Positions 1 through 52,732 of a DNA stretch of 52,732 bases are shown here, piece after piece; position 1 is the stretch's first letter, and every line of letters begins with the position of its first letter. Location: NCBI GenBank assembly GCA_026414605.1, contig JAOAIP010000056.1, positions 1 through 52,732 of the forward strand, given 5' to 3'. Source of the DNA: Bacteroidia bacterium (GTDB taxonomy: Bacteria; Bacteroidota; Bacteroidia; B-17B0; Aurantibacillaceae). The notes beneath the pieces were generated by a model. That model was not told the DNA's origin, did no database searches, and saw nothing but the letters and a program-made list of their open reading frames with translations. A program made the translations under genes and the position numbers.

Positions 1-1
1 T

Positions 2-949
2 GGTTGTACGGCTACTCTAACTGCATCTTTTGAGCGAAGGTGTAATGGAAATGGATGCACATCATGTTTCTCTTCATGTGGTTCAATGAATACTTCTAAT
101 GGATGTTGTAATAGTGGCTTAGATGCCAATGATTATCTGAAAGTGGGGGGGAGCACAAGTCCAACTTATTCAAATACCATTGATTTATCATCAGCGGGGG
201 GGATATATACAATTAATTGTGGAGGCGGATCTCCTTCTACTTCGTTTGCTTCGTCTGGCAATACAATTACTGCTACTGGTAGCAACAATGGTGGGGCAAA
301 AATTATATGGGTACAGACGGGAGGTACACTTTTTTTAGAACAAAGAAGTAATAGAAATGATGAAATTGTGACTTTTACTCTTGAAATTCAATCTGGATGT
401 TCTTGTTCAGATGTTTTACCAGTTGATATTTACTATTTTAGGGCTGAAACAAAGAGTAATTATGTTGAATTAAAATGGCTGGTTAAAAATGAAAAACATC
501 TAAGTCATTATCGTTTAGAAAAAAGTAAAGACGGCTTGAATTTTGAATTATTAGGGAATATTCCTTCTGAAAATTCAATGACAGAAAAACTTTATACTTT
601 TGTTGATGATAATCTTTATGAGGGAATTAGTTATTACAAACTTACTGTTGTCAATTTAAATAACGAAGATGAAAAATATATTTTGAGAGATGTATTAGTA
701 CAATATGAATACCAGCCATTTACTTATGAAATCAAAGGAGATGATATCCACTTTCATTTTGTCAATACAGAATATTCAAATTCTTATTTTCAATTAGTAG
801 ATATTAGCGGAAAAAAGATCTTACAAATATCCCCAATTGATCAAGTAGAATATGTGTATCCATTAAGTGATTTTTCAAATGGTTTTTATATGGGAGTATA
901 TTTTAACGGAAAAAAATACTTTAAATCTAAGATTGTAATTACAAAATAA
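2..949 (+). CDS. T9SS cargo protein with type A sorting domain (5' end outside window)
   Basis: The reading frame is open to the window edge, so the start lies upstream; the first internal ATG is at 86, but nothing after it looks like a signal peptide. The visible N-terminal part is rich in Cys, Gly, Ser and Asn. From about base 410 comes the spacer domain often found before T9SS sorting signals (beginning PVDIYYF, with a YRLEKSKDGLNFE-like strand and GISYYKL). The last ~75 residues form a type A C-terminal sorting domain (ISGKK, then NGFYMGVYF, ending KIVITK). In the family this tail directs export through the type IX system and is cut off by PorU, whose gene lies tail-to-tail just downstream. 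The function of the mature protein is unknown. Two G7 runs (145-151 and 196-202) lie in the coding part. Confidence 0.8.
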   Translation, partial: GCTATLTASFERRCNGNGCTSCFSSCGSMNTSNGCCNSGLDANDYLKVGGSTSPTYSNTIDLSSAGGIYTINCGGGSPSTSFASSGNTITATGSNNGGAKIIWVQTGGTLFLEQRSNRNDEIVTFTLEIQSGCSCSDVLPVDIYYFRAETKSNYVELKWLVKNEKHLSHYRLEKSKDGLNFELLGNIPSENSMTEKLYTFVDDNLYEGISYYKLTVVNLNNEDEKYILRDVLVQYEYQPFTYEIKGDDIHFHFVNTEYSNSYFQLVDISGKKILQISPIDQVEYVYPLSDFSNGFYMGVYFNGKKYFKSKIVITK

Positions 950-975
950 AGTTTGTTATTAGTCAGGTTATATTT

Positions 976-1105
976 TACCACAAAAAACAAATTAGTAAAA
1001 AGTAAAGAGTTGAAAGTTGAAAGTTTGAAAGTAATGAGAAATATTTTTGTAAATTAGAGATTTAAAGTTATAATGACCTAAAACTTTTTACTTTCTATTT
1101 TTAAC
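976..1105 (-). repeat. Half copy of dispersed fold-back repeat, reversed
   Basis: This gene-free stretch matches the reverse complement of the right half of the repeats at 37746-37998 and 41938-42275. It starts with a degenerate end (ACCACAAAAAA), then ATTAGTAAAAAG, tandem GAAAGTTGAAAGT units, GTTTGAAAGTAATGAGAA and CTAAAACTTTTTACTT. The central mini-hairpins are missing. It sits between two convergent genes. Confidence 0.75.
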
Positions 1106-1112
1106 TAATCAT

Positions 1113-4100
1113 TTAATTGAGTATAACTAATTTCTCAATTTTTTCTGCTTTTTTATTATTGCTGTCTGAAATAGTTACTCTATAAAGATAAACACCACGT
1201 GCTAATTTGTCGCCAAAATCATCTTTGCCATCCCATTCAATTCCATCTTCTCTATATCCTGTTGTATACATATCTTTTTGAATGGTTTTTACTAATTTAC
1301 CTGTAATAGTAAATATCTCTATTTTTATTTTTAAGTATTCGCAAGAGGTATTAAATTCAAACATAAATTTAGTTTTAGTTGTAAAAGGATTAGGATAATT
1401 TAAAACATGTTTGAGTGCTAATGCTTCATCTTTGGCCACCACAAAGTCAAGTTTGGCAGTAGCACTGTTGTTATTAATGTCCCACGCTTTTAAGGTAAGT
1501 TGATGATTTCCTTCTGGCAGATTTGAAAAGGGATATTTCAATTTTCCTTTTTGATAACTATTTAAGTCGTATTCAAAATAATCATTTAAAACGATTGGTT
1601 TTCCATTGTCTATGGTGGTTACTACATCGTGTCCAATGCTATTTCCTGTGATATTAATTCCTGTACTATCTATAATTTCTGCAAATAATACAGGATTAGG
1701 ATCAGTAATGCCACCTGATACAAATTTTCGGTCGTTCATAAATGCCGATATTTGTGGGGGTTGATTATCATTTATAGCATTTGGATTAGATCCCCCTACA
1801 TAAAATTTGTTTGTATATCCTATTGCATCTATTTGACCATTTTGTGCATAAAAAGACATTTTACTAATATCAATAGCGTAATTAATATCTTTTGGGACTA
1901 TAAAAGAAAATTGAAAATCACCATTCTTTACTTCTACTTTTCCTTTGAAAAGAATATTTTTTTGAGTTGAAAATGTAAATGTTTTACCGCTAACAATTGA
2001 TTCGGGCTTATTGCCAAGACAGGAAATAATTTGTTTTTTATCATAAACAGTAGGGTAAATAACACCATTAAATGTGTTGATTTTATTGCCTTGTTTATCT
2101 GCGATATAGCCAGTTACTGTAACTTTTGAAAGGGCTTTTAATGTATCTTGTGGGGTAGTAGTTAATGTATGATTATTAATAGTGGTTACAATAATTTTTT
2201 TCTTTGGATATGCTAATGTAAGTGCAGGGTCGCCGATGAGATGAAAATTCAAGAAATAAAATCCAATGTTTGTTTTTATTTTTGTGTTTTTGACAATATC
2301 TCCTAATGCCATAAAATTGCCACTAGGCAATGTATCTAAAATTTCTTCAAAAAGTTTTATTGAAAGATAAAAATTGGTAGAAGCATACGCTACTCTTACG
2401 GTTGTAAATAATGCAATAGCACAACCGTTGGGTTGTAAAAAGCACTGTTCTCCCGCAGATACACGATCGGGGTCATCAAATCTTGTAAATTCACAAGTAG
2501 CAGTAATAAACAAAGGCATATTGGTTAAGTTCTTGTAAGAGTTTATTTGTGATAATGTAAGAAATGCTTCATGACCAAGTTGAACTTCGTTACCATGTCC
2601 TGTGTAATTGATAACTAATGATCCTTTTTCAAATGCTTTATCCAAAGCCGCACTTGCATCGGGATATCTATTACCACCAGGAACTGTAATTTGTTGATAC
2701 GCATCTGCAAAAACCTTATTGACATTATATTCAGGATGGAAATTTGTAATAAATTTACTTAAACTATCTGCTTGCCACATATGTAATTGGCTATCTCCAT
2801 CATCTGCAAAGAAAGTAAATAATGTTCTCCAATCTCCTAAAGGATATTCATTGGAAGTGAGTTTACAACAATTATCATCAGTTTGAACAGAAAAATTAGC
2901 ATTCTTCTTGTAATACGCTTTGACTTTATTGACCATATTAATGGCTTGGGATGTATTTAAAATCGTGAATCTTCCAACACCTATATCTACTAATGAACTT
3001 GCCCAATCATCGCCTTCGTTATCATCCAGCCATCCATAAAAATCATCAGTAACCGTAGATAAAATGGGAGAAGTAGAATATCCAGTTTGAAAAGTTGGTA
3101 TTAAAGCATTGGAAGTAGGAGAATGATCTTTATTATTAAATGAACCATCACCAAATAGCAATAAATAACGTGGACTTGTATTGCCAGGATTGTTTTTACC
3201 ATTACGAATATACAACATTCTAACAAAATCACGAATAGCAGTAGCATCTACATTTCCACTGGAAAACTCATTGTATACTTCTTCTGTTGTAACAACAGCA
3301 TAACTCAATCCTTCTTCTTGTTGATGCAATTGGGCTAATTCAAGTGCTTGTGATTTAAATTGCGGAGGCGTTACAATAATATAATCGGCTTGTGTAATGC
3401 CGTGTAAATTTTGATTGTCTATTTTCTTGATAAATTGTGGTTTTTGAACATCATTTAATGAAAAAACAATATATCTATGCAAAGAATCAGAAGGAGCATT
3501 AAATGTAAGATAATTGGTATAACTTGTAAATTGTTGATTAAAAGGATGAATATAGTCGGTAATGTCCCAGATATTTAAGATATTAGGATTGAATGCAGTT
3601 ATAGAATAAGTTGTAATTCGATTAGAGGCAACGGTTCTTTTGTCGCTAAATTCAAATGCTTTATTATTATACACTAAATATCTTCGTGCATTCACAACCA
3701 CTTTATCCATCCACGCTACGGCATTAGATGTATTTTTAGTTACATTAACGGATATACTATTAGAATTAGAATTATTAGGGATAACAATACATTGATTGCC
3801 TATGGCTGCATAATCCGCAAGATAATTAGATGTTTGAACGGCTTGAACAGAAAAAGTATTACTAACACCATTGATATTCCAAGTATAATAAGACGGCACA
3901 TCGCCACGAGCGGCTAAACTTAAAAAAACTTTGATGCTATCGTTTGTAACAAAATTTCCATCAGGAAATGGAAAGGTATAAGAAGTTTGTATATCAAAAT
4001 ATTCTCCAAAAAAATCAGGACCACTTTTTAAAAAATTAATTGCATCAATTTCGTGATAATTCAAATAATCATAACTATTAGTGGTATAATTAGGTGTGGC

Positions 4101-5057
4101 AGTAGTTGAATAGTTATTTATTCTTAAACCAATTCCATTATCAAAAGTAATGAAATAATAAGCAGAGTCAGAATAGCGATGTAAATAATGATAATAATCC
4201 AAGCATTTATAAGGCGGGTTATTGTAAAAATCGGCTTTTTTCATCCACGAATCGCTTCCTTTTGCATAAAATAAAACATAATCATTGTCATTAAATACAC
4301 CATCATTTTCTCCAAATACATAAATAGCATTTTCCTGTAAATCATCGTATCTAAACTTATTATTTTTAGGATTAATCATTTCACCACCATTTCCAAAAAT
4401 TCGGATGTTTCTCGGATCTATTTGAGATACATCAATTCCCATAGATTGTAAAAATTGCTTGTCAATCTTGTAAATACCTGAGTTCTTGATGCCAATTTTA
4501 TACCACGTTCCTGACGATAAAACAGATTGATTGGTGAAACTTTGAACAGCCGCAGGTAATGTTTTTTGCGTTAAAGTTTTTTTCCATTGAACAGAATATC
4601 TTTGTAAGAATTCTATATTCCCATTTGTGTTTTTTCTGAATGGAATGATATAAGCACTCCACACTTTGGTATTGCCTGAATAACTTTGAAAGTATTTAAT
4701 TTGAAATTCACTTGTAATGTGCTTTCCAAAAAATTTTTTAACCACATTGGCTTCTTCTGAATTCAATGGTGATACGACAATAGGTTCAAGTTGTGCTTCT
4801 GCGTTTTCATTGATGGCTGTGGTAAATGTTTGCATCCACACAGGGAGATTGTTCATTTCAGGATCGTATACAGCCCCCATTATTTCTATTGGAAAAATAG
4901 GGTCTTCGGGATGAATTACAATTTTAGGTAAAGAATTATTTTTAATTGGAACATTAATAGGAGTTGAAATAGGGCGTTGTGCAAATGAAATACCAAAGTA
5001 TAAAAAAAAGATAATAAATAAAAAACAACGAATAGAATATTTTTTCTGAATAGTCAT
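1113..5057 (-). CDS. porU: Type IX secretion system sortase PorU
   Basis: Cell-surface C25-family (gingipain-like) cysteine protease that removes the sorting domains of T9SS cargo and helps attach them to the surface. At 1314 residues it has the usual PorU size. Residues 1-26 are a signal peptide ending ISFAQ. The peptidase domain runs from about 555 to 960, with the catalytic pair visible as His821 (NYTGHGNE) and Cys855 (ITATCEF). The tail from about 1220 (LNYPNPF) to the end (EKLVILN) is itself a sorting-type domain, which PorU proteins keep. It is the last gene of a minus-strand run after folC, DUF4476 and DUF423. The usual partner porV is not next to it. The ATG start is followed directly by the signal peptide. 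Confidence 0.95.
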   Translation of the reverse strand: MTIQKKYSIRCFLFIIFFLYFGISFAQRPISTPINVPIKNNSLPKIVIHPEDPIFPIEIMGAVYDPEMNNLPVWMQTFTTAINENAEAQLEPIVVSPLNSEEANVVKKFFGKHITSEFQIKYFQSYSGNTKVWSAYIIPFRKNTNGNIEFLQRYSVQWKKTLTQKTLPAAVQSFTNQSVLSSGTWYKIGIKNSGIYKIDKQFLQSMGIDVSQIDPRNIRIFGNGGEMINPKNNKFRYDDLQENAIYVFGENDGVFNDNDYVLFYAKGSDSWMKKADFYNNPPYKCLDYYHYLHRYSDSAYYFITFDNGIGLRINNYSTTATPNYTTNSYDYLNYHEIDAINFLKSGPDFFGEYFDIQTSYTFPFPDGNFVTNDSIKVFLSLAARGDVPSYYTWNINGVSNTFSVQAVQTSNYLADYAAIGNQCIVIPNNSNSNSISVNVTKNTSNAVAWMDKVVVNARRYLVYNNKAFEFSDKRTVASNRITTYSITAFNPNILNIWDITDYIHPFNQQFTSYTNYLTFNAPSDSLHRYIVFSLNDVQKPQFIKKIDNQNLHGITQADYIIVTPPQFKSQALELAQLHQQEEGLSYAVVTTEEVYNEFSSGNVDATAIRDFVRMLYIRNGKNNPGNTSPRYLLLFGDGSFNNKDHSPTSNALIPTFQTGYSTSPILSTVTDDFYGWLDDNEGDDWASSLVDIGVGRFTILNTSQAINMVNKVKAYYKKNANFSVQTDDNCCKLTSNEYPLGDWRTLFTFFADDGDSQLHMWQADSLSKFITNFHPEYNVNKVFADAYQQITVPGGNRYPDASAALDKAFEKGSLVINYTGHGNEVQLGHEAFLTLSQINSYKNLTNMPLFITATCEFTRFDDPDRVSAGEQCFLQPNGCAIALFTTVRVAYASTNFYLSIKLFEEILDTLPSGNFMALGDIVKNTKIKTNIGFYFLNFHLIGDPALTLAYPKKKIIVTTINNHTLTTTPQDTLKALSKVTVTGYIADKQGNKINTFNGVIYPTVYDKKQIISCLGNKPESIVSGKTFTFSTQKNILFKGKVEVKNGDFQFSFIVPKDINYAIDISKMSFYAQNGQIDAIGYTNKFYVGGSNPNAINDNQPPQISAFMNDRKFVSGGITDPNPVLFAEIIDSTGINITGNSIGHDVVTTIDNGKPIVLNDYFEYDLNSYQKGKLKYPFSNLPEGNHQLTLKAWDINNNSATAKLDFVVAKDEALALKHVLNYPNPFTTKTKFMFEFNTSCEYLKIKIEIFTITGKLVKTIQKDMYTTGYREDGIEWDGKDDFGDKLARGVYLYRVTISDSNNKKAEKIEKLVILN

Positions 5058-5130
5058 AGATGTGAATTTTATATTGGATTTTAAACGATTATTGTTTCTT
5101 TTTATTGCGAATTAGATATTAGGTTTGATT

Positions 5131-5559
5131 TTAATGCTTGTTTTTTAATGAATGTGTGTCAATAATTATAAAAATCCATCCAATTATCATTAAAAGCCCG
5201 CCTAATGGTGTTATCCAAAACAAAAACTTTGGAAAAGCAATGTGTATAAGGTTTTGCAATGCTATCCAATACAATGATCCTGAAAATAAAATAAGCCCCC
5301 AAAAAAGCATCCAATAGGACTTTTGAAATACATTTTTTTGAAAAATAAAATTGCTTATGCTTAATACTAATAAAACGATAGAGTGATACATTTGGTATTT
5401 CACGGCTTTTTCAAAAATATTCAAATGATGTAGTGTAATGATTTGATTTTCTACTAACTTTTCTAATCCGTGTGCAGAAAAAGCCCCAAGCACTATGCCC
5501 AAAGCCCCTAATGATGCAGAAATATAAATTTTTCCGAAATGATTATTTTTGTTTATCAT
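5131..5559 (-). CDS. DUF423 family membrane protein
   Basis: Small inner-membrane protein of 142 residues, the usual length for DUF423 (YgdD-like). The N-terminal signature GALGIVLGAFSAHGLE is clear, followed by KAVKYQMYHS and three further hydrophobic segments with GLILFSGSLYW and PLGGLLMIIGW; four membrane helices are likely. No biochemical role is established for the family. Its start lies inside the end of the upstream DUF4476 gene (17-base overlap), which suggests coupled translation. It is followed 73 bases later by porU on the same strand. Confidence 0.88.
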   Translation of the reverse strand: MINKNNHFGKIYISASLGALGIVLGAFSAHGLEKLVENQIITLHHLNIFEKAVKYQMYHSIVLLVLSISNFIFQKNVFQKSYWMLFWGLILFSGSLYWIALQNLIHIAFPKFLFWITPLGGLLMIIGWIFIIIDTHSLKNKH

Positions 5560-6589
5560 AAAATAATTTTAATCTGTTTTTAGTTTCTTTGAAATGAACA
5601 AGTTCTATTAAGTTTTCAAATTCTTGTTTATCCTTTAAAACATAATAGGCACACTTCAATAATTCTTCTTTATGTTGGTCGTGTCTTAAATAATTCATCC
5701 ATTTTTCAATTGTTTTTGTATTGGCAGAATAATGGGATAACAAAATTCGTAAGTATTTTAATTTTAGGATGTCGTCTTCTGTTGATTTTAAGAATGAGAT
5801 AGAAATTTGAAATAAAGAATCGGATAAAGTTGGATTGTTTTTGAGAGATAAGAGATATTGATTGTAATATTCTGTGTAAGATTGTTGAGCAATAGTATAT
5901 TTTAAATAATCTTTCAAAAACCAAAGATCAAATACATCCGTAATTTTAGGCAATAATTGTTTAATGAGTTTTAATTTTTCTACTTCAAAAGGAATTTGTT
6001 CAATAATTACCAATGCCTGTGATGGTGAAAAGCAGTTATGTTTAATAAAATGTTCCAATAAAACAATCTTTCTATCGGCATTAGGTGTTTTAAAAATGTG
6101 TTTGATTGCTCTATTAAAGTCAGCGGTATCAATAGGTTGAATGCATACTGCATTGCTGTCATTCAAGAAAATAATTTTTTGTATCGTTTTTTCTTCTTTT
6201 GTTTTGACTTGTATACTTGTGTCAATTTCAGGGATAATTGGTTTTATATCTGATGATGGCAGTGTAGCAAGGTATTTAATATTTTTGTTATTTTTTAATA
6301 TCACATACAAAATATCTTGATTGTCAATGGGTTTAAGTGGATGAAATAAATACAAATTTGTATCAATTGGAGAAATGTCTTTTTTTGAAAAAAAGATCTT
6401 TAAATGCACAGGATTGTCTGTAATTTGTGTAAGTTTAACATCTGCTTGTGGATGCAATGGATACAACTTACCTTGATACTCTATTTGAAATGGTTCTGCA
6501 CTTTCCGAGAAAACAATCAGATTATTTTGAGAAAAGATATTTGATAACTCAAAAATTGAAATCAATATGAATGTAAAAAGTTTATTCAT
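5543..6589 (-). CDS. DUF4476 domain protein, secreted
   Basis: Exported protein of 348 residues with a signal peptide (residues 1-20, ending NIFSQ). The N-terminal half is beta-rich and resembles the small beta-domain found before DUF4476 in Bacteroidota. A DUF4476-like helical segment lies around residues 155-245 (DFNRAIKHIFKT... CFSPSQALVIIEQIPFEVEKLKLIKQLLPKITD...). The remaining C-terminal part is helical and not recognised. Function is unknown; the family is nearly restricted to Bacteroidota. An exact -7 box lies only a few bases before the ATG, so the mRNA leader should be almost absent. The 3' end overlaps the DUF423 gene. Confidence 0.72.
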   Translation of the reverse strand: MNKLFTFILISIFELSNIFSQNNLIVFSESAEPFQIEYQGKLYPLHPQADVKLTQITDNPVHLKIFFSKKDISPIDTNLYLFHPLKPIDNQDILYVILKNNKNIKYLATLPSSDIKPIIPEIDTSIQVKTKEEKTIQKIIFLNDSNAVCIQPIDTADFNRAIKHIFKTPNADRKIVLLEHFIKHNCFSPSQALVIIEQIPFEVEKLKLIKQLLPKITDVFDLWFLKDYLKYTIAQQSYTEYYNQYLLSLKNNPTLSDSLFQISISFLKSTEDDILKLKYLRILLSHYSANTKTIEKWMNYLRHDQHKEELLKCAYYVLKDKQEFENLIELVHFKETKNRLKLFYDKQK

Positions 6590-6594
6590 AGTGG

Positions 6595-6602
6595 CAAATG
6601 TA
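6595..6602 (-). promoter_or_regulatory. -7 box of the DUF4476 gene
   Basis: Exact Bacteroidota -7 element TACATTTG on the minus strand, ending six bases before the ATG at 6589. No TTG -33 element at the usual distance was seen. Confidence 0.5.
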
Positions 6603-6631
6603 AGTGTTTTAATGGAAATCAGTGCGGTTTC

Positions 6632-8065
6632 TTAAATAATTTTTTTCTTTTGTAGATACGCTATCGCATCGGCTACGACAAAAGCACTTCCTGTGATAAG
6701 TATCAAATCGTTTTTATTAGCATCTTTTTGTGCCTTGTAAATGGCTTCTGCTACAGTAGAGTGGGGGAGTCCTTTGAATTTATTTTTAATCATTTTTTCA
6801 TACAAGATATTTACAGGCATTGCTCTTGGTACAGATGCTTGAGTTATATAGTAAACAGCATTTTTAGGTAATAACGCTAATATCTCATCTACTTCTTTGT
6901 CATTCACTACTCCAAATACGATTCGTAATGTCTGATATGAATAATTCTTCAAATTTTTTAAGGTTTGTTGAATACCTGGTTTATTATGTCCAATATCAGC
7001 AATAATATAGGGACGTTTTTGAATCACTTCCCATCTTCCACTAAATCCAGTGAGTTTTGGTGTGTATTTAATTCCTAAAAATATGTCTTTTCTATTTAAA
7101 TTCCATCCAAGATTACTTAAAATTTCACAAGCGGCTAATACACATTGGATATTATTTACCTGATAGGTGCCTATTAGAGACGATAGCACTGTAAAGGTGT
7201 TTTTTTTAGATTTACTTAAATTATTTTTTTTATTATTACTAATTTTATTTTTTGATTTATCTAATTTATTATTTTTATTTATTTTATAATTAAATTTAAG
7301 TTTATCTAAAAATAAATTTAAGTTAGTATAATTTATTTTAAACGATATTCTTAAAAAATCACTTTTAAATTCTTTTCCTGTAATTTTGATAATGTCTTTT
7401 GAATAGATGAGTGGTGCGTTTCTTTCTTTTGCTACATTTACAAAAACATCATATACTTCTTTCTGGAATTCTGATATTAACACGGGAACATATTCTTTGA
7501 TAATTCCGGCTTTTTCAAAAGCAATTTTTTGTAATGTATCACCAAGAAACTGTTTGTGGTCTTCTCCTATATTTGTAATGATACTTAATTCAGGCAGTAC
7601 CACATTGGTAGAATCCAATCTTCCGCCCATACCTGTTTCAAGAATAACAATGTCAACTTTTTTATCATAAAAATATTGAAATGCTAAAGCGGTTGTCCAT
7701 TCAAAAAATGATGGTTTTATGTTGTCAAATGCAGATTTATATTTGTTTACAAAATGTGTGATATATTGTTTAGGAATCATTTTTCCATCAATGCGTATTC
7801 GCTCTCTAAAGTCAATTAAATGGGGGGAAGTAAACAAGCCCGTTTTGTAACCATTCTTTTGAAACACTGCGGCTAACATATTAGATACTGAACCTTTACC
7901 ATTCGTGCCAGCAATATGTATAAATTTTAATTTTTTTTCTGGATGCTGAAGAATTTCACATAATGCTTGTATGTTTTTTAAATCTGCCTTGTATGCGGCA
8001 GCACCTATTCTTTGAAACATTGGAAGTTGTGTATACAAATAATTCAAGCACTCTTGATAGTTCAT
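6632..8065 (-). CDS. folC: Bifunctional folylpolyglutamate/dihydrofolate synthase
   Basis: ATP-dependent ligase adding L-glutamate to dihydropteroate or folate in the cytoplasm. The Mur-ligase-type P-loop is HIAGTNGKGS (about residues 50-59), followed by GLFTSPHL and FRERIRIDG, then ILETGMGGRLDSTN and TNIGEDHKQFLG; the C-terminal domain has the conserved ADIGHNKPG. All expected motifs are present. At 477 residues it is about 50 longer than usual. The excess is an Asn/Lys-rich low-complexity insert at about residues 242-288, before the GTYQVNN motif that begins the inter-domain region. The ATG is preceded by an exact -7 box, and the gene is divergent from wecB. Confidence 0.93.
   Translation of the reverse strand: MNYQECLNYLYTQLPMFQRIGAAAYKADLKNIQALCEILQHPEKKLKFIHIAGTNGKGSVSNMLAAVFQKNGYKTGLFTSPHLIDFRERIRIDGKMIPKQYITHFVNKYKSAFDNIKPSFFEWTTALAFQYFYDKKVDIVILETGMGGRLDSTNVVLPELSIITNIGEDHKQFLGDTLQKIAFEKAGIIKEYVPVLISEFQKEVYDVFVNVAKERNAPLIYSKDIIKITGKEFKSDFLRISFKINYTNLNLFLDKLKFNYKINKNNKLDKSKNKISNNKKNNLSKSKKNTFTVLSSLIGTYQVNNIQCVLAACEILSNLGWNLNRKDIFLGIKYTPKLTGFSGRWEVIQKRPYIIADIGHNKPGIQQTLKNLKNYSYQTLRIVFGVVNDKEVDEILALLPKNAVYYITQASVPRAMPVNILYEKMIKNKFKGLPHSTVAEAIYKAQKDANKNDLILITGSAFVVADAIAYLQKKKII
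7201..7341. other. Extremely AT-rich low-complexity insert inside folC
   Basis: Only nine of 141 bases are G or C. It encodes a run of Lys, Asn, Leu, Ser and Ile. A 12-base direct repeat, TAAATTTAAGTT, occurs at 7291-7302 and 7313-7324. It lies between the N-terminal ligase core and the GTYQ motif. Confidence 0.75.
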
Positions 8066-8076
8066 ATTTTTTTGCT

Positions 8077-8084
8077 CAAATGTA
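8077..8084 (-). promoter_or_regulatory. -7 box of folC
   Basis: Exact TACATTTG on the minus strand, 11 bases before the folC ATG, in the divergent folC/wecB spacer. Confidence 0.5.
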
Positions 8085-8137
8085 TTGACATTTTACTGAA
8101 TTACATTGATATTAAATCTACTTCAATTTTTTTTCAA

Positions 8138-8145
8138 TACTTTTG
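8138..8145 (+). promoter_or_regulatory. -7 box of the wecB-psd-wecB operon
   Basis: Exact TACTTTTG on the plus strand, 43 bases before the chosen ATG at 8189. The nearest upstream TTG (8106-8108) is too far away for a standard -33 element. Confidence 0.5.
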
Positions 8146-8188
8146 CCCATCTTTTAAATTTCATCAAAACAAACAATTACTTTATTTT

Positions 8189-9334
8189 ATGTATAAAATT
8201 CTCACTATAATTGGTGCAAGACCTCAAATTATTAAAGCCGCTGCTTTAAGTAGAATTATTCATAAGCATTATTCCTCTTCATTACAAGAAGTTATCGTTC
8301 ATACAGGGCAGCATTATGATGAAAATATGAGTCAAGTGTTTTTTGATGAACTCAATATCCCCCAACCTGATTATAATTTGAATGTAGGCAGTGCATCTCA
8401 CGGAAAGCAAACGGGATTAATGCTTGAACGAATTGAAGACGTGTTATTAAAAGAAAAGCCCGATGCTCTTGTGATTTATGGTGATACCAATTCTACTTTA
8501 GCAGGGGCATTGGCCGCCAGCAAATTGATCATTCCTGTTTTTCATATAGAAGCAGGACTTCGTTCTTACAACAAAACAATGCCCGAAGAAATCAATCGTA
8601 TAATGGCTGACCACGTTTCTACATTATTGTTTTGTCCGACACAACAAGCCATTAAAAACCTTGAAAAAGAAGGGTTCAAGTTGCATTTGCATCGTTGTGA
8701 TATTAATCATCCTAAAGTGATTTTGAGTGGCGATGTGATGTATGATAATTCGCTTTATTTTTCAAAAATTGCCCAAAAGAAATCAGATATTTTAAAACGA
8801 CTTTCTCTTGAAAATACAGAATTTGTTTTGTGTACTATTCATAGAAATAACAATACCGACGATCCCGTTCGCTTGAATGCAATTTTTTCTGCTTTATTAA
8901 AAATTTCCAAGGAAATCCAAATTGTATTGCCCATTCATCCAAGAACTAAAAAGATGTTGGAAACAAATCTTGATGATCAATTAAAGTCCCAAATTTTTTC
9001 AAACAAAGATATAACTATCACTGACCCCGTATCTTTTTTAGAAATGATATTACTTGAAAGTCATTGTAAGATGGTTATTACTGATAGTGGTGGTGTTCAA
9101 AAAGAAGCATACTTCTTTAAGAAGCCCTGTGTTGTTTTACGACCTGAAACAGAATGGGTAGAATTATTAGATACAGGAACGACATTATTAGCAGATGCGG
9201 ATGAACAAAAAATTCTTTCTGCTTATCAAGAATTAAAAAATACTTCTGTAGAAAAATTTTTACCTTATTATGGCGATGGCAATGCTGCCGAAAAAATTGC
9301 TAAAGAAATGCTTTTATTTTTTCAATCCAAGTAA
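8189..9334 (+). CDS. wecB: UDP-N-acetylglucosamine 2-epimerase (non-hydrolysing)
   Basis: Cytoplasmic enzyme interconverting UDP-GlcNAc and UDP-ManNAc for surface polysaccharide synthesis. At 381 residues it matches the family. Motifs in order: TIIGARPQIIKAA at the start, HTGQHYDENM, the acid in YGDTNSTLAG (Asp99), HIEAGLRS (Glu121), MPEEINR (133-134), the histidine in TIHRNNN, LPIHPRTKK and TDSGGVQKEA. The open frame continues upstream to 8012, but that part overlaps folC antisense and matches nothing. The ATG at 8189 gives the normal N-terminus and follows a -7 box. It is first in an operon with psd (18 bases on) and a second epimerase. Confidence 0.93.
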   Translation: MYKILTIIGARPQIIKAAALSRIIHKHYSSSLQEVIVHTGQHYDENMSQVFFDELNIPQPDYNLNVGSASHGKQTGLMLERIEDVLLKEKPDALVIYGDTNSTLAGALAASKLIIPVFHIEAGLRSYNKTMPEEINRIMADHVSTLLFCPTQQAIKNLEKEGFKLHLHRCDINHPKVILSGDVMYDNSLYFSKIAQKKSDILKRLSLENTEFVLCTIHRNNNTDDPVRLNAIFSALLKISKEIQIVLPIHPRTKKMLETNLDDQLKSQIFSNKDITITDPVSFLEMILLESHCKMVITDSGGVQKEAYFFKKPCVVLRPETEWVELLDTGTTLLADADEQKILSAYQELKNTSVEKFLPYYGDGNAAEKIAKEMLLFFQSK

Positions 9335-9352
9335 TTAAAAAACTTTTATCTT

Positions 9353-10012
9353 ATGAAATTTCATAAAGAAGGATATCCAAGTTTGATAATCGTATTAATG
9401 ATAGATGTGATTTTAGTACTTATAGCACATCAATTAAAAGCATACCCAATCATTTATTATGGTTTATGGTTAGTTGCTATATTTTTGTTGATAATTATAC
9501 TACAATTTTTTAGAAGCCCTCAAAGAAAATGGACAAAGAATCCTAATGCCATTATTGCTCCTGCAGATGGAAAAGTAGTGGTGATTGAGAAAACCTATGA
9601 ATCCGAATATCTTCGTACTGAATGTTGGCAAATCAGTATTTTTATGTCTCCTATTAATGTGCATGTAAATAGATATCCAATAGATGGAAAAGTCATTTAT
9701 TACAAATATCATCCTGGAAAAAAATTAGTGGCTTGGCATCCTAAATCAAGCACTGAAAATGAAAGGACGACCGTGGTTATAGAACATTCTAATGGTCAAA
9801 AAATTTTAGTAAGACAAATAGCAGGATTATTAGCAAGAAGAATTGTTTGTTATGCTAAAGAAAACACACAAGCCATTCAATCCGAAGAAATGGGCTTTAT
9901 TAAGTTTGGTTCAAGAGTAGATGTTTTTATACCCCTTCATTCAGAAATAAATGTGCAGATGAATCAAGTAGTTAAAGGGGGTATTAGTATAATTGCAAAA
10001 TGGAATGTATGA
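9353..10012 (+). CDS. psd: Phosphatidylserine decarboxylase family protein
   Basis: Pyruvoyl enzyme making phosphatidylethanolamine from phosphatidylserine at the inner membrane. The 219-residue length is that of the short bacterial/archaeal type. Two hydrophobic segments lie near the N-terminus (about 9-27 and 35-52), then IIAPADGKVV, FMSPINVHVNRYPIDG and YHPGKKLVAWHPKSSTENER. The FGS motif in MGFIKFGSRVD is the expected self-cleavage site, where Ser becomes the pyruvoyl group. Its TGA stop overlaps the next ATG (ATGA, 10009-10012), so the two genes are probably translationally coupled. Confidence 0.92.
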   Translation: MKFHKEGYPSLIIVLMIDVILVLIAHQLKAYPIIYYGLWLVAIFLLIIILQFFRSPQRKWTKNPNAIIAPADGKVVVIEKTYESEYLRTECWQISIFMSPINVHVNRYPIDGKVIYYKYHPGKKLVAWHPKSSTENERTTVVIEHSNGQKILVRQIAGLLARRIVCYAKENTQAIQSEEMGFIKFGSRVDVFIPLHSEINVQMNQVVKGGISIIAKWNV

Positions 10013-11130
10013 GTAAGAAAAAAGTTTTAATCGTTGTAGGAACACGACCTAATTTTATTAAGGTTACACAATTTAAAAAAGTTGCCCAAAACTATCCCAA
10101 ATTAGATATTCGTATTGTTCATACTTCACAACATTTTAGCGATGAGATGTCAAGATTATTTTTTGAAGAATTAGATTTACAACCTGATTATTTTTTGAAT
10201 TTACCTGAAAAACTTTCACCCGTGCCTCAAATGGCTGAAATAATGAAGGGCTTACACGATTTAATAACTATTACTTTTAAGCCCGATTTGATGATGGTTG
10301 TTGGGGATGTAAATTCAACATTAGCAGGGGCATTAGTGGCTAATAAAATGAATATTCCTTTAGCCCATTTAGAAAGCGGATTAAGAAGTTTTGACAATAC
10401 AATGCCCGAAGAACACAATAGAATTTTAACAGATAAATTAGCACATTATTTATTTGTTACAGAAGAAGATGCTTTGAATAACTTGAAGTACGAAGGTATT
10501 AAAGAAGATAAAATTTTCTTTGTAGGTAATACTATGATTGATACATTAGTGGCTTATAGAGATAAAATTCATCAATCAAATATATTGAAAGAGTTGAATA
10601 TCGCACCAAAAACTTATGCTTTAATTACTCTTCATCGTCCTAATAATGTAGACACAAAAGAAGGATTAGAAAAAATTATTTCATTCTTAAAATTATTAGA
10701 TATCCGTTTTTCAAATTCTATTAAATATTTTGTATTTCCTATACATCCTCGTACTGAAAATAATTTTAAGCATTTTCAACTTTGGGAAAGTTTAATGAAC
10801 ATTCCATCTTTGATATTGACCAAGCCACAATCCTACTTGAATTTTCAAAAACTCTTGATGGAATCCATTTTAGTTATTACTGATAGTGGTGGAGTACAAG
10901 AAGAAACTACTTATTTAAATATTCCTTGCATCACTTTACGACCAAGCACCGAGCGTCCTATAACCTTATGGAAGGGAAGTAACATCTTATTGGAATTTGA
11001 TGAAAACAATATTGCTAATCACATCCATTATCTATTAAATACAACAGACAAGCCATCTTCAATTCCACCGCTTTGGGATGGAAAAGCCACAGAAAGAGTG
11101 GTTGCAGTACTAAATGATTTATTAAAGTGA
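10009..11130 (+). CDS. Second UDP-N-acetylglucosamine 2-epimerase paralogue
   Basis: A 373-residue WecB-type enzyme, clearly diverged from the copy at 8189. Motifs: VVGTRPNFIK, HTSQHFSDEM, VVGDVNSTLAG (Asp100), HLESGLRS (Glu122), MPEEHNR (134-135), TLHRPNNVD, FPIHPRT and TDSGGVQEETTYLNIPC. All catalytic positions known for the family look intact. The frame also offers an ATG at 10000, but the ATG at 10009 gives the usual N-terminus and makes the ATGA overlap with psd. It may act on the same sugar nucleotide in another pathway or on a related one; the sequence does not decide this. Confidence 0.88.
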   Translation: MSKKKVLIVVGTRPNFIKVTQFKKVAQNYPKLDIRIVHTSQHFSDEMSRLFFEELDLQPDYFLNLPEKLSPVPQMAEIMKGLHDLITITFKPDLMMVVGDVNSTLAGALVANKMNIPLAHLESGLRSFDNTMPEEHNRILTDKLAHYLFVTEEDALNNLKYEGIKEDKIFFVGNTMIDTLVAYRDKIHQSNILKELNIAPKTYALITLHRPNNVDTKEGLEKIISFLKLLDIRFSNSIKYFVFPIHPRTENNFKHFQLWESLMNIPSLILTKPQSYLNFQKLLMESILVITDSGGVQEETTYLNIPCITLRPSTERPITLWKGSNILLEFDENNIANHIHYLLNTTDKPSSIPPLWDGKATERVVAVLNDLLK

Positions 11131-11214
11131 TTGTTTTTTTGAAAAAAGAATAATTATTTTATTTTGTTTATTACTTATAATTAAAAAAAATATAGCCCGT
11201 TAATAAAAAAAAAT

Positions 11215-11246
11215 TTGGTTTATCCGAATTATTTTTCTTATTTTTG
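11215..11246 (+). promoter_or_regulatory. Promoter of the adhesin-porP/sprF operon
   Basis: TTG at 11215-11217, then 21 bases, then an exact -7 box TATTTTTG at 11239-11246, 17 bases before the ATG. This is the best complete Bacteroidota promoter in the window. Confidence 0.65.
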
Positions 11247-11263
11247 CCTAAAATTTTAGTTGT

Positions 11264-14143
11264 ATGAAAAAGATTTTTAATATAATTTTTGGTGGATCTT
11301 TGTTATGTTTAACTGCTTTTGCACAAAACAATGCGCTTGTACTTAATGGTGGTTTCATCATTATGAATGGTGGTACCTCTGCTAATCCAACTTATTTGGT
11401 AATAAATCAAAACCAAACTACAGGAATTATTCGTCCTGGGGGTGGACATATTCATTCTGAAAACCAATATAATTACGTGGAGTGGGTTACTTCTACAACC
11501 ACAGGTTCTTATGTTATTCCATTTGGTGTAGGAGGAAATGCAGCCGATTATATTCCCCTTGGATTTAATAAAACCAATGCATCTAATTTAACACTTACTG
11601 TATCTACTTATTCTACCAATGCTGCCAATGCTCCAATGCCAGGTGCTTCTACCAGTAATGGAGGTGCTGTAGCGGCAGTTTCTGCTATTCCCCAGTCGGC
11701 AGATGCTATTGATAGATATTGGGACATCAAAACCAATGTAGCAGTGAATGCGGATATTACTTTTTCTTACAGAGGTATTGAAAATACCATTGCAGGAGGT
11801 GGACCTTGTGCTACGGATACTATTAAAGCACAAAACTGGAATGGAGGAGCATGGAATCCATTAAAAGGACCTGGAAATACTGGCGTTACAATGAATATTG
11901 GGGTTGTAGGCCCTATTCCTGCTTGGACTTCTTATGGACAATTTGTACTAGCCCGCGCTCCACTTACACCTACCATCACTACGAGCAGTTCTGTATTAAA
12001 TTGTACTAACACAAGCATTAGCGCTACTGTCACTGCAACTGGCGGTGCTGGTCCTTATTCTTATACTTGGATGCCTTCGGGTGGAAATAGTTCTGTGGCA
12101 GTTATCACCTCTCCTGCAAATTATACTTTAACCATTGCAGGAAGTAATGGATGTACTACTAATAGTGTATTATCTATTACACAAAATACTGCTACACCAA
12201 ACGTTACCGCGGGACCGAATCAAACTATAACTTGTTCTTCCAGTTCTGTAAATATAACTGCAACTTCCTCTCCAAGTACGGGGGTTACTGTAAATTGGTT
12301 GGGAGGTGTATGTGGTTCAACAAATACATTCACCACACAAGCATGTGCTCCTGGAAATTATACTATAGAAGTTACAGACAATACAAACGGTTGTATGGGA
12401 ACAGCAATTGTTAATGTTGCTGCCGATAGTAATGTTCCTAATGTTACCGCTTCGACAGGGACTATTACATGTTCTAATCCTACTACTCAAGTAGTGGCTA
12501 CTACTACTTCATCACCTGTATCTTATGCTTGGTCAGGAACAGGAATTGTGGGTCCTACAAATACACCTACAATTGTTGTTAATCAAGGAAATACTTATAC
12601 TTTAGTTGTAACAAATACTTCAAATGGTTGTTCATCTACTATCACTGCGGCAGTACCCAGTGATACAAATGCACCATCTGTAAGTTTAAGTACTAATTCT
12701 GCAACATTATCATGTTCTTCACCTACAATTCAAATAGACGCTACATCAACGGCTTCAAGTTACACTTGGACAACATCAGGAGGTACTATCGTTGGACCTT
12801 CTAATACGGCTACTTTAATTGCGGGATCTGCAGGTGTTTATTCTTTAACGGTAACAGGTGCAAATGGCTGTACTGCTATTACAACTGCCACTGTATCAGG
12901 AAACTCAAATGCTCCGCAAGTAACTCTTTCTGCTAACTCTGCCACTTTAACTTGTGCTAATTCTTCTGTAACAATCAATGCTACAGTACCCGCCACTTTA
13001 ACTTCTGCATCTTATTCGTGGAGTCCATCTTCAGGTATTAGCAGTGGGGCTAACTCTTCTACTGCTACTTTTACCTCAAGTGGTGCATATACATTAACAG
13101 TTACAGACACCAATAATGGTTGTTCAACTTCTACATTAGTAAATATCGCCTCTGATCAAAATCCTCCTGCCGTATCTTTAAGTGCTTCTAATCCAAGTAT
13201 CAGTTGTACAAATGGTACTGTGGATATTTCAGTAACTCCGGCTAATAGCACAGATACTTATTTATGGAATGGGTCTGGTGCATTTACGGGCCAAGGTACA
13301 GCCACTATCTCTACAACAAATAGCGGAACTTATCAAGTAGTTGTTACAAATACAGTAAATGGCTGCTCTACAACGCAGACCATCAATGTAGGATTTAATA
13401 ATAATTTTACTGTAAGTATAGCAGGGAATACTCTAATTTGTCAAGGAGATACAATAAAACTCAATGCTAATGGAGCAACTAATTATAACTGGGCAGATGC
13501 AGCTGGCAACACATATACAACAAGTTCAATTATGATCCCGGCAACGGCGAATACTCAATTTACATTAACCGCTTCAACAGGTGCTTGCAATACAACAACT
13601 ATTATTGGTGTAAATGTAAGTCCTCAAATTTCTGTTAGTGTTACGGCTATTCCAAATAATTCTATTAACATAGGTGATCAAGTTACATTGAATGCAACCG
13701 GTGCAAGTGCATATACTTGGACACCTATCACAGGATTGGATAATCCTAATTCGCCAAATCCTAAAGCAAGCCCAAATACAACTACCGATTATTGCGTGTT
13801 TGGTATAAACTCTAACGGAGTATGTAAAGATACGGCATGTTTAAGAATTTATGTGGATACAAGATGTCCTGAGATATTTGTTCCAAATGTATTTTCACCA
13901 AATGGAGATGGCAATAATGATGAATTAGTCATCTATGGAACAAAATGTGTGAAAGAATTTAAGTTAGTGATATTTGATAGATGGGGTGAAAAAGTATTTG
14001 AGACCGACGATATTAATGGTAAATGGAATGGCACCTATAATGGAAAAGATATGAATGGAGCAACTTTTGTATATTACATCAAAGGTTTATATAAAGATGA
14101 TAGGCCAATTGACTTGAAAGGAAATATTACAATTGTAAAATAA
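11264..14143 (+). CDS. SprB-like repeat adhesin with T9SS type B sorting domain
   Basis: Surface protein of 959 residues. A signal peptide covers residues 1-21 (ending TAFAQ). About residues 22-235 form an N-terminal beta-rich domain. Six tandem Ig/PKD-like units of about 80 residues follow (roughly 240-710), each opening with a Cys after a beta-strand (TITCS, TLSCS, TLTCA) and closing with NGC, so each probably holds a disulphide. Two more diverged units precede the end. The last ~90 residues are the type B (CHU_C) sorting domain: PNVFSPNGDGNNDELVIYG, then FDRWGEKVFE, then GTYNGKDMNGATFVYYIKG. Type B cargo such as SprB needs T9SS and a PorP/SprF partner, encoded 33 bases downstream. Role in adhesion or gliding is inferred. 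Confidence 0.88.
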   Translation: MKKIFNIIFGGSLLCLTAFAQNNALVLNGGFIIMNGGTSANPTYLVINQNQTTGIIRPGGGHIHSENQYNYVEWVTSTTTGSYVIPFGVGGNAADYIPLGFNKTNASNLTLTVSTYSTNAANAPMPGASTSNGGAVAAVSAIPQSADAIDRYWDIKTNVAVNADITFSYRGIENTIAGGGPCATDTIKAQNWNGGAWNPLKGPGNTGVTMNIGVVGPIPAWTSYGQFVLARAPLTPTITTSSSVLNCTNTSISATVTATGGAGPYSYTWMPSGGNSSVAVITSPANYTLTIAGSNGCTTNSVLSITQNTATPNVTAGPNQTITCSSSSVNITATSSPSTGVTVNWLGGVCGSTNTFTTQACAPGNYTIEVTDNTNGCMGTAIVNVAADSNVPNVTASTGTITCSNPTTQVVATTTSSPVSYAWSGTGIVGPTNTPTIVVNQGNTYTLVVTNTSNGCSSTITAAVPSDTNAPSVSLSTNSATLSCSSPTIQIDATSTASSYTWTTSGGTIVGPSNTATLIAGSAGVYSLTVTGANGCTAITTATVSGNSNAPQVTLSANSATLTCANSSVTINATVPATLTSASYSWSPSSGISSGANSSTATFTSSGAYTLTVTDTNNGCSTSTLVNIASDQNPPAVSLSASNPSISCTNGTVDISVTPANSTDTYLWNGSGAFTGQGTATISTTNSGTYQVVVTNTVNGCSTTQTINVGFNNNFTVSIAGNTLICQGDTIKLNANGATNYNWADAAGNTYTTSSIMIPATANTQFTLTASTGACNTTTIIGVNVSPQISVSVTAIPNNSINIGDQVTLNATGASAYTWTPITGLDNPNSPNPKASPNTTTDYCVFGINSNGVCKDTACLRIYVDTRCPEIFVPNVFSPNGDGNNDELVIYGTKCVKEFKLVIFDRWGEKVFETDDINGKWNGTYNGKDMNGATFVYYIKGLYKDDRPIDLKGNITIVK
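11975..13400 (+). repeat. Six tandem Cys-bounded ~80-residue units in the adhesin
   Basis: The opening Cys codons lie at 12002, 12233, 12470, 12713, 12953 and 13205, giving spacings of 77, 79, 81, 80 and 84 residues. Each unit ends with an NGC motif. DNA identity between units is low, so these are old duplications kept as protein repeats. Confidence 0.8.
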
Positions 14144-14176
14144 ATTACTTAGCAAAAATCATTAAAAAATAAAGTT

Positions 14177-15211
14177 ATGAAAACAAAAAAATTATCTGTA
14201 ATAATAGCATCAGTGCTTGTTGCATCCATTATTTATACAAAAGCACAAGACATTCACTTTACACAAATCCAATACTTTCCATTGACGTTAAATCCTGCAA
14301 TGGCAGGTGCTAATTATGCAATATCAGGTAATTTAATTTACCGTAATCAATGGAAAGCAGTAGCATCTCCTTACAACACATTTGGCTTATCTGCGGATGG
14401 TAGAATTAAAAAAAGCCCGAAAGGACATTTCTTCGCAGGGGGAATAAAATTTTTCTCTGATAATAGTGGTGATTTAAGTTTAAAAACCAATGATGTAACT
14501 TTGAATGGGGCATACCATCTTCAAGTTCAAAAAGGACAATATTTGGGTGTAGGTATTTATGCAGGTATTATTCAAAAAAGCATTAACTTTAATAATGCAA
14601 GATGGGGAAGTCAGTACGACCAAGTGAATTTACAATACGATCCAAATAGACAAAGTAATGAAAGTTTTAGTTCAACGAGTTTTATTGTTCCAGATGCAGG
14701 TTTAGGATTTACATATACATATAAAACACAGGAGTCCTTTCGTAGTAAAAATGGACCTTTAATTAATTTTAATGTAGGTATTAGTGCATTTCACGTAAAT
14801 ATGCCTGCGAATACATTTATTACAAAAGATAAAACTTACATACGTTATGTGGCATTTGGTAATGGAGATATTGGTATTGGAAAATCCAATTTTGCTGTAA
14901 GTCCTTTGATTGTGTTTCAATTGCAGGGACCTACTAAAGAATTATTGGCGGGATTGTATGGTAAGTACATTTTTGCAAAAGAGAAGGGACAAAGTGGCGG
15001 TTCAGTAGCCATTGGCAGTATTTATAGAAATAAAGACGCTGTAACTACAAATATCGTACTTGAATATGATAGTTATACAATAGGGTTTAGTTATGATATT
15101 AACATCTCTCAATTAAAAACTATTAGTAGAGGAAAAGGTGCTATGGAAGTATTTTTAAGATATGTATTGCCAAGTCCTTATGGTCCTGGTTCTAGTAAAT
15201 CAAGAATTTAG
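14177..15211 (+). CDS. PorP/SprF family type IX secretion membrane protein
   Basis: Outer-membrane beta-barrel protein of 344 residues that assists export or anchoring of type B cargo. A signal peptide covers about residues 1-23. The family signature follows at once: DIHFTQIQYFPLTLNPAMAG, then YRNQWKAVASPYNTFGLSADGRI, GGIKFFSDNSGD and LQVQKGQYLGVGIYAG. The remainder alternates short amphipathic strands with glycines and ends in RYVLPSPYG. It lies 33 bases after the type B adhesin, the classic cargo-partner arrangement (as in sprB-sprF of Flavobacterium). It is most likely the dedicated partner of that adhesin rather than the core PorP, which is usually encoded near porK-porN. Confidence 0.92.
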   Translation: MKTKKLSVIIASVLVASIIYTKAQDIHFTQIQYFPLTLNPAMAGANYAISGNLIYRNQWKAVASPYNTFGLSADGRIKKSPKGHFFAGGIKFFSDNSGDLSLKTNDVTLNGAYHLQVQKGQYLGVGIYAGIIQKSINFNNARWGSQYDQVNLQYDPNRQSNESFSSTSFIVPDAGLGFTYTYKTQESFRSKNGPLINFNVGISAFHVNMPANTFITKDKTYIRYVAFGNGDIGIGKSNFAVSPLIVFQLQGPTKELLAGLYGKYIFAKEKGQSGGSVAIGSIYRNKDAVTTNIVLEYDSYTIGFSYDINISQLKTISRGKGAMEVFLRYVLPSPYGPGSSKSRI

Positions 15212-15234
15212 TTTATAGTGAACGGAATGCAAAA

Positions 15235-15735
15235 ATGTTGAAAGTAGTAGAAGCAGACGAAAAAGATATTCCTGTTATCCAACAATTAGCAAATGAAATT
15301 TGGTGGAAGCATTATCCACCAATCATAGGTTTTAAGCAAGTCCAATATATGTTGGATAAATTTTATTCTACATCAAGTATTTTGGACCAAATGAAAAATC
15401 AAAATCGTCATTTCTTTTTAATTCAACTAAATAACAAGAATGTAGGTTTTGTATCCATTTCTGAAGAAAATAAAAAGAAAAAAAGATTTTTTATTCATAA
15501 ATTTTACATACTTTCAAATAAGGCAAATAAAGGAATTGGAACAAAAGTGTTTAAGAAATTACTTTCTATTTTTAATCCTAAAGAAGTGCGATTGACTGTG
15601 AATAGACAAAACTACAAAGCCATTAATTTTTACTTTAAGAATAAATTTGTTATTGAAAAAGTTGCTGATTTTGATATCGGCAATGGTTTTTATATGAATG
15701 ATTTTGTAATGGTTTGGAAAAAAGAGAAAAAATAA
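15235..15735 (+). CDS. GNAT family N-acetyltransferase
   Basis: Predicted acetyl-CoA-dependent acetyltransferase of 166 residues. It begins with KVVEADEKDIPVIQQLANEIWWKHYPPIIG, and the acetyl-CoA-binding turn is NKANKGIGTKVF (about residues 98-109). LTVNRQNYKAINFYFKNKF follows, the normal motif B region with N-x-A-x-x-x-Y. The length is typical. It starts 23 bases after the PorP/SprF gene on the same strand and probably shares its transcript, but a functional link is not evident. Substrate unknown. Confidence 0.85.
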   Translation: MLKVVEADEKDIPVIQQLANEIWWKHYPPIIGFKQVQYMLDKFYSTSSILDQMKNQNRHFFLIQLNNKNVGFVSISEENKKKKRFFIHKFYILSNKANKGIGTKVFKKLLSIFNPKEVRLTVNRQNYKAINFYFKNKFVIEKVADFDIGNGFYMNDFVMVWKKEKK

Positions 15736-15746
15736 TAACTGTTTAT

Positions 15747-16007
15747 TTAAGGCAATTTTTCTTTAATTTCATCCAAAGATAATGGGATTAAAACAAATTT
15801 GTGCTTAGACGTTTTTCCCCCTTTGATTTCAATAGATTGAACATCAATATGAAGTTGTTTGGATAGATATTCTTTCAAATAGTTATTGGCTTTATTATTT
15901 TCAGGAGGGGCAGGAATATCCACTTTTAAAATATCTTTATCCAGCCACTGATAACGAATTTGCCGTGCATTTGGCTTTACAAAAATTTTTAATAATGTAG
16001 ATGCCAT
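15747..16007 (-). CDS. DUF167 family protein (YggU-like)
   Basis: Small protein of 86 residues with the DUF167 pattern: IFVKPNARQ near the start, VDIPAPPENNKANNYLKEYLSKQL in the middle, and IEIKGGKTSKHKFVLI. The family fold is known but no biochemical role is settled. It starts one base after the comB stop, so the two genes form one unit. It converges with the GNAT gene, with only 11 bases between the stops. Confidence 0.88.
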   Translation of the reverse strand: MASTLLKIFVKPNARQIRYQWLDKDILKVDIPAPPENNKANNYLKEYLSKQLHIDVQSIEIKGGKTSKHKFVLIPLSLDEIKEKLP

Positions 16008-16008
16008 T

Positions 16009-16728
16009 TTATCCTAAAATAATTTTATCATTTACAAGTTTAGGTACAATAGGGTATTTATTGATAGTTAAACAAAAGTCAATATCTGCTTCTAAATTCA
16101 AATTTTCTAAGCGTTTTTTGTGAGAAGCCATATTTAAGAATTCTTTGAGTTTTCGCCGAGACCTATCAAAAGTTAAATATCCAAGTAAAGCACTATCGGA
16201 ATCTAATTCATACTTTTTAGTAGAGTATAAATAATGTGTAAGAGAACCTGCAAATACAAAATCTTCTAAATTGAATTTATTTTTCCATCCTGCACAAAGC
16301 AAAACAAGGTCTTTATTTTGTTGTAAAATATAATCTGCCACCGCATTGAGATTCAAAAAAGACCCAATGATAATTTGTCCTTTATTTTTTGCTACCTGAA
16401 TGGCTTGTGTACCATTAGTTGTTGTAATTACGATATCTTTATTTTTTATTTTTTCTACATTGATAAAATCGAGTGGACTGTTTCCAAAATCAAATCCATC
16501 TATGGGAATGCCATTTTTTTCACCAGCAATAAGAAAACCATTGGCTTTTAATCGCCTTGCTTCATCAATAGAGGAAACAGGAATTACTGATTTTGCCCCA
16601 TTTGCAAGTGCCGTAACAATAGTAGATGTGGCTCTAAAAATATCAATTACTACAATGATATTGTCGTTTGTGGATATGTTGTAATATTCAAATTCTGCGG
16701 GAGTTAAAATGATATTTATCAAAGGCAT
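16009..16728 (-). CDS. comB: 2-phosphosulfolactate phosphatase family protein
   Basis: Mg-dependent acid phosphatase of the ComB family, 239 residues. Motifs: VVIDIFRATSTIVTALANGA near the N-terminus, LIAGEKNGIPIDGFDFGNSP, then ITTTNGTQAI. In methanogens ComB makes sulfolactate on the coenzyme M route; many bacteria without coenzyme M carry it too, where its substrate is uncertain. No other gene of sulfolactate or coenzyme M synthesis is nearby. The DUF167 gene follows one base later. A near-consensus box, TACATTTA, lies two bases before the ATG and would give a leaderless message if used. Confidence 0.88.
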   Translation of the reverse strand: MPLINIILTPAEFEYYNISTNDNIIVVIDIFRATSTIVTALANGAKSVIPVSSIDEARRLKANGFLIAGEKNGIPIDGFDFGNSPLDFINVEKIKNKDIVITTTNGTQAIQVAKNKGQIIIGSFLNLNAVADYILQQNKDLVLLCAGWKNKFNLEDFVFAGSLTHYLYSTKKYELDSDSALLGYLTFDRSRRKLKEFLNMASHKKRLENLNLEADIDFCLTINKYPIVPKLVNDKIILG

Positions 16729-16892
16729 ATTAAATGTAGATTCAGTTAATGTTAGAAAAATGATTATTTAAAATTTTATTTCAGTAGTATTAGCGTTCTA
16801 TTTCAAAACACTATTGAAAATTTACAGTAATCAAAAAATTAATAGCAAAGAATTTGACCTATATGTGGAAAAATTTTAATATCGTATCAAAA

Positions 16893-17999
16893 TCATTTTT
16901 TCAAGAAAGGAAGTGTTACCACTTTGGCTTTGATAGGTTTTTCACGAATAAGGATAAAAATTTCTGTATCGGGCTTTGAAAATTCAGTTTTTACATACCC
17001 CATTCCTATGGCTTTATTTAATGAAGGAGATTGAGTACCAGAAGTTACCTCACCGATGGTATTTCCATTGGCATCTACAATTGGATAATGTTGACGTGGA
17101 ATGCCTCTTTCAATCATTTCAAATCCAACAAGTTTTTTACTTACCCCTTTTTCTTTTTGTTGTAATAAAATATCTTTTGCAATAAAATCTTTGGTGAACT
17201 TGGTTATCCAAGATAAACCTGCTTCTATTGGTGTAGTGGTATCATTGATATCATTTCCATACAAGCAAAAACCCATTTCTAATCGTAATGTATCTCTGGC
17301 ACCAAGCCCACAAGGTTTTATTCCAAATTCTTTTCCTGCTTCTATGATAGCATCCCACATCTTTTCTGCATCTTTGTTCCATACATAAATTTCAAATCCG
17401 CCAGCCCCTGTATATCCAGTATTAGATATAATGACATCAGAAATTCCTGCCATTGTTCCTTTATCAAAATGATAATATGGTATTTTATCTAATGGGATAT
17501 TTGTCAGTTTTTGCAAAGTATGAATGGCTTTGGGACCTTGTACGGCTAATAAACTCATTTCATCGCTAATGTTTTGCATTTCGGCACCAAAGGTATTGTG
17601 TTGTTTTATCCAGTTCCAATCTTTTTCTATATTAGAGGCATTTACTACAAGATAGTATTCTGTTTCAGACCAACGATATACTAATAAATCATCTACAATC
17701 CCACCATCGTTGTTCGTCATACAAGAGTACTGTACTCTTTTATCTACTAATTTGGAAGCATCATTAGTGGTTACCAATTGAATTAAATCAAGTGCTTTAT
17801 TTCCCTTAATTACAAATTCTCCCATATGAGAAACATCAAAAATACCAACTGCATTTCTTACTGTGAGATGTTCATCATTTACACCCGAATAAGATACGGG
17901 CATTTCATAACCAGCAAATGGAACCATTTTAGCACCCAATTCAATGTGTTTATGGTAAAGGGCTGTTTTTTTTAAGGCAGATTTTTCAGTAATGTCCAT
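16893..17999 (-). CDS. gcvT: Glycine cleavage system T protein (aminomethyltransferase)
   Basis: Transfers the methylene group from aminomethyl-lipoyl GcvH to tetrahydrofolate, giving 5,10-methylene-THF and ammonia. The 368-residue length is standard. Typical segments: [42 protein letters not shown], the folate-binding region [15 protein letters not shown], then [23 protein letters not shown], and a C-terminal barrel with [20 protein letters not shown]. It stands alone here, with 164 bases before comB and divergent to gyrA; the other glycine-cleavage genes must lie elsewhere. Confidence 0.95.
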
Positions 18000-18113
18000 A
18001 TATTAATTTTTGCTGCAAGGTACATAATTTTAAATAAACTATGCAAGTTCAACAACTTGTGGTTTTTCAATAAAACGTGGTTTTAATTTATTCATTCTGT
18101 CCTTATTTTTTCT

Positions 18114-18144
18114 TTGCTTTATTCCTTCTCTTTCTATACATTAG
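18114..18144 (+). promoter_or_regulatory. Candidate gyrA promoter
   Basis: TTG at 18114-18116, 20 bases, then TACATTAG at 18137-18144, one mismatch from the -7 consensus, 25 bases before the chosen ATG at 18170. Confidence 0.4.
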
Positions 18145-18169
18145 CCACTTAAAAAATAATATAAGATTT

Positions 18170-20689
18170 ATGGAGAATAAAGAAAAAATTATCCCTATTA
18201 ACATTGAAGATGAAATGAAAACGGCGTACATTGATTATTCAATGTCGGTGATTGTATCTCGTGCCTTGCCCGATGTAAGAGATGGATTAAAACCTGTACA
18301 TAGAAGAGTATTGTATGGAATGTTAGAACTTGGGCTACAGCATAATAAACCCTATAAAAAATCGGCTCGTATTGTCGGAGAAGTGCTTGGTAAATACCAC
18401 CCTCACGGAGATGCCAGCGTTTATGATACAATGGTCAGAATGGCTCAAGATTGGAGTTTGCGTTATACCCTTGTAGATGGACAAGGTAACTTTGGAAGTA
18501 TGGACGGCGACCCACCTGCGGCAATGCGTTATACTGAAGCAAGATTAACCAAATTGGCAGAAGAACTGCTTGTAGATATAGATAAAGATACAGTAGATTT
18601 TAAACCCAATTTTGACGATTCATTACAAGAACCAACCGTTTTACCTGCACGATTCCCCAATTTATTAGTCAATGGAGCATCTGGTATAGCAGTGGGGATG
18701 GCCACCAATATGGCTCCGCACAATTTAAGAGAATGTATTGATGCAATAGTGGCTTATGTTAAAAACGAAGATATTAGTATTGAAGAATTAATGCAGTATA
18801 TAAAATGCCCCGATTTTCCAACAGGAGGAATTATTTATGGATACGAAGGTATCAAGGAGGCCTATTTAACAGGAAGAGGGAGAGTTGTTATCAGAGCCAA
18901 AACAGAAATAGAAGAACACAAAGATAAATTTAGAATCATAGTTACAGAAGTACCCTATCAGGTAAATAAAGCAGAAATGATAGAAGCCCAATGGAAATTG
19001 GTAGAAGATAAGAAAATAGAAGGTATTAGCGAAATTCGTGATGAAAGTAATAGAGAAGGTATTCGTATAGTTTATGAATTGAAAAGAGACGCCAATCCAC
19101 AAGTTGTATTAAATAATTTATTCAAGTATTCGGCATTACAATCCTATTTTAATATCAATAATGTTGTATTAGTCAATGGAAGACCTAAACTTTTAAATCT
19201 CAAAGACCTAATTAGATATTTTGTTTTGCATAGAATTGATGTTGTTGTAAGAAGAACAAAATACGAATTAAAAGAAGCCGAAAAAAGAGCCCATATTTTA
19301 CAAGGATTATTGATTGCTATTGATCATCTTGATGAAGTCATTCAAATTATTAGAGAAAGTGAAACCCCCGATTTAGCTAAAGACATTTTAATGCAAAAAT
19401 TTAATTTGACAGAAGTGCAAGCCCGAGCCATTTTAGATATGCGGTTAAGAACACTTACGGGACTTGAAAGAGATAAACTAAAAGCAGAGTACGATGACTT
19501 GATGAAAAAAATTGAATACTATAAAGAAGTACTATCTAATGAATCTTTGCAAAAGCAAATTGTGGTTGATGAATTGACTGAAATTAAAGAAAAATACGGA
19601 GATAATAGACGCACCGAACTTGTTCATAGTGCCGATGAAATTCGTATGGAAGATATTATTCCTGATGAAACAGTAGTAATTACTATTTCTCACCTTGGAT
19701 ATATCAAAAGAACTAATTTAGATGAATATAGAAAGCAAAATAGAGGAGGACGTGGTAGCAAAGGTGTAAGTACAAGAGAAGAAGATTTTGTAGAGCATTT
19801 ATTTATTGCTACTAATCACAATTATTTATTGTTATTTACCGAAAAAGGAAAATGCTACTGGTTAAGAGTGTTTGACATACCCGAAGGAAATAAACAAAGC
19901 AAAGGAAGACCTATTCAAAATCTTATTGCAATTGAACAAGACGATAAAATTCGTGCTTACATTAATGTTGAAACATTGAGCGATGAAAATTATATCAATA
20001 ATCACTATATAGTTTTATGTACCAAAAAAGGAATTATTAAGAAAACCGTTTTAGAAGAATATTCAAGACCTCGTACTTCGGGAATCATTGCAGTAAATAT
20101 CAAAGATGGCGATCAGTTAATAGAAGCAGTATTGACAGATGGTAAATCTGAAATAATGCTGGCTTCAAAATTTGGAAAAGTTTGCCGATTCACAGAAGAC
20201 AAAGTAAGGGCTATGGGACGTAATGCCAGCGGTGTTATTGGTATGGATTTAGAAGACGATACTTTTACTAACATTGAAAATGAAGTAATAGGAATGGTGG
20301 CTATAGAAAACAAAGAAAAAACTATAATGGTAGTGAGCGAAAAAGGTTATGGAAAACGTTCTGAAATAGATGAATATAGAATAACAAATAGAGGAGGAAA
20401 GGGAGTAAAAACTATTAATATCACAGACAAAACAGGATTATTAGTGGCTATTAAAACAGTTACAGATAAAGATGATTTAATGATTATTACCAAAAATGGT
20501 ACTACTATTCGTATGAGTGTAAAAGATATTCGGGTAATGGGAAGAAATACACAAGGTGTTCGCTTAATTAATTTGGACGAAAACGACGATATAGCCGCAG
20601 TTACAGTGGTAGAACACGAAGATATGGAAGAAGACAATACAACCAATGAAAATAATACAACCCCACCTTCATCTACAGATACTCAATAA
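18170..20689 (+). CDS. gyrA: DNA gyrase subunit A
   Basis: Breakage-reunion subunit of gyrase. It has 839 residues from the ATG at 18170, which gives the usual [39 protein letters not shown] start; the frame upstream to 18077 is a hydrophobic artefact that would cross the candidate promoter. The active-site tyrosine is Tyr121 ([10 protein letters not shown]). The GyrA box in [10 protein letters not shown] (the second RGGKG is near residue 742) marks it as gyrase rather than topoisomerase IV, followed by the six-bladed C-terminal domain and an acidic tail. The quinolone-contact segment reads [10 protein letters not shown], with Ala82 and Ser83 at the positions of E. coli Ser83 and Ala84; Asp86 is kept. 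Confidence 0.96.
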
Positions 20690-20753
20690 TTTTAAAGAAA
20701 AATATCCTTTGACTTAAACAATAATGAATTAAAATCAAAATAATGAACAGTTT

Positions 20754-22070
20754 ATGGGAAATTTAAATTTAAAGGGAAATATACTTGTAAATGATTTTAT
20801 TCAAGAACTCAAATGGCGGGGACAATTCAATAATGCTACACCTGAAATTGAAAATTTATTAAATCAAGAAAAAATAACAGGTTATATTGGTTTTGACCCC
20901 ACATCAGATTCTTTACACGTAGGAAGTTTAGCACAAATTATTACTCTTATTCGTTTTCAAAAATATGGACATAAACCCATTGCACTTGTAGGTGGTGCTA
21001 CAGGAATGATTGGTGACCCAAGTGGAAAAAAAGCAGAACGAAAATTACTTTCAGAAGAAGAAATTCGTTATAATGCTGAAAAAATTAAAACTCAATTAAA
21101 TACTATTCTCAATAATAACCCTTTTGCTTCTGAACCTATAGAAATGGTCAATAATATAGATTGGATTAAAAACTTAACTGTTATTGATTTTTTAAGAGAC
21201 ATTGGAAAGCGATTTACTGTAAATTATATGTTAGCAAAAGATTCAGTAAAATCAAGATTAGAAACAGAAATTAGTTTTACCGAGTTTACTTATCAGATAC
21301 TACAAGCATACGATTTTTATTGGCTATTTACGCATAAAAACTGCAAACTACAAATGGGCGGTTCTGACCAATGGGGCAATATCACTTCAGGTATTGAATT
21401 GATTAGAAAAATGACGGGCGAAGAAGCCCACGGAATTACGACTAATTTAATCACAAAAGCAGATGGAACAAAATTTGGCAAAACCGAAAGTGGCAATGTA
21501 TGGTTGGATAGAAATAAAACCTCACCATATAAGTTTTATCAATTTTGGATAAACACTTCTGATGAAGATGCAAAAAACTTTATTAAGATATTTACTTTTT
21601 TAGAAAAAGAAGAAATAGATGAGTTAATTGAAAAACATTTTCAAGCCCCTCACGAAAGATTATTACAGAAAAGATTAGCAAAAGAAGTAACCACATTAGT
21701 TCATAGTAAACAAGATTATGAAGATGCTGTAAAAGCATCTGATATTTTGTTTAATGGAAGTATAGAAGAATTGGCTCAATTACCAGATGATTTATTTAAG
21801 GATATAATGGAAGGTGTACCTGTAAGTCATATTCCATATTCCACATTGGAGAGTGGAGTAGAAGTTGTAGATTTTTTAACTACATACACCAACATACTAC
21901 CCAGTAAAAGTGAAGCCCGCAAAATGATTCAATCCAATGCTATTTCTATAAATAAACAAAAAATTTCAGATACTAAACAACTTATCACATCCAACCATCT
22001 CATCAATAACAAATACATTTTAGTTCAAAAAGGCAAAAAAAATTATTATCTTTGCTATGCAGAAAAATAA
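20754..22070 (+). CDS. tyrS: Tyrosyl-tRNA synthetase
   Basis: Class I aminoacyl-tRNA synthetase charging tRNA-Tyr. It has 438 residues, close to the usual 430. The HIGH-type motif is HVGS within GFDPTSDSLHVGSLAQI, followed by GGATGMIGDPSGK. The tyrosine and tRNA site segments YQILQAYDFYWLF and MGGSDQWGNI are present, and the KMSKS-type loop is KFGKT (ADGTKFGKTESGNVW). The S4 domain covers the last ~65 residues (SKSEARKMIQSNAISINKQKI). The ATG at 20754 gives a slightly long N-terminus before VNDFIQELKWRG, but no closer in-frame start is available. Confidence 0.95.
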   Translation: MGNLNLKGNILVNDFIQELKWRGQFNNATPEIENLLNQEKITGYIGFDPTSDSLHVGSLAQIITLIRFQKYGHKPIALVGGATGMIGDPSGKKAERKLLSEEEIRYNAEKIKTQLNTILNNNPFASEPIEMVNNIDWIKNLTVIDFLRDIGKRFTVNYMLAKDSVKSRLETEISFTEFTYQILQAYDFYWLFTHKNCKLQMGGSDQWGNITSGIELIRKMTGEEAHGITTNLITKADGTKFGKTESGNVWLDRNKTSPYKFYQFWINTSDEDAKNFIKIFTFLEKEEIDELIEKHFQAPHERLLQKRLAKEVTTLVHSKQDYEDAVKASDILFNGSIEELAQLPDDLFKDIMEGVPVSHIPYSTLESGVEVVDFLTTYTNILPSKSEARKMIQSNAISINKQKISDTKQLITSNHLINNKYILVQKGKKNYYLCYAEK

Positions 22071-22123
22071 ACATTATTGATTAGTGATAAATTGCAAATT
22101 GAAAGCAATAAGTAATAAATCAC

Positions 22124-22172
22124 GTAGGGATAAAATTTTTGTAAAAAAACAAACAGGCAAAATACAATAGCA
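22124..22172 (+). repeat. Degenerate relic of the dispersed repeat core
   Basis: GTAGGGATAAAAT at 22124-22136 and GGCAAAATACAATAGCA at 22156-22172 match two blocks of the repeat at 41938-42275. The span is almost the same (49 versus 47 bases), but the hairpin-forming GCCCCGAAGGG bases are replaced by A-rich sequence. The rest of the 147-base tyrS-rpoN spacer shows nothing else clear. Confidence 0.6.
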
Positions 22173-22217
22173 TAAGATAAGTAATAATAATACAATATAA
22201 AAAAACTTTCTGTTCAA

Positions 22218-23741
22218 ATGGGCATTAAGCAAGTACAATCATTAAAACAACAATTAAAACTCACACCACAACAAATACAACTTTTGAAGTTGATTCAAAT
22301 GCCTATTACAGCATTAGAACAAAAAATTCAAGAAGAATTAGAAAACAACCCTGCATTAGAAACACTTGACTCTGCAAATGAAATTGATGAAAATGAAGAT
22401 ATCAACTCAAACGATACCATAGACACTGAAGAAGAAAACAACAATGAAGAAAACGAGGTAGACAATGAAGAATATGAACTTTCTAAAAACAATGAAGTAG
22501 ATATAGAAGAGTATATGGATGATGAAGAAATGGATTCTTACAAATACGATGCAAATAATTATTCATCTGAAAAAGAAAATGATTTTTTTACAAACAATAT
22601 CGCCGTTTCTTCCAATACAGAATCCAATTTATCAGACCTTTTGCTTGATCAATTAGAAATGCTTGATTTAGATGAAAAGCAACATCAAATAGGAGAATAC
22701 ATTATAGGTTGTTTGGATGACGATGGTTATTTAAGAAGAGATTTACAAAGTATTTCAAATGACTTGCTGTTTATCTATAACATCAATGCATCCGTTGATG
22801 AAATTGAAGAAGTATTAAAAAAAATACAAAGTTTTGATCCGCCTGGTATAGCCGCCCGAAGTATTCAAGAATCCTTGCATCTTCAATTACAAAGAAAATT
22901 ACAACAAGATCCTAATAACCAATCATTAAAAACGGCTCTTACGCTTGTAGATAAATATTTTGATGATTATTCTAAAAAACATTTTGATAAATTAATGTTC
23001 AAGTTAAATATCTATGAACAAGAATTAAAAGACGCTATTAATGAAATTGTGCATCTCAATCCTCGTCCTGGATATACTTATACATCTGAAAAAGCAATGA
23101 CCGTTATTCCCGATTTTATTGTAAATATCGTAGATGGTAAGCCCGAATTGAGTTTGAATAATGCACTATTGCCTGAACTTACTATTAGTAAGGAATACAT
23201 TCAAATGCTCAATGAATACAGCAAGCAAAAAAATAAAGAATTAAAAGAAGCCAGTAAGTTTATCAAAACAAAAATTGACGAAGCCAAATGGTTTATTGAT
23301 GCATTGCAACAAAGAGAACGAATTTTACTAACAGCAATGTATCAAATTATGGAAGCACAAAAAGAATTCTTTTTAACAGGCGATCAAAGTAAATTAAAAC
23401 CCTTGTTATTAAAAGACATTGCTGAAAAAATCAACGCCGATATTTCCACCGTATCACGTATTGTAAATAGTAAATATGTTTTGACACCTTTTGGTGTTTT
23501 TCCATTAAAATTTTTCTTCTCAGAATCAATGACCACCGACTCAGGAGAAGAAGTCAGCAATAAAGAAATTAAACACTTTATTCAAGAAGCCATTCAATAC
23601 GAAGACAAAAAAAATCCTCTCACAGACGATCAACTTCGTGATTTATTAAATAAAAAAGGATACAATATAGCAAGACGCACCGTGGCTAAATACAGAGAAC
23701 AACTCGGCATTCCTGTGGCTCGTCTCAGAAAAGAACTCTAA
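22218..23741 (+). CDS. rpoN: RNA polymerase sigma-54 factor
   Basis: Alternative sigma factor that needs an AAA+ activator to open promoters. It has 507 residues. The Gln/Leu-rich region I is at 1-47 (KQQLKLTPQQIQLLKLIQMP... QEELENNPALE). A very acidic Asn/Glu-rich region II follows at about 50-115. Then come the core-binding domain (GEYIIGCLDDDGYL, FDPPGIAARSIQESL, LNPRPG), the helix-turn-helix (LLKDIAEKINADISTVSRIVNSKYV), and the RpoN box at the C-terminus (ARRTVAKYREQL). Everything needed is present. No sigma-54 activator gene is in the window. Confidence 0.96.
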   Translation: MGIKQVQSLKQQLKLTPQQIQLLKLIQMPITALEQKIQEELENNPALETLDSANEIDENEDINSNDTIDTEEENNNEENEVDNEEYELSKNNEVDIEEYMDDEEMDSYKYDANNYSSEKENDFFTNNIAVSSNTESNLSDLLLDQLEMLDLDEKQHQIGEYIIGCLDDDGYLRRDLQSISNDLLFIYNINASVDEIEEVLKKIQSFDPPGIAARSIQESLHLQLQRKLQQDPNNQSLKTALTLVDKYFDDYSKKHFDKLMFKLNIYEQELKDAINEIVHLNPRPGYTYTSEKAMTVIPDFIVNIVDGKPELSLNNALLPELTISKEYIQMLNEYSKQKNKELKEASKFIKTKIDEAKWFIDALQQRERILLTAMYQIMEAQKEFFLTGDQSKLKPLLLKDIAEKINADISTVSRIVNSKYVLTPFGVFPLKFFFSESMTTDSGEEVSNKEIKHFIQEAIQYEDKKNPLTDDQLRDLLNKKGYNIARRTVAKYREQLGIPVARLRKEL

Positions 23742-23754
23742 TATCATTTTGTAT

Positions 23755-24198
23755 ATGAAACATCTTCTTTGTATTTTTATTTTGTTTCTCACTTTATCCT
23801 GTAAACATTCAACAACAACATCAAGATCTTCACAAGATAGTTTAATCATCATCTTAAAAACTCAAATTAAAACACTTCAAGAAGTACCTGTTTATTCAAA
23901 AGAAAAATTTTCATTAAATGATACATTATCCTACAAAGATTCACTTTTATACAATACTGTTTTACAAAATTATGAGTTAGCCATCAATACAATGGATAGC
24001 ATTCGCCACATACTTCCACAAATCATTAATGAAAGTAATCAATTAACACCATTCTCTAATATCCAAGATACACAACTTATTCATCGCTTAGAATACTTAA
24101 CAAAAATAAATGCTTTATATCTTGAAGAATATCAAAAAGCCACTGCTATTGCTGAACAAAATAAAGCATTATTAAAAATTTTATCAACGACAAAATAA
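23755..24198 (+). CDS. Small lipoprotein, unknown function
   Basis: Predicted lipoprotein of 147 residues. From the ATG at 23755 a signal peptide leads to the lipobox LTLSC with Cys16 as the acylated residue. A TTG at 23749 is a less likely start. The mature part is polar and helical, with heptad-like Leu/Ile spacing over about residues 30-140, suggesting a coiled coil. I do not recognise the family. It lies 13 bases after rpoN and two bases before the ybeY fusion, so the three are probably co-transcribed. Confidence 0.65.
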   Translation: MKHLLCIFILFLTLSCKHSTTTSRSSQDSLIIILKTQIKTLQEVPVYSKEKFSLNDTLSYKDSLLYNTVLQNYELAINTMDSIRHILPQIINESNQLTPFSNIQDTQLIHRLEYLTKINALYLEEYQKATAIAEQNKALLKILSTTK

Positions 24199-24200
24199 CT

Positions 24201-25919
24201 ATGCCCTCAATTGATTTTAATAATTTTCCCAAACAGCATCTGTCTTATGATTTAAAAGCAATTAAAAATTGGATTAAAGAAGTCATTAAACAAGAATTGC
24301 ACTCACTTTCTACAGTGGTTTATAATTTTGTATCTGATGAAGAATTATTAAAAATCAATCAACAGTTTTTAAATCATCATTATTACACCGATATTATTAC
24401 TTTTGATTATTCTACTGATAACCAAATTGAAGGTGAAATTTTTATTAGCATTGATAGAGTGCTTGAAAATGCCAAATTGAATAATGTTCCAATAGAAGAA
24501 GAATTTTTAAGAGTGATTATTCACGGGATACTACATTTGTGTGGCTATAACGACCACAGCATTGATGAACAAAAAAGAATGCGATTAAAAGAAAATCAAT
24601 ACATAAAACTTTTTTATTCAAAACATCTTAAAACAAAAACTATGAAAAAGAAAAACAAAGCATCAAAAAACACAACTGTATTTAAGCCCGAATCATTAAT
24701 GATGTCGTATGGCTACAAACCCGAACTTTCTGTTGGTGCTATCAAATGTCCTATTTATCAAACTTCTACTTTTGTTTTTCATACCGCAGAAGAAGGAAAA
24801 GCATTTTTTGAACTTGCCTATGGTAAAAGAGAAAAAAAGCCCAAAGAAGAACTTGGTTTGATTTATAGCCGTTTGAATAATCCTGACATTGAGATATTAG
24901 AAGACCGACTTTGTTTATGGGACGAGTCAGAAGCCGCAGCCGTATTTGAAAGTGGTATGGCTGCCATTAGCACCGTGTTTTTTGAATTTTTATCTCCCGG
25001 TGATGTGTTTTTATACAGTGCCCCCTTATACGGCGGAACAGAGCATTTCATCAATCACGTGTTGAATAAATTTAATATACAAGGCATTCAATTTAATCAT
25101 CAACACAGCAAAAAGGATATTATACAACTTATAGAAAAACAAAATTTAAAAGACAAACTAAAACTTATTTACATAGAAACACCTTCTAATCCTGTCAATA
25201 CGCTCATTGATATTGAAATGTGCAAAGAAATTGCAGATTATTTTTCTACCAAACAAAACAAAGTAATTGTTGTCGTAGATAATACTTACCTTGGTCCATT
25301 ATGGCAACATCCATTAAAACACGGATCGGACTTAGTGCTTTATTCTGCTACAAAATATATTGGTGGACATAGCGATCTTATTGCGGGGGCTTGCCTTGGA
25401 TCTAAAGAACTTATTCAAAGAATCAAAACACTTCGTTCTTTTCTTGGAAATATGGCAGGACCTTGGACAGGATGGCTGTTGTTAAGAAGTTTAGAAACAC
25501 TCAAAGTAAGAATGGAACAACAAGCACAAAATGCAATAAAAATTGCAGAATTTTTGAATAAACATCCAAAAGTAGAAAAAGTGCTTTATTTAGGATTACT
25601 TGACAAAAAGAATCCGCAATACAAAATTTATCAAAAGCAATGTCTATCGCCCGGTGCAATGCTTAGTTTTTATGTAAAAGGAAAAGAAAAGCAAGCATTC
25701 AAGTTTCTCAACCATCTTAAATTAATTCATTTGGCAGTAAGTTTAGGTAGTACAGAATCATTAGCAGAACATCCTGCAACAATGACTCACGCCAGCGTTC
25801 CTGCCGAAGAAAAACTACAATACGGCATTACAGAAAATATGATTCGCCTATCCGTTGGAATAGAAAACGTAGATGATTTAATTGCAGATATAGATCAAGC
25901 GTTGAATAAAATAAGTTAA
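24201..25919 (+). CDS. ybeY: YbeY endoribonuclease fused to a cystathionine gamma-synthase family PLP enzyme
   Basis: One frame of 572 codons holds two complete enzymes. Residues 1-147 are YbeY, the rRNA-maturation metallo-RNase, with the zinc motif HGILHLCGYNDH (His108, His112 and Asp118 or His119). Residues 148-572 are a whole gamma-family PLP enzyme of Cys/Met metabolism: VFKPESLMMSYGYKPELSVGAIKCPIYQTSTF, FESGMAAIST, IETPSNPVNTLIDI, VVDNTYLGP, the PLP lysine Lys385 in SATKYIGGHSD, and SVGIENVDDL near the end. No stop separates them. The second part begins MKKKNKASKNTT at Met148 (24642), where free-standing relatives also start, so it could be made separately from an internal start. The linker (about residues 138-147) reads like translated spacer, pointing to a lost stop codon or an indel rather than a designed fusion. 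Confidence 0.85.
   Translation: MPSIDFNNFPKQHLSYDLKAIKNWIKEVIKQELHSLSTVVYNFVSDEELLKINQQFLNHHYYTDIITFDYSTDNQIEGEIFISIDRVLENAKLNNVPIEEEFLRVIIHGILHLCGYNDHSIDEQKRMRLKENQYIKLFYSKHLKTKTMKKKNKASKNTTVFKPESLMMSYGYKPELSVGAIKCPIYQTSTFVFHTAEEGKAFFELAYGKREKKPKEELGLIYSRLNNPDIEILEDRLCLWDESEAAAVFESGMAAISTVFFEFLSPGDVFLYSAPLYGGTEHFINHVLNKFNIQGIQFNHQHSKKDIIQLIEKQNLKDKLKLIYIETPSNPVNTLIDIEMCKEIADYFSTKQNKVIVVVDNTYLGPLWQHPLKHGSDLVLYSATKYIGGHSDLIAGACLGSKELIQRIKTLRSFLGNMAGPWTGWLLLRSLETLKVRMEQQAQNAIKIAEFLNKHPKVEKVLYLGLLDKKNPQYKIYQKQCLSPGAMLSFYVKGKEKQAFKFLNHLKLIHLAVSLGSTESLAEHPATMTHASVPAEEKLQYGITENMIRLSVGIENVDDLIADIDQALNKIS
24642..24644 (+). other. Probable internal start of the PLP enzyme
   Basis: In-frame ATG (Met148 of the fusion) at the position where stand-alone cystathionine gamma-synthase family proteins of Bacteroidota begin. 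No Shine-Dalgarno is seen before it, which is normal in this genome. The other two frames have stops just upstream, for example TAA at about 24603 and 24630, so a single base gain or loss in this AT-rich stretch would separate the two genes. Confidence 0.45.
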
Positions 25920-25927
25920 ATAATTAA

Positions 25928-26066
25928 TCACTATTGCCTAAAATGTTTTTTGAAATTATATGAAAAATATCAATAGTGACAATGAAAAGCAGGGATAAGA
26001 AAGAGGGGAGAGTGATTTTTCAAACCATCATATTTTTTTATTAACCGTTATTTTAGGCAATAGTGA
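25928..26066. repeat. 17-bp perfect inverted repeat between convergent genes
   Basis: The left arm TCACTATTGCCTAAAAT (25928-25944) and right arm ATTTTAGGCAATAGTGA (26050-26066) are exact reverse complements separated by 105 bases. CAATAGTGA also occurs at 25971-25979 and could pair with the first nine bases of the left arm, giving an alternative shorter hairpin. The element fills almost the whole space between two stop codons, so it may act as a two-way terminator or be a small non-autonomous mobile element. No clear target duplication was seen. Confidence 0.8.
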
Positions 26067-26087
26067 AAATGATCATAATACCATTTC

Positions 26088-28154
26088 TCATATTACTCCA
26101 TTCCACCTTCTTACTGCCCATTCAAGAGTAGCCAATAACACAATGAGTGCGAAAATATACTTGTTGTCAATCCAGTATTGATAAGTATCTTGTTGGGTAA
26201 CAATCGTTTTAATGTTTTCATCCTTTTGAATGTCTTCATAAATAGTTTGGTATTTATCAAGAGTATAAAACTTTCCACCTGTTTTGTTGGCTAATGCTTT
26301 GAGTAATGAGTGTTGGGCTACCAAATTGTTTTGCTCAATAGAAAGTGGTAAGATGTGAACTTTGCCCATTTGTTTATAGTCCTTGCCTTTGTATTGTGTG
26401 TAAGCAGTGTAAGTATATTCTCCTGCGGGCAAATTCCCTGCGTTCAAAAAATAATACGATGTGGATTTATTAAACACGTATTTGTATTCTCGTTTGTTGG
26501 CGTCTTCTAACTTTAAGAACACATCGGGTTCTGTACTATTTTGCATAGTTTCATTTAAGAATTCTGCCCGTACGTGTAAAGGTTCATTTTCATTTATTGT
26601 AGCAGGTATGAATACCTTGAAGGGCGACTTATCTCTTTTGATAGACAGGTAGCGAAAGGTCTGCGTAATCAAATGAGAAAACCATTCGTGATTTTGTTTT
26701 AATTGATAATTAGTCATTTTCCATTTCCATAAGCCATCTCCCAAAAATACAGCGTATTTACCTTGCGTTGTAGAAGTTACATACATCAATGGCAAGTCCG
26801 TGAGTACATTATTGATTTTTTGAAAATATAAAATTTCGGATTCACCAAGTGGAGAATAATTGCCATAAGGAGCAAGAATAATGGGCAATTGTTGGCTTAA
26901 TGAAGCATCCTCTTCAGTAATAGAAAATGCAGAAAAATTGGAATTGAAATAGCATTCTATTTCGTTGCTTTGTTGTGGCAAGTATTGTTTGATACTCAAA
27001 AGTTTGTTGTTTAATGCCGATACATTGTTACTAATGACAAACATTGGAATAGAAGATGCCCAGCATTTATTGAATAATGGCGAATTAACATCCGGCGAAT
27101 GATACACAATCACATCGTATTTATGGATGTCTTGATTTAATGAAGATTCTGAAAACACATCTGTTTCGTATTGTTCAGAAGAATGAAGCACTTGGCGAAT
27201 AGCAGAAATATCGGGATGTGGGGCAGAGTAGAGGAATAGTACTTTGGTTTTGTTTTCTATCACATTCACCACAAAATATGCCATGTTGTTGTGTGTATTG
27301 TTTTCATCTTTTAAGATGGTAGTTTGCACCTTGTAGGTATGATGTCCGCCTTTGTTAGCGGGCAGTTGAAAGGATACAGAAGTGAGATCTTGTTTATCAG
27401 AGTTAATCAATATCTCTTTGTTACTAATTTCTTGATTGTTTTCGGAAATACTCACTTTTATTTTTTCTTGTTTGACACCGGATGATTTAATCAGTACTTC
27501 AGCAATAAAATCATTCCCTATAAAAACAGAATTGTTGTGTAGAATTTTTTTAATGGCAATATCTTTGTATATGGTGGTATCGCCCGTACCTATTACATAT
27601 ACAGGATAGTCCAATGTTTGAGCCAAAGAAATAGGATGAATGCCTTCATTAAAAATGCCATCGGTTATTAAAATCATTGCACTAATGGGTCTATTACCAA
27701 GCGTTTGATGGATAACATTCCAGATATTTTCAGCATTTGTTTTGAGTTCATTCAATGTAATTTTTTCAGGATTGAAATGGATATTTTCGCCAAATGAAAT
27801 GACTTGAACATCCATTTTATCTTTGAATCCTTCTACTAATTCAGGAAATTGTTTTTGAATAAATGCAAGGACTTCACTTGAATCCTTTGCACTTTTCATA
27901 GATTGGCTATTATCAACGGCAATCAATAAAACGGGCTTGATGTATTCGTTTTTTGTAAATTTTGAATATAAATTAAGCAACAACAATCCAAGAATAGACA
28001 ACAAAATAGCCCGAATGCTAAATAATAAAGCACGGATATTTTTTGAAAATACAGTAGAAGTGTTTTTGAAGTAATACTGAAAATATGCAATACCAAAGGA
28101 AAATACCAGAATAACGATCAACCACCACCAACTATGTTCCGAATAAATGATCAA
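26088..28154 (-). CDS. von Willebrand factor A domain membrane protein
   Basis: Membrane protein of 688 residues. Two hydrophobic helices (about 10-28 and 42-62) precede a VWA domain with an intact metal-binding MIDAS start, DNSQS (Asp81, Ser83, Ser85), and the later ILITDGIFNEG. A long beta-rich region (about 195-640) follows, then a last helix near the C-terminus (about 667-685). This resembles the Bat-type envelope proteins of Bacteroidota but is not confidently one of BatA-D. The start seems to be TTG at 28154; no ATG fits. It is the third gene after ruvA and sprA on this strand. A surface or stress role is a guess. Confidence 0.72.
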   Translation of the reverse strand: MIIYSEHSWWWLIVILVFSFGIAYFQYYFKNTSTVFSKNIRALLFSIRAILLSILGLLLLNLYSKFTKNEYIKPVLLIAVDNSQSMKSAKDSSEVLAFIQKQFPELVEGFKDKMDVQVISFGENIHFNPEKITLNELKTNAENIWNVIHQTLGNRPISAMILITDGIFNEGIHPISLAQTLDYPVYVIGTGDTTIYKDIAIKKILHNNSVFIGNDFIAEVLIKSSGVKQEKIKVSISENNQEISNKEILINSDKQDLTSVSFQLPANKGGHHTYKVQTTILKDENNTHNNMAYFVVNVIENKTKVLFLYSAPHPDISAIRQVLHSSEQYETDVFSESSLNQDIHKYDVIVYHSPDVNSPLFNKCWASSIPMFVISNNVSALNNKLLSIKQYLPQQSNEIECYFNSNFSAFSITEEDASLSQQLPIILAPYGNYSPLGESEILYFQKINNVLTDLPLMYVTSTTQGKYAVFLGDGLWKWKMTNYQLKQNHEWFSHLITQTFRYLSIKRDKSPFKVFIPATINENEPLHVRAEFLNETMQNSTEPDVFLKLEDANKREYKYVFNKSTSYYFLNAGNLPAGEYTYTAYTQYKGKDYKQMGKVHILPLSIEQNNLVAQHSLLKALANKTGGKFYTLDKYQTIYEDIQKDENIKTIVTQQDTYQYWIDNKYIFALIVLLATLEWAVRRWNGVI

Positions 28155-28290
28155 ATTTTTTTGTGTGTGAAAGTAAGGAAATTAAAGTAATGGATTTGTA
28201 AAATGTTTGGAGAGGATATACATAAAATTTGAAATTTTTTTCTCTTTATGTTGTTTTTACCACTTACAACAGGTTATCTAATAATCATCA

Positions 28291-31200
28291 CTACTGAAAA
28301 CTAATTCTTAAACTAAATCCCGCATTGGTATTAGATGTGGGGTAAGTATTGGATGTTTGTGGAATGTTTTTAATCCAATCGTAAAATATACGAAGAGCAA
28401 TGTTAGATGTAATTTGATAAGTAGCCGATGAACGAAGTGAAAAAATATCCGCACCTGTTGTAGGTAAGGTAACACCATCGGATACTCTTCTCACGACATT
28501 TAAATTTTTACGATAACTTATGTCAATTTTTACATTTAAGTCACTTTCTAATACTTTCCCTTGAATTTTAATTTTATTGATTTTTAATTTTGGATAACGA
28601 TAACCAATTCCAACAACATATTCTTGGCCTTTTGTTTCAGTAATTTGAGGTCCTGTCAAATTAAGATTGACGGTCTTATCTTTTTTAATTTCAAAATTGG
28701 CTTGCCATCCGGGTTTTACAAAATTAAAATCAACTCTAATGAGCGGAGCAAATGCTTCTTGGATTGTTACAGAAGCGATATTGTATTTAGGATTAAAGTT
28801 TTGTGATGTTTGAATACCATTGACGATTGGATTTTGAACAGGAGATCTTGAAAATTGATACCCATTTAGTTCGTCATATAATAGATTATTAGTATATCCA
28901 CCAATAGTGTAAGTAGATTTGTAACTATGCTTTAAAGTAATGGTTTTAAACCATTTTTGTAAGAATGCAATTTTTCCAAGTCCATCAAAAGTAATGTTCC
29001 AGTTGGGCATTGGGAAGGACGGGAATGGATTTTTAGTATTGTAATTTTTAATTTTCTTTCCTGTGTAAGCGTTGTAAAAAGCCCCTATTAAAACATCTTG
29101 TTGAGTATAACCATATCCATCATAATACGAATTTCCATTTCCATCTAATAAAACACCTGATGAGTTGGGGTTTTGACTACTTAATAATTGGGCATATTCT
29201 TTGCGTAGTTCTAAGAAATCTTTGAACAATTGTGATTCTGCCCCTTTCCATTTTTCTTTAAATGCTTTATCTAAAGTAAAAATAGAGATGCTAAAATTAC
29301 CTGATTCGTTAGGACTAACATAAGTATATTGCTTTGTAATGGTATCCCATACAAGATATTGAGAAAGATTTTGAGTAAAATTTTGATTGCCATTTACTTC
29401 AATGCGAATACCAGCAGGCGGTTCTATAGATGCCCGATAGTTAAATGTTTTTGAATAATTTTTAGTGATGGGCGATGTTTGAATGATGTTTTTAGAAATC
29501 CATCCTTTTTCAATAGCATTGGGGAGAATATCTTTTTGTAAGCCCGCCGCAAAACCAAAGCCAGGGGCAAATTGTTGCGTTCCATCTACACCAAGGTATT
29601 GCGATGATGGTTTGAAATTGGGGATAGTAGTTCCCTTTTGTTCTTGAAAACTAATAGAAATGGTCTTGACCATTGTGATGGTTTTACCAAATACTTGCAA
29701 TACTTGAGATAAAACATTAGGTTTATTCTTATTGTTTTTACTTGTTTTGGCTGTATCGCTATCTACTTTATTCTTCTTGGATTTTGTGGGTTTATCAAAC
29801 AAAGTTCCTTTTACCATTTTATCAATAAACTTAATTTTTCCATAAAGCATAGTCATACTAAAGTTGGCTGTCCAGTTTTGATTGTTAGAATTTTGAATCA
29901 CATTACCAATAGTATCTGCAGCGGCAAATGGTCGTCTTGTCCATTGATAATTGCCTGTATATTTGTAAGAGAGATTGATAAATTCTAAATAAGGTATTAA
30001 GTTGAGTGGTACTTGATAATTCAGATTCATAGTTTGCTTAAAATCTGTTGTTGTTCCGCCACGTTTAAATTCTTGTTTAACACTGTCTTTTTTATCTTTT
30101 GTATCTATGGCGCCATAAGGTTCTAAAATTCGTCCATTATTAGTAGCATTGTAATCAAACTTTAAAGATTTACTTAAATCCCATCGTAAAGAATAATTTC
30201 TTGTCCATAAAAATTGTTTGTTATATTGTGTGAGTGTTTTGTCAGGTTCATTAAAATAAAAACTGGTAATATCTCTATTAAGTAATTCTGAGTAATTTCT
30301 CGTAATATCTGTAGAAAAACCATAACTATTTGGCAAGGGTTGAAAATTAAAGTTTTTAATTAAAGCAAAAATGGGTTTGTCAAAAAGTTTGATTTTATCA
30401 AATGGCTTGATACTGGGGACTTTTATAGTATATTGATAAGTAAGATTAAATTTATATTGTTTGATGATTTGATGGTCAATATTGACGTTATGTTTTAGTT
30501 GTTCGTTGTAAGCATAAGAGAAAGTAAAGTTGGATAAGTCGGTGGGAAGGGGGGGCATTTTTTTGTTTTTCAGTCCTTCTATGCGAACATTGGTAAAATT
30601 AAATCCTTTGCGGCGTGTGTAGTCCATTGCATCGTTTTGCATTTTTTGAATATCTTCTTTGTCAAGATAATCACTTTTTGAAATATCTTTTGTTTTTACA
30701 TCAGGATCAAATGGATTGAATAATGGTATAATGCGGGTTTCGCCATAATTGTAATAGAATGGCAAACTGACTTTCCATTTTTGTGGGAAAAATTTGCCTA
30801 ATTGTAGTTGTGTTGAAAAATCCCAATTTAAATTGGTTTCTTTACTTCTTTCATTAATTTTTTTATCTACACTTCCAAAGAAAGGCGTACTGTAAGTTCC
30901 AGCAATGTTAGCAGTACCTAAGTCCGCCAATTGGGCTTGAAGTTTTCCTGTAGTTGCCCATCCACCTTTGTTATTAAAGTCCGTGAGTCGCAATTCGTTA
31001 ATCCAAACTTCTGCACTATGCATTTGCATACTGGGGTCTTTGGGATTGCGAATACCTACCATAATACTGCGAATAGTTCCAAGATTGGGGTTTCCTCTCA
31101 CAGATATTGTTCTTGTTCCCACTGTAACTTGATATACATTTTGACTGCCTACAAAGTTACTTCCATTGTATTTGTTTCGGGCTTGTTTAACATTCACAAG

Positions 31201-34200
31201 TTCGTCAAAGTCAATAACGACTTCGTTGTCTTCGGGCCATACGATGTATTTATCGTTTTCAGAGTTATTATCGTATTTTCCAGCAGGAGTAAGTTTGAGT
31301 GGTAATTCGTATTCATAATAGTTGTCATTGTAATCCGTTCCTAAACGAACAAATAAAGTGAGGTCGCCATCTTTTAGTAAATTGTCTGCTGTTGGTATTT
31401 TTTCTGCGTGAACAAACATTCTCATTTTCTTAAACATACGGGCATCCAATTCAGTGTTTTTATAAATAGCACGTGCATCTCCATCTTCTAAATTGACAAC
31501 ACGCATTTGAAGGGCTTGTTCATTGAGTAAAACAAGGTTGGTCGTTTGTACATTTTGTTGTTGTTGAATACCAGGGGGCATTACATAATTAACGGGCGTT
31601 TTAGTACCGTTTTCTTGCAAACTCACTGCCGATACATCAAAAGAAGTATTTGTATTATCATGGGCAATGTATTCACCAGGTTTGGATAAATCATAAGGAT
31701 ATCTTCTCCAATCGGTACGAACTAATTCAAAACGAGCAAAACGTAAAATCACGGGTTTATCAAAACCTTTCACAATCATTCTCATAAAACGAATAGAGTT
31801 AAATCCTTCAATGTTTCCTATGGCTTTTTCAAATTCGGTAACAGGAATTTTAAATTGATACCATCTCACTGTTTTTTTAACACCTTCAATGTCGGCTGTA
31901 GTTTCAAAACTATTTACAATATAGTTTTGTCCCACTCGGGCAGGATTGATATCGCTTTTAGAAATACGAATTTTATATTGATAATAATTTTCTGTTTCGC
32001 TTAATGTATTATCTCTATTAAGGTCTTCTATATCAGGCATAGTAGTAGCAACGGTTGAATAACCACCACTGTTTTGATTTTTATATTGGGCTTCGGTGGG
32101 AGAATTGCCTTGTGGGTTGTTGTATTTTTTATAGCGATAAATAGTATTTAATTGTTGTTGATCATAATCATCTCCTCTAAAAAAGTGATAGTTGTCTGAA
32201 GCAGGGTCGCTCAAAAATTCTTGGATGAGAGGGGCAGAAGTATTAAATCCACCTCCTTGTATTTGGCTGAGTAGATATTGGTAACGTTGCTTTTCGGTGC
32301 CATCGTCCATTCCGTCGTAGCCAACGTCTTGTTTAGTTCTATCGTTGGGGTCAGATGAAAAAGCATTGGTAATGGGGGGAACAGAAGGTACAATGGCTAA
32401 ACTGCTTTGAGATACGGGTAAATTTTGAGTAGCGGCGGATACGCCTGGTAGTCCGTTTTCATAACTCATTCTACCGTCTTTGAGAATGTCTTCCGATACA
32501 TTTCCTAAATGAATGATAAGTTCGCCCGATGGTGGATTTGCCGCATCCATATCCGGATAAGTGGTGCTTTTGTAGTCCGAGTTAAAAGGGTCCATTAGCC
32601 AAAACTGAATGTATTCAACATTGGCAGAAAAGAAATCGTTAGTAGTTAAATTACGCATAATGCCCGCCCATCGAGTTTCAGGGCTTTTTAACTTACCGGT
32701 ATTAGGATCTATACCTGCAGAAATTGGTGTAGGATTAATATCAAAATTGTAAGGACCACGTTCTGATGGGAAATAAGCCAAATCTAAAACAGGTAATAAA
32801 ACAGGTTGTCCATTGGGGGGCGTTTTCAAGGGGAATAATTCGGTTTCTAATACTTGACGGAAAAAGTTATTAGAATATACATTTTTGTTGTAATAAGATG
32901 GTGTGATGCCGCTTTGTTGTCTTTGCAATGCAGGATCAACTGTGTACCAACTTAATCTTGATCTATTAAAATTTGTAGCAATACTATCGCTTAAAGACGC
33001 TTCGGGGAATAGAGAAGATTGACCTTGAGGAATACTGGCTAATTTCCAAGATTGAGGACTTCTTAAATCAATAGTATTAACACTACCTTCAAAATCATCA
33101 ATATAGGAAGTTCCTTTGTTTTGATTAATAGCCGCCGCATTTCCAGGAATAAGTTGAGCAAATTCTCCTTGAGTGGTAATAAAACTTTTTTCTTTAGTGC
33201 TATAAAGAGGTAATTTATCCAATAAGCGAGTTAAGAAAGGCGTTTCTGTTTTGTAATTATAATCAAGTCCCCAGATGATATTAGATACGGGCTCATCTCC
33301 AAAAGTTACTTTTTGAGTCATAGGACGTTCGGAATAACGCATAAATGTTCCCCCTAATAACAAATCACGATTCACTTTGTAATCAAGGCGAGTACCTATC
33401 AAACTTTTCTGTTGTATATTAAATAATGAATTACTTTCAACAGATACTTTAATTTGAGCACCACTATTTAATAAACCATCGTTTATAATTTTTACACGAC
33501 CAAGTGTATAATCAACAGTGTAATCTACATTTTCTGTAAGGCGAACGCCATTGGCTGTAACTACGACCGCTCCTTGTGGGATATTTAAGGCATTCAAGGA
33601 TATTTCAGAACCTGATGAAGATGTATAAGTTCCTTTTATCTTGTATCTGTTTTTTTCAGGAATTTGCTGTGCAGCCACTTTTAAAGAGTCATATAATTCT
33701 TGAAAAATATATTTATTGGCATTTGGGAAATCATTAGCACTAAATTTGGATTTCAAATAATTTCCAAAAGGTTCAACAGAAGTAAAATAAATACGACCAT
33801 TGGCAGGATTTATAGTATATCCAGGAAGAAAATCAAAAACACCATCGTAGTGTTTATCACCATTAACAGTCAAATTATCCAATCCTAATACACGAATGAG
33901 TAATTGTCCATTTACAGCACCATACGGAATGTAAGGAATATCAACGCCTGTTTCAATATTGTTGTAATAGATTTGTAAGTTAAAGTTTTGAGGATTGATA
34001 TTATATGCCCCAATAGCATAAACGTTTTTCATCATTAATTTCCAAGTAGGATAACGAACATTCACATTTGCACCTTTTAATAATTTAGTGATTAAAACTT
34101 TATTATTATCGGGGAATTGGTCGCTAAATTCTCCAACTTGATAGGTTTTTCCATTGTATGTATATTGGAATGAAATGGCTAAAACTTGGTCATTATTTAA

Positions 34201-35706
34201 AGATTGATTTAATGAAATGTATCCAAGACGGCTATTGAGTGTATATTCAGAAGGATTTAATTTGCGAGCATTGTAAATAATATCAAAGTCACGAGATTGC
34301 ACCATATAATCATTACTGGAATTACAAGAATTAGAAGTAGCGTTTTTAATAGTTGCAGCGATATTGGTACTTACTCTATCTTTTAAGATACCAGTTGTAG
34401 GATTGCTAACAATATAATACAAACTATTAGCACCATTATGAGGAATAATACCAGCACTATCGGTTACAACATAATTTGGATTAGCAATACAAGAAGGATT
34501 TTTCATACTAACATAAACATCTGCCGTATCTTCACCTAAATCTTCAAATGCTACGACATTTCTATTTTGATCCGTAGTTCCTGTTTGATTCAAAACATAC
34601 ACTTCTACTTTTGTAATAACAATAGGAGAATTGATAACAGGCAGAGTAGACATCCATTTGTCGTAATTTTTCATAAAGTAATGAGATAAGAAAAAGTGCT
34701 TATTGGCTTCGTAATTATCGGCTGTGATAGTAAAGGGCTGTGTTTGTGATCCCCCTTGAACTGTTACTTCTTGTCTTTTTCCTCTTTGTTGAGCAAAAAC
34801 CGTAGTAGCCGTAAGTTTGCCCCATTGAGTGGTTAATTTAATTCCAAATAAACTTTGACTTCCTGTAATTAAAGAACTATTTAATGGTAAGGTAACATTT
34901 CCTGCTTCAATTTTTTTCAAAATATCGTCTTCGCCTCCTGCCCAATCCAATTTAACTTGATTTTCCCAATCAAAATTGGCTTCGGTATTATAGTTCATAT
35001 TAATTTTAAACTTTTCCCCAATTTTTCCCAAAAGATTCAATTGAATACGCATATTGAAATCAAAATTAGTAACTTTTTGTTGTCTTTGGGGAAGAGCAGG
35101 ATTTAGGTTTTTCATTCGGTTTATACCAAATATAAGTTCTATCGTTCCTGTAGGACGAATATCAATAGTATTTCCACCAAATATTCTATCAAAAAGTTCG
35201 TTATTTACTTGTAGAGAAGGAATCAGTCCTTTTTTGGGCTTGTTCAAATCTTCAGCAGCAATTTTAGAACGCCAATAATTACGAACGGCTTTTTTGAACA
35301 TATAATCTTGATACTCCTCTGCATCCAAATAAGTATCGGGGCGATATCTTTGATCACCTATTTTTTGCTGAATAATGTATTTTTTTTCTTGTGGATCGTA
35401 CTCTATGTTTGTTTTGACATTAGATGGATTATTTAAATACAATTTATGTTGATCATTATAGATAGTTTCTTCGCCTTTATTATCTGAAAAATTATAAGGA
35501 AGGGGTGGGGGAGAGTCAATAGGAGTAAGTGGCTTTTGAAATACAGGTTGAATACTGACTGAACGATAAGTAGCATTGGTTCTATAAAGGGATAATAATA
35601 GAACCACTATCAATACAGGTAAAAAAACTGCCTTGATAGCATTAGCAAAACTTTTAAAGATACGAAGTACTTTATTATTATTTTTAATAAATCTATTTCT
35701 ATTCAC
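28291..35706 (-). CDS. sprA: SprA, outer-membrane translocon of the type IX secretion system
   Basis: Giant beta-barrel of 2471 residues that forms the T9SS protein-conducting channel (Sov in Porphyromonas). An N-terminal signal/anchor lies at about residues 25-42 (AVFLPVLIVVLLLSLY). Typical segments include DRIFGGNTIDIRPTGTIEL and IFGINRMKNLNP near residue 180-200, FAQQRGKRQEVTVQGGSQ, SYIDDFEGSVNTIDLR, several ELRLTDFNNKGGWA-type stretches, and a barrel whose final strand ends NAGFSLRISFQ. The frame is uninterrupted over 7.4 kb. The start is GTG at 35706. ruvA lies 77 bases upstream, the neighbour order commonly seen for sprA in Bacteroidota. Confidence 0.97.
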   Translation of the reverse strand: MNRNRFIKNNNKVLRIFKSFANAIKAVFLPVLIVVLLLSLYRTNATYRSVSIQPVFQKPLTPIDSPPPLPYNFSDNKGEETIYNDQHKLYLNNPSNVKTNIEYDPQEKKYIIQQKIGDQRYRPDTYLDAEEYQDYMFKKAVRNYWRSKIAAEDLNKPKKGLIPSLQVNNELFDRIFGGNTIDIRPTGTIELIFGINRMKNLNPALPQRQQKVTNFDFNMRIQLNLLGKIGEKFKINMNYNTEANFDWENQVKLDWAGGEDDILKKIEAGNVTLPLNSSLITGSQSLFGIKLTTQWGKLTATTVFAQQRGKRQEVTVQGGSQTQPFTITADNYEANKHFFLSHYFMKNYDKWMSTLPVINSPIVITKVEVYVLNQTGTTDQNRNVVAFEDLGEDTADVYVSMKNPSCIANPNYVVTDSAGIIPHNGANSLYYIVSNPTTGILKDRVSTNIAATIKNATSNSCNSSNDYMVQSRDFDIIYNARKLNPSEYTLNSRLGYISLNQSLNNDQVLAISFQYTYNGKTYQVGEFSDQFPDNNKVLITKLLKGANVNVRYPTWKLMMKNVYAIGAYNINPQNFNLQIYYNNIETGVDIPYIPYGAVNGQLLIRVLGLDNLTVNGDKHYDGVFDFLPGYTINPANGRIYFTSVEPFGNYLKSKFSANDFPNANKYIFQELYDSLKVAAQQIPEKNRYKIKGTYTSSSGSEISLNALNIPQGAVVVTANGVRLTENVDYTVDYTLGRVKIINDGLLNSGAQIKVSVESNSLFNIQQKSLIGTRLDYKVNRDLLLGGTFMRYSERPMTQKVTFGDEPVSNIIWGLDYNYKTETPFLTRLLDKLPLYSTKEKSFITTQGEFAQLIPGNAAAINQNKGTSYIDDFEGSVNTIDLRSPQSWKLASIPQGQSSLFPEASLSDSIATNFNRSRLSWYTVDPALQRQQSGITPSYYNKNVYSNNFFRQVLETELFPLKTPPNGQPVLLPVLDLAYFPSERGPYNFDINPTPISAGIDPNTGKLKSPETRWAGIMRNLTTNDFFSANVEYIQFWLMDPFNSDYKSTTYPDMDAANPPSGELIIHLGNVSEDILKDGRMSYENGLPGVSAATQNLPVSQSSLAIVPSVPPITNAFSSDPNDRTKQDVGYDGMDDGTEKQRYQYLLSQIQGGGFNTSAPLIQEFLSDPASDNYHFFRGDDYDQQQLNTIYRYKKYNNPQGNSPTEAQYKNQNSGGYSTVATTMPDIEDLNRDNTLSETENYYQYKIRISKSDINPARVGQNYIVNSFETTADIEGVKKTVRWYQFKIPVTEFEKAIGNIEGFNSIRFMRMIVKGFDKPVILRFARFELVRTDWRRYPYDLSKPGEYIAHDNTNTSFDVSAVSLQENGTKTPVNYVMPPGIQQQQNVQTTNLVLLNEQALQMRVVNLEDGDARAIYKNTELDARMFKKMRMFVHAEKIPTADNLLKDGDLTLFVRLGTDYNDNYYEYELPLKLTPAGKYDNNSENDKYIVWPEDNEVVIDFDELVNVKQARNKYNGSNFVGSQNVYQVTVGTRTISVRGNPNLGTIRSIMVGIRNPKDPSMQMHSAEVWINELRLTDFNNKGGWATTGKLQAQLADLGTANIAGTYSTPFFGSVDKKINERSKETNLNWDFSTQLQLGKFFPQKWKVSLPFYYNYGETRIIPLFNPFDPDVKTKDISKSDYLDKEDIQKMQNDAMDYTRRKGFNFTNVRIEGLKNKKMPPLPTDLSNFTFSYAYNEQLKHNVNIDHQIIKQYKFNLTYQYTIKVPSIKPFDKIKLFDKPIFALIKNFNFQPLPNSYGFSTDITRNYSELLNRDITSFYFNEPDKTLTQYNKQFLWTRNYSLRWDLSKSLKFDYNATNNGRILEPYGAIDTKDKKDSVKQEFKRGGTTTDFKQTMNLNYQVPLNLIPYLEFINLSYKYTGNYQWTRRPFAAADTIGNVIQNSNNQNWTANFSMTMLYGKIKFIDKMVKGTLFDKPTKSKKNKVDSDTAKTSKNNKNKPNVLSQVLQVFGKTITMVKTISISFQEQKGTTIPNFKPSSQYLGVDGTQQFAPGFGFAAGLQKDILPNAIEKGWISKNIIQTSPITKNYSKTFNYRASIEPPAGIRIEVNGNQNFTQNLSQYLVWDTITKQYTYVSPNESGNFSISIFTLDKAFKEKWKGAESQLFKDFLELRKEYAQLLSSQNPNSSGVLLDGNGNSYYDGYGYTQQDVLIGAFYNAYTGKKIKNYNTKNPFPSFPMPNWNITFDGLGKIAFLQKWFKTITLKHSYKSTYTIGGYTNNLLYDELNGYQFSRSPVQNPIVNGIQTSQNFNPKYNIASVTIQEAFAPLIRVDFNFVKPGWQANFEIKKDKTVNLNLTGPQITETKGQEYVVGIGYRYPKLKINKIKIQGKVLESDLNVKIDISYRKNLNVVRRVSDGVTLPTTGADIFSLRSSATYQITSNIALRIFYDWIKNIPQTSNTYPTSNTNAGFSLRISFQ

Positions 35707-35783
35707 TTGTTTAATTACTTAGCGAGTAAAGGTCTTTTTCTATAAGGATAATTTTTTAAGTTAATGGAGATAAAAATGAAAGA

Positions 35784-36380
35784 TTACTGTAAATTTTTTA
35801 ATGCCATTTTTAAAAGCACTTCAACGGAAGAAAGGGCTTCTTTATTGTGTAAAACTGATTTTTCAATGGCTTTTTCGGCTTGGTTTTTATTAAAACCTAA
35901 TGCGACCAAAGCCATTAGAGTATCTTCTTTAATTTTATCAGAAGCCGTATGTATAATTTGACCAATGCCTCCTTCGTGTTTGCCCAATTTTCCTTTCAAG
36001 TCCACTACTATTCTTTGTGCTGTTTTTTCTCCTATCCCCTTAATGCTTTTCAACAAAGAAACATTGGCGGTATTGATGGCTCCAATGATTTCACTTGGAG
36101 ATAAAGAAGAAAGCATTAACATTGCTGAACTGCCTCCGACACCTGAAACAGATATCAAATGTTTAAAAATATCCCGTTCTTCTTTGGTAGCAAAACCATA
36201 ATATCGGGGCATATCATCTCTTACAAACATCGTTTCTACAAATACTTTTGTTTGTTTTTGATTTTGAAACACTTGAAATGATTGTAAAGAAATAAATAAG
36301 CGGTATCCAATACCATAGGATTCTACGACAATAAAAGCAGGATTAAGTTCAACGATATTTCCTAAAATATAGTCAATCAT
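35784..36380 (-). CDS. ruvA: Holliday junction DNA helicase RuvA
   Basis: Tetrameric junction-binding subunit of the RuvAB branch-migration complex. It has 198 residues from the ATG at 36380, giving the usual start MIDYILGNIVELNPAFIVVESYGIGY; a TTG at 36395 would add five residues but overlaps the promoter box. Both helix-hairpin-helix motifs are present (ISVSGVGGSSAMLML and IKGIGEKTAQRIVVDLKGKL). The C-terminal domain III follows (DTLMALVALGFNKNQAEKAIEK). It is first in the ruvA-sprA-VWA run and divergent from hpt. Confidence 0.95.
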   Translation of the reverse strand: MIDYILGNIVELNPAFIVVESYGIGYRLFISLQSFQVFQNQKQTKVFVETMFVRDDMPRYYGFATKEERDIFKHLISVSGVGGSSAMLMLSSLSPSEIIGAINTANVSLLKSIKGIGEKTAQRIVVDLKGKLGKHEGGIGQIIHTASDKIKEDTLMALVALGFNKNQAEKAIEKSVLHNKEALSSVEVLLKMALKNLQ

Positions 36381-36392
36381 AAAAAATTTGGG

Positions 36393-36400
36393 CAAATATA
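36393..36400 (-). promoter_or_regulatory. -7 box of ruvA-sprA
   Basis: Exact TATATTTG on the minus strand, 12 bases before the ruvA ATG. It overlaps the alternative TTG start and so favours the ATG. Confidence 0.5.
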
Positions 36401-36520
36401 ATAAAAGAAGGAATTAAGAATTGGAATTAAATGTTAATGAATAGGGGAAAATTCAAAGTCCAATTTTCAAAGTTTTTCACTTACATCCTCATCAACACTT
36501 TATCTTTTGTAAAAAAAACA

Positions 36521-36551
36521 TTGAAAAAGCATATCTTTTTCCTTACTTTTA
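36521..36551 (+). promoter_or_regulatory. Promoter of hpt-adk
   Basis: TTG at 36521-36523, 20 bases, then TACTTTTA at 36544-36551, one mismatch from TAnnTTTG, 15 bases before the hpt ATG. Confidence 0.55.
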
Positions 36552-36566
36552 GGCGGCAAAAAAACA

Positions 36567-37115
36567 ATGGATATTATTCAATTACACGACAAACAATTTA
36601 AGCCCTATATTTCTGAACAAGAAATTCAAGACATTGTCAAAAATATCGCTAAAAGATTAGAAAATGATTATCCAACTTTCAAAAATCCCTTGTTTTTAGT
36701 GATTTTAAATGGTTCTTTTATGTTTGCATCTGACCTTATGAAATACTTTAAATTACCTTGTGAAATTTCATTTGTTCGTTTTTCATCTTATAGCGGTACT
36801 CAAACTACTGGCAATGTCAAAGAACTTATAGGACTGAACGAAGATGTTTCAAATAGAACTGTCATTGTTTTAGAAGATATTATTGATACGGGACACACTC
36901 TTGAAAAAATTATTAAAACATTAAAACAACATAATAATACAGATTATCGTATTGCGTCTGTTTTCTTCAAACCAAATTCTTATCAATTATCACATCCTAT
37001 TCATTACATAGGAAAAGAAATTCCAAATGATTTCATTGTAGGATATGGATTGGACTATAATGGACTTGGAAGAAATTTATCCAGTGTTTATGTTTTACAT
37101 TCACCAAATTCTTAA
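36567..37115 (+). CDS. hpt: Hypoxanthine phosphoribosyltransferase
   Basis: Purine salvage enzyme making IMP (and usually GMP) from the free base and PRPP. It has 182 residues. The PRPP-binding loop is VIVLEDIIDTGHTL (about residues 94-107). Other family segments are LVILNGSFMFASDLMKYF, EISFVRFSSYSGTQTTGNV and the base-binding PNDFIVGYGLDYNGLGRNL. It is co-directional with adk, 12 bases apart, so one transcript serves two steps of purine nucleotide supply. Confidence 0.95.
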   Translation: MDIIQLHDKQFKPYISEQEIQDIVKNIAKRLENDYPTFKNPLFLVILNGSFMFASDLMKYFKLPCEISFVRFSSYSGTQTTGNVKELIGLNEDVSNRTVIVLEDIIDTGHTLEKIIKTLKQHNNTDYRIASVFFKPNSYQLSHPIHYIGKEIPNDFIVGYGLDYNGLGRNLSSVYVLHSPNS

Positions 37116-37127
37116 AAATTTACTTTT

Positions 37128-37715
37128 ATGATTAATATCATTTTAATAGGACCTCCTGGTTCTGGTAAAGGAACGCAAGCCAAACAAATTAGTGAAAAGT
37201 ATCATTTAAAACATCTATCTACAGGTGATATATTACGCAATGAAGTCAAAAATCAAACGCCATTAGGAATTCAAGCCAAAGCCATAATGGATAGAGGAGA
37301 ATTAGTAAGCGATGAAATAGTGATCGGAATGATCCAAAATTTTATAGATAATACAAGCAATACTAATGGCTTTCTTTACGATGGTTTTCCAAGAACAGTA
37401 GCCCAAGCAGAAGCATTAAATAAAATGCTAATGGCAAAAAATATGTCTGTAGATGCCATACTTTTTATGAGTGCTCCCGATGAAGTATTTATTGAACGCT
37501 TACAAAAAAGAGCAGAAATAGAAGGTCGTAGTGATGACGCAGATATTAATGTTATTCGTAAAAGATTAGCAGAATATTACGAAAAGACATTTCCTGTAAA
37601 AAATTATTATGAACATCATCTTACAAATATCTTTTATACTATCAATGCCAATCAAGAAGTAAACAAGGTTTTTCAAGATATATGTTCAATAATAGATCCG
37701 TTAGTTAAAGCGTAA
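37128..37715 (+). CDS. adk: Adenylate kinase
   Basis: Converts AMP and ATP to two ADP. It has 195 residues, the short type without the zinc-finger LID insert. The P-loop is GPPGSGKGT (residues 8-16). The AMP-binding segments STGDILRNEVK and LYDGFPRTVAQAEAL follow, then the short LID region RLQKRAEIEGRSDDADINVIRKRL, which carries the catalytic arginines. It is second gene after hpt. A fold-back repeat starts 30 bases after its stop. Confidence 0.96.
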   Translation: MINIILIGPPGSGKGTQAKQISEKYHLKHLSTGDILRNEVKNQTPLGIQAKAIMDRGELVSDEIVIGMIQNFIDNTSNTNGFLYDGFPRTVAQAEALNKMLMAKNMSVDAILFMSAPDEVFIERLQKRAEIEGRSDDADINVIRKRLAEYYEKTFPVKNYYEHHLTNIFYTINANQEVNKVFQDICSIIDPLVKA

Positions 37716-37745
37716 TTTTGTTTCTATTGAGGTATTTCAAATTAA

Positions 37746-37998
37746 ACCACAGAGAACACAATTAGTTTAAAGTTGAAAGTTAAAAGTAGAAAGTGTAATA
37801 TGTCCCATAGGGATAAATATGGGTAGCCCCGAAGGGGCAAAATACAATAGCACAGGGCAAAGCCCACATGAGTTGAAAGTTGAAAGTTAAAAGTAAAAAG
37901 TTTTAGAGCACTATAACTCTAATCTCTAAATTGAAAAAGTATTCTCATTACTTTCAAACTTTCCACTTTCAACTTTTTACTAATGTATTCTTTGTGGT
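37746..37998 (+). repeat. Fold-back repeat, copy A
   Basis: A 253-base element fills most of the adk-obgE spacer. Its ends are inverted copies: ACCACAGAGAA on the left, TTCTTTGTGGT on the right (one mismatch). Inside them AATTAGTTTAAAGTTGAAAG pairs imperfectly with CTTTCAACTTTTTACTAATG. The centre carries three mini-hairpins: TCCC-ATA-GGGA (37803-37813), GCCCC-GAA-GGGGC (37826-37838) and GGGC-AAA-GCCC (37855-37865). No reading frame of note is present. The remaining ~90 bases before obgE hold only a weak TATATTTT box at 38072-38079. Confidence 0.85.
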
Positions 37999-38092
37999 AA
38001 ATATAACATACAAGAACACATTATGCAAATCTTTTGTGCCCTTTGTAATAGATATTAAATAACTAATAACTTATATTTTCAAAGAAAAAATT

Positions 38093-39100
38093 GTGGAAAC
38101 GAATTTTGTTGATTATGTAAAAATTTGTTGCCGTAGTGGCAAAGGCGGCGATGGTGCTGTGCACTTCCATCGGGATAAATTTACCACTAAAGGCGGACCT
38201 GATGGAGGTGATGGCGGTCGTGGGGGACATATTATTTTACGAGGTAATAGCCAGTTATGGACATTATTGCACTTAAAATACAGAAAGCACGTTATTGCCG
38301 AAGACGGAGAAAATGGTTCAAAAAATAATATGACCGGCAAATCGGGAAAAGATGTGATTTTAGAAGTTCCTCTTGGTACCATAGCCCGAAACGCCGAAAC
38401 AGGTGAAATTGAATGTGAAATTACCGAACACGGACAAGAGTTTATTTTGGTAAGAGGTGGAAAAGGCGGCTTGGGAAATGCTCATTTTGCAACCCCTTCT
38501 CGTCAAGCACCAAGATTTGCACAAGAAGGAGAACCCGGCAAAACAGAATGGAAAATTTTAGAACTCAAAGTATTAGCAGATGTGGGTTTAGTTGGGTTCC
38601 CAAATGCAGGAAAATCCACATTACTTTCTGTTCTTACTGCGGCTAAACCCGAAATTGCTAACTATCCCTTTACCACACTTGTTCCCCAACTCGGTATTGT
38701 TCAATACAGAGATTTCAAAAGTTTTGTAATGGCAGATTTGCCTGGGCTTATAGAAGGTGCCAGTGAGGGGAGAGGATTGGGGCATCGTTTTTTACGACAC
38801 GTAGAAAGAAATTCTGTTTTATTATTTGTAATTTCTGCTGAAAATGCCAATATCTTTGAGGAATACAAAGTTTTGTTGAAAGAATTAGAACTTTACAACC
38901 CTGATTTACTCAATAAAAAAAGAGTATTAGCGATTAGCAAAGCCGATTTATTAGACGAAGAATTAATGCAAGAATTATCCAAAGAACTCAATAAAAAACT
39001 CAAAGGAAAAAATAAACTGCCTTATATTTTTATTTCCTCACACACAGGTTACAATCTTCCCGCACTTAAAGATTTATTATGGAAAACATTGAATGAGTGA
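38093..39100 (+). CDS. obgE: GTPase Obg
   Basis: GTPase involved in maturation of the large ribosomal subunit. It has 335 residues. The glycine-rich Obg domain fills about 1-158 ([42 protein letters not shown]). The G domain follows: G1 [10 protein letters not shown]3 [11 protein letters not shown]4 SKADLL and G5-like ISSHTGYNL. It has no C-terminal OCT domain, as is usual for this length in Bacteroidota. The start is GTG at 38093; no ATG fits and [11 protein letters not shown] matches the family start. Confidence 0.95.
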
Positions 39101-39243
39101 GATTAATTTAATTTTAGTTTAATTATCAAGAATTAATAGTACTTGATTTATTTAATAATAAATTCCTTCCTGCATTTTTTATCACTCAATATTATTTCCA
39201 CGAATACTTTAATCTCAAATTCCAAGTTTCCTAATAAAATCCC

Positions 39244-39251
39244 TACTTTTG
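39244..39251 (+). promoter_or_regulatory. -7 box of rmuC
   Basis: Exact TACTTTTG 17 bases before the ATG at 39269. It lies inside the longer open frame that starts at 39143, which argues for the later start. Confidence 0.6.
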
Positions 39252-39268
39252 CAAAAAATTCAATTATT

Positions 39269-40675
39269 ATGTTGTGGTTATTCGTTGTTTTATTTATTGT
39301 ATCTATTGGTGGTGTCATCTATTTATACATTCGTTTTAATGCTGTAAATACTGAAAAAGCAGTGCTACAATCTCAAAATCAACAATTACAAGCAGAAATA
39401 ACTTCTTTAAAGACAAAGATTACTCAATCAGAACAAGATTTGAATAATGCAAAAGGTGAATTACAAGATAAATCAAAGCAAATAGCAGCGGATCAAGCAA
39501 AAATAAACATTCAAGCAAATGAATTAGAAAAATTACAAAATATGTTATTGTCTACTCAACAAGAAAATAAACAATTAAATGCAGAAAATGCTTCTTATCG
39601 TCAAAAAGTTCAAAATTTAGAAGATTTATTAGCAAAACAAAAAGAAGAAATGACCCAACTGCATCAAAAACTACAAAAGGATTTTGAAATTCTCACCAAT
39701 AAATTATTAGAACAAAGCACTCAAAAATTAAGTGAACAAAATTTACAAGTGATAAGCACTACTATTAGTCCCATCAAAGAATACTTGCAGCAAGTCAAAG
39801 AAATTGAAAAAAGAATTCAAACGTATTATGACAATGAAAACAAAGAACGTTCATCCTTAAAAACCATCATTGAAGAATTGACAAAACGAAGCGATGAAGT
39901 AAAAAACACTGCCGATAGATTAGCCAAAGCCCTTACCACTGAAGTGAAAAAGCAAGGAAATTGGGGCGAATTCATATTAGAAAAAATCCTTGAACTATCA
40001 GGACTTGAAAAAGACCGAGAATATACCATTCAAACCAAACTTGACGACAAGACACCCGATGTTATCATTCATTTACCCGATAATAAACATTTAATTATTG
40101 ATTCAAAAGTTACACTCAACGCCTTAATTGAATTTCACTCTGCACAATCAGAAGAAGAAAAAAATCTTTATGCTAAAAAAATTATTGATTCCGTTCAATC
40201 CCACATCAATAATTTAAGTTCCAAGGATTATGAAAAAATCCTCAATCTTTATTCTGTTGATTTTGTATTAATGTTCATTCCTATTGAGTCCATCGTTTCT
40301 ATTATTCAACAATATCAAGGCGAAGACATTTTTAGTTATGCCATTCGCAAAAAAATTATCATTGTTACACCTACTTCACTCATCGCTACTTTGAAAACCA
40401 TTTACTTTATTTGGCAACAAGAAAAAAGAAGAAAGGACATTGAAAATATCTTAATAGAAATAGAAAAGTTATATGATAAATTGAGAACCTTTACGGATTA
40501 TTTTGCAGAATTAGAAAAAGCACTCCAACAAGCACAAAGAAAATTCAATGATGCCAAATCATCTCTTGTAGATGGCAGAGGCAGTGCTATGAGTATTCTT
40601 GTCAATAAAATTCAACCTTACATTAATCCCAAAAAAAACATTACCAATTTTTTACCCAAAGAAGATGAAAATTAA
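39269..40675 (+). CDS. rmuC: DNA recombination protein RmuC
   Basis: RmuC family protein of 468 residues, linked in E. coli to limiting recombination between inverted repeats. One membrane helix (1-22) is followed by a long Gln/Lys/Glu-rich coiled coil (about 25-150), then the RmuC domain with [20 protein letters not shown] and the nuclease-like core [27 protein letters not shown], later VLMFIPIES. The frame extends upstream to 39143, but the promoter box and the membrane anchor both favour the ATG at 39269. Its end overlaps the permease gene by 11 bases. Confidence 0.92.
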
Positions 40676-41897
40676 AGAACTTGTCCTCCAAGCCCTTTTA
40701 AGTATCAAATCCAATTTACTTCGTTCCTCTTTGACAATGTTGATTATTGCCATAGGCATTATGGCATTAGTAGGTATACTTTCGGCTATTGATGCCATTA
40801 AAGCAAGCATCACAAGTGAGTTTTCAGATTTAGGGGCAAATACTTTTTCAATTATTGAAAAAACAGAAAACATCAAAAAAAGAGGACGGATATTTCGCAA
40901 AAAAATTTCTGCACCTATTCGCTTCCATCAAGCCAAAGCATTTAAAAAACTCTATGATTTTCCTGCCATAGTATCTATTTCTACAGATGTAACTTTTACT
41001 GCCAAAGTCAAATACCAATCTCAGTCCACCAATCCTAATATTCAAATCAAAGGAATAGATGAGGACTATTTAAAATTATCCGATTATGAAATAGAAGAAG
41101 GCAGGTCGTTCAGTCCTATTGAAATTCATCAAACCAACAATTACGCCATCATTGGAAAAGACATTGAAGCACTGTTATTCAAAAAACAAAATCCCATTGG
41201 AAAAAAAATTTGGTGGGGCAATCATCAATTTGTAGTAATAGGTGTGCTCAAACCCAAAGGCAGTAGTTTTGGTTTTGGTGGTGATAAAGTCATTTTCATT
41301 CCCCTTGAAACCGCAAGAGGACTAATACCTACAAGCAATGCGACTTTTTACACACAAGTAAAATGTGCCTCTACTCACCAACTCAATGCCGCTATTGATA
41401 AGGCCCGTGCTGTATTTCGTAATATCCGCAAATTACAATCACACGAAGAAGATAATTTTGACATAGAAAAATCCGATGCTATTGCTAACTTGGTCATAGA
41501 AGATTTAAAGAATGTAACATTAGGGGCTACTTTTATTGGCATCATTACACTAACAGGTGCAGTCATTGGCTTGCTCAATATAATGTTAGTCAATGTAAAA
41601 GAAAGAACCCGAGAAATCGGCATTCGCAAAGCCCTTGGTGCATCGTCTAAAAACATTCAATTACAATTTTTATTAGAATCCATATTTATAGGACTAATAG
41701 GTGGCTTAGGCGGTATTATTTTAGGAATAATTATTGGAAACCTTGTGGCTATGGGCTTAAATACGGGCTTTTTCATACCTTGGTTATGGATAACTACCGC
41801 ATTGATATTATGCTTTATTGTAGGTATTTTAAGTGGTTACTACCCTTCTAAAAAAGCCGCCGAAGTCAATCCTATTGAAAGTTTAAGATACGAATAA
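40665..41897 (+). CDS. MacB/FtsX-type ABC transporter permease
   Basis: Inner-membrane permease of 410 residues. One helix lies near the N-terminus ([19 protein letters not shown], about 25-43). A periplasmic MacB-type domain (about 50-270) follows, and three C-terminal helices carry the FtsX signature between them ([32 protein letters not shown]). The last helix ends in the usual [20 protein letters not shown]. It belongs to the group that exports lipoproteins, peptides or drugs or transmits signals. No ATPase gene is next to it, so the partner lies elsewhere. The ATG at 40665 ([11 protein letters not shown]) is chosen over 40599 because it gives the normal start; it overlaps rmuC by 11 bases. 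Confidence 0.9.
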
Positions 41898-41937
41898 TTT
41901 TAATCTTTAATCGTTATTACTCAGCACTTCAAACTTA

Positions 41938-42275
41938 ACCACAAAGAACACAAAGAAAAACGCATACAAACCACACAATTAGTTTAAAGTTGAAAGTTTA
42001 AAGTTGAAAGTATAAAGTGTAATGTGTTGTGTCCCGTAGGGATAAAATATGGGGAGCCCCGAAGGGGCAAAATACAATAGCACAGGGCAAAGCCCTGTGA
42101 AAATAAATCCACAACATTTCAAGCCCTGAAAGGGCGACACCTATAAGGAAGAAAGTAGAAAGTTCAAAGTTAAAAGTAGAAAGTATTAAAACGCTATATC
42201 ATTAAATAGAAAAAATATTTCCTTTTACTTTCAAACTTTCCACTTTCAACTTTTTACTAATGTATTCTTTGTGGT
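41938..42275 (+). repeat. Fold-back repeat, copy B
   Basis: A 338-base element takes up most of the 443-base permease/PD40 spacer. Its terminal 11 bases, ACCACAAAGAA and TTCTTTGTGGT, are a perfect inverted pair. The AAAGTTGAAAG-type blocks inside them are also mirrored. The centre has four mini-hairpins: TCCC-GTA-GGGA (42032-42042), GCCCC-GAA-GGGGC (42056-42068), CAGGGC-AAA-GCCCTG (42083-42097) and GCCCT-GAA-AGGGC (42123-42135). Copy A lacks the fourth. Both copies lie in the same orientation. No gene was seen in it. Confidence 0.87.
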
Positions 42276-42307
42276 AAATATAACATACAAGTAACAAAAA
42301 TTCTTAT

Positions 42308-42315
42308 TACATTTG
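42308..42315 (+). promoter_or_regulatory. -7 box of the PD40-OmpA gene
   Basis: Exact TACATTTG, 25 bases before the ATG at 42341 and 32 bases after the end of repeat copy B. Confidence 0.55.
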
Positions 42316-42340
42316 CCATCTATTAAAACTTTTTAATCCT

Positions 42341-43924
42341 ATGAAAATGAAAAGTATTGTTTCGTTCTGCACATTCATTCTATTTGTACTTCCAATATTG
42401 GCTCAACAAAAAAAATTCAAACAACAACGTACTTCTGAGTTCAACGACTCTGTCAAAATTGTAACTAAAAAATTAGGATTAAATATCAACTCTAAATTTG
42501 ACGAATACGCACCCATTGTTACCGCCGATGGCTTGCAATTATTCTTTACTTCTCGCCGCCCCTTTACTGATAAAGAAATCAAGAAAGAAAAATCGTCAAA
42601 AGAAAAAATCTATATTTCTACCAGAAAATCCGACAAAGACGAATGGAATCCTGCTGTACCTTTACCTCCCAGCATCAATGACCCACTTAAAAACATATCT
42701 GATATAGCCATTACTAACGATGGTCAAAAATTGCTTATTTACTTTGATGACGAAGGGAATGGTGAAATTTATGAAAGCGAACTCAAAGGAACAGAATGGA
42801 CAAGTCCTAAATCGATCGGTTTTCCCATTAATACAGAATACCACGAGTCCTCGGCAAGTTTTGCTCCTGATGGCAAAACACTTTATTTTGTATCTAATCG
42901 TAAAGGAGGAATTGGTGGCAGAGATATTTGGATGAGTACTCGCACCCCCGATGGCAAATGGACAACGCCAATAAATCTGGGCGAACCCATCAACACACCT
43001 GATGATGAAGAAGGAGTATTCATTCACCCCGATGGCAAAACAATGTTCTTTTCCTCAAAAGGTCATAAAGGAAAAGGCGGTTATGATGTGTTTGTCTCAG
43101 TTAATGACGAAGGACATTGGTCAGACCCTATAAATCTTGGTGAACCCGTCAATGGTCCTGGCGATGATGTTTTTTTGGTATTAACTGCTAATGGCAAAAA
43201 GGGCTATTTCAGTTCCGAAGGATCAAGTAAAGATAAAGACATTTACGAATTAGAATTTATCCCAAATTTTCAACTTAAAAACAAAGGACCTAAATTGGCA
43301 CTTGTAAAGGGTATTGTCATTGATGCAGAAACCAAAAATCCAATTGGTGCAAAAATTAATGTGATAGACAATGAAAAAAACAACCCTATTGGAGAATATA
43401 AATCCAATGAAGCCACAGGAAATTTTTTGATTTCATTACCATCTGGAAAAAATTATGGTTTGAATGTCAATGCCGAAGGATATATGTTTCATTCTGAAAA
43501 TTTTAATCTCCCTGACTCTGCACAATTCAAGGAATATTTCATAAAAATAGAACTTAAAAAACTCAAAGAAGGCACTAAAGTGATATTAAAAAATATCTTT
43601 TTTGACTATGATAAAGCCACACTAAGACCCGAGTCCTATCCAGAATTAGATAGGGTAGTGGAGTTGTTAAATCAAAATCCCAACTTAAAAGTAGAAATAT
43701 CTGGTCATACAGATAGTAAAGGATCTGATGAATACAACTTAAAACTTTCTCAGTTAAGAGCCAAATCTGTTGTAGATTATATTATTTCAAAAGGTATACC
43801 CGCCAACAAACTCATTGCTAAAGGATATGGCGAGACACAACCAATAGACACTAATGACACAGAAGAAGGTAGACAAAATAATCGCAGAGTAGAATTCAAA
43901 GTTCTTTCTACCGAAGCCAAATAA
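42341..43924 (+). CDS. PD40-OmpA family outer-membrane protein
   Basis: Envelope protein of 527 residues. A signal peptide (1-21) is followed by WD40-like PD40 repeats (about 50-310): YAPIVTADGLQLFFTSRR, ESSASFAPDGKTLYFVSNRKGGIGGRDIW, GVFIHPDGKTMFFSSKGHKGKGGYDVF and LTANGKKGYFSSE. Next is a carboxypeptidase-regulatory-like beta domain (VKGIVIDAETKNPIGAKINV). The OmpA peptidoglycan-binding domain closes the protein (NIFFDYDKATLRPESYPEL, ISGHTDSKGSDEYNLKLSQLRA, GYGETQPIDTNDTEEGRQNNRRVEF). The order resembles PorE of T9SS, but the TPR part and a lipobox are missing, so I do not assign that name. It probably links the outer membrane to the cell wall. Confidence 0.9.
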   Translation: MKMKSIVSFCTFILFVLPILAQQKKFKQQRTSEFNDSVKIVTKKLGLNINSKFDEYAPIVTADGLQLFFTSRRPFTDKEIKKEKSSKEKIYISTRKSDKDEWNPAVPLPPSINDPLKNISDIAITNDGQKLLIYFDDEGNGEIYESELKGTEWTSPKSIGFPINTEYHESSASFAPDGKTLYFVSNRKGGIGGRDIWMSTRTPDGKWTTPINLGEPINTPDDEEGVFIHPDGKTMFFSSKGHKGKGGYDVFVSVNDEGHWSDPINLGEPVNGPGDDVFLVLTANGKKGYFSSEGSSKDKDIYELEFIPNFQLKNKGPKLALVKGIVIDAETKNPIGAKINVIDNEKNNPIGEYKSNEATGNFLISLPSGKNYGLNVNAEGYMFHSENFNLPDSAQFKEYFIKIELKKLKEGTKVILKNIFFDYDKATLRPESYPELDRVVELLNQNPNLKVEISGHTDSKGSDEYNLKLSQLRAKSVVDYIISKGIPANKLIAKGYGETQPIDTNDTEEGRQNNRRVEFKVLSTEAK

Positions 43925-43942
43925 TAATCCTAATCTAAATTT

Positions 43943-44656
43943 ATGACTTTATCAATCATCATTCCTGCCTACAACGAAGGCAAGACAATACATCTTATAC
44001 TTAACAAAATAAAAGAAGTAGAACTCATCAATGGCATACAAAAAGAAATTGTGATAGTCAATGATTGTTCTAAGGATAATACAGAACAAGCCATTTTGAA
44101 TTATATTGAAAACAATAAAGAATTAAACATTCAGTACTACAAGCACGAAGTCAATAAAGGAAAAGGGGCAGCAATACGCACAGGCATTCAAAGTGCAAAA
44201 GGTGATTTTATTATTATTCAAGATGCGGACTTAGAATATGACCCCCGAGAATACAATATCTTATTGAGACCTATTATAGAAGGATTTGCTGATGTAGTAT
44301 ATGGATCAAGATTTATGGGTGGAAAGCCACACCGAATACTTTTCTTTTGGCACACAATAGGCAATAAATTTTTGACTTTTGTAAGTAATATGTTTACCGA
44401 TTTGAATTTAACCGATATGGAAACCTGTTACAAATTATTCAAAAGTGAAATCATTAAAAACATTGAATTAAAAGAAAATCGTTTTGGATTTGAACCCGAA
44501 GTTACTTGTAAAATTGCACGAATTCCAAACATACGCATTTACGAAGTAGGCATATCTTATTATGGAAGAACATACGCAGAAGGGAAAAAAATAAATTGGA
44601 AAGATGGATTCCGAGCCCTTTATTGTATATTAAAGTATGGTTTGTTAAGAATGTGA
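43943..44656 (+). CDS. Family 2 glycosyltransferase
   Basis: GT-A fold glycosyltransferase of 237 residues, close to the dolichyl/polyprenyl-phosphate hexose synthases. Motifs: [57 protein letters not shown] (with the metal-binding DAD), VYGSRFMGG, and [14 protein letters not shown]. No C-terminal membrane helices are present, so it is the soluble or peripheral type. It starts 18 bases after the PD40-OmpA gene on the same strand. It probably charges a lipid carrier with a sugar for surface glycans. Confidence 0.9.
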
Positions 44657-44695
44657 GAATATATAAGAAAAAAATCTTTTCAACTTTAGATCTCC

Positions 44696-45745
44696 TTACT
44701 TCTTTACCTTTCTTGCTAAGCCAACATATACAGCAAAGTGGTCGCTGTATCCACCTTGATAGTTTCCACCAACAATTGTTCTAAAGGGATATCCTCTAAA
44801 ATTTCCAAAGTCATTTCTAACAAAGGGTTTATTAAAAATTTTTACATCAAAGTATTGTAAAGTACTATAATCGCTTGGTAACAAGGGTTTATTTATCAAT
44901 ATCTGATCAAATAAATTCCATTGATCTTGATATGCTAATGTGCCAATACCTTTTTTGTATAATTTTTCCATTGGGTTAAAAAATTCATCATCTCTTGTTC
45001 TCTTTAAGTCATCATAGGTGCGAATGTATTTTTTTATACTTTCATTGATAGGGTCATCGTTGTAGTCGCCCATTATCATTATTTTGATGTTGGGGTTTGA
45101 TGCAGTAATACTATCTGCGATATGACGAGCAATTTTGGCCGCTGCTATTCTATTGGGTCTACTGGCTTCTTCTCCTCCTCTTCTGGAAGGCCAGTGATTG
45201 ACTAAAAAGGCAAAGGGTTCTCCTAATAATTTTCCATAAACAACTAATATATCCCGTGTTTTGTGGGCACTATCTGTAACTAATTTGACGTGATAAGAAA
45301 CGGACTTTTCGGGTTTGAAGTATTTAGGATTATACATCAATGCAGGATCTACACCACGAGCATCCGGACCTTCTATAAGAATGGCTTGATAATTTCTGTT
45401 TGCAATTTTTTCTTGTTTGGCTAAATCTTTTAATACATTGATATTCTCTATTTCACACATTCCTAAAACAGCAGGTCCATCAGGGGTAAATTCTTCTCCC
45501 ATTTGTTTGATAACTTCTGCTAAGTGATCTAATTTTCTCAAATAACGTGAAGTATTCCATAAGTTAGTCCCATTGGGCAAAAATTCTTGATCGTCTTTTT
45601 TAGGATCATCAATGGTATCGTACAAATTTTCAACATTCCAAAAACCAACTACTACAATGTGATAGTTAGTACCTTTTTCAAGTTTTTGTGCAAAAGTAAA
45701 AGATACAAAAAAGGAAACAAATAACAAACTCCAATATCTTTTCAT
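44696..45745 (-). CDS. Secreted endonuclease/exonuclease/phosphatase family protein
   Basis: Exported metal-dependent phosphodiesterase or nuclease of 349 residues. The signal peptide (1-19) ends TFAQK. Catalytic motifs of the EEP fold are complete: GFWNVENLYD, MCEIENINVLKDL, FLVNHWPSRRGGEEASRPNR, MIMGDYNDDP, and GGYSDHFAVYVGL at the end. The fold fits extracellular DNA, RNA or phosphodiester cleavage; the sequence does not show which. It begins four bases after the TonB-dependent receptor stop, so receptor and enzyme are co-expressed, suggesting capture and digestion of the same substrate. Confidence 0.9.
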   Translation of the reverse strand: MKRYWSLLFVSFFVSFTFAQKLEKGTNYHIVVVGFWNVENLYDTIDDPKKDDQEFLPNGTNLWNTSRYLRKLDHLAEVIKQMGEEFTPDGPAVLGMCEIENINVLKDLAKQEKIANRNYQAILIEGPDARGVDPALMYNPKYFKPEKSVSYHVKLVTDSAHKTRDILVVYGKLLGEPFAFLVNHWPSRRGGEEASRPNRIAAAKIARHIADSITASNPNIKIMIMGDYNDDPINESIKKYIRTYDDLKRTRDDEFFNPMEKLYKKGIGTLAYQDQWNLFDQILINKPLLPSDYSTLQYFDVKIFNKPFVRNDFGNFRGYPFRTIVGGNYQGGYSDHFAVYVGLARKVKK

Positions 45746-45748
45746 ATA

Positions 45749-48274
45749 TTAAAAATTAAAGTTAATCATTAGCATATAAGTTAATCCCATCGCATAGTTG
45801 TATTTGTTGGGGAATTTCATAGGGTCATTGGCATCGTATCTTAATTGTTCTATTCCATTTGAAATAATTGTTTTATTATTTAACAAGTTAGATACAGATC
45901 CATTGATTCCAAGAGTGTATTTATGTTTTATTCTAAATGATTTACCGATATTAGCATCAATGGTATATTTAGCAGGTAATTTTTCTTGTCCTAATAATTG
46001 TTGCCATTGTGGGTCAGATGGGAGATATTTGCTAATAGCGGCTTCGGTGCGTCTGTCAGGGTTAGGTTCAATATACATATCAGCAAAGTAATTAAAATAT
46101 ACCCCTGCGTACCAAAATTTTTTGCTGTTGTAACGAAGTCCTAAACCTGCCACTGTTTGTGGTGTGCCACCTATTTTATAATTTTTCAAATAAACTGTTC
46201 TATCCGAGAATAATTGTTCTCCTGAATTATTTCTCCACGCTTGAGCCAATGGGCGGTTGGTATAAATGAATTCACCATAGCCCAATACTGCTGTGGCTGT
46301 AAATCCTCTTAAAAATTTGGCTTCTAATCCTAATTCAATACCTTGATGTTGTGTATTTACACCAGTCATAATGTAATTTACAATGGTATTGTAAGCATCG
46401 TGGAAATAACTTCTTAAATAAGTTAAATTTTTATACTGATAAAAGTAATAAGTGGCTCGGGCTTTTAAGAAACCGAAATTGGCATAATAATTAATATCGC
46501 TTGCTAAACATTCTTCATTTTGAATAGGATTGATATAATCATTTCTGGTTTGTGGTGAGATAAAGATATTTTGAAAATCAGTAGGTTTAGTATTATACAT
46601 TGCATTGATAGTAACATAATTTTTTCCGTTAATTTTGTAGGTAGCACCTCCTTTAATTCCATAATTAAAAAATGTTTTAGTAGGCGATTTACCTTTTGAA
46701 TTATCAGGGAATTTGCCATTTTTCATCAAGCCATCTCTAAATATAGAAGAGTAACTTAATGATAATGCCCCATAAACATCAACTTTTGCAGTATTATATT
46801 CTACCTGTCCCCATCCCTCGTATCTTTGGATGTTGATATTATAATTGTATCCAAAAATATCGCCTTTTCTGATTAATTTATTAGGATGTTCTATATCGTT
46901 TTGATAGTATAAATAATCGGTTGTAAGACCACGAGCAAATATATCATAATCCAACCAAAAATCACCACCAAGCAAGTCCTCGGCTGTTTTGTAATGATGA
47001 AGAATGTTATAACTTCCATTGATACCACCACTGACAAAAAATTTATCTATACGAGAGTTAATATAAGAACTAAAATTAAATATTTTAGAATCTGTATTAT
47101 TGGCTTGAACAATGTATTTTGAACGTTTTCCTTCAAAATTTTTTCCAGGAACTCCATCTACATCAAATACTGTAAATAAGTTGCCATAATTGGCTTGATA
47201 AAAATCATCCCAACGTAATTGTTGTGTATTTACATCTGTTTTCCATAATTGAGTAAGTATTTGTGCATAAGCAGGATTGGTATTGGCATAATAACTTGGA
47301 AGATATTTATAATAAATAGGATTTGGGTTAGCCGCATCGTACCAAGTAACATTCGTAGATTTATTTTTTCCATAAGAAAAAGATGCAGAAGTTATCCATT
47401 TTGTTTTTTCAGAAATTGTATTTATGTGAGTGAGAATAGCCGTAGGATGAGCATTATTGGTAATATAACCATTTCTTTTTTTACCTTGTTGATAGCCCCA
47501 ATATGGATTATAAAAATTATTTCCTACTAAATTGTATACTTCTTGTGTAGCCATTCCTTTTCTGGCTCTTTCAATATCTGCATAAAAAGCAGTTAATGCA
47601 ATGGAGTGCTGGTCATTAATTCTTTTTTCAATAGATAAATAATAACTTTGTGAATTAAAATAAGTACCTGGATAATAACTGGTATCTGACAAACGAGCCG
47701 AAGCAGATACAGTAATTGCCCACCCATTAGACATCATTCCTGTAGAATGCGTAAGCATTACTCTATGTTGGAATATCCTATTAGAATTAGCGTAAGAAAA
47801 ACGAGTGCCTTTTTTGAAAAGAGAAGCACGGCTATCTATGAAAGTATAGCCCGCCGATGGGCTAAATGCATAACGAGATGGGGTAACGCCAATTCTAATT
47901 TCTGGAAAACGCATTACATCATTTAATCCTCCCCAATTGCTCCAACTGGCATAACCCAATTCTGGATTCACCATATTTATACCATTAATCATTACCATAC
48001 TTTGGTCAGCGGGCAATCCTCTTAAACGAAAATTCACAGAAGCCAAGTGAAACGACCCATAACTTAAGTAAATATCCCTCGATGCTTGTAATAAAGAAGC
48101 AATATCTTGTGCATTGCTTTCTGCATCACTTTCATCAGATGTTACTGAATACACGGGTATATGAAAATCTTCTTCTTTGGTTTTTGCAGTATCTGATGGA
48201 ATTGAATCTGTTTGGGTAAAATAAGATTGATAACAAAATGATAAGGACCCAATTAATAAAAATAATTTTTTCAT
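45749..48274 (-). CDS. TonB-dependent receptor
   Basis: Outer-membrane transporter of 841 residues. A signal peptide (about 1-20, ending YFTQ) leads almost directly into a plug domain (about 35-150: IASLLQASRDIYLSYGSFHLASVNFRLRGLPADQSMVMINGINM). The barrel then runs to the C-terminal strand ending LMINFNF with a terminal Phe. The carboxypeptidase-regulatory domain found in many Bacteroidota receptors is absent, and no SusD gene is adjacent, so it is not a SusCD pair. An exact -7 box lies 16 bases upstream. The secreted EEP enzyme follows at once, hinting at a nucleic-acid or phosphoester ligand (inference). Confidence 0.88.
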   Translation of the reverse strand: MKKLFLLIGSLSFCYQSYFTQTDSIPSDTAKTKEEDFHIPVYSVTSDESDAESNAQDIASLLQASRDIYLSYGSFHLASVNFRLRGLPADQSMVMINGINMVNPELGYASWSNWGGLNDVMRFPEIRIGVTPSRYAFSPSAGYTFIDSRASLFKKGTRFSYANSNRIFQHRVMLTHSTGMMSNGWAITVSASARLSDTSYYPGTYFNSQSYYLSIEKRINDQHSIALTAFYADIERARKGMATQEVYNLVGNNFYNPYWGYQQGKKRNGYITNNAHPTAILTHINTISEKTKWITSASFSYGKNKSTNVTWYDAANPNPIYYKYLPSYYANTNPAYAQILTQLWKTDVNTQQLRWDDFYQANYGNLFTVFDVDGVPGKNFEGKRSKYIVQANNTDSKIFNFSSYINSRIDKFFVSGGINGSYNILHHYKTAEDLLGGDFWLDYDIFARGLTTDYLYYQNDIEHPNKLIRKGDIFGYNYNINIQRYEGWGQVEYNTAKVDVYGALSLSYSSIFRDGLMKNGKFPDNSKGKSPTKTFFNYGIKGGATYKINGKNYVTINAMYNTKPTDFQNIFISPQTRNDYINPIQNEECLASDINYYANFGFLKARATYYFYQYKNLTYLRSYFHDAYNTIVNYIMTGVNTQHQGIELGLEAKFLRGFTATAVLGYGEFIYTNRPLAQAWRNNSGEQLFSDRTVYLKNYKIGGTPQTVAGLGLRYNSKKFWYAGVYFNYFADMYIEPNPDRRTEAAISKYLPSDPQWQQLLGQEKLPAKYTIDANIGKSFRIKHKYTLGINGSVSNLLNNKTIISNGIEQLRYDANDPMKFPNKYNYAMGLTYMLMINFNF

Positions 48275-48290
48275 CTCAAATAATTTTGGG

Positions 48291-48298
48291 CAAAAGTA
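48291..48298 (-). promoter_or_regulatory. -7 box of the TonB-dependent receptor
   Basis: Exact TACTTTTG on the minus strand, 16 bases before the ATG at 48274. Confidence 0.55.
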
Positions 48299-48450
48299 CT
48301 GAATTAAATTTCAAAATAAAAGACAGATATTATTAAGAAAATATTAAACTTCAAAAGGAAGTACTCTGAGAATGATAAATAAAAAAGATAAGGAATTTTT
48401 TTATTGGTAAATTTTAAACGAAATAAATACATCGTTACAATAATTTTTCA

Positions 48451-48458
48451 TACCTTTG
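48451..48458 (+). promoter_or_regulatory. -7 box of the 40-residue lipoprotein
   Basis: Exact TACCTTTG, 20 bases before the ATG at 48479. It supports that ATG over the longer frame starting at 48404. Confidence 0.55.
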
Positions 48459-48478
48459 CACTTAAAATAGCTTGTTTT

Positions 48479-48601
48479 ATGAAGGTTAAATTCGCATTGC
48501 TTTTGTTGTTATTTTTAATTTTTGTGGCTTGCAGTACGCATCAACCTACAAGAAAATGCAATGGTAAAAAAGGAATCAAAACACCTATGGGATTGATGTA
48601 G
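48479..48601 (+). CDS. 40-residue lipoprotein
   Basis: Tiny predicted lipoprotein. A Lys-containing start and eleven hydrophobic residues lead to the lipobox IFVAC with Cys18, leaving a mature peptide of only 23 residues. That peptide is basic and ends in CNGKKGIKTPMGLM, with a second Cys. The open frame extends upstream to 48404, but the promoter box at 48451-48458 and the signal peptide place the start at 48479. It stands alone, convergent with the GNAT gene. Function unknown; entericidin-like small lipoproteins are similar only in size. Confidence 0.65.
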   Translation: MKVKFALLLLLFLIFVACSTHQPTRKCNGKKGIKTPMGLM

Positions 48602-48607
48602 AATGGA

Positions 48608-49057
48608 TTAAATATCTTTTGAAAAATCTTTAATTTTCTTTTCCATTAAATAATGCTGTATCGTATCAAATAAAACGTGTGAGGACTTTATCAGTTTGTA
48701 ATTTTGTTTTAAATAAAACCCCAAAGCATTTTCACGAGCGTGTAAAATAATTTTCTCAATACCTTTTGAAATCGCCATTTCTTCAAGTGTATTCAATATG
48801 AGTTGTCCTAAACCTTGTCCTCTAAAATCTGGATGAACTGCCATATAGCGTATTTGCGCTGTGTTTTCTTGCAAAATATCTAATCTTCCGCAAGCAATAC
48901 AAATATCATTGTACTCAATAAATGCATTAATAGATACTTTATCCAATTCGTCAAAAGATGTGTCGTATGCTTGTTTCCAAGGTTTTCGTAACACTTCATA
49001 ACGAAGGTCAAAAATCTTTTGTAAATCCTGTTCGTTTTGTGCAATTTTTACTTTCAT
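48608..49057 (-). CDS. GNAT family N-acetyltransferase
   Basis: Predicted acetyltransferase of 149 residues. It begins KIAQNEQDLQKIFDLRYEVLRKPW. The acetyl-CoA loop is clear in MAVHPDFRGQGLGQLILNTLEEMA (about residues 71-94), and the C-terminal part has ARENALGFYLKQNYKLI. The closest named type is the ElaA/YjcF-like group, whose substrates are mostly unknown. Its ATG overlaps the TGA of the upstream CoA-transferase gene (ATGA, 49054-49057), implying coupled translation. Confidence 0.87.
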   Translation of the reverse strand: MKVKIAQNEQDLQKIFDLRYEVLRKPWKQAYDTSFDELDKVSINAFIEYNDICIACGRLDILQENTAQIRYMAVHPDFRGQGLGQLILNTLEEMAISKGIEKIILHARENALGFYLKQNYKLIKSSHVLFDTIQHYLMEKKIKDFSKDI

Positions 49058-50127
49058 ACTATTTCAAAAGCAATAGATGTGATTATTTGTAACTTCTGTC
49101 CTTCTATTTCAACGGGCTTAATCAATCTTTGTGTACGTTGGTCTTTCATTACACTTTCAATGTCTTTGATAAGAGCAACAGGAATATCGTTTTGAAGGCA
49201 TTTATTGTAAATTTCTGCTGCAGGTAAATGTTTTATTTTTTCTTGTAAAATTTGATACAGGTCTTTTCTGTTTTTTACTCGGTCTGCATTGCTTGAAAAA
49301 TTTGGGTGTTCAGCAATATCATTGAGGTTGAGAAGTTGGCATAAATCAGTAAACTGCCGATTAGATCCAATGGCAAAAGTAATGTATTGTTTATCATATG
49401 TTTCAAACAATTCGCCGTAAGGTGCGATATTAGGATGTTCAGATCCCATTGGCGGTGGATTAAAGCCGGCTACTAAATAATTAGCGGCTTGATTTACTAA
49501 ACTACATACTGCAGCATCATAAAGCGAACAATGAACATACGATCCTTGACCTGTCTTTAATCTTTGATAAAGGGCTAATAAAATTCCTTCTTTTAATTGA
49601 TGTGCCGCCAAGACATCAATTAGTGCAACAGGCATTTTGTTAGGCAATTGATGATCAGGACGATTGAGATACATAAATCCTGTTTCTGCTTGTAATACTA
49701 AATCATAAGCAATACGAGTATCTGCTTTGCCAAATCCTGTAATTTGTGCATAAATTAAGCGAGGATTCAGTTGTTTTAATGTGTTATAATCAAGTTGGAA
49801 TTTTTTATCATCGCCATATTTGAAGTTGGCAATGACTATATCTATTTGTGGAATGAGTTGATGTATTTTTGGGACATTATCAGGGATATTAAAATTTAAA
49901 AACTCAATCTTTTTGAAAGCATTCACAGAAGCATAATAAGCACTTATAGGATGAGATGGATGTTCTTTTGGATTTTTCCATTGCCTTGTGATATCCCCAT
50001 TTGTATTTGGATTTTCAATCTTAATCACTTCTGCACCAAGTTCTGCCAAAAACATTCCCACCGATGGACCTGCTAAAACACTTGAAATATCTAATACTCT
50101 AATATCTTTAAGTAAATGAGACAACAT
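49054..50127 (-). CDS. CaiB/BaiF (class III) CoA-transferase family protein
   Basis: Transfers CoA between carboxylic acids. It has 357 residues, slightly short for the family (about 380-400). The N-terminal signature is LKDIRVLDISSVLAGPSVGMFLAELGAEVIKIENP. The catalytic aspartate is expected at Asp171 (PVALIDVLAAHQ), followed by LALYQRLKTGQGSYVHCSLYDAAV. The C-terminal domain (QRTQRLIKPVEI) is present. The acid substrate cannot be read from sequence; alpha-methylacyl-CoA racemase is a possible alternative activity in this superfamily. Coupled to the downstream GNAT gene. Confidence 0.88.
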   Translation of the reverse strand: MLSHLLKDIRVLDISSVLAGPSVGMFLAELGAEVIKIENPNTNGDITRQWKNPKEHPSHPISAYYASVNAFKKIEFLNFNIPDNVPKIHQLIPQIDIVIANFKYGDDKKFQLDYNTLKQLNPRLIYAQITGFGKADTRIAYDLVLQAETGFMYLNRPDHQLPNKMPVALIDVLAAHQLKEGILLALYQRLKTGQGSYVHCSLYDAAVCSLVNQAANYLVAGFNPPPMGSEHPNIAPYGELFETYDKQYITFAIGSNRQFTDLCQLLNLNDIAEHPNFSSNADRVKNRKDLYQILQEKIKHLPAAEIYNKCLQNDIPVALIKDIESVMKDQRTQRLIKPVEIEGQKLQIITSIAFEIV

Positions 50128-50135
50128 TTTTCCTG

Positions 50136-50143
50136 CAAATATA
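50136..50143 (-). promoter_or_regulatory. -7 box of the CoA-transferase gene
   Basis: Exact TATATTTG on the minus strand, ending nine bases before the ATG at 50127. Confidence 0.5.
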
Positions 50144-50413
50144 GTAATTACATTATTCTTCTTGATAATGACTTAATTACAATTTGTGTGATAAGGGGAA
50201 CTAATTCTTTTTTGAAATTAAATATATTATTTGAGTTTTTTGGAGATAAATATCGGGTAGATAATCAACCATAAAAAATATAGTAAACAAGATTTAAAAA
50301 GGAATAATTTTAATTTTTTCTCATTGACTTTCAATAACTTAAAAAACTTTTTATAACATTTTCTAACTTTATGCATTATACTTTCGTAAAAAATTTAAAA
50401 AAAGGAGATAGAG

Positions 50414-50962
50414 ATGATGAAGAAGGGGATGGGTGGGAAAGTAAAAAATATAAAGAAAATACCAATGAAAAAGTTTACATACATATTTTTTAAAGTTGTT
50501 TGTATTATCTCTTTGTGTTATAGTCAATCTGATTCAATAAAAAGTTTTAAGGATATCAAACTATTTCAACATTCTTTTGGAATTAATTTTGGAAATAATA
50601 ATGTTGATTTATTAGGATGGCCATTTTGGCAAGAATATAAAGCGAACCCACAAAACAGATACTACCGATATGATGTGATTACAGATATTGGTGTTTTTTA
50701 CAAACTTAATATCAAAGGTTTTGAAGTTGGCTATTTGCTAAAATTTCAACCAAACACCAGATATTTTGGCCACCAAATTCAAAGCAATATCATACTTGGT
50801 TATGGAAGAAGGTATCACCATAATTTTTATTGGAATCTAACATTTAAAAGTTTTATAGTGTCCAAATTGTCTTGGACAGAAACACCAATTGTAGAAAATC
50901 CCATTTTTCATCTATCCAACCTTTTTGTGCGGCGGCCTTTATCATTGCATATTCTCCACTAA
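50414..50962 (+). CDS. Secreted protein of unknown function, probably 3'-truncated
   Basis: Frame of 182 residues. AAAGGAG at 50401-50407 is a good Shine-Dalgarno for the ATG at 50414, unusual in this genome; an ATG at 50465 would give a neater signal peptide (MKKFTYIFFKVVCIISLCYSQ). The mature part (FGINFGNNNVDLLGWPFWQEY, FYKLNIKGFEVGYLLKF) looks like the start of a beta-barrel. From about residue 163 the frame runs through hemB antisense and stops being family-like sequence, so the true 3' end seems lost. A possible -7 box, TACTTTCG (50379-50386), is one mismatch off. I do not recognise the family. Confidence 0.5.
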   Translation: MMKKGMGGKVKNIKKIPMKKFTYIFFKVVCIISLCYSQSDSIKSFKDIKLFQHSFGINFGNNNVDLLGWPFWQEYKANPQNRYYRYDVITDIGVFYKLNIKGFEVGYLLKFQPNTRYFGHQIQSNIILGYGRRYHHNFYWNLTFKSFIVSKLSWTETPIVENPIFHLSNLFVRRPLSLHILH

Positions 50963-51782
50963 CATTATAGGCGGCAATAGGTAAATGAGAATTCTCACTA
51001 AACAAACAAATAATATCTAAATAAGATAAAGCGGGCTTAACCATTACAATATCTGCTCCTTCTATTTCATCTAATTTTAATTCTCTCAATGCTTCCTTGC
51101 TATTTGCAGGATTCATTTGATAGGTCTTTTTATCACCAAATTTTGGGGCACTATCTAATGCATCTCTGAATGGTCCATAAAAGCCGCTGGCGTATTTAGC
51201 AGTATATGCTAATATGGAAACATTTGTAAAATGATGGTCATCTAATATTTTTCTGATGTAACCTATTCTACCATCCATCATATCACTTGGGGCAACCATA
51301 TCTGCACCTGCTTGTGCCTGTGCTAATGCCATTTTTCCAAGCACTTCCAAAGTTTTATCGTTGACAATTTCATTGTTTTCAACAATTCCATCGTGTCCAT
51401 AATTACTGTAAGGATCCATTGCAACATCAGTAATCACAAACGTTTCGGGAAATTTTTCTTTAATTAAACGAATGGTTGATAAGTACAATCCCTTGTCGTT
51501 CCAGCTTTCAGTTCCTTTGTTATCTTTTAGTTGGTCGTTAATGTGAGGGAACAGAGCAAATGCTTTGAGCCCAAGATTTAAGCACTCTTCAATTTCTTTT
51601 AATAGAGATTGTTGAGAAAATCTATAAATACCGGGCATTGATTTAATTTCTTCTTTATCTTTTGTTTCGCTGCTTACAAAAACTGGATAGATTAAATCAT
51701 TGATAGTAAGCCAATTTTCCTGCACTAAATTTCTGATAACTTCATTTTTTCTATTCCTACGAGGACGATGAATGAGAAACAT
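50853..51782 (-). CDS. hemB: Delta-aminolevulinic acid dehydratase (porphobilinogen synthase), C-terminus replaced
   Basis: Condenses two 5-aminolevulinate molecules to porphobilinogen for haem. It has 309 residues from the ATG at 51782 (a TTG at 51794 is possible but overlaps the -7 box). The barrel is recognisable: RPRRNRKNEVIR, FALFPHI, TDVAMDPYSNYGHDG, AQAGADMVAPSDMMDGRI, and the two Schiff-base lysines Lys196 (AYTAKYASG) and Lys249 (VMVKPALSYLD). After GWIDEK (residue 293, base 50904) it ends with 16 unrelated residues. HemB proteins normally continue about 30 residues with a conserved KRAGAD-x-I-x-(S/T)-YFA segment. That segment is in none of the three minus-strand frames downstream. 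Activity is therefore doubtful. Confidence 0.9.
   Translation of the reverse strand: MFLIHRPRRNRKNEVIRNLVQENWLTINDLIYPVFVSSETKDKEEIKSMPGIYRFSQQSLLKEIEECLNLGLKAFALFPHINDQLKDNKGTESWNDKGLYLSTIRLIKEKFPETFVITDVAMDPYSNYGHDGIVENNEIVNDKTLEVLGKMALAQAQAGADMVAPSDMMDGRIGYIRKILDDHHFTNVSILAYTAKYASGFYGPFRDALDSAPKFGDKKTYQMNPANSKEALRELKLDEIEGADIVMVKPALSYLDIICLFSENSHLPIAAYNVSGEYAMIKAAAQKGWIDEKWDFLQLVFLSKTIWTL
50859..50878. repeat. Short palindrome next to the hemB truncation point
   Basis: TGTCCAAATTGTCTTGGACA has two perfect 7-base arms around a 6-base loop. It lies 25 bases from the point where hemB homology ends and close to the out-of-place stop codon. It could be a terminator stem, an excision scar or a recombination aid. 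Confidence 0.6.
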
Positions 51783-51791
51783 TTTTTGTAG

Positions 51792-51799
51792 CAAAATTA
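51792..51799 (-). promoter_or_regulatory. -7 box of hemB
   Basis: Exact TAATTTTG on the minus strand, nine bases before the ATG at 51782. Confidence 0.5.
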
Positions 51800-51840
51800 A
51801 TTAGAACTTTTCAAACAAAATAATTTAAATTTTTCACACA

Positions 51841-52431
51841 TTATCCATTTTGCAATAATTGATTGATAACAAAATGCCCTGAATTATCTTTTTGTTCAAT
51901 ATCTTTCAAGTGTTCAATTTTTTTGAATTGATGATCGTCTATAATATTTTTGAGATATTTTTTACTTAAAGGATATATGTCAGAATTTAATGTTTGACTG
52001 AAAAAATAATGAGTGGTTATGTATCCTATACCAAATAAAATATTGACATATTCTCTTTTAGAATAAATAACCAACTTACCTATTTCTTCTACTGTATAAT
52101 ATCCATCATTGATTTTCCAGCTTTTGGAAGAAAAATATCTATGTAATTTTTTTTCATATACATAACCATACACACTGCCATATTTGAAAATATAATGAAC
52201 ATAAATATCTTTCTTTTTTTCTTGTGAATGTTTATATAAAATCAAATTATTGAAGCCCCTTGGGAATGCTCTTTTTATCACATCTCCACTGTCTATTGTG
52301 TAAGATGGGCTATTCTTTTCTAATTCTTCATAGCTTAAATAAACTCCTTCTTTCCATTGATTTTGTGAGAATATGCTTTGTGAATAAAATCTAACAATAA
52401 AAAGGAAAATTACATAATAAAATGTTTTCAT
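51841..52431 (-). CDS. Secreted protein of unknown function
   Basis: Protein of 196 residues with a signal peptide (about 1-22, ending SIFSQ). The mature part starts NQWKEGVYLSYEELEKNSPSY, a pattern seen in small exported Bacteroidota proteins. A mixed alpha/beta stretch follows, with many Tyr and Lys (YVHYIFKYGSVYGYVYEKKLHRYF), then a charged tail. I recognise no domain and no catalytic motif. It lies upstream of hemB on the same strand but has its own -7 box about 58 bases before the ATG. Confidence 0.7.
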   Translation of the reverse strand: MKTFYYVIFLFIVRFYSQSIFSQNQWKEGVYLSYEELEKNSPSYTIDSGDVIKRAFPRGFNNLILYKHSQEKKKDIYVHYIFKYGSVYGYVYEKKLHRYFSSKSWKINDGYYTVEEIGKLVIYSKREYVNILFGIGYITTHYFFSQTLNSDIYPLSKKYLKNIIDDHQFKKIEHLKDIEQKDNSGHFVINQLLQNG

Positions 52432-52489
52432 ATGTGAATAATTTATTTAATCGGTGAATTCAAGTCACAAATGCAACTTTTTGATAGTG

Positions 52490-52497
52490 CAAATATA
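52490..52497 (-). promoter_or_regulatory. -7 box of the last gene
   Basis: Exact TATATTTG on the minus strand, about 58 bases before the ATG at 52431. Confidence 0.45.
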
Positions 52498-52732
52498 AAT
52501 AAAATTTTAATCTTGGAAAAATAAATAGATGTATGAGTAAATATTTATAGAAAACTCTACTCAAACAAGCAGTTTTTAGAAAAATTGTAAGGGGGATCAA
52601 AACAAGAAAAAACACTTTATACGATGAAATGTTAAAGGATATAGAGGAGGGTGTATGAATCTTTTGGGAAGTTGATTATCTTTGGTATAACTTAAAGAAG
52701 AAATTAAGTTGCAGAAAAACAGAGAGCGTTTG
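52498..52732. other. Window-end spacer without a clear gene
   Basis: No convincing start or family match was seen. A short plus-strand frame without a start codon (52551 to about 52656) reads KTLLKQAVFRKIV and ends in IEEGV; it may be a gene remnant or chance. Confidence 0.4.

Follow-up and report, generated by a model that had tools for sequence, protein, structure and literature searches.

The window analyzed here, 52,732 nucleotides long, is one entire contig (C46) of a Bacteroidia bacterium, the assembly of which comprises 2.48 Mb in 76 contigs and is 96% complete. The repeat locus that it carries is flanked by an ABC-permease-like gene (40599-41897) on one side and by an OmpA/PD40-like gene (42341-43924) on the other, and no ORF of at least 60 aa was found within it (41938-42275). 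The OmpA/PD40-like gene itself has about 30 matches in its own genome and about 40 in genome G019. A preliminary description had treated the locus as one REP/MITE-like family of Bacteroidota. It is indeed a multicopy repeat, with copies in the same genome and in relatives, but that description merged two nested repeats, i.e., an outer fold-back element and an inner block of GC-rich hairpins.

Two nested repeats

The outer element (copy B, 41913-42295, + strand) was delimited by similarity among the own-genome copies and extends from GTTATTACTCAG to AGTAAC; folded as single-stranded DNA it reaches z = -6.4, and no shuffled sequence folded equally well. The perfect 11-base inverted ends noted earlier, ACCACAAAGAA (41938-41948) and TTCTTTGTGGT (42265-42275), are real. 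However, they are subterminal and not the true ends, as other copies remain similar beyond them, on the left to GTTAcTaTTCAG and on the right to AGTAAC. Between them lie, all on the + strand, an AAAGTTG-type heptad tract (41979-42020), a further heptad tract beyond the hairpin block (42150-42186), the two forming a single unbroken tract in block-free copies, and an inverted heptad tract (CTTTCAAACTTTCCACTTTCAACTTT, 42222-42261). The overall module layout is GTTAcTaTTCAG..ACTTCAAACTTAACCACAAAGAA..(AAAGTTG)n..core..(CAACTTT)n..TTCTTTGTGGTAAAATATAACCTGAATAGTAAC, and the mirrored blocks described previously are present as AAAGTTGAAAG at 41986 and 42000 with the complement at 42243. Two other copies occur in the window: copy A (37738-38015, + strand), with its block cut off inside the third hairpin, and copy C (965-1106, - strand), a right module without the hairpin block.

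Sequences related to the 356-bp stretch occur at 40 or more places of the genome, a lower bound from the scoring of 40 of 224 candidates. Copy numbers of outer elements and blocks were determined in 1.20 Mb of own DNA, sampled as stretches and 91% coding according to simple ORF calls. The right part of the outer element forms 50 clusters in this sample, none centered in a gene, and the neighboring genes are arranged in tandem (30), convergently (11) or divergently (9). Terminal inverted repeats, a criterion for MITEs, are present, and no target-site duplication was seen in the two copies whose ends were both recognized. The sequence GTTACTATTCAG was considered as a possible terminus of a complete transposon and dropped, its search count being only about twice that of the control. 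The outer AAAGT element is a second, MITE-like repeat that houses some of the blocks, and no mobilizer was found for it.

The inner block (42031-42135, + strand) consists of four hairpins with the loops GTA, GAA, AAA and GAA, exactly the compact row previously described; three of the four are GNA triloops. Hairpin 1, GTCCC(GTA)GGGAT (42031-42043), is followed by AAAATATGGGGAG, and hairpin 2, GCCCC(GAA)GGGGC (42056-42068), by the spacer AAAATACAATAG, which is one base shorter than the general box introduced below. Hairpin 3, CACAGGGC(AAA)GCCCTGTG (42081-42099), is longer. After hairpin 4, GCCCT(GAA)AGGGC (42123-42135), comes GACACCTATAAGG, which is a variant form of the conserved 3' box. GGAG precedes the stem of hairpin 2 in copy B, and GTAG stands there in many sister copies. 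Four GC triloop hairpins thus fall within about 110 nt, whereas nearly all other 110-nt stretches of the window have none, and the block as single-stranded DNA folds with z = -3.8 on either strand, a value that no shuffle equaled. In the sampled 1.20 Mb there are 16 block copies, and no ORF of at least 100 aa covers the center of any of them.

In filled outer copies the block interrupts the heptad tract, while in many others the tract is unbroken; since so many outer elements are block-free, the block must have entered a pre-existing outer element at least once. Comparison with relatives yielded no clean empty and filled orthologous site, and the gene order next to the OmpA-like gene differs in G019 and G002. 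The block could alternatively be passive cargo of the fold-back MITE, which alone would move by means of an unknown DDE transposase. This would agree with the location of most of the best full-length blocks in this genome within the heptad tract and with the larger number of outer elements. However, besides the block-free outer elements, blocks and part-blocks also stand alone here without an outer element, some fused to another repeat, and in other families they lie beside Y1 genes, whereas neither an autonomous partner nor a target duplication was seen for the outer element. We regard this explanation as rather unlikely.

Several other repeats were encountered in the same genome. A different fold-back repeat (AACTCACCCCCTTTTAATTCCCCCTCTC...GAGAGGGGATGGGGGTGAGTT) is fused to half-blocks just before hairpin 2 at C50:30563, C71:13037, C9:47167 and C4:96129. 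Another set of triloops, GTTCC(GTA)GGAAC and GTGCC(GTA)GGCAC, occurs inverted at distances of about 120-190 bp with TATTGTAG/TATTGTAAGG boxes (C4:59495-59691, C58:113650-113836, C58:130048-130237 and C69:37818-37939) and is a candidate for another orphan REP-like family. Finally, TAAGCCCC(GAA)GGGGCTTAATGTGAATAGCCACCAACGACAGTTGGTGG was found at C23:100753, C9:104216, C62:41759 and C48:85699 and on C13 and C22, adjoining a GC-rich GCGGAGGGCGGCGAAGCCGGTACTGCC repeat at several of these places.

Hairpins beside Y1 transposase genes in other genomes

In a survey of 61 genomes of the family, 38 carried a Y1 transposase, most of the proteins that were read having DH[IV]H and Y..NQ..HH, the signature of TnpA subclass 1.2, and hairpin density went with the presence of Y1 (P = 9e-5). 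The enzyme (PF01797) combines HUH with the Y..NQ..HH signature as invariant alignment columns. Around 80 loci of subclass-1.2-like Y1 genes, taken from named genomes, GC triloop hairpins reach a density of 5.8-5.9 per kb in the 150 bp adjoining the gene on each side, compared with 0.14-0.16 per kb at 5-10 kb from the same loci and 0.02-0.05 in shuffles of the near segments, an enrichment of about 40-fold. Up to 300 bp away, 46% of the C(GNA)G sites formed stems of at least 5 bp vs. 1.5% beyond 2 kb, while control loops gave 0% (C(ANG)G) and 1% (C(CNT)G). In DNA, mini-hairpins of the C(GNA)G type have exceptional stability. One of this kind serves to stabilize DNA aptamers (PMC4686876).

A hairpin lies within 300 bp at 64 of the 80 loci and is absent at the other 16. 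The hairpins are inverted around the gene and face inward, with GNA:TNC ratios of 83:14 upstream and 30:72 downstream, and their stems vary between loci yet remain complementary. A conserved box, GACATNTTTATAG, follows on the 3' side at a distance of about 10 nt; when scored with the respective locus left out, the box of 86% of the near hairpins lies above the 95th percentile obtained with random 14-mers. On the 5' side only an A at -1 is conserved, and a GT[AG]G foot is absent. Quentin et al. (2018; PMC6006769) stated that TnpA subclass 1.2 is generally without IS200-type hairpins and listed no REP for it; the statement on hairpins does not hold for the loci studied here. Among the open-licence papers listed for the hairpin sequences or for subclass-1.2 REPs of Bacteroidetes, none was relevant.

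RF01687 and the MGQSL clade

On the - strand, positions 42055-42099 match the covariance model of Rfam family RF01687 (Acido-Lenti-1) with 45.5 bits (gathering score 37), hairpin 3 corresponding to RF01687 hairpin 1. The match has the same two hairpins, the same spacer and a TTC triloop on the Rfam strand. The Rfam family is presented as an sRNA of Acidobacteria and Lentisphaerae, whereas in the present case it is a DNA repeat of Bacteroidota with multiple copies, in which the match belongs to a larger unit that is associated with Y1 genes. The own genome contains 19 matches, 15 of them above threshold, and matches occur, often many per genome, in 73 of 392 Bacteroidota genomes but in none of 14 control genomes; genomes of the same genus gave nothing. 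With many copies per genome and in multiple genomes, RF01687 behaves as a dispersed repeat. At three separate places in genome G397 (contigs C52, C90 and C53), RF01687 pairs on opposite strands lie about 160 bp apart, an arrangement suggestive of a fixed composite of the REPIN type.

Using one best RF01687 locus per other genome, a choice that may favor gene-adjacent copies, we found a Y1 ORF of subclass 1.2 within 330 bp at 7 of 29 loci, where 0.03-0.2 would be expected. The proteins concerned start with MGQSL and, in a tree of those that were long enough (that of G011 included), form one group (1 change, support 80/98, 0 of 500 shuffles). Conversely, a home-made profile built from the own-genome blocks alone, with E-values that are rough, retrieved full-length three-hairpin units bracketing MGQSL Y1 genes, equivalent to the part of the block from hairpin 2 to hairpin 4 (approximately 42055-42137). 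Units flank the Y1 gene on both sides at loci L259 and L265, and at these and at L262 they are in inverted orientation and lie 27-29 bp past the stop codon (27 bp at L259 and L265); two MGQSL loci, L251 and L272, have other orientations. Two more MGQSL genes, identified by protein search alone, in G011 (L045) and on a Persicobacter plasmid (L274), also have units on both sides, and at L274 the spacer between hairpins 3 and 4 is similar (AATAAATCCAC..CC). This plasmid region (CP012861.1, 281852-292301) contains several composite copies in 10 kb, some of them about 390 bp apart, in Rhs/YD-repeat-like DNA. No MGQSL enzyme was confirmed in viral contigs, and the matches in phages were all weak and distant ones of the IS200 type.

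Y1 genes outside the MGQSL clade rarely have two-hairpin units nearby (3 of 80 loci), which ties RF01687 to a single clade instead of the subclass as a whole. The other subclass-1.2 clades mostly have a single hairpin plus box, indicating that the type of repeat follows the clade of the enzyme, as in RAYT systems. Because the units bracket MGQSL Y1 genes in other Bacteroidota, we read the block as a non-autonomous REP-like composite, and it is probable that its natural partner is the HUH/Y1 MGQSL clade of TnpA subclass 1.2.

RF01687 could instead be a genuine small RNA or an element acting at transcript ends or in mRNA stability, with the repeats representing copies of an RNA gene or terminators. 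Besides its cataloguing as an sRNA in Rfam, the source paper termed it 'probably RNA'. The stems covary, as would be expected of an RNA: in the adopted ungapped alignment of 15 matches, 97.4% of cells are paired vs. 72.8% after shuffling, and 12 of 13 base pairs show double changes. Hairpins of single-stranded DNA would covary equally, however, and the stable GNA triloop forms on the strand opposite to the Rfam model. The transcript-end role put forward in the preliminary description found little backing, as a sigma-70/terminator scan stayed near background apart from one weak terminator-like match on the - strand (0.2 expected), and the blocks occupy tandem, convergent and divergent gaps (9, 3 and 4, respectively) without terminator-like bias. 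Moreover, inverted bracketing of one transposase clade is unexpected for an sRNA. An RNA role explains less than that of a transposase substrate, and we consider it quite improbable.

The distribution of the repeats further bears on the idea of a structural repeat maintained by the host, as proposed for REPs (gyrase, IHF, nucleoid binding, mRNA 3' stabilization), with a domesticated Y1 enzyme that only maintains the repeats. A strictly intergenic, multicopy repeat and the low copy number reported for subclass 1.2 genes (PMC6006769) would fit such a role. The patchy occurrence of RF01687, with its absence from the searched genomes of the same genus, speaks against it and makes it very unlikely.

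Search for a partner in the own genome, and known transposase systems

The preliminary description had proposed looking for a Y1 gene flanked by the same hairpins. Such genes exist in the relatives, but two independent searches of the own assembly revealed no Y1 transposase, not even a fragment. The genome nevertheless has 57 matches to the C(GNA)G pattern, compared with 4 in the control, and the highest hairpin density among 30 sampled genomes without Y1. These copies presumably derive from a transposase that is now lost or lies in an assembly gap. In the latter case, the enzyme would be present in the organism and the family active instead of orphaned; two contigs, C21 and C31, start within a copy of the block, and an assembly of 76 contigs at 96% completeness leaves room for this. 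However, even a fragment is missing from both searches, and several hairpin families in this genome are all without a partner, so that we view an overlooked enzyme as possible but somewhat doubtful.

If the block is a REP-like composite served by an MGQSL enzyme, its mobilization could proceed in the following steps. Mini-hairpins of the C(GNA)G type would fold on one of the strands while it is single-stranded, e.g., as lagging-strand template. Once folded, they may be bound by the Y1 enzyme, which would cut at the conserved box, some 10 nt away on the 3' side, or close to it; the composite would then be copied or moved into intergenic DNA. More broadly, we lean towards a phylum-wide REP-transposase system that pairs subclass-1.2 Y1 enzymes with mini-hairpins of the C(GNA)G type and a TATAG-type box on their 3' side, a system new with respect to the open-licence literature searched, in which Acido-Lenti-1 would be the single-stranded DNA substrate of one clade and not an RNA gene, and in which repeats could persist at high density after loss of the enzyme. 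If correct, this would explain the function of an orphan Rfam RNA for which annotation as a potential regulatory ncRNA continues, for example next to protease genes of Tannerella in a study of 2026 (PMC13298647). It would also provide a REP-like partner, with a 3' box layout in place of the 5' GTAG foot, for a Y1 subclass reported without one. Hairpin, box and protein clades are defined exactly enough for direct testing in cleavage assays.

Among known systems, the outer element differs from MITEs in that neither a target-site duplication nor an autonomous partner was found, and resembles them in its inverted ends, length of about 200 bp, lack of an ORF, intergenic location and dozens of copies. 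The IS200/IS605 family (IS608, ISDra2) includes the closest enzymes of known structure (2xm3, 2vhg and others), and its members likewise have hairpins close to the ends of the gene, together with a candidate recognition box. Their LE and RE use the same strand, whereas the hairpins described here are inverted around the gene, and the element of this genome has no tnpA and is not autonomous. The enzymes share with TnpA_Y1 subclass 1.2 (PMC6006769) the DH[IV]H, WQ and Y..NQ..HH motifs, a length of about 150 aa and a predominance in Bacteroidota, but that survey reported no REP or typical IS200 hairpins, in contrast to the flanking hairpins at 64 of 80 loci here. The canonical pairing of REP/REPIN repeats with TnpA_REP (RAYT), to which the locus had initially been likened, does not apply: the 5' GT[AG]G foot is replaced by a conserved box 3' of the hairpin, the hairpins are C(GNA)G triloops arranged as a three-hairpin composite, the enzyme belongs to subclass 1.2 (Y..NQ..HH) and not class 2 (Y..NP), and the own genome, with its contig breaks inside blocks, yielded no partner. 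Both systems nonetheless consist of short, dispersed intergenic hairpins in multiple copies, with copies that flank a single Y1 gene in inverted orientation (here in relatives and not in the own genome), and in both, different Y1 clades pair with different repeat families.
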